Assembly (NCBI GenBank): GCA_027024145.1
Contig: JALVTF010000027.1
Span: 1 to 44,150, forward strand
Direction of reading: 5' to 3'
DNA length: 44,150 nt
DNA from: Campylobacterales bacterium
Lineage (GTDB): Bacteria; Campylobacterota; Campylobacteria; Campylobacterales; Nitratiruptoraceae
In this document: piece by piece, positions 1-44,150 of the stretch
Position numbering within the stretch: the stretch's first letter is position 1
Layout: every line of letters starts with the position of its first letter
Notes under the pieces: generated by a model
The model's database searches: none
What the model was told of the DNA's origin: nothing
Seen by the model: only the letters and a program-made list of their open reading frames with translations
Made by a program: the position numbers and the translations under genes

Positions 1-186
1 AGAGCCAAAAAATGCCTTTTTTTGTTGCAATTTTAGCATCTTTTGGCTTGCACAAGTCTTCACGCACGATCGCCCCTTCGTCACATCGTTGATGACCCAG
101 GCGGTAGTGACGATCATAAAGAGCACGAAAAGGCCCAAAATGGCGGCGACTAAGTAGATGTTGCGATACTCTTTGTTGAAGGTCAT
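1..186 (-). CDS. small membrane protein, 5' part (runs off left edge)
   Basis: An open frame begins with ATG at 186, preceded by a strong AAGGAGG Shine-Dalgarno sequence, and reads 62 codons without a stop to the window edge. The visible product starts MTFNKEYRNIYLVAAILG and has one clear membrane segment at about residues 9-33, then a basic stretch with two cysteines (SCVKTC) and a lysine/glutamine-rich tail. This looks like an N-in, single-pass membrane protein. I do not recognise the family; small accessory subunits of respiratory complexes look like this, but nothing here proves such a role. The gene lies downstream of the flavoprotein gene on the same strand, with its own -10 hexamer. 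Confidence 0.6.
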   Translation of the reverse strand, partial: MTFNKEYRNIYLVAAILGLFVLFMIVTTAWVINDVTKGRSCVKTCASQKMLKLQQKKAFFGS

Positions 187-255
187 GGCAGCCTCCTTAT
201 GGTGGACTACCTCTATTATGCGCCTCTTTGCTTCAAAGCTCTATCAAAGCCATTA

Positions 256-261
256 ATTATA
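256..261 (-). promoter_or_regulatory. -10 element (TATAAT) for the small membrane protein gene
   Basis: TATAAT on the minus strand lies about 70 nt upstream of the ATG at 186, in the gap after the flavoprotein gene. There is no consensus -35, which is usual for Campylobacterota sigma-70 promoters. A second possible hexamer, CATAAT, lies at 216-221. Confidence 0.4.
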
Positions 262-268
262 AATTTTT

Positions 269-1396
269 CTAATGTTTCTTTAAGTAGTTGCGGATGCCCT
301 CGGCCGCTGCGTACGCGGAGCTAAAGGCCCACTGGAAGTTGTAGCCGCCCAGCTCCCCCGTGGCATCGCACACTTCGCCGGCAAAGAAGAGTCCTTCTTG
401 TAAGCGGCTCTGCATCCCCTCGTCCAGCTCCCCGAGCATCACCCCGCCGCGCATCACCTCCGCACGCTCGTAGCCGAAAGTCCCGGCCGGCGCGAAACGG
501 TAGTCGCAAAGAAGTTGTAGTTGCTTTTTGTGCCGAGGCGAGAGCTTTTTGGCCTGAACATCCGGCACACCGATGTATGATAAGAAGGCTCTGACGAAGC
601 GCTTGGGCAGCGGCAGCTGTGTAGAGAGCTGTTTATGGGGCAGGAGTTTGGGAAGATTAGGAAGGAAGGCGATCTTGATATGCCCCTTTTTCCAATAAAG
701 CGAGGCATTGAGGATCGCAGGACCGCTGATGCCGCGGTGCGCGAAGAGGATATTGCCATCAAAATTTTTATGCTCCACCTCCACCATAGCCGTCACACTG
801 ATGCCGGCAAGTTCCTTCATCCAAGCCTGCTCTTTTTGAAGTGTGAGTCCCACCAGCGCCGGTGCCGTGGATGCGATGGTGTGGCCAAAGGCTTCGGCTA
901 TCTGCAGTCCGATGGGACTGGCTCCTATCTTTTTGTAGCTAAGCCCTCCGGACGCCACCAAAACGGCGCGTGCCTGCAAAGCTCCACGATTCGTATGCAC
1001 GACGAAACACCCATCTTTTCGCTCCAATCTCTCTACCTCTATGCCGTAGCGCACGCGGCTACTTTGCAAGAGAGCCAACAACTCCTTGGCACTATGGGGA
1101 CAAAAGAGCTGCGAGGGTTTGCGCTCCATAGGCTCACAACCATGCCGGCGCAGCCAAGCAAGCAGTGCACGATTGTCGAATCTGCGTAAAACTTTTGTCA
1201 CGAAGTCGCTATCGTTCGTTTGGTAGTGGGAAGCGTTTACAGCGCGATTGGTTACGTTGGCGCGGCCGCCGCCGCTAATGAGAATCTTCGCACCCGCTTT
1301 GTCGTTATGCTCTAAGAGAGCATAGTCGATGCCTTCGAGCCATTTGGCGGCGAAGAGCCCTGCGGCTCCCGCACCGATGATGAGGAGCTCTTTCAC
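269..1396 (-). CDS. HI0933/YhiN-family flavoprotein (putative FAD-dependent oxidoreductase)
   Basis: The 375-residue product opens with a Rossmann dinucleotide-binding motif (IIGAGAAG, residues 6-13) followed by E29 for the FAD ribose. It contains ILISGGGRANVTN, the signature of the HI0933/YhiN family, and ends with a second FAD contact, FAGEVCDATGELGGYN. Full family length is about 390 residues. Members bind FAD, but their substrate is mostly unknown; some bacterial relatives have been linked to steroid or aminoacetone oxidation by annotation only. The start overlaps the ddl stop by 4 nt (ATGA), so it is translationally coupled as the last gene of ruvA-ddl-flavoprotein. Function beyond flavin redox chemistry is not inferable. 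Confidence 0.9.
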   Translation of the reverse strand: MKELLIIGAGAAGLFAAKWLEGIDYALLEHNDKAGAKILISGGGRANVTNRAVNASHYQTNDSDFVTKVLRRFDNRALLAWLRRHGCEPMERKPSQLFCPHSAKELLALLQSSRVRYGIEVERLERKDGCFVVHTNRGALQARAVLVASGGLSYKKIGASPIGLQIAEAFGHTIASTAPALVGLTLQKEQAWMKELAGISVTAMVEVEHKNFDGNILFAHRGISGPAILNASLYWKKGHIKIAFLPNLPKLLPHKQLSTQLPLPKRFVRAFLSYIGVPDVQAKKLSPRHKKQLQLLCDYRFAPAGTFGYERAEVMRGGVMLGELDEGMQSRLQEGLFFAGEVCDATGELGGYNFQWAFSSAYAAAEGIRNYLKKH

Positions 1397-2418
1397 TTTT
1401 TGGCGGATTGGATAGAGTTGATGTAGCGATAATCGATGTGGATGGATCGCTCTTTGGGAAGGTTGTGCGCAAGCGCATCGAGGACGGTGCGAAAATCCTC
1501 GAAGAGGTAGTTGGCGAGGCTGCCGGGGATGGAGTTGATTTCGTTCACATAGACCTTGCCTTCGTGCACGAAAAAGTCCACACGGATGATAGCTCCCAAA
1601 AAGAGCGGATCGTAGATGCGCTTGAAGTAGTCTATCATCGTCTCGCGCACGGGTGCCAGAAGCTCGGCATCTTGCACTTCTCCCGTGCGGCCAAAGTCGA
1701 GATATTTTTTCTCAAAATCCAAAATCGCACCCTTTTGGGGCTCTTCGATTTTAGAGAGGTAAAACTGCCCCGCCTTACAGCCGGCGAGGTTGTACTCCTT
1801 GATCCCTTCGATAAAGGGCTCGATCAGCACCGCATCATCAAACTCGAAAGCCACATCGAGCGCGTAGCTAAGTTCACTTTCGTCACGCACCACACTCACG
1901 CCGATGCTGCTACCAAGATGCACCGGTTTGATGATGATGGGATAGTCGAATTTCGGCGGCTCGATGGCATCTTTGCGCATCACCTGAAAGGGGAGCGACT
2001 CCACACCGATGTGCGATAGGTAGAGCTTGGTAAAGAGTTTGTTGAAACTGATCACACTCCCCTCTATTCTAGGGCCGATGTAGGGAATAGCGAAAAACTC
2101 CAAAAGAGATGCCAGTTTTCCATCTTCGCCGTCACCACCATGGACGAGATTGATAGCGATATCGAACTCCACGCGTTTTTCTTTGAGCAGCCCCTTTTGA
2201 TAGAAGCCTCCCTTTTTGAGCTCCAGCCTTGGCATCTTTTTATATGCGCCGCTGCTAAAGAGTTTCGATTTGAGCTTCGTTTTGTCGATCAGGTAGAAAT
2301 CGCGAGCACTATCAATAAAGATAAACTTCGCGTCCACGAGATCTTTGATGGCGATGGCGCTGACGATACTGATTTCGTGCTCGAAACTCACTCCACCGAA
2401 AATCACTGCATACTTCAT
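1393..2418 (-). CDS. ddl: D-alanine--D-alanine ligase
   Basis: This ATP-grasp ligase of 341 residues joins two D-alanines for the peptidoglycan stem peptide in the cytoplasm. The N-terminal FGGVSFEHEISIVSA is the family signature. NLVHGGDGEDGKLAS follows, then the ATP-grasp core with PIIIKPVHLGSSIGVSVV as nucleotide lid, EPFIEGIKEYN, and VDFFVHEGKVYVNEINSIPGS, which holds the metal-binding Asp/Glu/Asn residues. Length is at the usual 310-360. The ATG has a good AAGGA sequence and lies 8 nt after ruvA. The same ruvA-ddl pairing exists in Campylobacter as I remember it. No lesion is seen. Confidence 0.96.
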   Translation of the reverse strand: MKYAVIFGGVSFEHEISIVSAIAIKDLVDAKFIFIDSARDFYLIDKTKLKSKLFSSGAYKKMPRLELKKGGFYQKGLLKEKRVEFDIAINLVHGGDGEDGKLASLLEFFAIPYIGPRIEGSVISFNKLFTKLYLSHIGVESLPFQVMRKDAIEPPKFDYPIIIKPVHLGSSIGVSVVRDESELSYALDVAFEFDDAVLIEPFIEGIKEYNLAGCKAGQFYLSKIEEPQKGAILDFEKKYLDFGRTGEVQDAELLAPVRETMIDYFKRIYDPLFLGAIIRVDFFVHEGKVYVNEINSIPGSLANYLFEDFRTVLDALAHNLPKERSIHIDYRYINSIQSAKK

Positions 2419-2426
2419 AGCCGTCC

Positions 2427-2987
2427 TTACAGTTTTTGGATGATTTTGAGGGCCTCTTTGACGAGGCTTGCGGTATCTGTGGCGTCACACTTGGCGAGGG
2501 CCTTTTGGATCTGCTCTTTTTTGAATCCCAAGCTCTCCAGGGCTTTTGCAGCCTGCTCTACGCTCGCATCCATCTGCGCCACTCCCGCTGAGCCGAGATC
2601 GAACTCACCTAATTCCACGAGGATGCGCTGTGCGCTCTTGGGACCGATGCCGGGCACCTTCTTGAGCTTAGCCACGTTTTTTTGGCGCACCACCTCCACA
2701 AACTCCTCAGGCTTGAAAGTAGAACATATTGCCAGAGCCACCTTGGGACCTACGCCGTTGAGCCTAAGAAGCCTATCGAACATCCGCTTCTCATCCATCG
2801 TAGCGAAGCCGTAGAGGGTGTGGGCATCTTCACGTACGATGAGGGTGGTATGCAGGCGCACGTTGCCAGAACTTATAGCCGCACTGGTATTGAGAGAGAC
2901 AAAAAGTTCGTAGATGATGCCGCCTACTTGCAGATGCACAAGCGTGGGCTCTTTTTTGACCACCTCACCGATGAGGCCTACGATCAT
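2427..2987 (-). CDS. ruvA: Holliday junction ATP-dependent DNA helicase subunit RuvA
   Basis: The 186-residue product matches RuvA along its length. It has an N-terminal OB-fold (MIVGLIGEVVKKEPTLVHLQV, spanning residues 1-60), a central helix-hairpin-helix region with LLRLNGVGPKVALAI and KKVPGIGPKSAQRILVEL, and a C-terminal three-helix domain (from about residue 140) that contacts RuvB. RuvA binds four-way junctions as a tetramer and loads RuvB for branch migration. It is the first gene of a three-gene minus operon. The start has GGAAGAGG immediately upstream and a TACAAT hexamer at 3014-3019. Confidence 0.96.
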   Translation of the reverse strand: MIVGLIGEVVKKEPTLVHLQVGGIIYELFVSLNTSAAISSGNVRLHTTLIVREDAHTLYGFATMDEKRMFDRLLRLNGVGPKVALAICSTFKPEEFVEVVRQKNVAKLKKVPGIGPKSAQRILVELGEFDLGSAGVAQMDASVEQAAKALESLGFKKEQIQKALAKCDATDTASLVKEALKIIQKL

Positions 2988-3013
2988 CCTCTTCCTTTAT
3001 CTAAAGTGTGCAA

Positions 3014-3035
3014 ATTGTACCATAAACGCTATAAT
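3014..3035. promoter_or_regulatory. back-to-back promoters for ruvA (minus) and the MFS gene (plus)
   Basis: The 54-nt gap between two divergent genes holds TACAAT on the minus strand (3014-3019) and TATAAT on the plus strand (3030-3035), only 10 nt apart. Polymerases bound at the two sites would exclude each other. The plus hexamer ends 6 nt before the ATG at 3042, so that transcript should lack a leader. Confidence 0.5.
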
Positions 3036-3041
3036 TCGGCT

Positions 3042-4241
3042 ATGGATTACAAAAGCAACAACCTCAAAAACGTCCTGCACGGCTTTTTCTTGGCTTTGGC
3101 CTTAGGCGTGGCGGAGCCATCCACCACGCTGCCTCTTATAATCCACCACTTCGCCCACGATGTGGCCATCATCGGATTTTTCACTTCGCTCCTGCGCGGT
3201 GGTGCCATCGTGGTGCAGCTTTTCGCGGCCTTCTATGCCCAGAGCTTTCGCATAGTGATGCCCTATTTGCGCCTTGTGTTTTTAGCACGCTTTCTTAGCT
3301 GGCTCTCCATAGGTCTGGCTATCTACTTCATCGGTGATCGCGATCCGCAGCTTACACTTATGATGATCGCGCTCTTTTTGTTTCTCTTTAGCTTCTCCGC
3401 AGGCTTTGGCAGCATCTATTTCAACGAAATCCTCGCCAAAGTCTTCGACCAGACTACCCGCGGCCGCTCCATGGCCAACCGCCAGTTCTTCGCCGCCATC
3501 GGCTCGATCCTGAGCGGTATCGCCGCAGGCTACGTGCTCTCGCACTACCCCGCTCCCCAAAGCTACGCCTATCTTTTTATTCTGAGCGCCTTCTTGATGG
3601 CTTTTGGCCTCGTGACGTTTGCTACGATCAAAGAGCCGCCCCGCGAAGAGGTGACCCAAAAAGAGAAGAGCTTTTGGGAATTCTTGCGCAACGCCTTTGG
3701 ACTGCTCCGCAAAGACAAGGCACTCCAAATCCAAATAGCGACGGTACTTTTGAGCTACTCTTTTTTATTGAGCTTCGCCTACGTCATCTTGCAGGCCAAA
3801 AGCTATATCCATCTGACAGGATGGCTCGTTGGGGGCTTCATCATTATCCAGATGATTGGTGCAATGCTTGGAAATCTTGTGTGGAAACGTCTATCTCCTC
3901 GCTACAAAGAGATTATGCTCACAAGTTTCATCCTCGCCATCACGGCTTTTGGCGTATTGCTCATCGCCCATGTACAAGCGAGCTTTTTTCTGGCTTTTTT
4001 TCTCTTGGGGATGGCCCGAGACGGTTTTCGTATCGCTTCGATGAACCTACTTTTTGCCATCGCACCCCAAAACAAACGCCCCGTCTATATAGCTTTGCAA
4101 AACAACCTCACCTCCATCGGCCTCTTTTTCGCCATCCCCGGAGGCTTCATCCTCAAAAGTTTCGGCTACGAAGTGCTCTATGGCTGGACTATCGCGATGC
4201 TGCTTTGCGGACTCTTTTTTGCCAGACGCTTGAGAGTGTAA
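3042..4241 (+). CDS. major facilitator superfamily transporter
   Basis: The 399-residue protein has about twelve hydrophobic segments in two halves separated by a charged cytoplasmic loop near residues 190-220 (KEPPREEVTQKEKSFWEF), typical of an MFS permease of the inner membrane. The substrate cannot be told from sequence. I chose the ATG at 3042 (MDYKSNN) because everything upstream in frame is antisense to ruvA and because TATAAT at 3030-3035 places the transcript start on this ATG. No Shine-Dalgarno sequence is present. The gene is followed by murJ after 12 nt, but murJ has its own -10. Confidence 0.85.
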   Translation: MDYKSNNLKNVLHGFFLALALGVAEPSTTLPLIIHHFAHDVAIIGFFTSLLRGGAIVVQLFAAFYAQSFRIVMPYLRLVFLARFLSWLSIGLAIYFIGDRDPQLTLMMIALFLFLFSFSAGFGSIYFNEILAKVFDQTTRGRSMANRQFFAAIGSILSGIAAGYVLSHYPAPQSYAYLFILSAFLMAFGLVTFATIKEPPREEVTQKEKSFWEFLRNAFGLLRKDKALQIQIATVLLSYSFLLSFAYVILQAKSYIHLTGWLVGGFIIIQMIGAMLGNLVWKRLSPRYKEIMLTSFILAITAFGVLLIAHVQASFFLAFFLLGMARDGFRIASMNLLFAIAPQNKRPVYIALQNNLTSIGLFFAIPGGFILKSFGYEVLYGWTIAMLLCGLFFARRLRV

Positions 4242-4247
4242 TATAAT
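4242..4247 (+). promoter_or_regulatory. -10 element (TATAAT) 6 nt before the murJ ATG
   Basis: TATAAT ends 6 nt before the ATG at 4254, overlapping the stop region of the preceding transporter gene. A start site at the usual distance would fall on the A of the ATG, giving a leaderless mRNA. No Shine-Dalgarno sequence lies upstream of the ATG. Confidence 0.5.
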
Positions 4248-4253
4248 TACGCA

Positions 4254-5666
4254 ATGTTCAAAAAGATTTTTACCAACAGCTCCGGCATCCTCTTTAGCAG
4301 AATCTTGGGCTTCGTGCGCGACCTGCTCACAGCCAGCGTACTGGGAGCCAGTATCTATAGCGACATCTTTTTCGTGGCATTCAAACTGCCCAATCTCTTT
4401 CGCCGCATCTTCGCAGAAGGCGCATTCGTGCAAAGCTTTTTGCCCAGCTACACCAAAACGCGGCACAAAAACCTCTTCGCCGCAGCCGTTTTTACGAGAT
4501 TTTTCCTCATCATCGTAGCGCTCTCACTGCTTGTCACCCTCTTCGCTCCCTTTTTTACCAAACTCATCGCCATCGGCTTCGACGAGCAATTGGTTCAGCT
4601 CGCTGCACCCTATACCGCCATTAATTTCTACTACCTCGATTTCATCTTCGCCGTCACATTTTTAGCGGCACTTTTGCAGTACAAGGAGCACTTCGCCACC
4701 ACGGCCTACGCCACGGCTTTGCTCAATATTGCGCTCATCACTGAGCTATTGCTTTGCAAAGATGCGGCCAAACCGCAAGTGGTGCTGGCACTGAGCATCG
4801 CGGTACTCATAGGAGGAGCGCTGCAGCTATCGGTGCATATCTTCGCGGCCAAAAAGCTTGGCATCTGGCACAGACTCATCCAAGGGTTTGCCGCACTGCC
4901 CAGATACGCGTATAAAATCAAAACAGACCTCGCGCACTTCTACCGCAACTTCTTCCCCGCCATCTGGGGCAACTCCACGGCACAGATTTCGTCCTTTTTG
5001 GATACGTGGCTGGCTTCGTTTTTGGCAGCTGGCTCCATCAGCTACCTCTACTACGCCAACCGCATCTTGCAGCTGCCTTTGGCGCTCTTTGCCATCGCTA
5101 CGGCTACGGCGCTCTTTCCTTCCGTTTCCAAGGCGCTCCACAACGGTCAGGAAGAGGCTGCGATGGGGCATCTCAAAAAGAGCTTTTGGCTCTTGTTAGG
5201 ACTCTTACTGGCAGCGACTGTTGGGGGGATCTTATTAGCGCGCCAGATTATTTGGCTTTTATTCGAGCACGGTAGCTTCACCCGCCACGATACGATCCAA
5301 GCCAGCGCCGTGTTGGCAATGTATATGATAGGCCTCGTCCCCTATGGACTAGCAAAACTCTTTTCACTCTGGCTCTATGCCCAGTATCGCCAAAAGGAAG
5401 CGGCCAAGATCGCCAGCTACTCCCTCACAGCCAATATCCTCGCTTCTCTCGCTCTCATAGTCCCCATGCAAGCGGCCGGCTTGGCATTAGGATCGAGCAT
5501 AGCGGGCTTCGTGCTGCTTTTTTTTACACTCAAAAGCTTTGGCTTTGCGAGGCTGCGAGAGCTCTTTGACAAAAAAGCGGCGCTGGCTCTTGGTTTTGCG
5601 CTGCTCTTAGAAGTAGCTATAATTGTACTTATCAAAAGCTTTTGGAGGATCGATGCGCATCTATGA
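4254..5666 (+). CDS. murJ: lipid II flippase MurJ
   Basis: The 470-residue, roughly 14-helix inner-membrane protein flips the peptidoglycan precursor lipid II to the periplasmic face. The N-terminal part (GILFSRILGFVRDLLTASVL, then SDIFFVAFKLPNLFRRIFAE) is the conserved MurJ/MviN signature with the arginines that line the central cavity. It belongs to the MOP superfamily. The chosen start gives MFKKIFTNSSG, matching the family N-terminus. The 3' end overlaps cysS by 14 nt. In Campylobacter an equivalent membrane-protein gene precedes cysS (from memory), supporting a conserved cluster. Confidence 0.95.
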   Translation: MFKKIFTNSSGILFSRILGFVRDLLTASVLGASIYSDIFFVAFKLPNLFRRIFAEGAFVQSFLPSYTKTRHKNLFAAAVFTRFFLIIVALSLLVTLFAPFFTKLIAIGFDEQLVQLAAPYTAINFYYLDFIFAVTFLAALLQYKEHFATTAYATALLNIALITELLLCKDAAKPQVVLALSIAVLIGGALQLSVHIFAAKKLGIWHRLIQGFAALPRYAYKIKTDLAHFYRNFFPAIWGNSTAQISSFLDTWLASFLAAGSISYLYYANRILQLPLALFAIATATALFPSVSKALHNGQEEAAMGHLKKSFWLLLGLLLAATVGGILLARQIIWLLFEHGSFTRHDTIQASAVLAMYMIGLVPYGLAKLFSLWLYAQYRQKEAAKIASYSLTANILASLALIVPMQAAGLALGSSIAGFVLLFFTLKSFGFARLRELFDKKAALALGFALLLEVAIIVLIKSFWRIDAHL

Positions 5667-7047
5667 TAGCAGCAAAAAAGAAGTTGTCGCGTTCAACCCC
5701 ATCGTAGAGGGGAAAGTTCGCATCTACGTCTGCGGCCCCACGGTCTATGACGACGCGCACTTGGGACACGCCCGTAGCGCCATCGCTTTTGACCTCTTGC
5801 GCCGCACCCTCGAAGCGCTGGGGTATGAAGTGACTTTTATGAAAAACTTCACCGATATCGACGACAAGATCATCAAAAAGATTTTTGAAACCGGCAAGAG
5901 TTTGCAAGAGCTCACCTCCTACTACATCAAGCGCTACCTCGCAGAAATGGACGCCTTAGGTGTCAAGCGTCCCGACATCGAGCCCAAAGCCACAGAGAGT
6001 CTCGATGCCATTACTGCGATGATCGACAAGCTCATCAAAAACGGCTGCGCCTACACCACGCCTGAGGGCGACGTCTACTTCGATACCTCCAAGGATAGCG
6101 AATATTGCAGCCTCAGCCACAAGTGCGACGAGGAGAGTCTTAGCCGCATCGAGCCAAATCCCGCCAAGAAAAATCCTGCCGACTTCGCCTTATGGAAAGC
6201 CTGCAAGGCACAAGACGTCTGCTTCGATTCGCCCTTCGGCGCGGGGCGTCCCGGCTGGCATATCGAGTGCTCGGCGATGATCGAAAAGCATCTGGCATAC
6301 CGTGACAAAGAGTATCAGATCGATATCCACGGCGGCGGGATGGACCTCTTTTTCCCCCACCACGAAAACGAAGCGGCCCAAACCCGCTGCGCCGACCACC
6401 AAAAACTCGCCAAATACTGGATGCACAACGGCTTTGTCACGATCAGCGGCGAGAAGATGAGTAAGTCTTTAGGCAACAGCTTTTTTCTCAAAGACGCCCT
6501 GGCCGTGTATGACGGCGAGGTATTGCGATTTTATCTGCTCGCGACGCACTACCGCGCCAACCTCAACTTCAACGAAGAGGACCTGCAAGCGGCCAAAAAA
6601 CGCCTCGATAAGCTCTATCGCCTCAAAAAGCGCCTTTACGGCGTTACGCCCGGCAATGTGGAAGAAGATTTCAAGCGTGCACTCCTCGAAGCCCTCAGCG
6701 ACGATCTCAATATCTCCAGGGCGCTCGCGGTAGTGGATGGCTTCGTAGCCAGAGCCAACGAGCATCTCGATGCAAATCCAAAAGATAAAAACTTCAAAAA
6801 AGCTGCAATGGCCAATATCGTATACCTCAGCGAAGTGCTCGGTATCGGCGGCCAAGATGCCTACGCCTACTTCCAGCACGGCATCGACGAAGCAACCAAG
6901 AAGCGCATCGAAGAGCTCATAGCCAGACGCAGCGAAGCCAAGAAGGCAAAAGATTTCGCCACCGCAGACGCCATTCGCGAGGAGCTACGCAGCCTTGGCA
7001 TCGCCATTATGGACACACCCCAAGGGACAGTCTGGGAGAAGGTGTGA
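5653..7047 (+). CDS. cysS: cysteinyl-tRNA synthetase
   Basis: This class I aminoacyl-tRNA synthetase of 464 residues charges tRNA-Cys. The visible motifs are CGPTVYDDAHLGHARS, with the first zinc cysteine and a HIGH-type sequence (HLGH); then WHIECSAM and HHENEAAQ, with further zinc ligands; and GEKMSKSLGN, the KMSKS loop. A C-terminal DALR/anticodon-binding helical part follows. The ATG at 5653 has GGAGG 4 nt upstream, inside the end of murJ, and gives the usual MRIYDS start. The stop overlaps the next gene by 4 nt (GTGA). Confidence 0.97.
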   Translation: MRIYDSSKKEVVAFNPIVEGKVRIYVCGPTVYDDAHLGHARSAIAFDLLRRTLEALGYEVTFMKNFTDIDDKIIKKIFETGKSLQELTSYYIKRYLAEMDALGVKRPDIEPKATESLDAITAMIDKLIKNGCAYTTPEGDVYFDTSKDSEYCSLSHKCDEESLSRIEPNPAKKNPADFALWKACKAQDVCFDSPFGAGRPGWHIECSAMIEKHLAYRDKEYQIDIHGGGMDLFFPHHENEAAQTRCADHQKLAKYWMHNGFVTISGEKMSKSLGNSFFLKDALAVYDGEVLRFYLLATHYRANLNFNEEDLQAAKKRLDKLYRLKKRLYGVTPGNVEEDFKRALLEALSDDLNISRALAVVDGFVARANEHLDANPKDKNFKKAAMANIVYLSEVLGIGGQDAYAYFQHGIDEATKKRIEELIARRSEAKKAKDFATADAIREELRSLGIAIMDTPQGTVWEKV

Positions 7048-8744
7048 GAGAAATTCTGCGGCGCTACTGGCCTTTCATCCTCAAACACAAAGGCAAATTC
7101 GCCATCGCGATCCTTGGGATGATTCTCAGTGCGGCAGGTACAGGGGCTTCCGCATATGTGGTCAAGCCTATCCTCGATCGCATTTTCATCGAAAAAAACA
7201 GCGCGATGCTCACTCTCTTGCCGCCACTGGTGATCGTGCTCTACTTTCTCAAAAGTTTCGGCAAGTACATCCAGGTCTACTACACCGAATATATCGGTCA
7301 GGATATCATCCGAGAAATCCGACAAAAGATGCTCGCTTCGATTTTAGCGATGCACATGGACTACTTCATCAAGCAGCCATCAGGCGAGCTCATCAGCCGC
7401 CTCACAAACGATATCAACCGTATCAAAAACGTGGTGGCCATCATGATCCCTACGATGGTTCGCGAGATTTTCACTATCTTCGCCCTCACGTTCGTGGTGA
7501 TCTACCAAAGTCCCAAACTGGCTCTCTACTTTCTCGTGATCATGCCCCTGGCGCTCTACCCCCTTTCGCGCCTCGCGAAACGTATGAAAAAGGTCTCACA
7601 CCTCTCACAGGAAAAAATCTCCGATCTCACCACCCATCTGACGGAGATCTTCAACAACATCGAGCTGATCAAAGCCGAAGCGCGAGAGAGCGAAGAGTTG
7701 CGGCGCTTCAACGAGCATAATCGCGACTTTTTCAAACTCACCCTCAAACAGGTACGCATCTCACAGCTCACCAATCCTCTCATGGAGGTACTCGGTGCCG
7801 TGGTCATCGCGATCGTCATCTATGTGGGCGGCCACGAGGTAATCGCAGGACGGATGAGCACGGGTGCCTTCTTTTCATTTATGACGGCACTTTTTATGCT
7901 CTACAACCCCATCAAAGTCACCTCCGCCATGTACAGCCAACTCCAAGACGCCGTGGCAGCCAGCGAGCGCGTCTTTGCCGTCATCGATCTACAGCCCCAG
8001 ATCAAAAGCGGCACGAAGGAGATGCCCGAAGCTATCGGGAGAGTCTGCTTGGAAAATGTAAGTCTGGAGTATGACGAAAAAGTGGCGCTGCGAGATGTAA
8101 GCTTTTGCGCGCAAAAAGATGCCATCACCGCCATCGTGGGCGACAGCGGCAGCGGCAAGAGCTCCATCGTCAATCTCTTAGTGCGCTTCTACGATCCCAC
8201 ATCGGGGCGCGTCACCATCGACGGCGATGACCTGCGCACCTTCGATCTGGTCTCGTACCGAAAACGCATCGCTCTTGTGACGCAACGGGTCTATCTTTTC
8301 CAAGAGAGTATCGCCGCGAACGTAGGCGGTGAAAACTTCGACGAAGAGCGTGTCATCGCAGCCCTTAAGCAAGCAGAAGCGTACGATTTCGTCTCCAAAA
8401 TGCCAGAAGGCATCCACACCAAACTCGAAGAAGCGGGGATGAATCTCAGCGGCGGTCAGCGCCAGCGTCTGGCAATCGCACGAGCCCTCTACAAAGATCC
8501 CAAAATCCTCATCCTCGACGAAGCCACCAGCGCACTGGACAAAAAAAGCGAACAGGCGATCTTAGAGACCATCAAAAAGCTCGCAAAAAGTCGCATCGTC
8601 ATCATGATCAGCCACAATATCCGTTCCATCACATTCGCCGACGACATCATCGTCATGAGCGAAGGCCAAAAGGTGTGCGAAGGACACCACAAGGAGCTCA
8701 TGCAAGAGTGCCCCCATTACCGGGAGCTCTATAACAAAAATTAG
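7044..8744 (+). CDS. ABC exporter, fused permease and ATPase (MsbA-like)
   Basis: The 566-residue half-transporter has six predicted membrane helices in residues 15-300 and a C-terminal nucleotide-binding domain: Walker A GDSGSGKSS, signature LSGGQRQRLAIA, Walker B ILILDEATSALD and a switch histidine (ISHN). It should work as a homodimer in the inner membrane. Its place beside murJ and cysS matches the msbA locus of Campylobacter as I recall it, so lipid A-core flipping is the likely role, although drug or other lipid export cannot be excluded. The start is GTG, overlapping the cysS stop by 4 nt. The 3' end overlaps convergent hepT by 4 nt. Confidence 0.88.
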   Translation: MREILRRYWPFILKHKGKFAIAILGMILSAAGTGASAYVVKPILDRIFIEKNSAMLTLLPPLVIVLYFLKSFGKYIQVYYTEYIGQDIIREIRQKMLASILAMHMDYFIKQPSGELISRLTNDINRIKNVVAIMIPTMVREIFTIFALTFVVIYQSPKLALYFLVIMPLALYPLSRLAKRMKKVSHLSQEKISDLTTHLTEIFNNIELIKAEARESEELRRFNEHNRDFFKLTLKQVRISQLTNPLMEVLGAVVIAIVIYVGGHEVIAGRMSTGAFFSFMTALFMLYNPIKVTSAMYSQLQDAVAASERVFAVIDLQPQIKSGTKEMPEAIGRVCLENVSLEYDEKVALRDVSFCAQKDAITAIVGDSGSGKSSIVNLLVRFYDPTSGRVTIDGDDLRTFDLVSYRKRIALVTQRVYLFQESIAANVGGENFDEERVIAALKQAEAYDFVSKMPEGIHTKLEEAGMNLSGGQRQRLAIARALYKDPKILILDEATSALDKKSEQAILETIKKLAKSRIVIMISHNIRSITFADDIIVMSEGQKVCEGHHKELMQECPHYRELYNKN

Positions 8745-9112
8745 ACCTTGATCGCTTCATACAGAGATTGTATCGCTTTGTAATGGTCTAAGAGTCTCTT
8801 GTAGAGTTCTTCGGCCAATGCTTCATCGTAAGTATGCACACTCAGATTACGATCTTCCAAAATCGAAAGCCACGCATCTTCATCCTCTATAAGTCCCATA
8901 GAAAAAGCCTCTTGTAAACAGCTTCTTGGAGACCTACAGATGATGCCTTCATGCGCAATGTAATCTTTCAAGCTTTTCCAAGCGATTTCAAAACAGAGTT
9001 CAAATCTCTTTATAGCACTATCGCGCACTATATCATCTTTTGGTTTTTGCAGGACCTCTTCAAACTTTTTGAGACATCTATTAAACTCGCCTAATCTATT
9101 TCGTAGACTCAT
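8741..9112 (-). CDS. HepT-like (HI0074-family) toxin of a MntA/HepT pair
   Basis: The 123-residue all-helical protein matches the HI0074 'nucleotidyltransferase substrate-binding' family, with RFELCFEIAWKSLKDYI and EDRNLSVHTYDEALAEE. The latter includes R88-x4-H93-x-Y95, the RX4HXY active-site motif of HEPN-type RNases of the HepT class. In characterised pairs the partner MntA adenylylates this tyrosine and silences the toxin. The ATG at 9112 gives the family N-terminus (MSLRNRLGEF), has GGAG 9 nt upstream, and lies inside the last codons of mntA (17-nt overlap). HI0074-family proteins are not all proven toxins, so RNase activity is inferred. Confidence 0.82.
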   Translation of the reverse strand: MSLRNRLGEFNRCLKKFEEVLQKPKDDIVRDSAIKRFELCFEIAWKSLKDYIAHEGIICRSPRSCLQEAFSMGLIEDEDAWLSILEDRNLSVHTYDEALAEELYKRLLDHYKAIQSLYEAIKV

Positions 9113-9425
9113 AGACCACAACTCCTTCCTTTTGTACTGTTTCACGCAATGTTGGCGAAGCTCTATTGACATAGAGGCAGTCTATTTTTCTAAGAGTTCG
9201 GATTTTATGCAACTTTTCACGTATTTTTCTCATCACCTTCTCGTCAATATCTACTTTAGTTTGGAGTGCGATATCGACATCGGAAAACTGTGTCGCGTCA
9301 CCTCGGGCAAAGGAGCCAAAAAGTATAAGTCGAAAAGGAACATGGACAAACTTTGCGCAAACCTGGAGTATCTCTTCTAAGAGCTTTTGTAGCTTGTCGT
9401 CTTTCAATTTATAGAGCGTTTGCAA
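9096..9425 (-). CDS. MntA-like minimal nucleotidyltransferase antitoxin
   Basis: The 109-residue protein is a minimal nucleotidyltransferase of the pol-beta superfamily. G37-S38 with D49-V50-D51 (FGSFARGDATQFSDVDI) and D82 (RKIDCLYV) supply the GSX10DXD signature and third carboxylate. In studied systems MntA transfers AMP to HepT. I prefer a TTG start at 9425: AAAGGAG lies 5 nt upstream, whereas the only upstream ATG (9464) sits inside a probable -10 (TATGAT, 9460-9465) and has no ribosome site. The pair is AT-richer than its housekeeping neighbours and inserted between the exporter gene and pyrD, on the opposite strand, suggesting acquisition. Confidence 0.85.
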   Translation of the reverse strand: MQTLYKLKDDKLQKLLEEILQVCAKFVHVPFRLILFGSFARGDATQFSDVDIALQTKVDIDEKVMRKIREKLHKIRTLRKIDCLYVNRASPTLRETVQKEGVVVYESTK

Positions 9426-9459
9426 TTCCACTCCTTTAAAATGGCTATGTTCTAATGAT

Positions 9460-9490
9460 ATCATACTTGTGCAGAGAAATTCGCTATAAT
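9460..9490. promoter_or_regulatory. divergent -10 elements for mntA-hepT and pyrD
   Basis: On the minus strand TATGAT (9460-9465) precedes the mntA ribosome site by about 23 nt. On the plus strand TATAAT (9485-9490) precedes pyrD, leaving a leader of only about 5-15 nt depending on which ATG is used. No good -35 is seen for either. Confidence 0.4.
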
Positions 9491-9511
9491 AAGCCCAAAA
9501 AGATGAGCGTC

Positions 9512-10564
9512 ATGGATTACCAAACACTCAAAAAGATCCTCTTTCGCCTCGATCCCGAGACGGCACACCATATCGCCGAAGCGGCTCTGCGTATGGTTTC
9601 GGACTCTCCCTTTTTGCAACATCAGCTCAAAAAACGCTACCTCGTGGACGAGCCGATTCTCCATCAAGAGATCTTCGGCAAAACTTTTGTCAATCCTTTA
9701 GGCATCGCAGCTGGCTTTGACAAAAACGCCACGATGGTCAAAGCGCTCCACGCCCTTGGATTTGGCTACGTGGAGGTAGGCACCTTCACTCCGAGGCCGC
9801 AGCCCGGCAATCCCAAACCCCGCCTCTTTCGCTATCCTGCGTACGAAGCGCTCCAAAACGCCATGGGGTTCAACAACGAAGGCGCCGCGATCATCAAAGC
9901 ACGCCTTGAAAGTATCCATCCTCTACGATTTCCCATCGGTATCAATATCGGCAAGAACAAAGCCACACCACAAGAAAGAGCCCTCGAGGATTATCGCTTT
10001 TTAATCGAAGAGTTCAAAGATCTCGCAGACTATCTGGTCATCAATATCTCCAGTCCCAACACACCGGGTCTACGAGACTTGCAAAACGAAAGCTTCATCC
10101 AAGAGCTCTTCGCTATGGCCGCTGAACTCACCACCACACCGATCCTGCTCAAGATCGCTCCCGATATGAGCGAAGAGCAGGCGGTTCGTCTTTGCACCAC
10201 GGCTGTACGTGCGGGAGCGGCCGGGATCATCGCCACTAATACATCCATCGACTACTCCCTCATCCCAGGTGCCAAGGACTTTGGTGGTATCAGCGGCAAA
10301 CCGATAGCACCCAAGAGCTTTACCATTTTCAAAGCTATTGCAAAAGAGCTTTTTGGCAAGACGGTGCTTATCAGTGTGGGTGGCATCGATAGCGCAGATG
10401 AAGCATACAAGCGCATCTTGCACGGCGCATCACTCTTGCAGCTCTTTACACCTTTTATCTACCATGGCCCTGCCCTCGTACGCGATATCAATGAAGGTCT
10501 CATCCAGCGCCTGCGTAGCGACGGCTACACCCACATCTCCCAAGCCATAGGAGCGGCTCTATGA
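9512..10564 (+). CDS. pyrD: dihydroorotate dehydrogenase (quinone), class 2
   Basis: This FMN enzyme of 350 residues oxidises dihydroorotate to orotate in pyrimidine synthesis and passes electrons to membrane quinone. Class 2 is shown by the N-terminal amphipathic region (MDYQTLKKILFRLDPETAHH) before the barrel, GIAAGFDKNATMVKAL, and NISSPNTPGLRDL with a catalytic serine rather than the class 1 cysteine. GAAGIIATNTS and SVGGIDSADEAY contact FMN phosphate. I start at 9512 because MDYQTL aligns with the family N-terminus; an ATG at 9503 would add three residues. The next gene overlaps by 4 nt. Confidence 0.95.
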   Translation: MDYQTLKKILFRLDPETAHHIAEAALRMVSDSPFLQHQLKKRYLVDEPILHQEIFGKTFVNPLGIAAGFDKNATMVKALHALGFGYVEVGTFTPRPQPGNPKPRLFRYPAYEALQNAMGFNNEGAAIIKARLESIHPLRFPIGINIGKNKATPQERALEDYRFLIEEFKDLADYLVINISSPNTPGLRDLQNESFIQELFAMAAELTTTPILLKIAPDMSEEQAVRLCTTAVRAGAAGIIATNTSIDYSLIPGAKDFGGISGKPIAPKSFTIFKAIAKELFGKTVLISVGGIDSADEAYKRILHGASLLQLFTPFIYHGPALVRDINEGLIQRLRSDGYTHISQAIGAAL

Positions 10565-11862
10565 TACGAATTCTGTTTTTCCTAATTCTCACTATTGGAG
10601 GTTTGATGGCAAACGCACTACCCAAACACTACGAAAAGACGCTTGACAATGGCCTCAAGGTCGTCGTCATCCCCACCCATAACGAAAGCGGCGTGATTTC
10701 TACCGACATCTTCTACCGCGTAGGAAGTCGCAACGAAGTGATGGGCAAAAGTGGCATCGCACATATGCTCGAGCACCTCAACTTCAAATCCACCAAACAC
10801 CTCAAAGCGGGAGAGTTCGATAAAATCGTCAAGAGCTTCGGCGGCGTGGACAACGCTTCGACGGGATTTGACTACACCCACTATTTCATCAAAAGCTCAT
10901 CTAAAAATCTCGACAAATCCCTGTGGCTCTTCGCAGAGCTCATGGAAAACCTAAAACTCGATGACAAAGAGTTTCAGACCGAACGCGAAGTGGTGGCCGA
11001 AGAGCGCCGCTGGCGCACCGACAACAATCCCACAGGCTACCTCTACTTCAGACTCTTCAACAACGCCTACCTCTACCACCCCTACCACTGGACGCCGATA
11101 GGTTTCATGCAAGATATCTTGCATTGGACGATAGAGGATATTCGCACATTCCATAAAACCTACTACCAACCCAAAAACGCCATTCTCGTGGTAGCCGGCG
11201 ATATCGAGCCCGAAAAAGTTTTCGAGCTAGCCAAGAAGCATTTTGAGCACATCAAAAACTGCTGCGACATCCCCAAAGTCCATCAAACGGAACCTCCCCA
11301 AGACGGTCCCAAACGTGTGGTGATAGAGCGCGATACGGAAGTGGAGATGATCGCCATAGCATTTCATATCCCCAACTTCAAAGACCCTGACCAAGTGAAA
11401 CTTAGCGCCATTTCGGAGCTGCTCAGCAGCGGCAAATCGAGCTGGCTCTATAAAGAATTAGTGGACAGCAAGAAGATGGTCAATCAAGTGTGGGCCTACA
11501 ATATGGAAAATATCGACCCGGGCCTCTTTATTTTCATGGCAGTAGCCAACCCAGGCGTCAAAGCTGAAGCGATCGAAAAAGAGATATGGAGCGAAATCGA
11601 CAAACTCAAAGCCGGCAAGATCGACAAAGAGGAGCTCAATAAAATCAAAATCAACACCAAAGCCGACTTCATCTTCTCCATGGAAAACTGCAGCAACCTC
11701 GCAGGGATTTTCGGCGATTACTACGCCAAAGGGGATATCGAGCCTCTCTTGCATTATGAGGAAAATATCGATAAACTCACAGTACAAGATTTGCAAAAAG
11801 TAGCCAAGAAATATTTCGTACCCAAAAACGCTACCACCGTGATTTTGAGAAAGGGAGAGTGA
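10561..11862 (+). CDS. M16-family zinc peptidase, exported
   Basis: The 433-residue protein carries an N-terminal signal sequence (hydrophobic residues 3-15, likely cleaved near MANA-LP) and the inverted zinc motif H68-M-L-E71-H72 of M16 (pitrilysin/insulinase) peptidases. The third ligand is expected in [13 protein letters not shown] second M16-like half follows without the motif, as usual. It probably degrades small peptides in the periplasm. Its gene overlaps pyrD by 4 nt and precedes dapA, the same order I recall for HP1011-HP1013 and Cj0804-Cj0806. The physiological substrate is unknown. Confidence 0.9.
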
Positions 11863-12749
11863 TGACGAAACTCAAAGGAGCCATGACCGCCCTCATTACG
11901 CCGTTTAAAAACGGCAATATCGACGAAGAGGCCTACGCCAGACTCATCCAGCGCCAAATCGACAACGCCATCGACGTAGTGGTCCCTGTGGGCACCACTG
12001 GCGAGAGCGCTACGCTTACGCACGACGAGCACAAACGCTGCATCGAAATCGCCGTGGAAGTGTGCAAAGGCACCTCCACAAAGGTAATGGCGGGAGCCGG
12101 CAGCAACTCCACCCACGAAGCGATAGATCTCGCCAAATTCGCACAAAAAGCAGGAGCAGATGCGATCCTTAGCGTCTCGCCCTACTACAACAAACCCACC
12201 CAAGAGGGTCTTTATCAGCACTACAAAGCCATTGCCGAAGCGGTAGATATCCCGGTGCTGCTCTACAACGTCCCCGGTCGTACAGGTGTCGATATCAAGC
12301 CCCAAACCGTCTTTCGCCTCTTTGATGAAGTGCCCAATATCTACGGCGTCAAGGAAGCCACAGGCTCGATAGAGCGCTGCGTGGAGCTTCTGGCCAAGCG
12401 CCCTGAGCTTTACGTTATCAGCGGTGACGATGCTATCAACTACCCCATCATCGCAAATGGCGGTATGGGCGTGATTTCCGTCACGGCAAATCTGCTGCCC
12501 GATAAGATGGCGATGCTGGTGCACGCGGGGCTGGCAGGACAGTTCGATACGGCCAAGATGGTCAACGACGAACTTTTCGATATCAACAAAGTCCTCTTCA
12601 TCGAATCCAATCCCATCCCTATCAAAGCCGCCATGTACATAGCAGGTCTCATCGACACTCTCGAATATCGCTTGCCGTTAGTGCCACCGAGTGCAGAAAA
12701 TATGAAAAAAATCGAAGAGACACTCAAAAAGTATGAGGTGGTAGCATGA
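11862..12749 (+). CDS. dapA: 4-hydroxy-tetrahydrodipicolinate synthase
   Basis: This TIM-barrel aldolase of 295 residues condenses pyruvate with aspartate semialdehyde, the committed step to lysine and meso-diaminopimelate. Visible motifs are [34 protein letters not shown] with the catalytic tyrosine, and YGVKEATGS with the Schiff-base lysine. I prefer the ATG at 11862, which overlaps the protease stop by one base and has GGGAG upstream; an in-frame GTG lies one codon before. The 3' end overlaps the SDR gene by 4 nt. Confidence 0.96.
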
Positions 12750-13510
12750 GTAAGACTCTCGTGATTAGCGGTGGTACCAGAGGCATCGGACGTGCAATAG
12801 TCGAGCGCTTCGCCAAAGAGGGTGTGAATGTGGCCTTCACCTACAACTCCAACGAAGAGATAGCCAATCAGCTCGCCCAGGATCTGGCGCAAAAATACGG
12901 CATCAAAGCCAAAGCCTATCAGCTCAACGTCCTCGAGCCCGAGCAGTACAAAGAGATTTTCAAACTCATCGACGAAGATTTCGAGCGTGTCGACTACTTC
13001 ATCTCCAACGCCATCATCTCCGGCCGCGCCGTAGTGGGCGGCTTCGGACCTTTCATGCGCCTGCGCCCAAGGGGACTCGACAACATCTACACAGCCACGG
13101 TCCTCGCCTTCGTCGTAGGCGCGCAAGAGGCGGCCAAGCGGATGGAGAAAGTGGGCGGCGGTAGCATCATAACGCTTAGCTCCACAGGCAACCTCGTCTA
13201 CACTCCCAATTACGCCGGCCACGGCAGCTCGAAAGCGGCAGTGGAGACGATGGTCAAATATGCAGCCCACGAGCTGGGTCCCAAAAACATCCGTGTCAAC
13301 GCTGTCAGCGGCGGTCCCATCGACACCGACGCCCTACGCGCCTTTCCAAACTACGAAGAGGTCAAAGCCGAAACCATCGCACGCAGTCCCTTGGGACGTA
13401 TGGGAGAACCTGAAGACCTGGCAGGTGCTTGCTGGTTTTTATGCAGCGACGAAGCCGGCTGGATAACAGGCCAGACACTTGTGGTGGATGGAGGCACGAG
13501 CTTTAGCTGA
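12746..13510 (+). CDS. FabL-type enoyl-ACP reductase (SDR family)
   Basis: The 254-residue short-chain dehydrogenase has [10 protein letters not shown] (residues 8-17) for NAD(P)H. The catalytic pair is Y156 and K163, spaced Y-X6-K instead of the Y-X3-K of classical SDRs. Together with [18 protein letters not shown], which closely matches what I remember of Bacillus subtilis FabL, this points to an ENR III enoyl-acyl-carrier-protein reductase acting in the last step of fatty-acid elongation. Orthologues at this position (after dapA) in Helicobacter and Campylobacter carry old names such as 7-alpha-hydroxysteroid dehydrogenase. A different SDR substrate remains possible. Confidence 0.82.
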
Positions 13511-14049
13511 TGAAGGGCAATATCAACATCCCCAACATCCTCGCCTTCGTGCGGCTCGCCGTCGCGCCTTTGATGTTTTTGTTCTTGGTGGATCGTGATC
13601 TTTTTCCCCACATCCATCCCTCCTGGCTCGACTACTTCGCAGCCTTTTTGTTCGTGCTTGCGAGCATCACCGATTTTTTCGACGGCTACATCGCACGCAA
13701 ATTCGATCAGATCACCCAACTTGGCAAGATCCTCGATCCCTTGGCAGACAAGATGCTCACGCTGGCAGGATTTCTCGGTCTCATGGTGCTGGGACGCGCC
13801 AACCCCTGGGCCGTCTACCTCATCCTTACACGCGAATTTTTTATCACGGGTCTGCGTGTGAGTGCAGTCGGCAGCGGCAAGGAGATAGCGGCGAGCTTTT
13901 TGGGAAAAGTCAAAACGATTGTCCAGATGTTCGCCATCGGATTTTTGACCATGGACTGGACCACCATCGGCGTGCCGCTTTTGTGGCTGGCCGTCGCTAT
14001 TACGCTCTATAGCGGATATGAATATACCAAAGCCTATTTGAAGGATTGA
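13510..14049 (+). CDS. pgsA: CDP-diacylglycerol--glycerol-3-phosphate 3-phosphatidyltransferase
   Basis: The 179-residue integral membrane enzyme makes phosphatidylglycerol phosphate. The CDP-alcohol phosphotransferase motif D-G-x2-A-R-x8-G-x3-D-x3-D is complete (DGYIARKFDQ followed by GKILDPLADK), around residues 58-80. Four to six membrane helices surround it. The start overlaps the previous stop by one base (TGATG) and rseP follows after 1 nt, so the reading order dapA-fabL-pgsA-rseP is translationally tight. Confidence 0.94.
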   Translation: MKGNINIPNILAFVRLAVAPLMFLFLVDRDLFPHIHPSWLDYFAAFLFVLASITDFFDGYIARKFDQITQLGKILDPLADKMLTLAGFLGLMVLGRANPWAVYLILTREFFITGLRVSAVGSGKEIAASFLGKVKTIVQMFAIGFLTMDWTTIGVPLLWLAVAITLYSGYEYTKAYLKD

Positions 14050-14050
14050 T

Positions 14051-15112
14051 ATGGGAATTTTTTGGGCGCTTGTAGCACTTTCCGTGATGATCTTTATCCA
14101 TGAGTTAGGGCACTATCTTGCCGCCAAGTTTTTCTGTGTGAAAGTGGAGCGCTTTAGCATAGGTTTCGGCCCGGTGCTGGCCAAAAAGATGTGCTGCGGG
14201 AATGAATGGGCCATCAGTGCACTGCCTTTAGGAGGCTATGTGCAGATGAAGGGCCAGGACGATACGGACCCAGGCAAACTCAGCAGTGATCCCGATAGCT
14301 ACAGCGCCAAAAAACCGTGGCAGCGTATCGTCATCCTCCTCGCCGGCCCTTTTGCCAACTTCTTCTTGGCCTACATGCTCTATCTCTTCATCGCCCTGTG
14401 GGGCTATCAGGCATACGCACCACAAATCGGCAAGGTCCTCCCCCATTCTCCCGCAGCCCAAGCGGGACTTCGCAGCGGCGATAGGATCCTCGCCGTCGAC
14501 GGGCATAGTGTCGCTACGTGGAATCAAATGAGCGACTATTTGCAGCATCATCCCCATGCATTCGATCTTCTCATCAAACGTGGCGAAAAAAGACTCCATA
14601 TCACAGTGGCACCCAAACTAACTGCCACCAAAAACATCTTCGGCGAAAAGATCAAACGCCCGATGATCGGCATAGCTCCCGATTTCAAAGCCACGGTAAC
14701 GGTGCATCACACTCTATTGAGCGCAACCACGTATGCATGGCAAAGAACTGTAGATGCTGCCAAATTCATCGTAGTAGGGATAGAGAAGATGATCGAAGGA
14801 ATCGTCTCACCCAAAGAGATCGGCGGCGTCATCACCATAGTCGATGTCACCGCCAAAGCGAGTCAAATGGGTCTCGCTCCGTTTCTCGCACTCTGTGCCC
14901 TCATCTCCGTCAACCTCGGCATTCTCAATCTCCTGCCCATCCCGGCACTTGACGGCGGCCACATTATGATAAACTTGTATGAAATGATTACGAGAAAAAG
15001 CCCCACACCCCAGATGCTCTATCGCATCACCTATGTGGGATGGATCTTTATCATCGGTCTCTTGGGATTAGGGCTGTATAACGACATCAACAGACTCTTA
15101 GGAGCGCACTGA
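14051..15112 (+). CDS. rseP: RseP-type site-2 (regulated intramembrane) zinc protease
   Basis: The 353-residue polytopic inner-membrane protease has H17-E-L-G-H21 in its first helix and NLLPIPALDGGH near the C-terminus, giving the two zinc half-sites of S2P metalloproteases. One PDZ domain lies at about 120-200 (KVLPHSPAAQAGLRSGDRIL), with the usual spacer GKDP-like region before it. It should cut membrane-bound regulators or leftover signal peptides within the bilayer; no anti-sigma factor gene is in the window to identify a target. The stop overlaps the YggS gene start by one base. Confidence 0.94.
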   Translation: MGIFWALVALSVMIFIHELGHYLAAKFFCVKVERFSIGFGPVLAKKMCCGNEWAISALPLGGYVQMKGQDDTDPGKLSSDPDSYSAKKPWQRIVILLAGPFANFFLAYMLYLFIALWGYQAYAPQIGKVLPHSPAAQAGLRSGDRILAVDGHSVATWNQMSDYLQHHPHAFDLLIKRGEKRLHITVAPKLTATKNIFGEKIKRPMIGIAPDFKATVTVHHTLLSATTYAWQRTVDAAKFIVVGIEKMIEGIVSPKEIGGVITIVDVTAKASQMGLAPFLALCALISVNLGILNLLPIPALDGGHIMINLYEMITRKSPTPQMLYRITYVGWIFIIGLLGLGLYNDINRLLGAH

Positions 15113-15798
15113 TGGATATCTACAAACTTCGCGACAATTTCGACGCAATCGTTCAGCGGGTGGAGTCTGCCAGGATTCGGCGCAGCGAACACCATATCGT
15201 CCAAATCGTAGCAGTGACGAAATATGTGGGGACCCAAGAGATACGAGCGCTCTATGAATTAGGCCAGCGCGCTTTTGGCGAAAACCGCGTCCAAGACCTC
15301 AAAGCCAAAACGAGTGCATTGGAAGATTTGCCTTTGGAGTGGCACTTCATCGGAAGACTCCAAAAAAACAAAATCAACCACCTCATTGATCTCGATCCTT
15401 GGTTCATGCAGTCTCTCGATAGCTTGGAACTAGCTTTGGAGATCGACAAACGCTTGGAGGCCAAAGGCAAAAAGATGCAGTGCCTTTTGCAAATCAACAG
15501 CGCAAAAGAGGAGACCAAAGCCGGCGTGATGCCAGAGCGCGCCTATGACGAGTACCTCAAAATCATCGAGGAGACAAAACATATCGACCTGGTGGGAGTG
15601 ATGACCATCGGTGCGCACACCGACGAGAGAGAAAAGATCAAGGAGAGTTTCGAGACCACCTACAAGATCTACGAAACCCTCAAACCCCATGGAGCCCAAA
15701 TCTGCTCTATGGGTATGAGCGGTGATTTCGAACTGGCCATCGAGTGCGGCTCCAATATGGTGCGTATCGGCAGCCTATTCTTTGAAGGAATTAATTAG
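15112..15798 (+). CDS. YggS/PROSC-family PLP-binding protein
   Basis: This single-domain alanine-racemase-fold protein of 228 residues binds pyridoxal phosphate through K37 (VAVTKYVG). GENRVQDL, WHFIGRLQKNK and the C-terminal SMGMSGDFELAIECGSNMVR phosphate-binding region are family hallmarks. Members maintain vitamin B6 and amino-acid homeostasis and lack known catalytic activity. The start overlaps the rseP stop by one base. The 3' end overlaps the convergent small gene by 8 nt, with no terminator between them. Confidence 0.93.
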   Translation: MDIYKLRDNFDAIVQRVESARIRRSEHHIVQIVAVTKYVGTQEIRALYELGQRAFGENRVQDLKAKTSALEDLPLEWHFIGRLQKNKINHLIDLDPWFMQSLDSLELALEIDKRLEAKGKKMQCLLQINSAKEETKAGVMPERAYDEYLKIIEETKHIDLVGVMTIGAHTDEREKIKESFETTYKIYETLKPHGAQICSMGMSGDFELAIECGSNMVRIGSLFFEGIN

Positions 15799-16018
15799 GA
15801 CAGCTTGGCGGTTCGGTGTCGCACTGGCCTCCGCAGTGCTTGGCTTCGAGAGCTTCGAGCTCTTTGCGCATTTCGGTGAGGATCAGTTTCGCAGCCACGT
15901 CTTCATCGAGTTCGGGAATATCCCAGCCGTAGCGTTTGAGCCATTTGTAAAAGACATCGCGCGTATCTTCGCGAATTTCGTCAGAATATCTGCAATCTTC
16001 TTTGAATTCAGCTCGCAT
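15791..16018 (-). CDS. small conserved-looking protein, unknown function
   Basis: A 75-residue acidic protein (starting MRAEFKEDCRYS) with predicted helices and a cysteine-rich tail (HCGGQCDTEPPSC). I chose the ATG at 16018 because AAAGG lies 6 nt upstream; the ATG at 16024 falls on top of it. The gene begins inside the 3' end of truD and is probably co-transcribed with it. The tail cysteines could bind a metal, which is a guess. I do not recognise a family. Confidence 0.6.
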   Translation of the reverse strand: MRAEFKEDCRYSDEIREDTRDVFYKWLKRYGWDIPELDEDVAAKLILTEMRKELEALEAKHCGGQCDTEPPSCPN

Positions 16019-17099
16019 TGTCATCCTTTAGTTTTTTGTGTGCTATCTCTTCGAGTAGTACCGTAGCATAGCACCCTTTGGGTAAGAAGAAGTTTAATTC
16101 ATACCAAGCCTTCTCTTCTTTATAGCGCCCTTCAAGATCTTCGACAAAAACCCACGCATAGCGCCTATCCCCAAACTCCTCTATACGCTCATCATCGAAA
16201 TCCTTCTCGATCTCGCGTGCTAATCCTTCAGCTCGTTTGGTACGTCGCCCAGACAGCAGCCCCGTGGGAGCGATGGCACGAGCCGCGAAACGTTCACTCT
16301 CGGCCATTACATCTTCGGCATAGAAAATTTTGCCTCGTGGATAATGCATCATCACATCACCCGGCAAGAGCTTGAAAAAGCGAGGCTGCTTTTTGAGTTC
16401 ATCTATGACGCCGCTTGGCAAATCCAGCACCCGGGAGAGCTCTTTTACTGAAAATGCGTTGATGAGTTTGCTCTGTTTTATGCGCTCGCTCAGCCACAGA
16501 TTGAAAAGGTGGCTTTGGTAGGCGTTGACGAGAAAGCGGCGCTTTTTCGGCTCGCGGATGCGCAATGTGCCCTCCACCACTTTGCGACCCAGCTCCCAGT
16601 TATTGCCCTCTATCCCGAATCTTTGATAGCCAAAATAGTTTGGCATCCCCTCTTTTTCGATGATTTTGAGCACTTCGTCTATTCTTTTTACCGCCACCGG
16701 CAGCACCTTTTTAAGACGTACGAAGAAACGGTTGCCTTTTAAATGCCCCAAACGAATCTTGTTTGTATGATACGTCATTTCGATGATTTTGATTTTGGGA
16801 TGGCTGAAGTTCTTGAGAATCTCTTCGTAGCGTCTTGGCAAGGAGATGTATTGATAGGTGAGTGCGTTTTTGTCTTTGAGGCCTGCATAGCCGATATCGC
16901 GCAGCTTCACTCCCAGATGTTCGCTCAAGGCTTGGAGCATCTGCCAGGTGGTGAGCTCTTTTTTACGCACCTTCACCACCAGATGCTCCCCCTCGCCGCT
17001 AAAAGGATAGAGCGGCACTTCTTCTACCACGAAAGTTTCCGGCGACTGGCGAAAATAAAAATCGATAGGTGCATGGTCGAGATACAAGATTCTATCCAT
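16008..17099 (-). CDS. truD: tRNA pseudouridine(13) synthase TruD
   Basis: The 363-residue product converts U13 of tRNAs to pseudouridine. DIGYAGLKDKNALTYQYISL contains the catalytic aspartate D76 in the TruD-specific GxKD motif, unlike the other pseudouridine synthase families. Further family blocks are FFVRLKKV (Asn/Arg region) and YFGYQRFG. The ATG at 17099 shares its first base with the TAA of the upstream toxin gene (TAATG), so truD translation is probably coupled to the toxin-antitoxin operon. The gene is therefore both a housekeeping gene and downstream of an inserted module. Confidence 0.93.
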   Translation of the reverse strand: MDRILYLDHAPIDFYFRQSPETFVVEEVPLYPFSGEGEHLVVKVRKKELTTWQMLQALSEHLGVKLRDIGYAGLKDKNALTYQYISLPRRYEEILKNFSHPKIKIIEMTYHTNKIRLGHLKGNRFFVRLKKVLPVAVKRIDEVLKIIEKEGMPNYFGYQRFGIEGNNWELGRKVVEGTLRIREPKKRRFLVNAYQSHLFNLWLSERIKQSKLINAFSVKELSRVLDLPSGVIDELKKQPRFFKLLPGDVMMHYPRGKIFYAEDVMAESERFAARAIAPTGLLSGRRTKRAEGLAREIEKDFDDERIEEFGDRRYAWVFVEDLEGRYKEEKAWYELNFFLPKGCYATVLLEEIAHKKLKDDNAS

Positions 17100-17503
17100 T
17101 ATGCACCTTCTAAAAAACGTTTATAATCGACAATTTCAACCCCACACGCGACGAATTTCTTATCACTGGTCAAAATTTTGGCACAACCATATTTCTTTGC
17201 ACAAAAGCATTGCAGCGCATCTTCAAAATCCGTTTCATTTTCAAGGGTATAGGCTATAGCTTTTTTTATTACGTCTCTACCAAAAGGCACTATATTCCAT
17301 TCATCCACGATAACACGAAAAAACTGCAATGACTTTTGGTTGTTTTTCGTCACATAATAGATTGTACTGAGCATATCTTCGCTCAAATAGACATCGTATT
17401 CCAACAATCTTTGCAAAAGCTCTTTGTGGAGTGCATGGTATGGACGGGTAGGAACTAATATATCCAAAACAATATTGATATCCAAAAAAATTTTAGACTT
17501 CAT
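17099..17503 (-). CDS. PIN-domain toxin (VapC-like)
   Basis: The 134-residue protein starts KIFLDINIVLDIL, with the first PIN aspartate (D8). It has acidic residues in YLSEDMLS near 42, a third acidic cluster in ETDFEDALQCFCAK, and a final TSDKKF. This arrangement matches the four-carboxylate metal site of PIN-domain endoribonucleases. In VapBC-type systems such enzymes cut tRNA or rRNA. GGAAAAT lies before the ATG. It overlaps the preceding antitoxin gene by 11 nt and the following truD by 1 nt. Base composition is AT-richer than the thiL and truD flanks. Confidence 0.85.
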   Translation of the reverse strand: MKSKIFLDINIVLDILVPTRPYHALHKELLQRLLEYDVYLSEDMLSTIYYVTKNNQKSLQFFRVIVDEWNIVPFGRDVIKKAIAYTLENETDFEDALQCFCAKKYGCAKILTSDKKFVACGVEIVDYKRFLEGA

Positions 17504-17789
17504 CTATTTTCCTTCGAGCAGCCTCCTTGCGCAAACTCTTTTCATCTGATCGCACCAACTCCTCATCCATCTGCACCGTCCCGGCAAATCGCATCAATGA
17601 ACGAAGCTTACGCTCTTTGTTTTCTCTTTCTTTATTTTCTATGAATTTCTTTACCTCATCGGCATATTTCGACGAGACAAACACACCTTTGCATCTTCTT
17701 GTTTTTTTATCCTCTATCTCCAATATGTCATATTCGTCCAACACCTTTATATTTCTCGCAAGCTCACGCACTCCGATCTTTTTTGTCAT
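17493..17789 (-). CDS. antitoxin partner of the PIN toxin, Phd/YefM-like N-terminus
   Basis: The 98-residue protein starts MTKKIGVRELARNIKVLDE and continues through KGVFVSSKYADEVKKFI, which resembles the N-terminal DNA-binding fold of Phd/YefM antitoxins. A highly charged C-terminal half (ENKERENKERKLRS...) would be the toxin-binding tail. The family assignment is weak; the pairing is supported by size, order and an 11-nt overlap with the PIN gene. A consensus promoter with flanking inverted half-sites lies just upstream, suggesting autorepression. Confidence 0.75.
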   Translation of the reverse strand: MTKKIGVRELARNIKVLDEYDILEIEDKKTRRCKGVFVSSKYADEVKKFIENKERENKERKLRSLMRFAGTVQMDEELVRSDEKSLRKEAARRKIDEV

Positions 17790-17846
17790 ACTATATCCTT
17801 TATGTCAAACTTTCTATATTATATGACAAAAGCTACTATGAGTCAA
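17782..17846 (-). promoter_or_regulatory. consensus sigma-70 promoter with candidate operator half-sites for the PIN module
   Basis: On the minus strand TTGACT (17841-17846) and TATAAT (17818-17823) are separated by exactly 17 nt, the best -35/-10 pair in the window. On the plus strand TATGACAAA (17822-17830) is the reverse complement of TTTGTCATA (17782-17790), and TATGTCAAA (17801-17809) is a near copy, so three half-sites cover the -10 and the start codon. The -35 overlaps the last codon of thiL. Confidence 0.65.
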
Positions 17847-18661
17847 AAATGGTGTGCATGACATACATTGCGAAATCTCCCCCGCATAGCACGTGCAAAA
17901 ATCGTCAGCGGTGTTCGCGTGGCCTCGGCGATACGCATGAGAGCTTCACGCTCAGAGGGCCAAAAGGCGATGAGCAGTTCATACTCCTCGCCGCTGCAGC
18001 CCACACGTTTGGGAATAGGAGAAAACAAGCGAAAGCCGATGCGATTGTGGCGCGAGAGTTTGGCCAAATCATCGAAAAGTCCATCGCTGATATCCATCGC
18101 TGCTGTAATGTGTCTGGCAGCTCGCTGCATAAATCTTTGGCGCAAAATAGGCTCGGAAAAGCGCGACTTTTTGCCTACTTTTCCATAGCGCAGCGCTTTT
18201 GTAAGCTCATTTTTGCTCGCACCGAGTCTTCCGGTGTAGGCTATGAGCATCCCCTCTTTGATGGGTCCACGCTCGATGGGTCGATTGCTTATAGAAACGA
18301 TCGTAATGCTAAAGCAAAGACGATCTCCAGCGACTGTATCGCCACCGATGATTTCACACCCAAACTCTGCGCATACCTCTTGCAGCCCTTTTGCGATGGC
18401 ACGCATCTGCGGCATCTCAAAGCGCTTTGGCATCTCGATGCCCACCAACGCATAGAGCGGCTTGGCATTCATCGCCACGGCATCTGAAATATTGACAAGC
18501 ATCGCCTTTTTTGCGATCACTTCCAGTGGCATCCACTCTGTGCGAAAGTGAATACCCTCACAAAAGATGTCATGGCTATAGAGATATTTTCCGACCACGG
18601 CAGCATCGTCACCGATGCTTTTATTATTAAATAAACTAATAAAATAGAACTCTTTGTTCAC
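17843..18661 (-). CDS. thiL: thiamine-monophosphate kinase
   Basis: The 272-residue enzyme phosphorylates thiamine monophosphate to thiamine diphosphate. The AIR-synthase-like fold is shown by IGDDAAVV near the N-terminus, NISDAVAMNAKPLYAL, IIGGDTVAGDRL and MDISDGLFDDLAKL, which hold the Mg-ATP aspartates. It is slightly shorter than typical (about 300-330). The start is GTG at 18661 after AGAGGA; no ATG is available in frame. A TACAAT hexamer lies at 18690-18695. In Campylobacter jejuni thiL and truD are direct neighbours as I recall, so the toxin module separates a conserved pair. Confidence 0.9.
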   Translation of the reverse strand: MNKEFYFISLFNNKSIGDDAAVVGKYLYSHDIFCEGIHFRTEWMPLEVIAKKAMLVNISDAVAMNAKPLYALVGIEMPKRFEMPQMRAIAKGLQEVCAEFGCEIIGGDTVAGDRLCFSITIVSISNRPIERGPIKEGMLIAYTGRLGASKNELTKALRYGKVGKKSRFSEPILRQRFMQRAARHITAAMDISDGLFDDLAKLSRHNRIGFRLFSPIPKRVGCSGEEYELLIAFWPSEREALMRIAEATRTPLTIFARAMRGRFRNVCHAHHF

Positions 18662-18757
18662 GGCTCATATCCTCTATAAATTGGTAAATATTGTAACAAA
18701 TCGCCGCTGAAATCTAAGAGCAAAAATGCTTTTACGCCATTTTTCGATGCGAAATGT

Positions 18758-18763
18758 TATAAT
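18758..18763 (+). promoter_or_regulatory. -10 element (TATAAT) for sdhABE
   Basis: TATAAT lies 37 nt upstream of the sdhA ATG, giving an expected leader of about 30 nt that contains an AAAAGGA ribosome site. A convincing -35 is not seen. Confidence 0.5.
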
Positions 18764-18800
18764 CAATGCAAATCTACACCAATCAAAAGGACAGCCCGAT

Positions 18801-20516
18801 ATGGAAGTACCTGTTTACTCATACGATGTAGTCATAGTGGGCTCCGGTTTGGCCGGATGCGCCGCTGCACGAGAGCTCAAAAAAAGCGGCAAAAACGTCG
18901 TGGTGCTTACGAAACTCCACCCCCTGCGCAGCCACTCCGGCGCCGCCCAAGGAGGTGTCAATGCAGCGCTTTCAGACGATGACGACGTAGAACTGCACAT
19001 GTTCGACACCGTTAAAGGAAGCGACTACCTTGCCGACCAGGACGCAGTGGAGCTGATGTGTTCCAAAGCGCCCGAAACGATCCGCTGGATAGAGCACATG
19101 GGAGCGGCATTTAGCCGTCGCGAAGACGGTCGTATCGCCCAGCGCCCTTTCGGTGGACAGAGTAAACCGCGCGCCTGCTTCGCAAAAGATAGAACGGGTC
19201 TAACGCTCTTGCAGACCATCTATGAGCAAGCCCACCGTGAAGGCGTGGAATTTTGGGACGAGTGGTACGTCGCGGACCTCCTCTACAAAGATGGCAAAGC
19301 CTACGGCGTCGTGGCCTACAATCTGCGCAATATGGAACCTGCCATTTTCAATGCCCGCGCCGTGATGTTCGCTACAGGCGGCTATGCAAGAGCCTTTAAG
19401 ATCAATTCCAACGCCCATGCCAACACGGGGGATGGCCTGAGCATCTTCGCTCGCCACGGTCTGCCCCTCGAAGATATGGAGTTCGTCCAGTTCCACCCAT
19501 CAGGCCTCGCAGGTAGCGGGATCCTCATCAGTGAAGCTGCACGCGGTGAAGGCGGACGCCTCTACAACAGCGAAGGCGAGCGTTTCATGGAAAAATACGC
19601 TCCAGAAAAGATGGAGCTGGCCCCTCGTGACGTGGTAGCACGTGCCATCATGAATGAGATCCGCGAAGGGCGCGGTGTAGGCCCCGACAAGATGGCTGTC
19701 TATCTGGATCTCACGCACCTTGGCGAAGCAAAAATCATGGAACGTCTGCCGGAGCTTCGCGACCTGGCTATCACATTCTTGGGTCAGGATATGGTCAAAG
19801 AGCCCATCATGATCACCGTTACGGCACACTACTCCATGGGCGGTATCCCCGTTGACATAGATGGACACGTCAAGAAAAACACCAAAGAATTCACCGAAGG
19901 CCTCTATGCAGCCGGCGAGTGTGCGTGCGTCAGTGTGCATGGAGCCAACCGCTTGGGAGCCAATTCACTGCTCGAAGCGCTCTTTTTCGGCCGCCATGTG
20001 GGCCAAAGCATCGCAGCGGATCTGGACAAAGGTATCCACTGCGAAACGGCGCATCCCGAAGAGGCCAAGAGAATGCTCGATGAGCTGCAATTTATCCTGA
20101 CCAACAACGGCACCGAAACCACCGCCAAACTGCGCCAAGAACTCCAAGATACGATGTTCGAAAACTGCGGGGTCTTTAGAACCGAAGAGTCGCTGCTCAA
20201 ACAAAAAGAGATCCTCAAAAATCTCAAAGAGCGCTACAAAAATATCCGTATCGACGACAAATCCAAAACCTTTAACACCGATTTACAAGAGGCTATAGAG
20301 CTGGGACACATGCTCGATTATGCAAGCTTCATCGTAGAAGGCGCCATTGCACGCAAAGAGTCGCGCGGAGCGCACTATCGCGAAGACTACCCCAACCGTG
20401 ACGACGAGAACTTCCTCAAGCACACCTATGCATACATGGACCCAGAAGGCAATATCGGCCTCGAGTATGCAGATGTGGTGCTCGGCAAATTCGAACCTCA
20501 AGAAAGAAAATACTAA
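18801..20516 (+). CDS. sdhA: succinate dehydrogenase/fumarate reductase flavoprotein subunit
   Basis: The 571-residue flavoprotein begins VYSYDVVIVGSGLAGCAAA (FAD site). It has the covalent-flavin histidine H45 in RSHSGAAQGG, the active-site block QFHPSG...SEAARGEGG, and HYSMGG. Unlike the Wolinella and Campylobacter methylmenaquinol:fumarate reductase MfrA, there is no twin-arginine signal before the flavin domain, and the start is well placed after AAAAGGA. The subunit therefore probably stays in the cytoplasm and works in succinate oxidation or cytoplasmic fumarate reduction. It heads a three-gene operon with the FeS subunit and a CCG-domain subunit, the so-called E-type arrangement. Confidence 0.93.
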   Translation: MEVPVYSYDVVIVGSGLAGCAAARELKKSGKNVVVLTKLHPLRSHSGAAQGGVNAALSDDDDVELHMFDTVKGSDYLADQDAVELMCSKAPETIRWIEHMGAAFSRREDGRIAQRPFGGQSKPRACFAKDRTGLTLLQTIYEQAHREGVEFWDEWYVADLLYKDGKAYGVVAYNLRNMEPAIFNARAVMFATGGYARAFKINSNAHANTGDGLSIFARHGLPLEDMEFVQFHPSGLAGSGILISEAARGEGGRLYNSEGERFMEKYAPEKMELAPRDVVARAIMNEIREGRGVGPDKMAVYLDLTHLGEAKIMERLPELRDLAITFLGQDMVKEPIMITVTAHYSMGGIPVDIDGHVKKNTKEFTEGLYAAGECACVSVHGANRLGANSLLEALFFGRHVGQSIAADLDKGIHCETAHPEEAKRMLDELQFILTNNGTETTAKLRQELQDTMFENCGVFRTEESLLKQKEILKNLKERYKNIRIDDKSKTFNTDLQEAIELGHMLDYASFIVEGAIARKESRGAHYREDYPNRDDENFLKHTYAYMDPEGNIGLEYADVVLGKFEPQERKY

Positions 20517-20528
20517 TAGGGGCAGACT

Positions 20529-21485
20529 ATGAAAGTGACATTGAAAGTTTTTCGATTCAACGCTGAAACCGACTACCTCCCCCACTATGACACCATCGAA
20601 ATGGAGGTGGACAAAAAAGATGTAGTCCTCGACGTGCTCAACCGCATCAAGTGGGAGCATGACGGAAGCTTCACCTATCGCCGCAGCTGCCGTCACGGAA
20701 TCTGCGGAAGCTGCGCCATCAAAGTCAACGGCCGCAGTACTTTGGCGTGCAAAGAGCGCATGGTGGATATGATCGAGCTTTTTGGTAACGAACTGACTCT
20801 CGAGCCCGTGAGCAAAAAACGTGTGGTCAAAGACATGGTCGTGGACAAAGCGGACTTTTGGAAAAAGTATGCCACCGTCAAGCCTTGGCTCGAAGCCGAA
20901 ATCGAAGAGCATCCTACGATGGAAAACATCGTCTCGCCCCAAGATGCCGAAAAACTCGAAGAAGCAGACTACTGCATCCAGTGTGGATGCTGCTACTACG
21001 CTTGTCCTGCCGTAGAGGTGAACGAAGAGTATTTGGGACCTGCAGCTTTTGAAAAGGCGTATCGCTTCACTGCCGATGTGCGTGACCATGCCAAAAAAGA
21101 GCGCCTCGAAATCGTGGATATCTTGGGTCAAGGTGTATGGGACTGCGTCAAATGCTACGAATGTGCCGAAGCGTGTCCGAAACATATCGATCCTATCGGC
21201 AAGATCACCAAACTCCACAACCAGATTTTCGAAGAGGGTGTGGCCAAATCCAACGTTGCTACACGCCACGCCGTAGGTTTTGAAAAATCGATTAAAAAAC
21301 ATGGTATTCTCGATGAAGGACATCTCGTGGCCTACAGCGAAGGATTCGGCGTGCTCAAACATGTTCCAGAAGCGCTCGAGATGTTCAAAAAAGGCAAAAT
21401 CGTCATGCCTTGGAATATGCCAAAATCGAAAAATCTCGACGAAATCAAAAAACTCGTTGAAATCTCTTCAACGGTAAAATTCTAA
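20529..21485 (+). CDS. sdhB: succinate dehydrogenase/fumarate reductase iron-sulfur subunit
   Basis: The 318-residue protein has a plant-type 2Fe-2S domain (SCRHGICGSCAIKVNG, then TLAC). Two cysteine clusters follow: CIQCGCCYYACP and CVKCYECAEACPKH. The second is C-x2-C-x2-C-x3-CP, which favours a 4Fe-4S cluster in place of the classical 3Fe-4S, as described for E-type (archaeal-like) succinate:quinone reductases. A C-terminal extension of about 80 residues after the last cluster is longer than in E. coli SdhB. It lies 12 nt after sdhA and 10 nt before sdhE, passing electrons between them. Confidence 0.94.
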   Translation: MKVTLKVFRFNAETDYLPHYDTIEMEVDKKDVVLDVLNRIKWEHDGSFTYRRSCRHGICGSCAIKVNGRSTLACKERMVDMIELFGNELTLEPVSKKRVVKDMVVDKADFWKKYATVKPWLEAEIEEHPTMENIVSPQDAEKLEEADYCIQCGCCYYACPAVEVNEEYLGPAAFEKAYRFTADVRDHAKKERLEIVDILGQGVWDCVKCYECAEACPKHIDPIGKITKLHNQIFEEGVAKSNVATRHAVGFEKSIKKHGILDEGHLVAYSEGFGVLKHVPEALEMFKKGKIVMPWNMPKSKNLDEIKKLVEISSTVKF

Positions 21486-21495
21486 AGGATAGGCG

Positions 21496-22380
21496 ATGAG
21501 TAAACTACGATATGCACTCTATACCGGATGCACGGCACGTGAGAGTACTCCAGAACTACTTAAATCGACTCTCGCCGTAGCGAAAAAACTGGACATCGAA
21601 CTGGTTTTGCTCGATGAAGCGAGCTGTTGTGGTGCGAGCCATTTACAAGACTTCGACAACTTTCTCAGCCTCGTGCTCAATGCCCGCAACCTCTGCTATG
21701 CAGAAAAGCGTGGTCTCGATATGGTCACGATCTGCAACACCTGCCAGCTCAACACCGCTATGACCAAGGAGCGTCTCGACAGCGACCCCGCTCTCAAAGC
21801 GAAAGTCAACGAAAAACTCAAAGAGGTGGGCTTGGAGTACAAAGGCACCAGCAACGTGCGCCATTTCCTCTATGCACTCATCGAAGATTACGGTCATGAA
21901 AACTTGCGTGCGAAAGTGGTCAAGCCTCTTAGCTCACTCAATATCGCACCTTTTTACGGCTGCCACAACATCCGCCCAAGCGAACTGCACCATCACTTCA
22001 ACCGCACGGCCGAAAATCCCTATAACCCTACCTCACTCGATGAGCTCATCGAAGCGCTGGAAGGCAATAGCGTCGACTATGCACACAAAAACAAATGCTG
22101 CGGCTTCCATGTGGATCTGCAAGCCCCCAAAACATCCAATATGCTCACAGGCAATGCCATTTTCGATGCGATGGATAACAATGCCGACGTAATGGTCACC
22201 CCATGTCCTCTGTGTCACCTCAATCTCGACGTCAAACAAAAAGCCGCAGCCAAGACTGTAGGACGCGAACTGCCCAATCCTATGCCGATCCTCCATTTGC
22301 CGCAGCTCATCGGCCTCGCTCTTGGCTGCACTCCCGAAGAGTTAGGACTGCAGCATCACGTCACCGAAGTTCCGGCCTAA
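21496..22380 (+). CDS. CCG-domain subunit (SdhE/MfrE-like, HdrB-type)
   Basis: The 294-residue protein has two CCG (cysteine-rich) domains of the heterodisulfide reductase HdrB type. The first spans YTGCTARES, SCCGASHL and CNTCQLN; the second spans FYGCHNIRPS, KCCGFHVD and CPLCHLN. In E-type succinate:quinone oxidoreductases and in Mfr this subunit replaces the cytochrome b anchor and links the FeS subunit to the membrane, probably through a special zinc or FeS site. No transmembrane helix is seen. The 3' end overlaps a convergent gene by 4 nt. Confidence 0.92.
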   Translation: MSKLRYALYTGCTARESTPELLKSTLAVAKKLDIELVLLDEASCCGASHLQDFDNFLSLVLNARNLCYAEKRGLDMVTICNTCQLNTAMTKERLDSDPALKAKVNEKLKEVGLEYKGTSNVRHFLYALIEDYGHENLRAKVVKPLSSLNIAPFYGCHNIRPSELHHHFNRTAENPYNPTSLDELIEALEGNSVDYAHKNKCCGFHVDLQAPKTSNMLTGNAIFDAMDNNADVMVTPCPLCHLNLDVKQKAAAKTVGRELPNPMPILHLPQLIGLALGCTPEELGLQHHVTEVPA

Positions 22381-22676
22381 TCGGTCGGCTCTTTGGGCAT
22401 CGTCTTTTTAGGAAAAATCGTCCCTCCAAAAAACTTCGCTATCAGTTCAAGCACCGTCACTACCACCACAGATCCCGGCAAAATCGAAATAGGAAAGAGC
22501 AAAAGAATCTTGAAAATGTCTACAAGCTGCCTATTGGCAAGGCGTAATAGTTCTTCATCGTGGCGCTTGTGGAGATAGATTTGCACCATACTTTTAGTTT
22601 CTCGCCACTCGCGTACCACCGTCAGGAAAAATCGTTTGATGGTATGGCGTACTTTGCGTCTATAGTTTCGTATCAT
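22377..22676 (-). CDS. small membrane protein, LETM1-like segment (tentative)
   Basis: The 99-residue basic protein starts MIRNYRRKVRHTIKRF and has a hydrophobic hairpin at about 53-85, ending near FFGGTIFPKKTMP. The layout RQLVDIFKILLLFPISILPG resembles the membrane segment and following proline-rich turn of LETM1-like proteins, but the rest of that domain is absent, so the link is weak. No Shine-Dalgarno sequence precedes the ATG. Instead TAAAAT (22683-22688) lies 6 nt upstream, suggesting a leaderless message. It converges on sdhE. Confidence 0.65.
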   Translation of the reverse strand: MIRNYRRKVRHTIKRFFLTVVREWRETKSMVQIYLHKRHDEELLRLANRQLVDIFKILLLFPISILPGSVVVVTVLELIAKFFGGTIFPKKTMPKEPTD

Positions 22677-22747
22677 AACGAGATTTTATCCAATTCTTGT
22701 TTCCTCGTAAATAGGAGATATTTTATCCTAATTTAATCTTAATTGAC

Positions 22748-22753
22748 TATAAT
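22748..22753 (+). promoter_or_regulatory. -10 element (TATAAT) for the superoxide reductase-like gene
   Basis: TATAAT lies 32 nt before the ATG at 22786, followed by an excellent AAAGGAGG ribosome site. The region is AT-rich. No clear PerR- or Fur-type palindrome was found. Confidence 0.45.
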
Positions 22754-22785
22754 AAATTGTGAAAAAACCAACAAAGGAGGCACAC

Positions 22786-23169
22786 ATGCCAAAAATCAAT
22801 AGATACGAAGATATCTCTCAAATCGACAAAGAGGCCAAAAGAGATTACATCGACAGACACTCACCATTCATCCACTGTGAATCCACTGCGAAAAAAGGTG
22901 AGAAGTTCCAAGTCAAAGTGCGCGTAGGAAACGAATACTGCCATCCAGACGATTTCGATCACTACATCGCATACGTTCAGCTCTGGGACGGTGAAAGACT
23001 CCTTGGACAAGCCACATTCACACCAGGGTCTCTTGGCAACCAATGCTCACAAACAGAGGTGGATTTCTACATCGTGCCTACGAAAAAAATGAAGCTTACT
23101 GCCATGAGCTACTGTACCAAACACGGGCTTTGGGAGAGCGACGTCGTAGAAGTGGATGTTACCGAATAA
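22786..23169 (+). CDS. superoxide reductase-like (class II SORL) protein
   Basis: The 127-residue single-domain protein carries a complete set of candidate ligands for the square-pyramidal Fe(His)4(Cys) centre of neelaredoxin/desulfoferrodoxin: H25 (DRHSP), H53 and H59 (CHPDDFDHY), C110 and H113 (YCTKHGLWE). This supports reduction of superoxide to peroxide in the cytoplasm. The usual E-K-H-x-P motif is D-R-H-S-P here, so the catalytic lysine is replaced by arginine. There is no N-terminal desulforedoxin zinc/iron domain. AAAGGAGG fixes the start. A terminator follows directly, so it is a single-gene unit. Confidence 0.85.
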   Translation: MPKINRYEDISQIDKEAKRDYIDRHSPFIHCESTAKKGEKFQVKVRVGNEYCHPDDFDHYIAYVQLWDGERLLGQATFTPGSLGNQCSQTEVDFYIVPTKKMKLTAMSYCTKHGLWESDVVEVDVTE

Positions 23170-23177
23170 GCTCCTTT

Positions 23178-23205
23178 GGGGCCTCGGCCCCTTTAACCTC
23201 TTTTT
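23178..23205 (+). terminator. rho-independent terminator after the SORL gene
   Basis: GGGGCC-TC-GGCCCC (23178-23191; in practice a 5-bp GGGGC/GCCCC stem with loop CTCG) is followed by TTTAACCTCTTTTT. It lies 8 nt after the stop codon. Confidence 0.75.
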
Positions 23206-23232
23206 AATACCCCCTGCGCTATCATAGCTTGC

Positions 23233-23883
23233 ATGAGCAAATCACTCAAACTTTTATACAATCTCTATCGACTCCAATGGTTAGGTGTATCGTATATGGA
23301 TCCCATAGCACTCGAAAAAACAGCATCTTTGGAACTTCCAAACGATTTGGATGCGCTTCGCGACATCGTCCTTTCATGCCACCTGTGTGATTTAGCCAAA
23401 ACGCGCAAAAACGTGGTCTTCGGTGAGGGCAACCCCAAAGCCAAACTGATGTTCATCGGTGAAGGCCCCGGAGCCACGGAGGATGAGACGGGACGTCCCT
23501 TCGTGGGACGAGCGGGACAGTTGCTGACCAAAATGATCGAAAACGTCTTAGAGATCCCCCGCAGCGAAGTCTACATCGCCAATATCGTCAAATGCCGCCC
23601 ACCAAACAACCGCGTCCCCACACCCCAGGAGGCCAAAACATGTATTCCCTATCTTTTCAAACAGATCGAAATCATAGATCCGAAAATCTTGGTGGCGCTG
23701 GGGAGCACCAGCTACCGCTGGCTCACAGGCGATACCACACCGATATCCAAAGTCCGCGGTGAGACGCTCACCTTCGGCGGACGCACTCTCATCCCCACTT
23801 TTCATCCCAGTTTCTTGCTGCGCAATCCATCCAAGAAAAAAGAGGTCTATCTCGATCTTTTGAAAATAAAAGAGATGCTATGA
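23233..23883 (+). CDS. uracil-DNA glycosylase, family 4 (iron-sulfur)
   Basis: The 216-residue enzyme removes uracil from DNA. Family 4 is shown by four cysteines for a 4Fe-4S cluster (C49, C52, C121, C137), the GEGPGATEDE active-site loop and HPSFLLRNPSKK. Length is typical. The ATG at 23233 gives MSKSLKLLYNL; no ribosome site precedes it, and TATCAT (23220-23225) ends 7 nt upstream, so the mRNA is probably leaderless. It overlaps the next gene by 4 nt (ATGA). Confidence 0.92.
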   Translation: MSKSLKLLYNLYRLQWLGVSYMDPIALEKTASLELPNDLDALRDIVLSCHLCDLAKTRKNVVFGEGNPKAKLMFIGEGPGATEDETGRPFVGRAGQLLTKMIENVLEIPRSEVYIANIVKCRPPNNRVPTPQEAKTCIPYLFKQIEIIDPKILVALGSTSYRWLTGDTTPISKVRGETLTFGGRTLIPTFHPSFLLRNPSKKKEVYLDLLKIKEML

Positions 23884-25058
23884 AAAGAGTCGTCACACTG
23901 CTACTCTCTGCCACGCTCCTCTTTGCGAGCGGCAAGTACCTATCCCCGCTACCTCTACCTACGCTCCACTTTATCAGCCTCGATCCCTATCCGTGCGATG
24001 CATCGTGTCTCCAGGAGCATTGGCAAAATGAGGAGTACTTCTCCTTTTTAGCAAACCTCACACCCCAAACCCAAGAAGAGTTTCGCGACCAATACGCGAT
24101 GCTGGCGAGCAAATTGCCCCTGCCACGGCTCTTTACAGCGCCTACCATCAAAATCGTCCTCATCGCACGAAACTATCTACGCCCTGTTGTGACACGCAGT
24201 ACCAAGGCGCTCTTGGCCTACTTGATGGAAAAAGAAGCGGATTTTTCTCTAACTACACGCTATCTCGATAGCTCCACACCCTATGAAGAGGCTATCGAGC
24301 CGGGCGCCGTGAATGTGGTTTTTGCCACGTTCAACGACAAAGAGGCTCTCGCTTCGCTCGACGGGACAGCCACTACCGTATTCGTCCCTACACTCAACAA
24401 AATTTTCGTCCAAAACCCTGCACTCTGGTACGGAGGCATCGACTACCTGGCCCAACTCAAAGCGCTCCACACCTACTACGACGGTCCTACGGCACTTTTT
24501 TATCTCCAGGATTCGGCGCTTTCACAGACTCTGACCGACTACTACCAAGAGCTCGCACCCGGTACCAAACTTTTCGCACTCAAACACAGCGACAAAAACG
24601 CCGCACGCTATTTGAGGAAAAATTACGCCCTCAACCGTGTGGCCACGCTCTTTAACACACCTCCGATCAAAACGGCAATGATAGTCTCACAAATGGCCTA
24701 CTACCAGCTTGCTCCCAAATACAAGCTCTCTACCCAAATCAACTTTTCACGCAAACTCTTCGCACTTTTACAGCCCAAAACGCGTGCCGGCTTCATATTC
24801 GCCAATGCTATCGTACACATACCGCCGACGCTTGCAGCCGATGCGGCGCTAATCGACGAAGATATCGCGTTCGATTGGCTCGGGTATGCGCTCTTTGTAG
24901 GCATCGACAATATCCTCTCAGCTCGCGGTGACGACAAAAGTGCGACGGAAAATTTCGTCGATCATCAAATCGAATACGACAACGTACTCTTCGCTTCGGA
25001 TGCGTACGGTTTGCATCCGGTTGATTACACGAGCTTTCGAAAGAGCTCCATGAAGTAG
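23880..25058 (+). CDS. exported protein, unknown; possible periplasmic-binding-like fold
   Basis: The 392-residue protein has a clear signal peptide (KRVVTLLLSATLLFASG, residues 2-18). The body alternates predicted strands and helices, with segments such as TALFYLQDSALSQTLTDYYQ and AMIVSQMAYYQL reminiscent of type I periplasmic-binding or LpoA-like folds; that is only an impression. It is translationally coupled to the uracil glycosylase gene but unlikely to share its function, since it is exported. Its 3' end overlaps the convergent ybgC by 34 nt. No known family recognised. Confidence 0.7.
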   Translation: MKRVVTLLLSATLLFASGKYLSPLPLPTLHFISLDPYPCDASCLQEHWQNEEYFSFLANLTPQTQEEFRDQYAMLASKLPLPRLFTAPTIKIVLIARNYLRPVVTRSTKALLAYLMEKEADFSLTTRYLDSSTPYEEAIEPGAVNVVFATFNDKEALASLDGTATTVFVPTLNKIFVQNPALWYGGIDYLAQLKALHTYYDGPTALFYLQDSALSQTLTDYYQELAPGTKLFALKHSDKNAARYLRKNYALNRVATLFNTPPIKTAMIVSQMAYYQLAPKYKLSTQINFSRKLFALLQPKTRAGFIFANAIVHIPPTLAADAALIDEDIAFDWLGYALFVGIDNILSARGDDKSATENFVDHQIEYDNVLFASDAYGLHPVDYTSFRKSSMK

Positions 25059-25396
25059 TCCGGAAATCGTGCCGGACGCTCCCCTTTGAGACATACGAGG
25101 GTGATATCCAGAGCGAATATCTTCTCTTCTTCGCGCCAGATGGTCTGTTCGATCTCTACGCTGATACGTGAGAGTTTTGTAATCTTGGTCTTTACATCCA
25201 AGATATCTGCAAAGTACGCAGGCGCATAGTAGTGGGCAGTGAGCTTTCGTATTACGAAATGGTAGTCTTCGTATACCGGTTTTTTACCTTCTTGGAAAAA
25301 GATCTCGCTTCGCGCTCTTTCGCAGTAGTTGAGATATTTACTATGGTACACTCTCCCACCGACATCGGTATCTTCGTAATAGACACGAATTTTCAT
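25025..25396 (-). CDS. ybgC: YbgC-family acyl-CoA thioesterase
   Basis: The 123-residue hotdog-fold protein has the YbgC signature YEDTDVGGRVYHSKYLNYCERARSE across residues 6-30, including the catalytic aspartate and the histidine/tyrosine turn. Members hydrolyse short- or medium-chain acyl-CoAs and, in many proteobacteria, sit near tol-pal; no tol-pal genes are present here. AAGGAAAA precedes the ATG. The gene is monocistronic and convergent with the preceding exported protein gene. Confidence 0.88.
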   Translation of the reverse strand: MKIRVYYEDTDVGGRVYHSKYLNYCERARSEIFFQEGKKPVYEDYHFVIRKLTAHYYAPAYFADILDVKTKITKLSRISVEIEQTIWREEEKIFALDITLVCLKGERPARFPDYFMELFRKLV

Positions 25397-25438
25397 CGTT
25401 TTCCTTATGACAAACTTCTTTGCATTTCATAATCAAAA

Positions 25439-25500
25439 CACAATTGTACAAAATTGTGATACTCGAGAAATATTCAATAAGCTGTAAGAAAATATTTTCT
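25439..25500. promoter_or_regulatory. two palindromes in the ybgC / response regulator intergenic region
   Basis: The 165-nt AT-rich gap contains CACAATT-N6-AATTGTG (25439-25458) and a perfect 14-bp palindrome AGAAAATATTTTCT (25487-25500). Both are upstream of the response regulator and ybgC starts and could be operators. TACAAT at 25523-25528 is the probable -10 of the regulator gene. The stretch GATACAATTTTTCAT (25521-25535) resembles the 16-bp sites at 28.7 kb but has one extra T and no intact first repeat. Confidence 0.4.
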
Positions 25501-25561
25501 ACCTTGCAATAAGCTCTTATGATACAATTTTTCATAATGAGTGGCAAAAAAAAGGAGTTGC

Positions 25562-26227
25562 ATGCATATCCTCATAGTCGACGATAACGAAGAGTTGCAA
25601 TATGGTCTTGAAAAAATAGTGAGCGAAGCTGGATATGTTAGCGATGCAGCTCTTACGATACAAGAAGCACAGCAAAAGTTGGAAGAGAAAAACTACGACC
25701 TTATGCTACTTGATTGGATGCTTCCCGATGGAAGCGGAGTGGAATTTTTACAAAAACTTCGTGACGAAGGCTACGTGCTACCGGTTTTACTCTTTTCATC
25801 CAAAAACGAAGTTACGGACAAAGTCGAAGCACTGGACATGGGAGCGGACGACTATTTGGAAAAACCTTTTTCTAATATAGAGCTCCTCGCGCGTATGCGA
25901 GCACTCCTCAGACGCGAAGCACCGCAGAAACAAAGTATCATCACGATAGGCTCTTTGCAAGTGGATACTGTCCAAAGGATTGTGACAATAGATGCAAAAC
26001 GTGTGCATCTTTCGGCAAAGGAGTATGAACTTCTCGAGTTTTTGGCAAGAAACGCCAATATTGTTTTAACTCGTTTTCAGCTTTTGGAGCATCTCAACAA
26101 AGATTTCGATGTCACTGTTTCGAGCAATATCGTAGATGCACATATCAAAAACTTGCGCAAAAAACTGGGTAAGCCTGAAATCATCGAAACGGTTCGCGGT
26201 GTAGGATATGTAATACGCAAACAATAG
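25562..26227 (+). CDS. OmpR/PhoB-family response regulator
   Basis: The 221-residue protein has a receiver domain (D7, D8, phospho-acceptor D51 in LMLLDWMLPDG, S79/S80, K101 in LEKPF) and a C-terminal winged helix (EYELLEFLARNANIVLTRFQ through KLGKPEIIETVRGVGYVIRK). The ATG at 25562 follows AAAGGAG. No kinase gene is adjacent; the only histidine kinase in the window is 9 kb away, at the far side of the cytochrome/oxidase-like locus. Paired direct repeats of the type bound by this family lie in the divergent promoter at 28.7 kb, so that locus is its likely target. Confidence 0.92.
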   Translation: MHILIVDDNEELQYGLEKIVSEAGYVSDAALTIQEAQQKLEEKNYDLMLLDWMLPDGSGVEFLQKLRDEGYVLPVLLFSSKNEVTDKVEALDMGADDYLEKPFSNIELLARMRALLRREAPQKQSIITIGSLQVDTVQRIVTIDAKRVHLSAKEYELLEFLARNANIVLTRFQLLEHLNKDFDVTVSSNIVDAHIKNLRKKLGKPEIIETVRGVGYVIRKQ

Positions 26228-26255
26228 TGCGGGCTCGTATGCCTCGAACCCGCAC
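26227..26255. terminator. bidirectional stem-loop between convergent genes
   Basis: GTGCGGGCTCG (26227-26237) pairs with CGAACCCGCAC (26245-26255), an 11-bp stem with one mismatch and a loop of seven bases. It overlaps the last base of the response regulator stop and ends 6 nt before the cytochrome stop, so it probably ends both transcripts. The flanking T runs are short. Confidence 0.65.
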
Positions 26256-26261
26256 CTTCTC

Positions 26262-28682
26262 TTAGTCCCCGCCTCCTGGACCGTTGTGACAGTCATAACA
26301 ACTCACCTGGTGGCCTGCAGGAAAAGTTTTCGTTCCCCATTTCGTTTGAAAAGTACGCGCACTCATAGTTTTAGAAAGCGCTGATCCTCTATACCCACTT
26401 CCGTGACATGCCGTACAGCTGGTTGCACCGTTATGTTCGGCAATATCTCCGTGTCCGTTGACCCATGCCTGTCCAATCGTATGCATACCGTGAGGACCAC
26501 CGTCACTCGTAAACGGAACGGTTGTGTGGCATGCCGTACATTCACCGATAGTACCTGCATGTCCCTGAGCCCCGATACTTTGGATATTGTCTTCTGGTTT
26601 TGCAGTTGGGTAGATGGCATGTGGCGAACCGTGACAAGCCGAACACTGCATGTTGCCGTGACCATGGCTGTATCGATAGAGACTTTTCCCAGCTACGGGC
26701 ACATCGGGAGTGGTCGCGAATCTATGATCTACTGCCGTACGGAGTGTACCTCGCAAAAGGTCGGTCACAGCTTGTGTATAACGCATACCGTTTTGATGGC
26801 AGCTTTGGCAGTTTGGTTCGTCCAGCCATCCTTGACGTGTGCTGCTTCCTACCGCACTCATGACACCGTGACAACTTTGACATTGGATTTTGTACGTACC
26901 GTCGGCATTTTTCGCGCTTCCCATCGCACCTCTGAGACACTTCGTCGTGGCTCCCGGGTGACATGAGTAGCATGCGTTTCTATTGGTGCTGTCGTTGAGA
27001 GTAAGACCTGTTACGGGATCGATGGCTTGTGCATGCTTCGCATGAATAGCACGGGTAAGAGGTATGATATTGTCCACTCCCGTTCCGGGGAGTGCGTTGC
27101 TTTTGTGGCATGAAGCACACAAAATCGGCGTTCCTCCTCGTGCCGTTGCCTCGAGTCCTTGCGGATCGTACTGCCACCCTTTGGCTTGTAAAGAGCTCTT
27201 GTGATCGCGCACCGCGTTAGGATGTTTTTCATCGTGCAGTCGTAAGATGTTGAATTTGAAATCTTTTTCGGGATCGCTCATATTGACCCATCCATTAGCT
27301 GGGCGTGCATCCGTATATCCCGATGTAGAGCTATGACATTTCTTACAATCCATCTCATCGCTGACAGGCAATACCGTTATCGTCTGAGCCAAAACATTTC
27401 CGGCGCTGTCTTTGGCGACCACTTTGACCAAAGGATAGGTATTGTATGAGCCGTCATCGTTATACGGCATCGTCGGAATACCTTCGGCAATCCACCATTT
27501 GTGCGTCGCATCATAATGAAGCGGATGGGGTGTTTTACTCTGTACGTAGTTTCCGGCAAGTCCTTTGTCCGGTGGCAAAGTCACTCCAAAAAGAGATTGT
27601 ACGTAGTTCCAAAAATTTGTCTTTGGCGCGCTGGTGGTATTCCATTTTCCGGCAAGCGACGGGGTCGCTTCATACGTAATAGTCACACCTGTTGCGATAT
27701 GTTGAGGATGGTTCCCTTTTTTTATGAGTTGCGCTACGAGATTGTTGTAGGGAGGCAGTATGGAAAAGACCGAAAAATCTTTACCGTCCATACAGTGCAT
27801 ACCCAAATCGTTCCACGCCAAGAGTCTGTAACCGTTCGAAATCGCACCTGTCGCAGGATTCGTTCCTGATCCGTTGTTACCGTTTGTATTACCTGGCCCA
27901 TTATTTGTATTCGTCTCGGTATTGCTCCCTATATGAGAATCTTCTTCAGATTTGTGTTGAGTATCAACAGTAGATGAAACATGAGTTGAATCACTATTTG
28001 TTTGTGTCATATCGGATTCTTGTGATGCGTTGTGATGAGCAGCTTGCTTATCTCCATCATTATTTGCTGCATTTACTGATGATGTTTCATTGGTGTTTTT
28101 CCACTGCCCATCAGCAATCTGGAGTTGCACTTGCTCCAAATGAGCAATTGCTTCACCGCTATCTTTTACGAGAGTTTTATCCTTTCCTAAGTAATTCGCA
28201 ACGACCGTAGTATTCACCTCTTGCGAATCCAATCGCAACGGCGGTTTGTCAGCAAGCCTATTTGTGATGTTTCTATCTATCGTGATGGTCGAAGGATCCC
28301 CATCCGTATCCGCACTGAGCAGGAATTGTGCGATACCTATGACTTTTTTGTCATACAATGACACATCTTTATTTTCATGAAACGAAACGATTTTCATGGG
28401 AGTCACGATCGGGTCGTTGTGCGATACGGCCGCATCACCTATTATGACATTCCCGATTTTGAAGGTTATGACCTCACCGTCTTTGAATCGAAAATGTCCG
28501 CCGTTGCTTGTCACACCTGTGCTTCCTTGGTTCCCACGGTATTCCAGACCATCTACAGGACCGTCTATGAAGGTTCCAGTATAGCTGCGAGCACTTTGCG
28601 AAGGTGACGAACCACTCGAACCTCCACCACACCCTACGAACATGATTGTAACGGCTGTGGAAACGAGAAACTTCTTGTACAT
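26262..28682 (-). CDS. multiheme c-type cytochrome lipoprotein (nine CXXCH)
   Basis: The 806-residue product has a lipoprotein signal (IMFVGC, lipid cysteine C18). An N-terminal domain contains TGTFIDGPVDGLEYRG. A long Asn/Ser/Thr/Gly-rich linker precedes a conserved block (LLAWNDLGMHCMDGKDFSVF), and nine heme-binding motifs follow: CKKCH, CASCH, CYSCH, CQSCH twice, CSACH, CTACH twice, CYDCH. It should be an outer- or inner-membrane-anchored electron carrier facing the periplasm or surface. ATG at 28682 follows AAAGGAG; upstream in-frame codons lack support. Similar NDLGMHC-type cytochromes occur in metal- and sulfur-respiring bacteria as I recall. It diverges from the seven-gene operon and shares its control region. 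Confidence 0.92.
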   Translation of the reverse strand: MYKKFLVSTAVTIMFVGCGGGSSGSSPSQSARSYTGTFIDGPVDGLEYRGNQGSTGVTSNGGHFRFKDGEVITFKIGNVIIGDAAVSHNDPIVTPMKIVSFHENKDVSLYDKKVIGIAQFLLSADTDGDPSTITIDRNITNRLADKPPLRLDSQEVNTTVVANYLGKDKTLVKDSGEAIAHLEQVQLQIADGQWKNTNETSSVNAANNDGDKQAAHHNASQESDMTQTNSDSTHVSSTVDTQHKSEEDSHIGSNTETNTNNGPGNTNGNNGSGTNPATGAISNGYRLLAWNDLGMHCMDGKDFSVFSILPPYNNLVAQLIKKGNHPQHIATGVTITYEATPSLAGKWNTTSAPKTNFWNYVQSLFGVTLPPDKGLAGNYVQSKTPHPLHYDATHKWWIAEGIPTMPYNDDGSYNTYPLVKVVAKDSAGNVLAQTITVLPVSDEMDCKKCHSSTSGYTDARPANGWVNMSDPEKDFKFNILRLHDEKHPNAVRDHKSSLQAKGWQYDPQGLEATARGGTPILCASCHKSNALPGTGVDNIIPLTRAIHAKHAQAIDPVTGLTLNDSTNRNACYSCHPGATTKCLRGAMGSAKNADGTYKIQCQSCHGVMSAVGSSTRQGWLDEPNCQSCHQNGMRYTQAVTDLLRGTLRTAVDHRFATTPDVPVAGKSLYRYSHGHGNMQCSACHGSPHAIYPTAKPEDNIQSIGAQGHAGTIGECTACHTTVPFTSDGGPHGMHTIGQAWVNGHGDIAEHNGATSCTACHGSGYRGSALSKTMSARTFQTKWGTKTFPAGHQVSCYDCHNGPGGGD

Positions 28683-28696
28683 GACGACTCCTTTAC

Positions 28697-28712
28697 AGCG
28701 ATATGTATCGCT
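28697..28712 (-). promoter_or_regulatory. inverted repeat between the -10 and ribosome site of the cytochrome gene
   Basis: AGCGAT-ATGT-ATCGCT lies directly after the TACGAT hexamer and just before AAAGGAG. It could be an operator at the transcription start or a small leader hairpin near the ribosome site. Confidence 0.35.
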
Positions 28713-28744
28713 ATCGTAGAGTAGTTCTATGAAAATTTGATGAA
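28713..28744 (-). promoter_or_regulatory. response-regulator-type site and -10 for the cytochrome gene
   Basis: On the minus strand TTCATCAAATTTTCAT (28729-28744) is a direct repeat of TTCAT with an 11-nt period, followed after exactly 10 nt by TACGAT (28713-28718). The repeat covers the -35 position, as expected for activation by an OmpR/PhoB-type regulator. It matches the plus-strand site at 28772-28787 at 14 of 16 positions. Confidence 0.6.
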
Positions 28745-28771
28745 AAACACCACTTATGCCTAAAAGTCGCA

Positions 28772-28803
28772 TTCATACAATTTTCATCTTTGTACTTTAC
28801 AAT
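28772..28803 (+). promoter_or_regulatory. response-regulator-type site and -10 for the seven-gene operon
   Basis: TTCATACAATTTTCAT (28772-28787) is a TTCAT direct repeat with an 11-nt period. TACAAT (28798-28803) follows after exactly 10 nt. Orientation and spacing mirror the site of the divergent cytochrome gene 27 nt away. The expected start gives a leader of about 22 nt with AAAAGGAG before the ATG at 28832. Confidence 0.6.
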
Positions 28804-28831
28804 GGCGGCAATATCACAAAAAAGGAGTGGC

Positions 28832-29914
28832 ATGTTTGTCAATGCCTTGCGAGCATTGCGCGCCAACAGTATTAAAACCGCTCTTATATATATCAGTATG
28901 ACATTCGCCGTCACCGCCATCTTTTTGATAACGGCCATTTCACATGGCATCATCACGATGTATGCATCGATGCTGCAAAGAGACGGAGACATCATAGTGA
29001 CTCAAGCCAAGATAGCAGACACCTTCTTTAGCGATGTGGATATGGCTTTGATACCTTCGATCCGACATATAGATGGTGTCAAAAAAGTCTCTGCACTCAT
29101 CGTGGGTGCAAGTCCGGTAGAGAATCTTCCTATCGTAGCGATTTACGGAAGTTCTGCAAATCGCATGCAGCACTATAAGCTTTTGTGGGGGCACTATCCC
29201 AAACATTCTCAGGTTATCGTGGGCCAAGCGCTCTATCAAAAACTCGGCACCAAAAAGTCCCTCACTATCGGTGGTACCAAATTTCATATCAGCGGAGTCT
29301 ATACGAGCGATGTGGGATTCGAAAACGGCGGCGTCGTCATGCCGCTTGCCGATGCAGGAACGCTCTTTCACAAATCTGCCTCCATGCTGCTCATCACCGT
29401 AGATATGCATAAAAAAATCAATGCAGTTATCAAAAAAATTGGGGCTTTGAGCGATACGATCGAAGCGAAATCCACCCGTAGCTTCATCCAGCACTACAAT
29501 CAGTTCCAACTCATCAACAACTCTTCGTATGCCATATCTTTTATTGCATTTACCATGGGTCTTTTGAGCATCGCTTCGCTCATGACCATCACGGTCTATG
29601 CAAGGAGGGACGAATTTGGCATTATGAGAGCTTTGGGTATTGCACCCAAAAAAATCACTGCAAGTCTTATTGTAGAAAGCCTCATACTGGGACTGGTCTC
29701 CTTTACGAGTGCGCTATCGCTCTCTTTCGCCACACTGTTTATCATCAAAAAGTCGTCACTCTTTCAAGGCTACATCAACGGGGAGATCGACATGACATTG
29801 GTGGCAATGGTTTTGACAGCAACCATTTTCATGAGTGTTGTCGGAGCGTTGTTGCCTGCATATAGCGCTGCTAAAACCGATCCTATCATCTTGATACAGA
29901 GGGGTTGTGCATGA
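28832..29914 (+). CDS. ABC transporter permease, FtsX/MacB/LolE type
   Basis: The 360-residue protein has one N-terminal membrane helix (about 15-37), a periplasmic domain to about residue 225, and three C-terminal helices. YARRDEFGIMRALGIAPKKI is the FtsX-like coupling region and PAYSAAKTDPIILIQRG is the usual C-terminal ending. Such permeases do not carry solutes through a channel but act as mechanotransmitters for lipoprotein release, peptide export or signalling. AAAAGGAG fixes the ATG. It is the first gene of an operon with its ATPase (4-nt overlap) and five further genes. Confidence 0.87.
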   Translation: MFVNALRALRANSIKTALIYISMTFAVTAIFLITAISHGIITMYASMLQRDGDIIVTQAKIADTFFSDVDMALIPSIRHIDGVKKVSALIVGASPVENLPIVAIYGSSANRMQHYKLLWGHYPKHSQVIVGQALYQKLGTKKSLTIGGTKFHISGVYTSDVGFENGGVVMPLADAGTLFHKSASMLLITVDMHKKINAVIKKIGALSDTIEAKSTRSFIQHYNQFQLINNSSYAISFIAFTMGLLSIASLMTITVYARRDEFGIMRALGIAPKKITASLIVESLILGLVSFTSALSLSFATLFIIKKSSLFQGYINGEIDMTLVAMVLTATIFMSVVGALLPAYSAAKTDPIILIQRGCA

Positions 29915-30543
29915 TAGTTGCTACCGGTATTCATCATAAATACGGCAAAGAGACGGCTTTGCGAGATATTGATATTCACATTGCACAAGGGAGTTTCGTC
30001 GCTCTTACCGGAGAGAGTGGAAGCGGTAAATCGACGCTCCTTTCCATCCTCTCTACGCTCCTGCGCCCCACACGAGGAGAGGTGCGTATCTTTGGCAAAA
30101 ACTCCAAAGAGGTAGGGAATATAGACCATTTCAGAAAGGAGACGATAGGTTTTGTGTTTCAGATGCACTACCTTATCCGGTATCTGCGTATTCGACAAAA
30201 CATCACACTGGCGGCACAAAAAAAAGATCAAGAATACATCGATACTCTCATCCGCTATCTCGGAATCGAAGATATCCAGCATAAATTCCCTCACGAAGTC
30301 TCCGGCGGCCAGCGCCAAAGGGCCGCCATCGCAAGAGCAATGGCAAATAGACCCAAAGTGGTGTTTGCCGACGAGCCCACGGGGAGTCTCGATTCGAAAA
30401 ACTCCCAAAAGGTTTTTGCACTACTTCGCGATATCGCAGACAAAGGGACAACCGTCGTCGTCGCAACACACGACACGGCGATTATGGATTTTGCAGACTG
30501 TATTTATAGGGTAGAAGATGGAACAGTTTCACGCATTGGCTAA
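29911..30543 (+). CDS. ABC transporter ATPase, LolD/MacB type
   Basis: The 210-residue nucleotide-binding protein has Walker A GESGSGKST, signature VSGGQRQRAAIA, Walker B KVVFADEP, and the TGSLDSKNSQKVF and ATHDT loops typical of the LolD/MacB/FtsE group. It pairs with the permease just upstream (4-nt ATGA overlap). The gene's last 26 nt overlap the following oxidase-like gene, pointing to coupled translation. Transport role unknown; the operon context suggests assembly or release of an exported redox protein. Confidence 0.9.
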   Translation: MIVATGIHHKYGKETALRDIDIHIAQGSFVALTGESGSGKSTLLSILSTLLRPTRGEVRIFGKNSKEVGNIDHFRKETIGFVFQMHYLIRYLRIRQNITLAAQKKDQEYIDTLIRYLGIEDIQHKFPHEVSGGQRQRAAIARAMANRPKVVFADEPTGSLDSKNSQKVFALLRDIADKGTTVVVATHDTAIMDFADCIYRVEDGTVSRIG

Positions 30544-32077
30544 AAAGCATTTTTTCACATCGCTTTCCTTTTTCACACTCGGCCTGCTCTTTGGTCTTTA
30601 CTACTCCATCAATCTCTTGGGGTATGCCTTGGATGCTCCTTTGCTCGATCCACCCAATGTCCGTGCGGTACATATTTCCTTGATGCTCTATGGATTTATC
30701 CCATTGATGCTTTCATACCTTCCCTTTTTTCTGCTGGCCCAAGACCTCGGCTACGATACAAAAGCGATGCGCTATGTGCAGCTCTATACTATTGTTTGGT
30801 ACTTTTTTTTGCTTTGTATGGTTGTCTCTTTGCTCATGGGCGTACGCAGAGGCCTCGCATTTTACGATTTTCACTATAGTCTCAATTTCATCTTGGCTTT
30901 TGCCGGTTTGTTTTATCTTTTGGGATTCTATCGCTACACGAGACTCTACGATGTCAAACCGCCCTGGGTCAAAACCACATTCCTTGCCATACTCATCGCT
31001 CCTGTGGCTTTGCTCATTTTGATGCATCCGGTCATAGGAAAAGTGGAAGCCACCATTCAAGGTCCTCATGGTGACAATACCCTTGGTATGAGTTTGGCAC
31101 TTATACCTCTTTACTATCTCATTATCAAATATCTCTCCAAAGGCCGATTCCAGGCACGCTGGAACATCTTGTGGATTATTCCGGCGATGTTCTACGCACT
31201 CTCGGTGCTGCATAGAAGTTTCGTATCTGCTTTGACCTATAACGAAGAGTGGTTCTTTCAGTGGCTTACTTTGCTCTATGTACCGCTACTCTATCGGTGG
31301 TACAAAGACGCACCCATCCGGAGTCGTGCCAAAAAATATCTGCTTATTTCTCTTTTGGCTTTTTTGTTCGTCGACATCGAGGGCAATATCCTTTTTATCC
31401 CTTCGATCCGTTGGCTCTTTCACAGAAACGACCTCGTCATCGCCCATGCCCATGTGGCTATAGGTATCGCACTCTTTTTTATGGTGGCTTCGTTGTACTA
31501 CGATATTATCGCCCCCTTGCGCTCCAAACTGTTTGTAAGACTCTATCTTACGGGTCTATTAGGGATATTCACGGTTTTGAGTATTAGCGGATTTGTCGAG
31601 GCTGGGTTTTTGCATTTTTCCATAGACCGATTGTGGCTGGCGCGATCGCTTTTCGGTCTTTTGGTAGTAATATCGTTGCTATCCTTTGTGAAAAAAAGAG
31701 ACTCTTGGAGTCCCCTTGCCTGGTATAACTGCATCGGTTTTATCAGTGACGGCATAGGGGCCGTCACGCTTTTCTTGCTGGGCGCACTGCTCTATCCTCG
31801 TCTCGGTCTTTCTTTTGAGGGAAATTATATGTATGTGGTCTTCGCGTTTATGGGTGCTACGGGCGTTGCGCACTTGATGGCGTTGCGACTTTCTCAGCAT
31901 CAAGAGATACTCACGAGATTCACGGCCATTGCACGCTCTATCGTGGCTGCGGTGTTCCTCTCGCTCTTTCTTTCTCAAAGATTGGGCATCGAAGCGCTGG
32001 GAATAGGATTGTTCGATGCTCTCTATGCGATGATATATTTCGTGCTCTTCTATGCAAAGGAGCTTCGCTATGTTTGA
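30518..32077 (+). CDS. heme-copper oxidase subunit I-like (CcoN/NorB-like) membrane protein
   Basis: The 519-residue protein has about 14 membrane helices. Its histidines fall where those of cbb3 oxidase/NO reductase subunit I do: H52 in VRAVHISLMLYGF (helix II, low-spin heme), H184 in TIQGPHGDNTLGM (like the helix VI copper ligand of the GHNAVGF region), H232 in LSVLHRSFVSALT (helix VII), and H310/H312 in DLVIAHAHVAIG (helix X, compare the AHVHxGxxGW of CcoN/NorB). The usual adjacent HH pair in helix VII appears reduced to one His, so the CuB site may be absent or altered. It overlaps the ATPase gene by 26 nt and the next gene by 8 nt. No subunit II or cytochrome c partner follows. Confidence 0.75.
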   Translation: MEQFHALAKKHFFTSLSFFTLGLLFGLYYSINLLGYALDAPLLDPPNVRAVHISLMLYGFIPLMLSYLPFFLLAQDLGYDTKAMRYVQLYTIVWYFFLLCMVVSLLMGVRRGLAFYDFHYSLNFILAFAGLFYLLGFYRYTRLYDVKPPWVKTTFLAILIAPVALLILMHPVIGKVEATIQGPHGDNTLGMSLALIPLYYLIIKYLSKGRFQARWNILWIIPAMFYALSVLHRSFVSALTYNEEWFFQWLTLLYVPLLYRWYKDAPIRSRAKKYLLISLLAFLFVDIEGNILFIPSIRWLFHRNDLVIAHAHVAIGIALFFMVASLYYDIIAPLRSKLFVRLYLTGLLGIFTVLSISGFVEAGFLHFSIDRLWLARSLFGLLVVISLLSFVKKRDSWSPLAWYNCIGFISDGIGAVTLFLLGALLYPRLGLSFEGNYMYVVFAFMGATGVAHLMALRLSQHQEILTRFTAIARSIVAAVFLSLFLSQRLGIEALGIGLFDALYAMIYFVLFYAKELRYV

Positions 32078-33044
32078 TATATTCGTGTCGCTGTTTGCGG
32101 GTTTGGAGCTATGCTATTACCTACTCATCACCCAAACCGGCATCGTGGAAGCCTACCACTCCGATCTGGCTGCCATAGCGCTCTTGCCTCTTGGAGGTAT
32201 TGTAGGCACCTTCATGATCCCCTCTATCAAAGCAAAAGCGCAGCCTACGACACTGCTATTGCTTTCGCTTCAAAACGCTTTGACGCTACTGTATCCCCAT
32301 TTTGGTGCTTTTTGGCTTTTCATGTTGGGTATCGCGGTAGGAGGACTCGCACCTCTCATCGTCGCTACACTTCGCGAAGCGCGTCCCTATGCCTTGTTCA
32401 TCGCTCTTGCACTCTCCTATGCCACGGGAACGCTTCTTTTTACGTATGATCCTTTGGAACGGAGATTTTTGGGGATGCTTCTTGGCATGGGGGCCATGAT
32501 TTTTTACGTTCTTGCGCTCTTTTTTCATCGCACTCACAAAAAGAGTGCATCCATTAGCTATCCGCTTTGGACGATGTTTGTTTGGGTTTTTCTCGACTCG
32601 GCCCTTTTTGAGACGCTCTCACGAGATACGGTAATACCCATTTGGCGGGAAGGCTACACCCTCCCGATCGTGCTCTTTCACATTCTCGGTGTCACCGCGG
32701 GAATTTTCGGGAAGTGGAATGCGCAGCAAAAATCGCTTGTGATATATCTGCTCTTTGCGCTTTCCTATCTCTTCTATTTTACCCAAGAATCCTTACTTTT
32801 GAGTATGGCCTACCCTTTTGTCATATCCTTGTACAATGTAGCCATTCTCCAAAGCCTCATGGCCCAAAACGATGCAAAAAAGGTGAGCTTTACCATGGTC
32901 GTCGTCTGCTGGGTGGCCTCCGGGGCGGGACTCTTCGTGGCTTTACACCATCTCGTGGCTCTCATGCCCTTCTTGCTTGTGCTTGAAGTTGCCACACAGA
33001 CATTGACGACATTTTTTTATACCACAAAAAGGAGACTAGTATGA
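32070..33044 (+). CDS. polytopic membrane protein, unknown
   Basis: The 324-residue protein has about ten predicted membrane helices and little else: short loops, no CXXCH, and scattered histidines (such as FHILGV and LHHLVAL) that could bind heme but form no known motif. The ATG at 32070 lies 7 nt after AAAGGAG, inside the end of the oxidase-like gene. It may be a membrane partner or stabiliser of that protein. No family recognised. Confidence 0.75.
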   Translation: MFDIFVSLFAGLELCYYLLITQTGIVEAYHSDLAAIALLPLGGIVGTFMIPSIKAKAQPTTLLLLSLQNALTLLYPHFGAFWLFMLGIAVGGLAPLIVATLREARPYALFIALALSYATGTLLFTYDPLERRFLGMLLGMGAMIFYVLALFFHRTHKKSASISYPLWTMFVWVFLDSALFETLSRDTVIPIWREGYTLPIVLFHILGVTAGIFGKWNAQQKSLVIYLLFALSYLFYFTQESLLLSMAYPFVISLYNVAILQSLMAQNDAKKVSFTMVVVCWVASGAGLFVALHHLVALMPFLLVLEVATQTLTTFFYTTKRRLV

Positions 33045-33571
33045 TTCGACTTATTTTCACGATTGTGTTGCTATGCACCATGACTTTCGCAGACCAGTAT
33101 CGATGTACACAAAGCATGATCAAAGCACACACGGAGGTCTTCGGTGATGCAAAAATAGACCCCTTCACCAGTAACGTACACGGCACCCTCTCGATGGACA
33201 AAACTCCCCTGAGTCTCACCGGCACCATTATCATCAAAGCCCATGACCTTGAGTCCGATAACAAGCTCAGGGACAAACACATGTATGAAACCCTCCAAAC
33301 CAAAAAATACCCCTTGATAACGTTTACGATACAAAAGGTCCAAAAAGCTCCCAACGGTCTGTATAGGCTCCATGGAATTTTAAAACTCCACGGTGTCGCA
33401 CGTACACTTGATGTACCGGCTCATATCACACAAGATACGCAAGGAGTACATATTCTCTCCAAATTCTCTATCAAAATGACGCAGTTTCGCATCGTTCCAC
33501 CGAAACTCTTCTTCTTGCATGTGCGCAACAAGGTGGACATCCTTGCCGATCTGCATCTCGTACGAGGCTGA
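33041..33571 (+). CDS. YceI-family periplasmic protein
   Basis: The 176-residue protein has a signal peptide (MIRLIFTIVLLCTMTFA) and a lipocalin-like YceI body, seen in AHDLESDNKLRDKHMYETLQ and KKYPLITFTIQKV, corresponding to the conserved 'sl.T....RD.hL.s..ff....fP...F' block. YceI proteins bind polyisoprenoids such as ubiquinone precursors and are often encoded beside cytochrome b or oxidase genes, which fits here. The start (33041) has AAAAGGAG and overlaps the previous stop by 4 nt. Confidence 0.88.
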   Translation: MIRLIFTIVLLCTMTFADQYRCTQSMIKAHTEVFGDAKIDPFTSNVHGTLSMDKTPLSLTGTIIIKAHDLESDNKLRDKHMYETLQTKKYPLITFTIQKVQKAPNGLYRLHGILKLHGVARTLDVPAHITQDTQGVHILSKFSIKMTQFRIVPPKLFFLHVRNKVDILADLHLVRG

Positions 33572-33575
33572 GCAT

Positions 33576-34028
33576 ATGCGCATGCTCTTTGTCATAGCGA
33601 TACTTGGCGTCTGGGGATATACCGCGATACTCTCGCAAGGAGCAAAAGTCCCTTCGCTTTCGCTTCCCGATCAGTACGGCAGGCTGCATCGCATAGGCGA
33701 GGTGCCTGACCAGAGGCTCCTCGTGGCATTCGACAAAAAGGCGGCACTCCTATGCAACTCCTATCTTGCGAAGCGATCGCCCGATTTTTTACACAGACAC
33801 CATGCACTCTTTATCTCGTGTGTAGACGGAGTGCCGCAGTTCCTCGTGCGAAACTTCATTCTGCCGCAACTTCGCAGACAGAAGTTTCCCATACTCTTGC
33901 TCTATAAAAACAGCAATATCTTTCCCAAAAAAGAGGGAGCTCTTACGTATATCCAAACACTACGAGGCAAAGTCTTACGTATAAGGTATCTGTATGATGA
34001 AGAGGATCTTGAAAAAAATCTTCCCTAA
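33576..34028 (+). CDS. membrane-anchored redoxin-like protein without CXXC
   Basis: The 150-residue protein has an N-terminal hydrophobic anchor (LFVIAILGVWGYTAIL) followed by PSLSLPDQYGRLHRI, a typical opening of peroxiredoxin/TlpA/SCO-like thioredoxin folds. The position of the expected CxxC or peroxidatic cysteine reads VAFDKKAALLCNSYL, so only one cysteine is near and redox activity is doubtful. It may be a pseudo-redoxin chaperone. It lies 4 nt after yceI and overlaps the metallophosphoesterase gene by 35 nt. Confidence 0.7.
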   Translation: MRMLFVIAILGVWGYTAILSQGAKVPSLSLPDQYGRLHRIGEVPDQRLLVAFDKKAALLCNSYLAKRSPDFLHRHHALFISCVDGVPQFLVRNFILPQLRRQKFPILLLYKNSNIFPKKEGALTYIQTLRGKVLRIRYLYDEEDLEKNLP

Positions 34029-34773
34029 AACCGGCTTTGCCATAGCACCCACTCGAGTGCGGCTCACACTTCCAAAACCGAGCACGCTGCATAATCTACG
34101 CATTTTGCACATAAGCGATCTGCATATCGATACCAAAACGCCCATAGAGGATATCGAGGCTCTCGTGCGCTGCATCAACGCCACACCATGCGATATAGCG
34201 GTCTGTACAGGCGATATCATCGACGCTGAGGTAGACAAAATAGAGCACAAACTCCTCATGCTTCGCCATATCCAAAAACCGCTCTACTGTATCAGCGGGA
34301 ACCACGATTTGGTCTACGGCTATGAAAAACTGTGCAAGATTCTACGGCGCTGCAACGTTACCATACTCGATAATCGCTACCTCATCGTGCGCCACAAGCA
34401 TAACGACTTCGTGTTGTGGGGCTTGAGCGATCGATTTTCTCGATTTTTTCATATCCAACGCAACGAAGATACACTGGTACGACAGATACGCAATATATCG
34501 CTTCCGAAAATTTGCATCGCACACCAACCTAAAGATTATAAATATAGCATACTAACGCACAGTGCTCTGTTTCTTTGCGGACATACCCACGGCGGCCAGA
34601 TCTTCCCGTTTCATCTTCTGGTGCGACTTTTTCAGCCCTTTTTGCGTGGTATATACTACAAAAAAGGCGTCACGGTCTATGTCAACAGTGGCCTGGGCGC
34701 ATGGGGGATCAAGTACCGCTTCTTGTCACGTGCGGAAATCGCTTTGATCGAGGTAGATGCACGAAAGCCGTAG
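33994..34773 (+). CDS. YaeI-type metallophosphoesterase
   Basis: The 259-residue protein has all calcineurin-like metal motifs in order: HISDLHID (D-x-H), CTGDIID (GD), ISGNHDLVYG (GNHD), IAHQP, and CGHTHGGQIFP. Relatives such as YaeI and LpxG-like enzymes act on phospholipids or UDP-sugars at the inner membrane; the basic N-terminus (MKRILKKIFPK) could associate with membrane. The substrate is unknown. It is the last gene of the seven-gene operon and its 3' end overlaps the convergent kinase gene by 65 nt. A second ATG directly follows the first. Confidence 0.87.
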   Translation: MMKRILKKIFPKTGFAIAPTRVRLTLPKPSTLHNLRILHISDLHIDTKTPIEDIEALVRCINATPCDIAVCTGDIIDAEVDKIEHKLLMLRHIQKPLYCISGNHDLVYGYEKLCKILRRCNVTILDNRYLIVRHKHNDFVLWGLSDRFSRFFHIQRNEDTLVRQIRNISLPKICIAHQPKDYKYSILTHSALFLCGHTHGGQIFPFHLLVRLFQPFLRGIYYKKGVTVYVNSGLGAWGIKYRFLSRAEIALIEVDARKP

Positions 34774-36736
34774 TGCCTTTGTCTTTGCCGGCACTTTCGA
34801 TCACCAGGTCGCCACCCAAAACTTTCGCTATCTTTTTACTCAGCGCCAGTCCCAAGCCGCTGCCGGTACTCTCATTGCGGATGCGATACTCTCTGTGAAA
34901 CTCTTTGAAAATATCGTCTAAAAACTCTGGCTCGATCCCTATACCAGTATCTTCCACGCACACCGTTACCCAATCACCTCGCACATCGATCCGTATCCGG
35001 ATAGAGCCTTGCTGGGTATATTTGATACTATTGGCCAAAAGATTGATAAGAATTTGTCGCAAGAGTTTCGGATCTGTGGCTATTACCAAAGATGGATGGT
35101 TACTGGTAAAAACGACAGGAATCTCTTTGGCCTGTGCCAAAGGCTCGAGCATCTCGATAGTCTCTTTGCACAGTGCGACGATATCGCAAGATTGTATATG
35201 GGGCTCGAGTTTTCCGGATTCCGCTTTGGCAATGAGTAAAATATCGTTGATGATTTGTAAAAGATGGCTTGCGGAACTCTCGATTTTTCCCAGACTCTCT
35301 TTTGTCTTCGCATCGCAGTCCGAAGAGGTGATGAGAAACTGCGAAAGACTCAAAATCGATCCCAACGGTGTGCGCAGTTCATGGGAAAGCGCGGAGAAGA
35401 AAGAGGTTTTGCTCCTGAGGGCCTCTTTGGTGGTTTTGAGCAGTTCTATCTTATCGATCTGAAGCGATATCATACGGCCTGCAGCTTCGAAAAAGCGCTC
35501 CTCCATGGCGATCTGCTCTTTTGGGGCTTGAATGTGAATATATCCATAGTCTCGATCTTGCAGGTGGCTTTGTAAAAAAATGATCCGTACCTTTGCATCT
35601 TCTATTTCGGGAGCGTACCATACTCTTTGGGCCTTGGTGAGTCGCTGCAACTCCTTACAGGCACGCTCTATCGTCTGCTCCTTCGTGTCGCTTTGAACCA
35701 TCTGCGCGAAGAAATCCATAAGATTGATGAGCGTTTGCACCGTTTTTTGGTTTTGCATCTCAATCGCCCGCAAAGCCTGCGCTACCTTCTGCATGAGCCG
35801 GTTGAAATTTTCGGCGAGTTCTCCTATTTCATCTTTGGAATCGATCCTTATAGCGGCCGTGTAGTTGTTGGAGGGAACTATCTTCGAAGCGATAGCAGAG
35901 AGCCTTCGAATCGGCTCGACGATCTTTCTATCGACTACGAGTATGAGAATCGAAATCAAAAGCAATATCACTACAAAAGTCAAAAAGAGCATACTTTTGA
36001 CTTGGCGTACGGTCTCGAAAGCCACACTCTTGTCCAGTGCGTAGCCTAGTCGCCACCCTCGCAAGACCCCTTCTAACGGTTTATAGACAAAGAGGTAATC
36101 ATGAGCGAGAGTTCGTGTCGGTGGAGCGGGAAATATCGCATGGAGTGTTTGAGGAGCTTGCCGCGGCGGCACGATCCAAGCCAATACGTGTTTTCGCGTG
36201 TGGAGAATCGTACCGAGCTCTTCGATAGGCAACAAAAGCACCATAGATCCCAGCAACTTTTTCGTATCAAACGAAGCATAGATAGGAGTCGCAAAGATGA
36301 TGTAGCGTTCGAAGACAAAAGGCTTGGAGCTTTGCTTCACATGTGAAAAAACCCGATGCAAAAAAGCGGCATGCGCCTGAAGCATCGTAGAAGCCACTGG
36401 CACCCCTTGTGTATCGAAAACGATAAATTGTACATGGTGACCGATATCGTGTTTCTTCTTTTGCAAAAGCTGCACGATACGTCTGTCGATATCTTTTGCG
36501 ATGACATCGTCCATGATTTCAAGATGCGACAAAAATATCGTCTGCCGCATCAGCCGCTGCACGAAACGCCTAATCTTCTCCACAGAATAGGTGGCCTCGG
36601 TGGTGAGCTGGTCCAGCGCTCTTTTTTGCAGGACTTTCGTTTCGTAGTTCGAAAAGATCGAAACAATCGCCAAATACGCCACGGCGATAGTACCAAAGAA
36701 AGCTATGAGCAGCTTGGTACGAACAGACACACGCAT
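34709..36736 (-). CDS. sensor histidine kinase
   Basis: The 675-residue kinase has TM1 (about 9-29), a large periplasmic sensor region (30-248) of Cache-like size, TM2 (249-268), HAMP (about 270-322), a GAF-like segment (about 345-430), the HisKA helix with H452 (FSALSHELRTPLGS) and a HATPase domain: N box 562-573, DTGIG 596-600, GSGLGLAL 625-632. It has no receiver domain, so it must signal to a separate regulator; the orphan response regulator at 25.6 kb is the obvious candidate. It is the third gene of an operon with an outer-membrane barrel and a short binding-protein-like gene, which may supply its input. Confidence 0.9.
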   Translation of the reverse strand: MRVSVRTKLLIAFFGTIAVAYLAIVSIFSNYETKVLQKRALDQLTTEATYSVEKIRRFVQRLMRQTIFLSHLEIMDDVIAKDIDRRIVQLLQKKKHDIGHHVQFIVFDTQGVPVASTMLQAHAAFLHRVFSHVKQSSKPFVFERYIIFATPIYASFDTKKLLGSMVLLLPIEELGTILHTRKHVLAWIVPPRQAPQTLHAIFPAPPTRTLAHDYLFVYKPLEGVLRGWRLGYALDKSVAFETVRQVKSMLFLTFVVILLLISILILVVDRKIVEPIRRLSAIASKIVPSNNYTAAIRIDSKDEIGELAENFNRLMQKVAQALRAIEMQNQKTVQTLINLMDFFAQMVQSDTKEQTIERACKELQRLTKAQRVWYAPEIEDAKVRIIFLQSHLQDRDYGYIHIQAPKEQIAMEERFFEAAGRMISLQIDKIELLKTTKEALRSKTSFFSALSHELRTPLGSILSLSQFLITSSDCDAKTKESLGKIESSASHLLQIINDILLIAKAESGKLEPHIQSCDIVALCKETIEMLEPLAQAKEIPVVFTSNHPSLVIATDPKLLRQILINLLANSIKYTQQGSIRIRIDVRGDWVTVCVEDTGIGIEPEFLDDIFKEFHREYRIRNESTGSGLGLALSKKIAKVLGGDLVIESAGKDKGTTAFVHLPRSKRFPHVTRSGT

Positions 36737-36740
36737 GAGA

Positions 36741-37157
36741 CTACTTCCACTCGTATACTATCTTTAATCCGTAGCGCAAAGCCACACTCTTTTTCATATA
36801 TCCCAAAGCATAGGTAATTTTTTTGATGTAGAGTGCCGCTGCCTTTTGCGAGCGTACAACTTTTGGAGGTCTATGTCCGCGATAGTGCGCTATGAGCCAG
36901 TAATGCTCGAGTTCTTGTGTGCTTTTATGCAAAACCTTTTTTTCAAAGCGTTTGCGCAAAGGGTGATTGAACGGCAGATTCAAGAGCATGACTCTATATC
37001 CGTGTAGCGTGTGACGCTTATCGAGATACAGCGCCCTGATGAGAGCCGGTGTGAGATGATGAATATGAAACTTGGGATTCGTAGCGACCACCAAGACATC
37101 GGCATGCAACAGTGAAGCCAAAAACAGTGCTGCGATATATCTCGTCATCTGTGCCAC
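36741..37157 (-). CDS. short phosphate-binding-type periplasmic protein
   Basis: The 138-residue exported protein (YIAALFLASLLHA signal) resembles one lobe of PstS-like binding proteins: VVATNPKFHIHHLTPALIRALYLDKRHTLHG, then RKRFEKKVLHKSTQELEHYW and a final ALGYM. This small family is often encoded with sensor kinases or TonB systems. It probably binds a ligand and presents it to the downstream kinase (4 nt apart), but phosphate binding is not shown. The start is GTG at 37157 or ATG at 37148; neither has a strong ribosome site, so coupling to the upstream gene (3-nt gap) is likely. Confidence 0.72.
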   Translation of the reverse strand: MAQMTRYIAALFLASLLHADVLVVATNPKFHIHHLTPALIRALYLDKRHTLHGYRVMLLNLPFNHPLRKRFEKKVLHKSTQELEHYWLIAHYRGHRPPKVVRSQKAAALYIKKITYALGYMKKSVALRYGLKIVYEWK

Positions 37158-37160
37158 TTT

Positions 37161-38120
37161 CTAAAACATGATAGAAAAGGAACAGAGCACTTTGCCATAC
37201 CCGTGATCGCTCACATCCAGCTCACCCTTGAAAGCCATGTAGGGAACGGGACGATAGGTATATCCAAATACCGCGTCGCTGCGACTCTGCGTCCTGTCGC
37301 GGAATCGCTCCACCCGCAAAATAAGATCATGGCACACATGCAGATGCCAAAGGTTTTGCATATATACGTCATACATGAGTTTATGAAAGCTATCGGTTTT
37401 GCGTACGCCAGCTTCGATCATAAATTTCCACAAAGACGATTCTTTCATATAGCCCAGTGTCGAATAGACCGAATCCCCATCGTTTCTTTGGGCAAACTCG
37501 CCGATAGAGGCCTTCACGACACTATCCTCTGCGTTCCAAGCAAGCGCTACTGCGTAGTGGTGTTTGAGGCTGAAATTATTGTACTGATCATCGATGCCGT
37601 GGTTGTGCTGAAGCGTACAATAGAGCGTTGTCGTATCGAAGTAGTGTTTATATTCCAGCCCGGTGCTCATTTCAGGAAAGATACTCTCTATGAAATTGGG
37701 ATCGGATGTGGTATCGCGCAACACATTGATAGGTAGCACATTCCAAAAACCCGCCTGCGTGAGGAACTTCCCGATAACTATTTCACTCTCGTCATCGATA
37801 TCATAGCTATAGTAGAGGCGTTCGATATGGATCTTTGTATTGACATGTTCGTTTTCGTACTTTTCATTGAAGGATTTGGTATAGAAATCTTTGATCTCAA
37901 ATTCGCTCATAAAACCTGAACGCATGAAATCGCCGTAGAGCATCAATGCGAGTTCGTCGATCACTATCTGCTTTTTTTTGCCCTGGGCTTCTCCCACGGC
38001 AGAGAGATAACCACCCAGATATACAGGAACATCGTCGAGTTTGAGGCCCTGGCCCGGGACATAGCGTTCATCCGCAAAAGCAAAACACACCACAACCATC
38101 AAAAAAACAAGTATGCGCAT
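37161..38120 (-). CDS. outer-membrane beta-barrel (porin-like) protein
   Basis: The 319-residue protein has a signal peptide (RILVFLMVVVCFAFA) and alternating amphipathic strands rich in Tyr/Asp/Phe, ending in FSIMF with the C-terminal aromatic residue needed for BAM insertion. GKFLTQAGFWNVLPINVL resembles loops of porin-like and OprP-like barrels. It should sit in the outer membrane. GGAG precedes the ATG and TACAAT (38171-38176) is the likely -10. It is the first gene of the barrel/binding-protein/kinase operon. Confidence 0.78.
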   Translation of the reverse strand: MRILVFLMVVVCFAFADERYVPGQGLKLDDVPVYLGGYLSAVGEAQGKKKQIVIDELALMLYGDFMRSGFMSEFEIKDFYTKSFNEKYENEHVNTKIHIERLYYSYDIDDESEIVIGKFLTQAGFWNVLPINVLRDTTSDPNFIESIFPEMSTGLEYKHYFDTTTLYCTLQHNHGIDDQYNNFSLKHHYAVALAWNAEDSVVKASIGEFAQRNDGDSVYSTLGYMKESSLWKFMIEAGVRKTDSFHKLMYDVYMQNLWHLHVCHDLILRVERFRDRTQSRSDAVFGYTYRPVPYMAFKGELDVSDHGYGKVLCSFSIMF

Positions 38121-38240
38121 CGAGACTCCATCTGCGACAAATTTGTAAACTATTAGATTATTTTATAAAAATTGTAGCGTAAATAGAAAAACGGATTGGA
38201 GAGCAAGAAGCGTATTCTCCCCGATAAACCGGGGAGAGAC
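38121..38240. other. intergenic region with weak stem-loop and -10 element
   Basis: This AT-rich gap holds TACAAT on the minus strand at 38171-38176 for the barrel operon. It also holds CTCCCCG-ATAAAC-CGGGGAG (38217-38236), a 7-bp hairpin just after the DUF481 gene stop. The hairpin lacks a T run on the minus side, so it is a weak terminator at best. No TTCAT repeats like those at 28.7 kb are present. Confidence 0.45.
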
Positions 38241-38948
38241 TTACCAGTCGATGACGAGAGAGACCATGAAGGTGGTGTCTGTCTTTTTTTTTGTCGCGGG
38301 AGCTTGATTTTGGTAGTTAAGTTTGTAGCTTACTCCCAAAGAGAGATTGCTGTTGATTTTTGAATAGATTGACGATTTGGAGTAGAGGAAGTAGTTGTTC
38401 ATATCGGAAAGTTTGCTACGGATGTTAGCATCTTCGACAAATTTGAGGTTTTGGTAGATGAGATATTCCCAGTTCAGCCCCAAACGTCCGGCAGTGAAAT
38501 TGTCCGTATCTCCACTGTCGTACTTGTCGTTTTCATACAGGACGTTACCGTAGAATTTGAGTTTGTTCTCTTTTTCGTTGATCGCGATGTACTCGGCACC
38601 CGGACCTGTGTAGAACTGATGTTTGTAGCCTGAAAATTTATCGTCTTTGTAGCCGATGAGATAGTTGAAACTAAGCACATCGCTGAATTTATAGTAGTAG
38701 TTCAGTTCCGCCAGCCATGCGTTTTTGGTTTCATTTCCACTATCTTCCGCATAGCCTGCTTGGAGATCGAGAGCCAGTTTGTTCACTTGATCGAGCGCTT
38801 TTTCTCCGTGAAAATCGAGACCGAAAGATTTGGTATCGGTGTTCCCACCCGTTTGGATATAGGAAAGTTCGGTATGGGTTTTGATATCGCCGGCCATCAA
38901 GGATGCAGCCACAAGCGAAAGCGCCATGAAAGAACGTACACTCTTCAT
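38241..38948 (-). CDS. DUF481-family outer-membrane protein
   Basis: The 235-residue protein has a signal peptide (FMALSLVAASLMAGD) and the DUF481/YdiY-type barrel pattern: HTELSYIQTGGNTDTKSFGL, GYKDDKFSGYKHQFYTGPG, RLGLNWEYLIYQNLKF, and a C-terminal VSLVIDW ending in an aromatic residue. Members are induced by salt or acid in some bacteria. The function is unknown. The ATG at 38948 follows GAAAGGGA. TACAAT at 38987-38992 is the likely -10, flanked by 10-bp inverted repeats. Confidence 0.86.
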   Translation of the reverse strand: MKSVRSFMALSLVAASLMAGDIKTHTELSYIQTGGNTDTKSFGLDFHGEKALDQVNKLALDLQAGYAEDSGNETKNAWLAELNYYYKFSDVLSFNYLIGYKDDKFSGYKHQFYTGPGAEYIAINEKENKLKFYGNVLYENDKYDSGDTDNFTAGRLGLNWEYLIYQNLKFVEDANIRSKLSDMNNYFLYSKSSIYSKINSNLSLGVSYKLNYQNQAPATKKKTDTTFMVSLVIDW

Positions 38949-38952
38949 GAAA

Positions 38953-39007
38953 ATCCCTTTCAATATAAGATACTAAAAGCGTCCAAATTGTATCCAATGA
39001 AAGGGAT
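38953..39007. repeat. 10-bp inverted repeat around the DUF481 promoter
   Basis: ATCCCTTTCA (38953-38962) and its exact reverse complement TGAAAGGGAT (38998-39007) are separated by 35 nt. One arm includes the Shine-Dalgarno sequence of the DUF481 gene; the other lies 5 nt upstream of its -10. The arms could be paired operators. They do not lie in one transcript if the -10 is right. Confidence 0.5.
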
Positions 39008-39031
39008 CAAGGCAATAGTTTTAAGAAAATT

Positions 39032-40051
39032 TTATATCTCTATCTCATCGACGATATCGAGCCCGAAACCGCTAAGACCTATGAACTCTCTGCCTTTTTT
39101 GGTAGTGAGGAGCCTGATATTTTGCACTCCCAGAGTTTTGAGAATCTGCGCTCCGATGCCGTACTCTTTGGTCTGGTCTTTGACTTTTTGACTCTCCAAA
39201 AATATCAGCACACCGCTGTTTTTTTTGAGGTAGTCGATGGAGTGTATCAAGGAGGTGTACTTTTTGGCATCGAGCAGAAGCTCTCTGTCTTGGACGATGT
39301 TATGGAATTTCACGTTCGCCGTCCCGCTTGCGGAGTAAAAGATGATAGCCGTATGCACCGCACCCGTGTGGTCTTGAAAATCCTTGCGCGTCACTTTCAC
39401 ACCGAAAAACTCCACCTCTTGGGTCTCAAGCTCGCGTACCAAAAGTTCGTTTTGGAGTCGATACTCCACGATATCGGAGATATAGACGATTTTGAGATTG
39501 TGTTTTTTGGCAAACTTTTCCAATGCATCGCGCCTGGCCATGGTACCGTCGGGATTCATGATCTCGCATATTACGGCTGCTGGCTGCAAACCGGCCAATT
39601 TACACAGATCCACAGATCCTTCGGTATGGCCTGTTCGCACCAGCACCCCACCCTCTTTGGCGATGAGTGGGAAGATATGGCCGGGACGTACGAAATCCTT
39701 GGGAGTGCTCACGGGACTGGCCAAAAGCTTGATAGTCATATCGCGTTCATACGCAGAGATACCCGTCGTTGCCGCTTTTGCATCCACACTGACGGTAAAG
39801 GCGGTCTCGTGTGCCGAATCGTTCTTTTGCACCATGGGTGTGAGTTCTAAGCGCTTGGCGATTTCGGGTGTAAGGGCTACGCAGATGAGGCCTCTGGCCT
39901 CTGAGGCCATGAAGTTGACTTTCTCAGGCGTACTGAAAGTCGCGGCATAGACCAGATCGCCTTCGTTTTCGCGGTCTTCGTCATCGATCATGACGACCAT
40001 GTTGCCTTTTTGGATCTCGGCTATCGCCTCTTGTACTCTTTGAATCGGCAT
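39032..40051 (-). CDS. ribB: 3,4-dihydroxy-2-butanone 4-phosphate synthase with degenerate GTP cyclohydrolase II domain
   Basis: The 339-residue protein has a complete RibB domain (residues 1-205): MVVMIDDEDRENEGDLVYAA with the metal-binding acidic cluster, RPGHIFPLIAKEGGVLVRTGHTEGSVDL, and ICEIMNPDGTMARRD. It makes the four-carbon unit of riboflavin. The C-terminal part has the RibA fold outline but not the three zinc cysteines (CxxGDxFxSxxCDC region); the stretch has aspartate and lysine instead. Loss of cyclohydrolase activity in such RibBA proteins is known from Helicobacter pylori as I recall. GGAGGAG precedes the ATG and TATAAT is at 40073-40078. Confidence 0.92.
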   Translation of the reverse strand: MPIQRVQEAIAEIQKGNMVVMIDDEDRENEGDLVYAATFSTPEKVNFMASEARGLICVALTPEIAKRLELTPMVQKNDSAHETAFTVSVDAKAATTGISAYERDMTIKLLASPVSTPKDFVRPGHIFPLIAKEGGVLVRTGHTEGSVDLCKLAGLQPAAVICEIMNPDGTMARRDALEKFAKKHNLKIVYISDIVEYRLQNELLVRELETQEVEFFGVKVTRKDFQDHTGAVHTAIIFYSASGTANVKFHNIVQDRELLLDAKKYTSLIHSIDYLKKNSGVLIFLESQKVKDQTKEYGIGAQILKTLGVQNIRLLTTKKGREFIGLSGFGLDIVDEIEI

Positions 40052-40072
40052 CGCTCCTCCATTTTTTGACGT

Positions 40073-40078
40073 ATTATA
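40073..40078 (-). promoter_or_regulatory. -10 element (TATAAT) for ribB
   Basis: TATAAT on the minus strand lies 21 nt before the ribB ATG and directly after the stop codon of the archaemetzincin gene, with GGAGGAG in between. No FMN riboswitch is present in this 27-nt gap, so ribB is not FMN-riboswitch controlled. Confidence 0.5.
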
Positions 40079-40621
40079 TCAGCCTCGGCAGAGTTTGGGC
40101 GCTATCTGGCTCCAACATCGCTCACAGAATCGATATCCTTTGGCATCGGTATCGGCGAGGGTATTGGAAAAATGCATCACGCAATGAGGGTTGGGACAAT
40201 GTCCCAACCCGAAGGCGTGTCCTATTTCGTGATCCGCTTCGGTAAGAACACGACGCAAAAAAAGATTCCTATCTTCCATCAAACCATAGAAGCCATTGGA
40301 AAGTCTCGCAGTAGCAATCAGTGCCACATGCGCTACGGGCGAGGCGATACCGAAGACGAAATTGAGCCCATCTTCGAAAATATCTTTGTCTGTCACACCC
40401 AGGACTATGCTGTTTGGCATCGCAAAGGGTATGAGAGCGTGCAAAAGCATCGCCGCGCGGTATTGTCCTCTTTTATCATCATACCACTGCGGCTGCAAAG
40501 CAGCAGGAACGACTTTTCGCACTTCGATACCGAAAATTTGCGGCAACTTCTCTTGTAAAAATGAAATTGCTTCTCTATCTATAACCGAAAAATCAACAAT
40601 AATAAATCTATCGATACACAT
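40079..40621 (-). CDS. archaemetzincin-family zinc metalloprotease
   Basis: The 180-residue protein carries the full archaemetzincin signature. H131-E-I-G-H135-A-F-G-L-G-H141-C142-x4-C147-x-M149 is followed by C166-x2-C169, giving the catalytic zinc site, the Met turn and a second, structural four-cysteine zinc site. There is no signal peptide, so it is cytoplasmic. The family (AmzA) is mostly archaeal and vertebrate, with scattered bacterial members; its physiological substrates are unclear. AGGAAAGAGA precedes the ATG. It is third in an operon after the SYLF and zinc-ribbon genes. Confidence 0.88.
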   Translation of the reverse strand: MCIDRFIIVDFSVIDREAISFLQEKLPQIFGIEVRKVVPAALQPQWYDDKRGQYRAAMLLHALIPFAMPNSIVLGVTDKDIFEDGLNFVFGIASPVAHVALIATARLSNGFYGLMEDRNLFLRRVLTEADHEIGHAFGLGHCPNPHCVMHFSNTLADTDAKGYRFCERCWSQIAPKLCRG

Positions 40622-40629
40622 TCTCTTTC

Positions 40630-40842
40630 CTACCGTAAAAATTCATTACCGCACGCTTTGCAGTACCAGTTGGGAGCATCCACGCTGCGCGCGATACCGC
40701 GCAGTACTATCTCGCCGCTTCGCTCCTTTTGCAAAAGCTCTTCACTCGGCTTTTGGCCATAGACTATCGCAACGATGTGACGGTTAGTGCGGCAGTATTT
40801 GCATCGCGGACGAAATGGCTTTGTGCGATTTATTCGTGCCAT
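40630..40842 (-). CDS. small zinc-ribbon protein, unknown
   Basis: A 70-residue basic protein with C14-x2-C17 (RPRCKYC) and C61-x2-C64 (YCKACGNEF), typical of a zinc ribbon. It overlaps the end of the SYLF gene by 13 nt and precedes the archaemetzincin gene by 8 nt. No family is recognised; nucleic-acid binding or partnership with the protease is possible but unproved. Confidence 0.72.
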   Translation of the reverse strand: MARINRTKPFRPRCKYCRTNRHIVAIVYGQKPSEELLQKERSGEIVLRGIARSVDAPNWYCKACGNEFLR

Positions 40843-41486
40843 GCGGAGTAGCGGTTGATTTTATTTTTGAGGATACGGACGAACTGATTGTCGTAACGGC
40901 ACTGTCCTTGAAGAATAAGATAGATTTTCGTCGGATCGCACTTGTAGGCTCGTAGCATCGTATCGTAATCCACCTCTAACTTCGCTCCTGCCAGTGCCAC
41001 GCCCACGTATGCTCCCATACTGCGTGAATATGAAAGTATCTGCGCGCTAAAATCGGTCCCCACACTCGCGGCTCGCCCCACGGGACCCACGGCCAAGGAA
41101 GCGTCTGCTGCGAGGGTGAGCGAGCCGTTGAGAAGCTTTTGGACACTTGCCATATCGGTAAAGATGAGCACCACGTCTATGCTCTCCAATCCTATTTGCC
41201 ACCCCAGACTCGCTCCGTAGAGCTTGATAAAAATCGGATCGCTCCAGCCCTGTGGCATGCGCACCAAAAGCACGCCTTTGCCGAAGCGAGCACCTGCTAT
41301 AAAACCACCTCGGATGAGATCAGGAATGATGGCGATGGCTTTGGCTTTGCGCAGGAGCTTGGGCGGTATCTCTTCTTCGGGTAGTGCCATGAATCTATCG
41401 AGTGCAGATGCACTCTTTATGACGATGCTATCTACATTGGCAAAAGAAAATACGGCCAAAAAGAGTAATATCCAAAGCTTTTTCAT
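40830..41486 (-). CDS. SYLF-domain (Ysc84-like) exported lipid-binding protein
   Basis: The 218-residue protein has a signal peptide (LWILLFLAVFSFA) and the SYLF/Ysc84 domain: KAKAIAIIPDLIRGGFIAGARFGKGVLLVR, PIFIKLYGASLGWQIG, DVVLIFTD, and RAASVGTDFSAQILSYSRSMGAYVGVAL. Eukaryotic members bind phosphoinositides; bacterial ones are periplasmic and poorly understood. AAGGA precedes the ATG. Its TATAAT (41510-41515, minus) overlaps the plus-strand -10 of the DUF234 gene. Confidence 0.9.
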   Translation of the reverse strand: MKKLWILLFLAVFSFANVDSIVIKSASALDRFMALPEEEIPPKLLRKAKAIAIIPDLIRGGFIAGARFGKGVLLVRMPQGWSDPIFIKLYGASLGWQIGLESIDVVLIFTDMASVQKLLNGSLTLAADASLAVGPVGRAASVGTDFSAQILSYSRSMGAYVGVALAGAKLEVDYDTMLRAYKCDPTKIYLILQGQCRYDNQFVRILKNKINRYSAWHE

Positions 41487-41505
41487 ACTCGTTCCTTAAA
41501 TGTAG

Positions 41506-41515
41506 TATAATTATA
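41506..41515. promoter_or_regulatory. overlapping divergent -10 elements (TATAATTATA)
   Basis: The ten-base palindrome TATAATTATA provides TATAAT on the plus strand (41506-41511, DUF234 gene) and on the minus strand (41510-41515, SYLF gene). The two promoters share bases and cannot be open at the same time. Both genes have a ribosome site at a normal distance downstream. Confidence 0.55.
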
Positions 41516-41538
41516 GCAAATCCATCAAAAGGGGAACG

Positions 41539-42447
41539 ATCAAAGAGAGGTTCGTACAATTCTATCGCCGATTCGCCCGCAGCGACATTGAACGCGCGAT
41601 AGAGCTTTTTGCGATTTTCGGCGGCTTCGAAGAGATCTGCGACCCCGCCGCTACCGTAGAGGAAAATCTACGCAGACTTTTAGCAAACTTCGAAGCGATC
41701 GAATCGTCTCTTCGGCATATAGACGAACATCTCCTCTCCGCCTTCGCCACGGGAGATCGCAAAATAGATAGCGCGATCAAGAAGAGCTTTCTCAATGATA
41801 CGAGCGGCTACCGCTCACTCCAAGAACTCTTTCGTGCCCAAATGCTTGAAAAGATCCCCTCACGTGAAAAACTTCCGCCCAAAGTCCATCCCAAACAGAA
41901 GCGTAAAAAGGAGCTGCGCCGCTATAAAATCCAGAACAAAGTACGCTTCACCAAACCCTTTTATCGCTTTTGGTACCGCTATATCTACCCCGCACGCGAT
42001 CTGATACTATCTGGACAGATCGAAGAGGTGCTACACTTTATTCTCGCAGATCTCGACAATTTCGTCAGTCTCACCTTCGAAGAGCTCTCCAATGAATTGC
42101 TCAAAGAGCGTTTTTGCGAGGTTCTTAGCAGCGGCAGCTACTGGGATCGCAAAGTGGAGCTCGATCTATTACTGGAGCTACCAGACGGCGATGTGATAGT
42201 GGGTGAATGCAAATGGAAAAACTCCAAAATTTGCAAAAAGACCCTCACATCACTGCAAAAAAAGGCGGCCATCGCGGGCTTTGCGCCCCGCTACTATGCA
42301 CTCTTTTCCAAAAGCAGCTTCTCCAACGAACTACTCAAAAACCGCGAGCCCAATATCTTGCTGTTTGATTTAGAAGACTTCAAAGAGTGGAGCGAAGAGG
42401 AGGCCTATAAAAAACGGGAGAAGAAGCCCTACTCTTTCGAATTTTAG
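41539..42447 (+). CDS. DUF234-domain protein with PD-(D/E)XK-like motif; non-canonical start
   Basis: An open frame from 41506 to 42447 encodes about 302 residues. The C-terminal part (VELDLLLELPDGDVIVGECKWKNSK) matches the DUF234 region of COG1672-type proteins, with a D...ExK nuclease-like motif. The N-terminal AAA ATPase of longer relatives is missing. No ATG, GTG or TTG is in frame before 41842, yet the upstream part reads as ordinary protein (FVQFYRRFARSDIERAIELF...). AAAAGGGGA lies just before ATC at 41539, which I take as the start; an ATG-to-ATC change is equally possible. If translation began at 41842 only 201 residues would be made. Function unknown. Confidence 0.7.
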   Translation: MKERFVQFYRRFARSDIERAIELFAIFGGFEEICDPAATVEENLRRLLANFEAIESSLRHIDEHLLSAFATGDRKIDSAIKKSFLNDTSGYRSLQELFRAQMLEKIPSREKLPPKVHPKQKRKKELRRYKIQNKVRFTKPFYRFWYRYIYPARDLILSGQIEEVLHFILADLDNFVSLTFEELSNELLKERFCEVLSSGSYWDRKVELDLLLELPDGDVIVGECKWKNSKICKKTLTSLQKKAAIAGFAPRYYALFSKSSFSNELLKNREPNILLFDLEDFKEWSEEEAYKKREKKPYSFEF

Positions 42448-42459
42448 CTATAAAGGAAC

Positions 42460-42568
42460 AAAAATGCTCTGCAAACAGATTGACTGACACGCTTTGGCCC
42501 GATGGGTCGAATGGCGATAGCTTCGGGGTACCCATCGTGGACAACCGCGTGGAAGGAGATCTCGTTTG
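42460..42568 (-). ncRNA. candidate structured small RNA, about 110 nt
   Basis: A 13-bp inverted pair (42464-42476 with 42564-42576, one G-U) encloses nested stems CACGC/GCGTG (42488-42492 with 42547-42551), CGATGGGT/ACCCATCG (42500-42507 with 42530-42537) and CGAA/TTCG. On the minus strand TATAAT (42575-42580) lies just upstream and TTTTT (42460-42464) just downstream of the outer stem, as for a small RNA gene with a rho-independent end. The SRP, 6S and common riboswitch signatures are absent. The outer arm overlaps the -10 by two bases. A MITE-like element or extended dnaE terminator are alternatives. Confidence 0.5.
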
Positions 42569-42587
42569 CAGAGTATTATAAGAGAAA

Positions 42588-44150
42588 TTAGGCCACCTGC
42601 ACACCGAGATTCGCAGCCTCTTTGGCAAACTCACTATTGACGAAAACCTGCGATTCGATCTCCACCTCTTGAAGTTTGGAGGTGATGACCAGCTTGAGAG
42701 GTTTTTTGCCCGGATGCTTGAGTGCTAAATGGTAGAGCTCCTCGAGCCTTGCGATTTCATGGGAGAGATCGAGTTTGATCACCAGCGGCTCTTCGTAGCG
42801 CTCCTCTATCGTGGTTTGCACCTTCTCGCCCTTGGCCTCTTCGAGGCTCATGATCTTGTCACAGCGAATGCGGGTGAAACTCTCGTTTTTGGTCACGTAG
42901 ACCTTGAATGCCACCGGTTTTTCCAGATCCATACGCTCGAGCTCTTCGAGCTTGTCGCTAAAGAGCATCATCTCGATACTGCCGTGCAAGTCCATGATGG
43001 TAACGATGCCGAACTTGTTGCCCTTGTTGCTGATTTTGGTCTTGATCTCTTCCACTTTTCCTACAAAGAGCGCTTCGGAAGAATCCGCGATATTCTCCAG
43101 ATCACTCGAGAGGGTATAGTCGATCTGCTCGAGTTCAGAGCGAAACTGATCGAGAGGATGGCCCGAGACATAAAAGCCCAATGTCTCCTTTTCAAACTCC
43201 AAAATCTGCTTGAGCTCATACTCGCCCATATCTTCGAGCTCGATCTTGATGTCGGTGAGCTCCGCCATATCTCCAAAGAGCGAATTCTCGGCCATCTTCT
43301 TGGCACGTGCTATCTCGTGGGAAGTCTCGACGATGCGCTCGAGGTTGAGAAGCAAAGTCCTGCGCGAATAGCCGAAACTATCCATCGCTCCCGATTTGAT
43401 GAGGGATTCGAGCACCTTTTTGTTGACTTTGTTGGGATCGATTCTTTGTAAGAAATCATCGAGACTGCTAAAGGCACCCTCTTTGCGAGCATCCAGGATA
43501 CTCAGCACCGCAGTTTTTCCCACCCCTTTGATAGCACCCAAGCCAAAGAGGATCACATCCTCTCCATCGATCGTAGTGGCGCTAAACTCCAGAGCCGAGC
43601 GGTTCACATCGGGTGGCAAGAGCTTGATGCCCAAACGCTTGACCTCATCGACGTACTTGACGATCTTATCGGTGTTGTCCTGTTCGCTGGTGAGCAAGGC
43701 CGCCATGAATTCTTGGGGATAGTAGGTCTTGAGATAGGCTGTTTGGAAGGTGATCATCGCATAGGCTGCGGAATGTGATTTGTTGAAGCCATATCCTGCG
43801 AACTTTTCGATTAGCTCAAAGAGAATTTCACTCTTTTTGGCATCAAACCCCCGCTCGCTGGCGCGCTTGACAAACTCTCTTTTGTACTCCTCCATCAAAT
43901 CGCGCTTCTTTTTCCCCATGGCGCGGCGGATAATATCTGCTTCACCGAGGCTAAAACCCCCGATGGTCTGCACGATCTGCATTACTTGCTCTTGGTAGAC
44001 GATCATCCCGTATGTAGGCTCCAGGATCTCGCGCAGCTCCTCGAAACTCACCTCTTCGAAAGGATAGTAAACCTTTTTGCGGCCGTGCTTGCGCTCGATG
44101 AAGTCATCAAGCATCCCCGACTCCATCGGGCCTGGACGATAGAGCGCTAG
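42588..44150 (-). CDS. dnaE: DNA polymerase III alpha subunit, C-terminal part (runs off right edge)
   Basis: The visible 520 residues begin inside the gene (LALYRPGPMESGM at the window edge) and run to the natural stop at 42588. YEEVSFEELREILEPTYG-type sequence, GEADIIRRAMGKKK, FAGYGFNKSHSAAYAM, and FGLGAIKGVGKTA (helix-hairpin-helix) are followed by an OB-fold region (VGKVEEIKTKISNKGNKFG) and the C-terminal tau/beta-binding domain. This is the replicative polymerase catalytic subunit. The PHP and most of the palm domains lie outside the window. The stop is followed directly by the small-RNA candidate. Confidence 0.97.
   Translation of the reverse strand, partial: LALYRPGPMESGMLDDFIERKHGRKKVYYPFEEVSFEELREILEPTYGMIVYQEQVMQIVQTIGGFSLGEADIIRRAMGKKKRDLMEEYKREFVKRASERGFDAKKSEILFELIEKFAGYGFNKSHSAAYAMITFQTAYLKTYYPQEFMAALLTSEQDNTDKIVKYVDEVKRLGIKLLPPDVNRSALEFSATTIDGEDVILFGLGAIKGVGKTAVLSILDARKEGAFSSLDDFLQRIDPNKVNKKVLESLIKSGAMDSFGYSRRTLLLNLERIVETSHEIARAKKMAENSLFGDMAELTDIKIELEDMGEYELKQILEFEKETLGFYVSGHPLDQFRSELEQIDYTLSSDLENIADSSEALFVGKVEEIKTKISNKGNKFGIVTIMDLHGSIEMMLFSDKLEELERMDLEKPVAFKVYVTKNESFTRIRCDKIMSLEEAKGEKVQTTIEERYEEPLVIKLDLSHEIARLEELYHLALKHPGKKPLKLVITSKLQEVEIESQVFVNSEFAKEAANLGVQVA

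Follow-up and report, generated by a model that had tools for sequence, protein, structure and literature searches.

Among the closest described systems is LcoA-BcnA, in which a di-heme b-type membrane cytochrome is genetically tied to a YceI lipocalin; the lipocalin and b-type cytochrome protect membranes from lipid peroxyl radicals, and isoprenoids, including ubiquinone-8, have been reported in YceI structures (PMC9113575). A similar pairing is found in an operon (here referred to as module 1) within a 44,150-nucleotide stretch of Campylobacterales DNA from a vent bacterium (the window), which is one contig of a 1.53-Mb genome in 102 contigs. A protein resembling the catalytic subunit of heme-copper oxidases (the COX-like protein) and a YceI protein are syntenic in 86 of 100 loci, and the promoter box of module 1 also stands before a true cytochrome b561 gene in some relatives. 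However, the cytochrome of the operon has a CcoN fold and not that of b561, which is only a coregulated neighbor in some loci, and module 1 adds an ABC transporter, a major facilitator superfamily (MFS) protein, a putative lipid phosphodiesterase, and two-component control. With the CcoN (cbb3) branch of the heme-copper oxidases (HCOs), the COX-like protein shares the fold and three heme-ligand histidines, but it lacks the CuB ligands, and the operon contains neither CcoO/CcoP nor a cupredoxin subunit. The gNOR and other nitric oxide reductase (NOR) families are likewise of the HCO superfamily, with an Asp in the helix-VI region; in contrast to them, the COX-like protein has no helix-VII His pair and no subunit II, and a separate gNOR-like gene is present in relatives. 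The ABC pair resembles the LolCDE/MacB (type VII) transporters in its FtsX-like permease with a MacB periplasmic domain and its LolD-like ATPase, but it has a single permease and no MacA/TolC partner in the operon, and its scores fall far below the NCBIfam equivalog cutoffs (score/cutoff: LolCE, 41.7/362; LolD, 165/308; MacB, 158/966). Finally, the regulator is of the OmpR type, as in the envelope-stress systems PmrAB, CusRS, and HprRS, which are found with EptA and DgkA, and EptA-DgkA pairs adjoin the operon or share its box. Here, the predicted site is TTCAT-N6-TTCAT, and the regulon would extend to module 1 and, where module 2 is present, to a nonaheme cytochrome. We found no description of this gene combination in the open-licence literature.

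All 12 genes that the preliminary description had listed between positions 25562 and 38120 were recovered as open reading frames (ORFs) by an ORF check combined with Pfam and NCBIfam searches (Table 1), and its nine-heme lipoprotein was borne out by exactly nine CxxCH motifs and a lipobox. The likely start of this cytochrome is at position 28682, and that of the permease is probably at 28832, an ATG behind AAAAAAGGAG. Neither Pfam nor NCBIfam assigned a family to the membrane protein, the thioredoxin-fold protein, the binding-protein-like protein, or the window barrel. The 12 genes fall into two modules, which a single regulator appears to link. Module 1 (positions 28832 to 34773) encodes the ABC permease and ATPase, the CcoN-fold protein, a small MFS-fold protein, YceI, a thioredoxin-fold protein, and a phosphoesterase, while module 2 comprises the barrel, the binding-protein-like protein, the kinase, the regulator, and the nonaheme lipoprotein. 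In the window, module 1 sits between the cytochrome and the kinase of module 2, which explains why the regulator and kinase appear as a "split" pair.

Table 1. Features of the two modules, with positions in the window
Feature	Position	Strand	Basis
OmpR/PhoB-family response regulator (module 2)	25562..26227	+	Response_reg + Trans_reg_C
Nonaheme c-type lipoprotein (module 2)	26262..28682	-	9 CxxCH, lipobox FVGC; Cytochrome_C7 and MtrC/MtrF II/IV matches
Predicted promoter box toward nonaheme gene	28713..28744	-	TTCATCAAATTTTCAT-N10-TACGAT
Predicted promoter box toward permease	28772..28803	+	TTCATACAATTTTCAT-N10-TACAAT
FtsX/MacB/LolCE-type ABC permease (module 1)	28832..29914	+	MacB_PCD + FtsX
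LolD/FtsE/MacB-type ABC ATPase (module 1)	29905..30543	+	ABC_tran; DevA/FtsE/LolD models
CcoN-fold, predicted di-heme b-type protein without CuB site (module 1)	30518..32077	+	COX1 near threshold
Minimal MFS-fold membrane protein, predicted (module 1)	32052..33044	+	AlphaFold + Foldseek
YceI-family periplasmic lipid-binding lipocalin (module 1)	33041..33571	+	PF04264, 66 bits
Thioredoxin-fold-like protein without redox cysteines (module 1 accessory)	33576..34028	+	Weak Bcp match
Calcineurin-type metallophosphoesterase, YaeI/LpxG-like (module 1 accessory)	33994..34773	+	PF00149; YaeI/LpxG models, 83-84 bits
Membrane sensor histidine kinase with extracytoplasmic domain (module 2)	34709..36736	-	HAMP, HisKA, HATPase_c
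Small periplasmic binding-protein-like gene, 138 aa (module 2 sensor cassette)	36741..37157	-	Homologues between barrel and kinase
Outer-membrane barrel (module 2 sensor cassette)	37161..38120	-	Homologue L114 matches Porin_O_P

A single-sequence scan of contigs with the COX-like protein returned 0 matches, and an alignment-based scan placed the gene on 105 genome contigs, of which we kept the 80 labeled Campylobacterota or only "Proteobacteria" or "bacterium." The genera represented on the kept contigs are Arcobacter sensu lato, Sulfurospirillum, Sulfurimonas, Sulfuricurvum, Sulfurovum, and Nitratifractor. Among 397 Campylobacterota genomes, 60 carry the gene; none of the 15 further genomes of the genus has it, nor do 6 genomes of the family. 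On the COX-like tree, the window falls in a group with Sulfurimonas from vents and Campylobacterales metagenome-assembled genomes (SH-aLRT of 98; 5 rows). Synteny was assessed in 100 loci retrieved through the COX-like gene, among which gaps at contig ends were common. The permease (homologues 47 to 56% identical) was present in 94 of these loci, the ATPase in about 91, the membrane protein in 93, YceI in 86, and the thioredoxin-fold protein in 66. Co-conservation across Campylobacterota, a check suggested by the preliminary description, was thus found for the genes from the permease to YceI (86 to 94 of 100 loci). Syntenic in ~100 Campylobacterota loci, the core of module 1 runs from the permease through the ATPase, the COX-like protein, and the membrane protein to YceI; the thioredoxin-fold protein and a hydrolase are frequent companions.

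Module 2 has its own distribution. The barrel/binding-protein-like/kinase/regulator cassette, traced by homologues of the binding-protein-like protein, occurs in 47 of the 397 genomes, and the barrel homologues (27 to 40% identical) always precede the binding-protein-like gene. Homologues of the nonaheme cytochrome (57 to 72% identical) are present in 26 of the 397 genomes, often beside this cassette; a PDB search with the nonaheme protein gave no usable match. The window kinase has two transmembrane (TM) segments (residues about 7 to 31 and 242 to 276), and the regulator, which is PhoB/RppA/PmrA-like with scores under the curated cutoffs, is 48 to 60% identical to other module 2 regulators. 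In genome G018, of the same family, the order is <MHC RR> <HK <SBP <barrel (cytochrome, regulator, kinase, binding-protein-like gene, barrel); its regulator, 59% identical to that of the window, adjoins the kinase, and module 1 is lacking. Gene order in G019 and G206 is like that in G018, and in G278 and G089 module 1 comes after the module 2 cytochrome. We therefore rejected the regulator-kinase bracket as a conserved arrangement, which other loci do not keep, and what had been described as one 12-gene locus is, as far as conservation goes, a lineage-specific nesting of two modules. External electron transfer by the nonaheme cytochrome of module 2 alone is plausible.

Comparison of the regulator-cytochrome intergenic regions revealed a tandem repeat, TTCAT-N6-TTCAT, read along the direction of transcription. 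This box, considered without a -10 element, is present in 41 of 84 distinct module 1 promoters, compared with 0.16 (maximum, 1) in shuffled sequences; half of the module 1 promoters lack an exact box. Control spacings of 3, 4, 5, 7, 8, and 9 gave 0 or 1 promoters, and the opposite orientation gave 2. In 37 of the 41 promoters, a TANNNT element follows the box by exactly 10 nucleotides. These 11-bp repeats, with their fixed distance to the -10 element, match the arrangement expected of OmpR/PhoB-type activator sites, where direct repeats stand in tandem at the -35 position with a spacing of about one turn of the helix. The box precedes all 9 module 2 cytochromes and is absent from six cytochromes without a cassette. 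A box is also present at the L200 cytochrome, which lies beside a regulator fragment.

The full pattern (TTCAT-N6-TTCAT-N10-TANNNT) has exactly 2 matches in the 1.53-Mb window genome, compared with 0 for a reversed control, and the two lie back to back between the modules, one facing the cytochrome and one facing the permease. A third box, found at C96:6892 and upstream of aroB by about 60 bp, has no exact -10 element and was not counted as a target. Similarly, the only two full-pattern matches in G278 lie ahead of the cytochrome and of the first module 1 gene. The co-occurrence of box and regulator leads us to infer that the neighboring regulator binds the box, and the same two-component switch appears, from these promoter sequences, to turn on module 1 and the nonaheme surface cytochrome. 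The description of the locus as two-component controlled is thus well supported, both by the sole two full boxes and by an order-wide signature linking the box to the operon. That the two modules are mere neighbors, functionally unlinked in this genome, would fit with each being widespread without the other, but this is very improbable given the orientation and spacing of the only two full boxes in 1.53 Mb and the matching arrangement in G278.

Shared control also bears on whether the whole locus serves respiration with an external electron acceptor; here, the cassette would sense the acceptor, the nonaheme lipoprotein would deliver electrons to it, and module 1 would provide the link to the quinone pool, for example with YceI carrying quinone through the periplasm. 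The lipoprotein has MtrC/MtrF-like domains, the divergent promoters share the box in the window (as do the two targets in G278), and loci with the cytochrome next to module 1 fall at more than one place in the tree. Indeed, a quick COX-like tree requires 6 changes for the association of the cassette with module 1 and 5 for that of the cytochrome, indicating that the pairing of the two modules recurred. However, the nonaheme gene is found in only about 6 of the 100 module 1 loci, most genomes that bear it lack module 1, and in other loci the predicted regulon contains lipid-headgroup enzymes. We therefore regard a respiratory role for the whole locus as unlikely.

The candidate regulon was surveyed by scanning about 1,850 genes in the 100 loci for an exact box or for a box with one mismatch and a -10 element. 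The box precedes the permease in 45 cases, the thioredoxin-fold gene in 9, an MFS gene in first position in 7, the regulator in 7, cytochrome b561 in 3, the metallophosphoesterase (MPE) in 3, LtaS-like genes in 2, multiheme cytochromes in 2, HD-GYP genes in 2, and an EptA-like gene in 1, counts that are not independent events, since some loci are near duplicates or come from related genomes. Only 4 of 1,069 unclassified genes have the box, among them a PAP2 phosphatase and the very NAPE-PLD-like hydrolase that replaces the MPE in some module 1 loci. In addition, EptA with DgkA adjoins the operon in four Arcobacteraceae-type loci (L039, L068, L070, and L074). Given the box before EptA-like, LtaS-like, PAP2, and cytochrome b561 genes, we prefer a role in maintaining envelope lipids (redox or headgroup) to one in NO reduction or respiration. 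Against this, the predicted regulon of the window itself includes just one putative lipid enzyme, the phosphoesterase.

The regulators raise a further alternative, namely, that module 1 handles a metal, for example in copper supply or defense, under CusRS-like control. The regulator/kinase pairs beside the Arcobacteraceae-type operons resemble CusRS/HprRS and scored just under the cutoffs of TIGR01387 (247 to 254 bits; cutoff, 279) and TIGR01386 (239 to 255 bits; cutoff, 293). Moreover, an MFS protein, CcoA, is a known copper importer for cbb3 assembly. On the other hand, the window regulator is PhoB/PmrA-like and not CusR-like (171 against the cutoff of 279), HprRS and PmrAB relatives also score highly, the operon encodes no Cys-rich protein or metal-binding chaperone, and the copper ligands have been lost from the COX-like protein. 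On this evidence, a metal-handling role is improbable.

The COX-like protein itself gave a weak, near-threshold Pfam match to COX1. In a profile search, cbb3 CcoN was its sole meaningful match, while a PDB search with the single sequence gave no usable match. An AlphaFold model built from 19 sequences (pLDDT, 85) had its best Foldseek match in cbb3 (TM score, 0.55 to 0.64). The three heme-ligand histidines, one in helix II and two in helix X (H52, H310, and H312), are invariant in 101 of 101 sequences. The CuB site of heme-copper oxygen reductases, made up of a helix-VI His and the HH of helix VII, is absent: the position of the helix-VI copper His aligns with D186, H184 lies two residues off, and no alignment column between residues 186 and 301 has a conserved His, so at most one of the three copper ligands could remain. 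D186 and R233 are invariant, and H184, E244, and H302 are invariant or nearly so. Taken together, the alignment and model suggest that the protein carries two b hemes, with an Arg/Asp/His pocket in place of copper that, presumably lying over a heme, may resemble those of peroxidases. The earlier designation "oxidase-like" therefore applies to the fold and heme histidines but not to the copper site. Because a cbb3-strength oxidase is present in all 23 genomes tested, the COX-like protein is unlikely to be a terminal oxidase. Within the open-licence literature searched, the CuB-less family is provisionally new.

Membership in the HCO superfamily would also be compatible with module 1 being, together with its accessory genes, an unusual gNOR-like system that reduces or detoxifies NO. 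A gNOR with active-site residue D has been reported from Sulfurimonas and Sulfurovum (PMC8756737), and in Sulfurimonas-type loci the operon lies about 10 kb from nirS/norCB genes and near an ODP-domain kinase, which leaves room for a link to NO. However, the COX-like protein does not have the metal-B site of NORs (helix-VII histidines plus Glu/Asp). A gNOR identity was rejected, since the gNOR-like HCO (L171) is a different gene that has the helix-VI D, keeps SHH with the helix-VII HH intact, and is preceded by a possible subunit II gene. Tight coupling to denitrification was also rejected: NirS was found in 21 of the 60 operon-bearing genomes and was absent from 39 (397 genomes scanned). With the separate gNOR-like gene, and with NorCB and NirS already encoded in the window genome, this disfavors NO reduction, which we consider a poor candidate. 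Respiration or detoxification of an external acceptor, or the handling of NO, as proposed for the locus, is accordingly not supported for module 1, whose COX-like protein lacks the CuB ligands in a genome that has cbb3, NorCB, and NirS; the preliminary interpretation as a whole is partly supported.

The remaining module 1 proteins point toward lipids. YceI matched PF04264 at 65.9 bits (cutoff, 23.7), and its PDB matches are polyisoprenoid-binding proteins, so that lipid-binding (YceI) and lipid-extraction (MacB/LolCE-type ABC) families are both encoded in the operon. The membrane protein is predicted to have a 12-TM MFS fold: its AlphaFold model (pLDDT, 95.6) had only MFS proteins as top Foldseek matches (TM score, 0.5 to 0.7), while a PDB search with the MFS-like profile gave no usable match. 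The protein previously called redoxin-like is thioredoxin-fold-like but lacks the catalytic cysteine of thioredoxins and peroxiredoxins; a mature cysteine is absent in 61 of 65 homologues and CxxC in all, leaving the obvious reductase step missing. The hydrolase slot is occupied by a calcineurin-type MPE in 56 loci and by a metallo-beta-lactamase (MBL)-type enzyme in 26, with both together in 0, and the swap needs two changes on the COX-like tree. The metal motifs of both types are intact in nearly all sequences. The best solved relative of the MBL type is NAPE-PLD (1e-37; PDB), and the best families of the MPE, for which a PDB search gave no usable match, are YaeI/LpxG. That two unrelated folds, each nearest to lipid phosphodiesterases, occupy one slot argues for a lipid phosphodiester step.

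Our preferred, though tentative, reading, held with a little less than even confidence, is that the two modules are under one regulator and that module 1 is an envelope-lipid maintenance system with a redox step. By sequence, the barrel, binding-protein-like protein, sensor kinase, and OmpR-type regulator normally accompany the nonaheme outer-membrane-type lipoprotein, and module 1 in this genome carries its own copy of the lipoprotein's predicted promoter, the two lying back to back. The MacB/LolCDE-type ABC pair would extract a lipid (a phospholipid or an isoprenoid/quinone) from the inner membrane, and YceI would ferry it through the periplasm. The CcoN-fold protein might pass quinol electrons to the lipid itself or to a peroxide group that it bears. 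Cleavage of a lipid phosphodiester would fall to the phosphoesterase or, in other species, to the NAPE-PLD-like enzyme, and the MFS protein may move a substrate or product. Envelope stress from oxidative, metal, or membrane-active agents would switch module 1 on, much as LcoA-BcnA guards Burkholderia membranes against peroxyl radicals. A more specific version, which we consider doubtful, is that the CcoN-fold protein lost its copper and came to serve as membrane redox enzyme in an operon for lipid repair or modification, perhaps reducing lipid hydroperoxides with quinol at a peroxidase-like Arg/Asp/His pocket, and that the sensor cassette couples this operon to the nonaheme cytochrome in vent bacteria.

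From the promoter signature follows a regulon that can be tested directly, and among the genera carrying the operon, Arcobacter sensu lato and Sulfurospirillum have cultured members. CuB-less proteins of this kind are easily misannotated as terminal oxidases or NO reductases, and the altered pocket is invariant across a whole bacterial order. If the proposed function is correct, a copper-less member of the HCO superfamily in a lipid-type operon would represent a new use of a respiratory oxidase fold, and one switch would control both surface electron transfer and envelope maintenance.

Apart from the COX-like (CcoN-fold) protein of module 1, a separate heme-copper oxidase (HCO) gene is present at locus L171 and is also found among the HCO matches in genomes G278, G024 and G253. 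Its helix VI carries an Asp, within LDLVADG, while the SHH of helix VII is kept, and a 197-aa gene lies 5' of it. This HCO is likely a gNOR.

Module 1 is adjoined by EptA and DgkA gene pairs in loci L070, L039, L068 and L074, and the EptA gene of L074 has a TTCAT promoter box of the module 1 type. Directly 5' of module 1 in L036 and L056 are genes for a cytochrome b561 and an LtaS-like sulfatase-fold protein, with one copy of the box each. In Sulfurimonas-type genomes (loci L169 [G215:C104], L097, L098, L102, L104, L122 and L129), an ODP-domain histidine kinase/regulator pair stands opposite module 1, nirS, norCB and heme d1 genes follow ~10 kb further along, and the box is mostly missing from the module 1 operons.

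Coordinates of the additional features
Feature	Location	Remark
Desulfoferrodoxin-like gene	window 22759-23169	short distance upstream of locus
Archaemetzincin (peptidase M54) homologue	window 40079-40621	
Separate HCO gene	L171:7574-9286	
EptA and DgkA pair	L070:14320-16277	
Cytochrome b561 and LtaS-like genes	L036:4766-7428	
Third near copy of cytochrome-type box, window genome	G000:C96:6892-6907	~60 bp 5' of aroB; no exact -10

The nonaheme gene occurs in two or three copies, tandem or dispersed, in L189 and L190 (Sulfurimonadaceae g46), and those extra copies that were checked also have the box. Across all nonaheme homologues (alignment A5), a WNDLGMHC...FSVFSILPPYNNL domain is invariant (residues 290-315 of the window protein, counted from the start at 28682), and a Cys not tied to heme, in CLRGAMG, is common to all. 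This domain and the heme-free Cys point to a possible function other than electron transfer.
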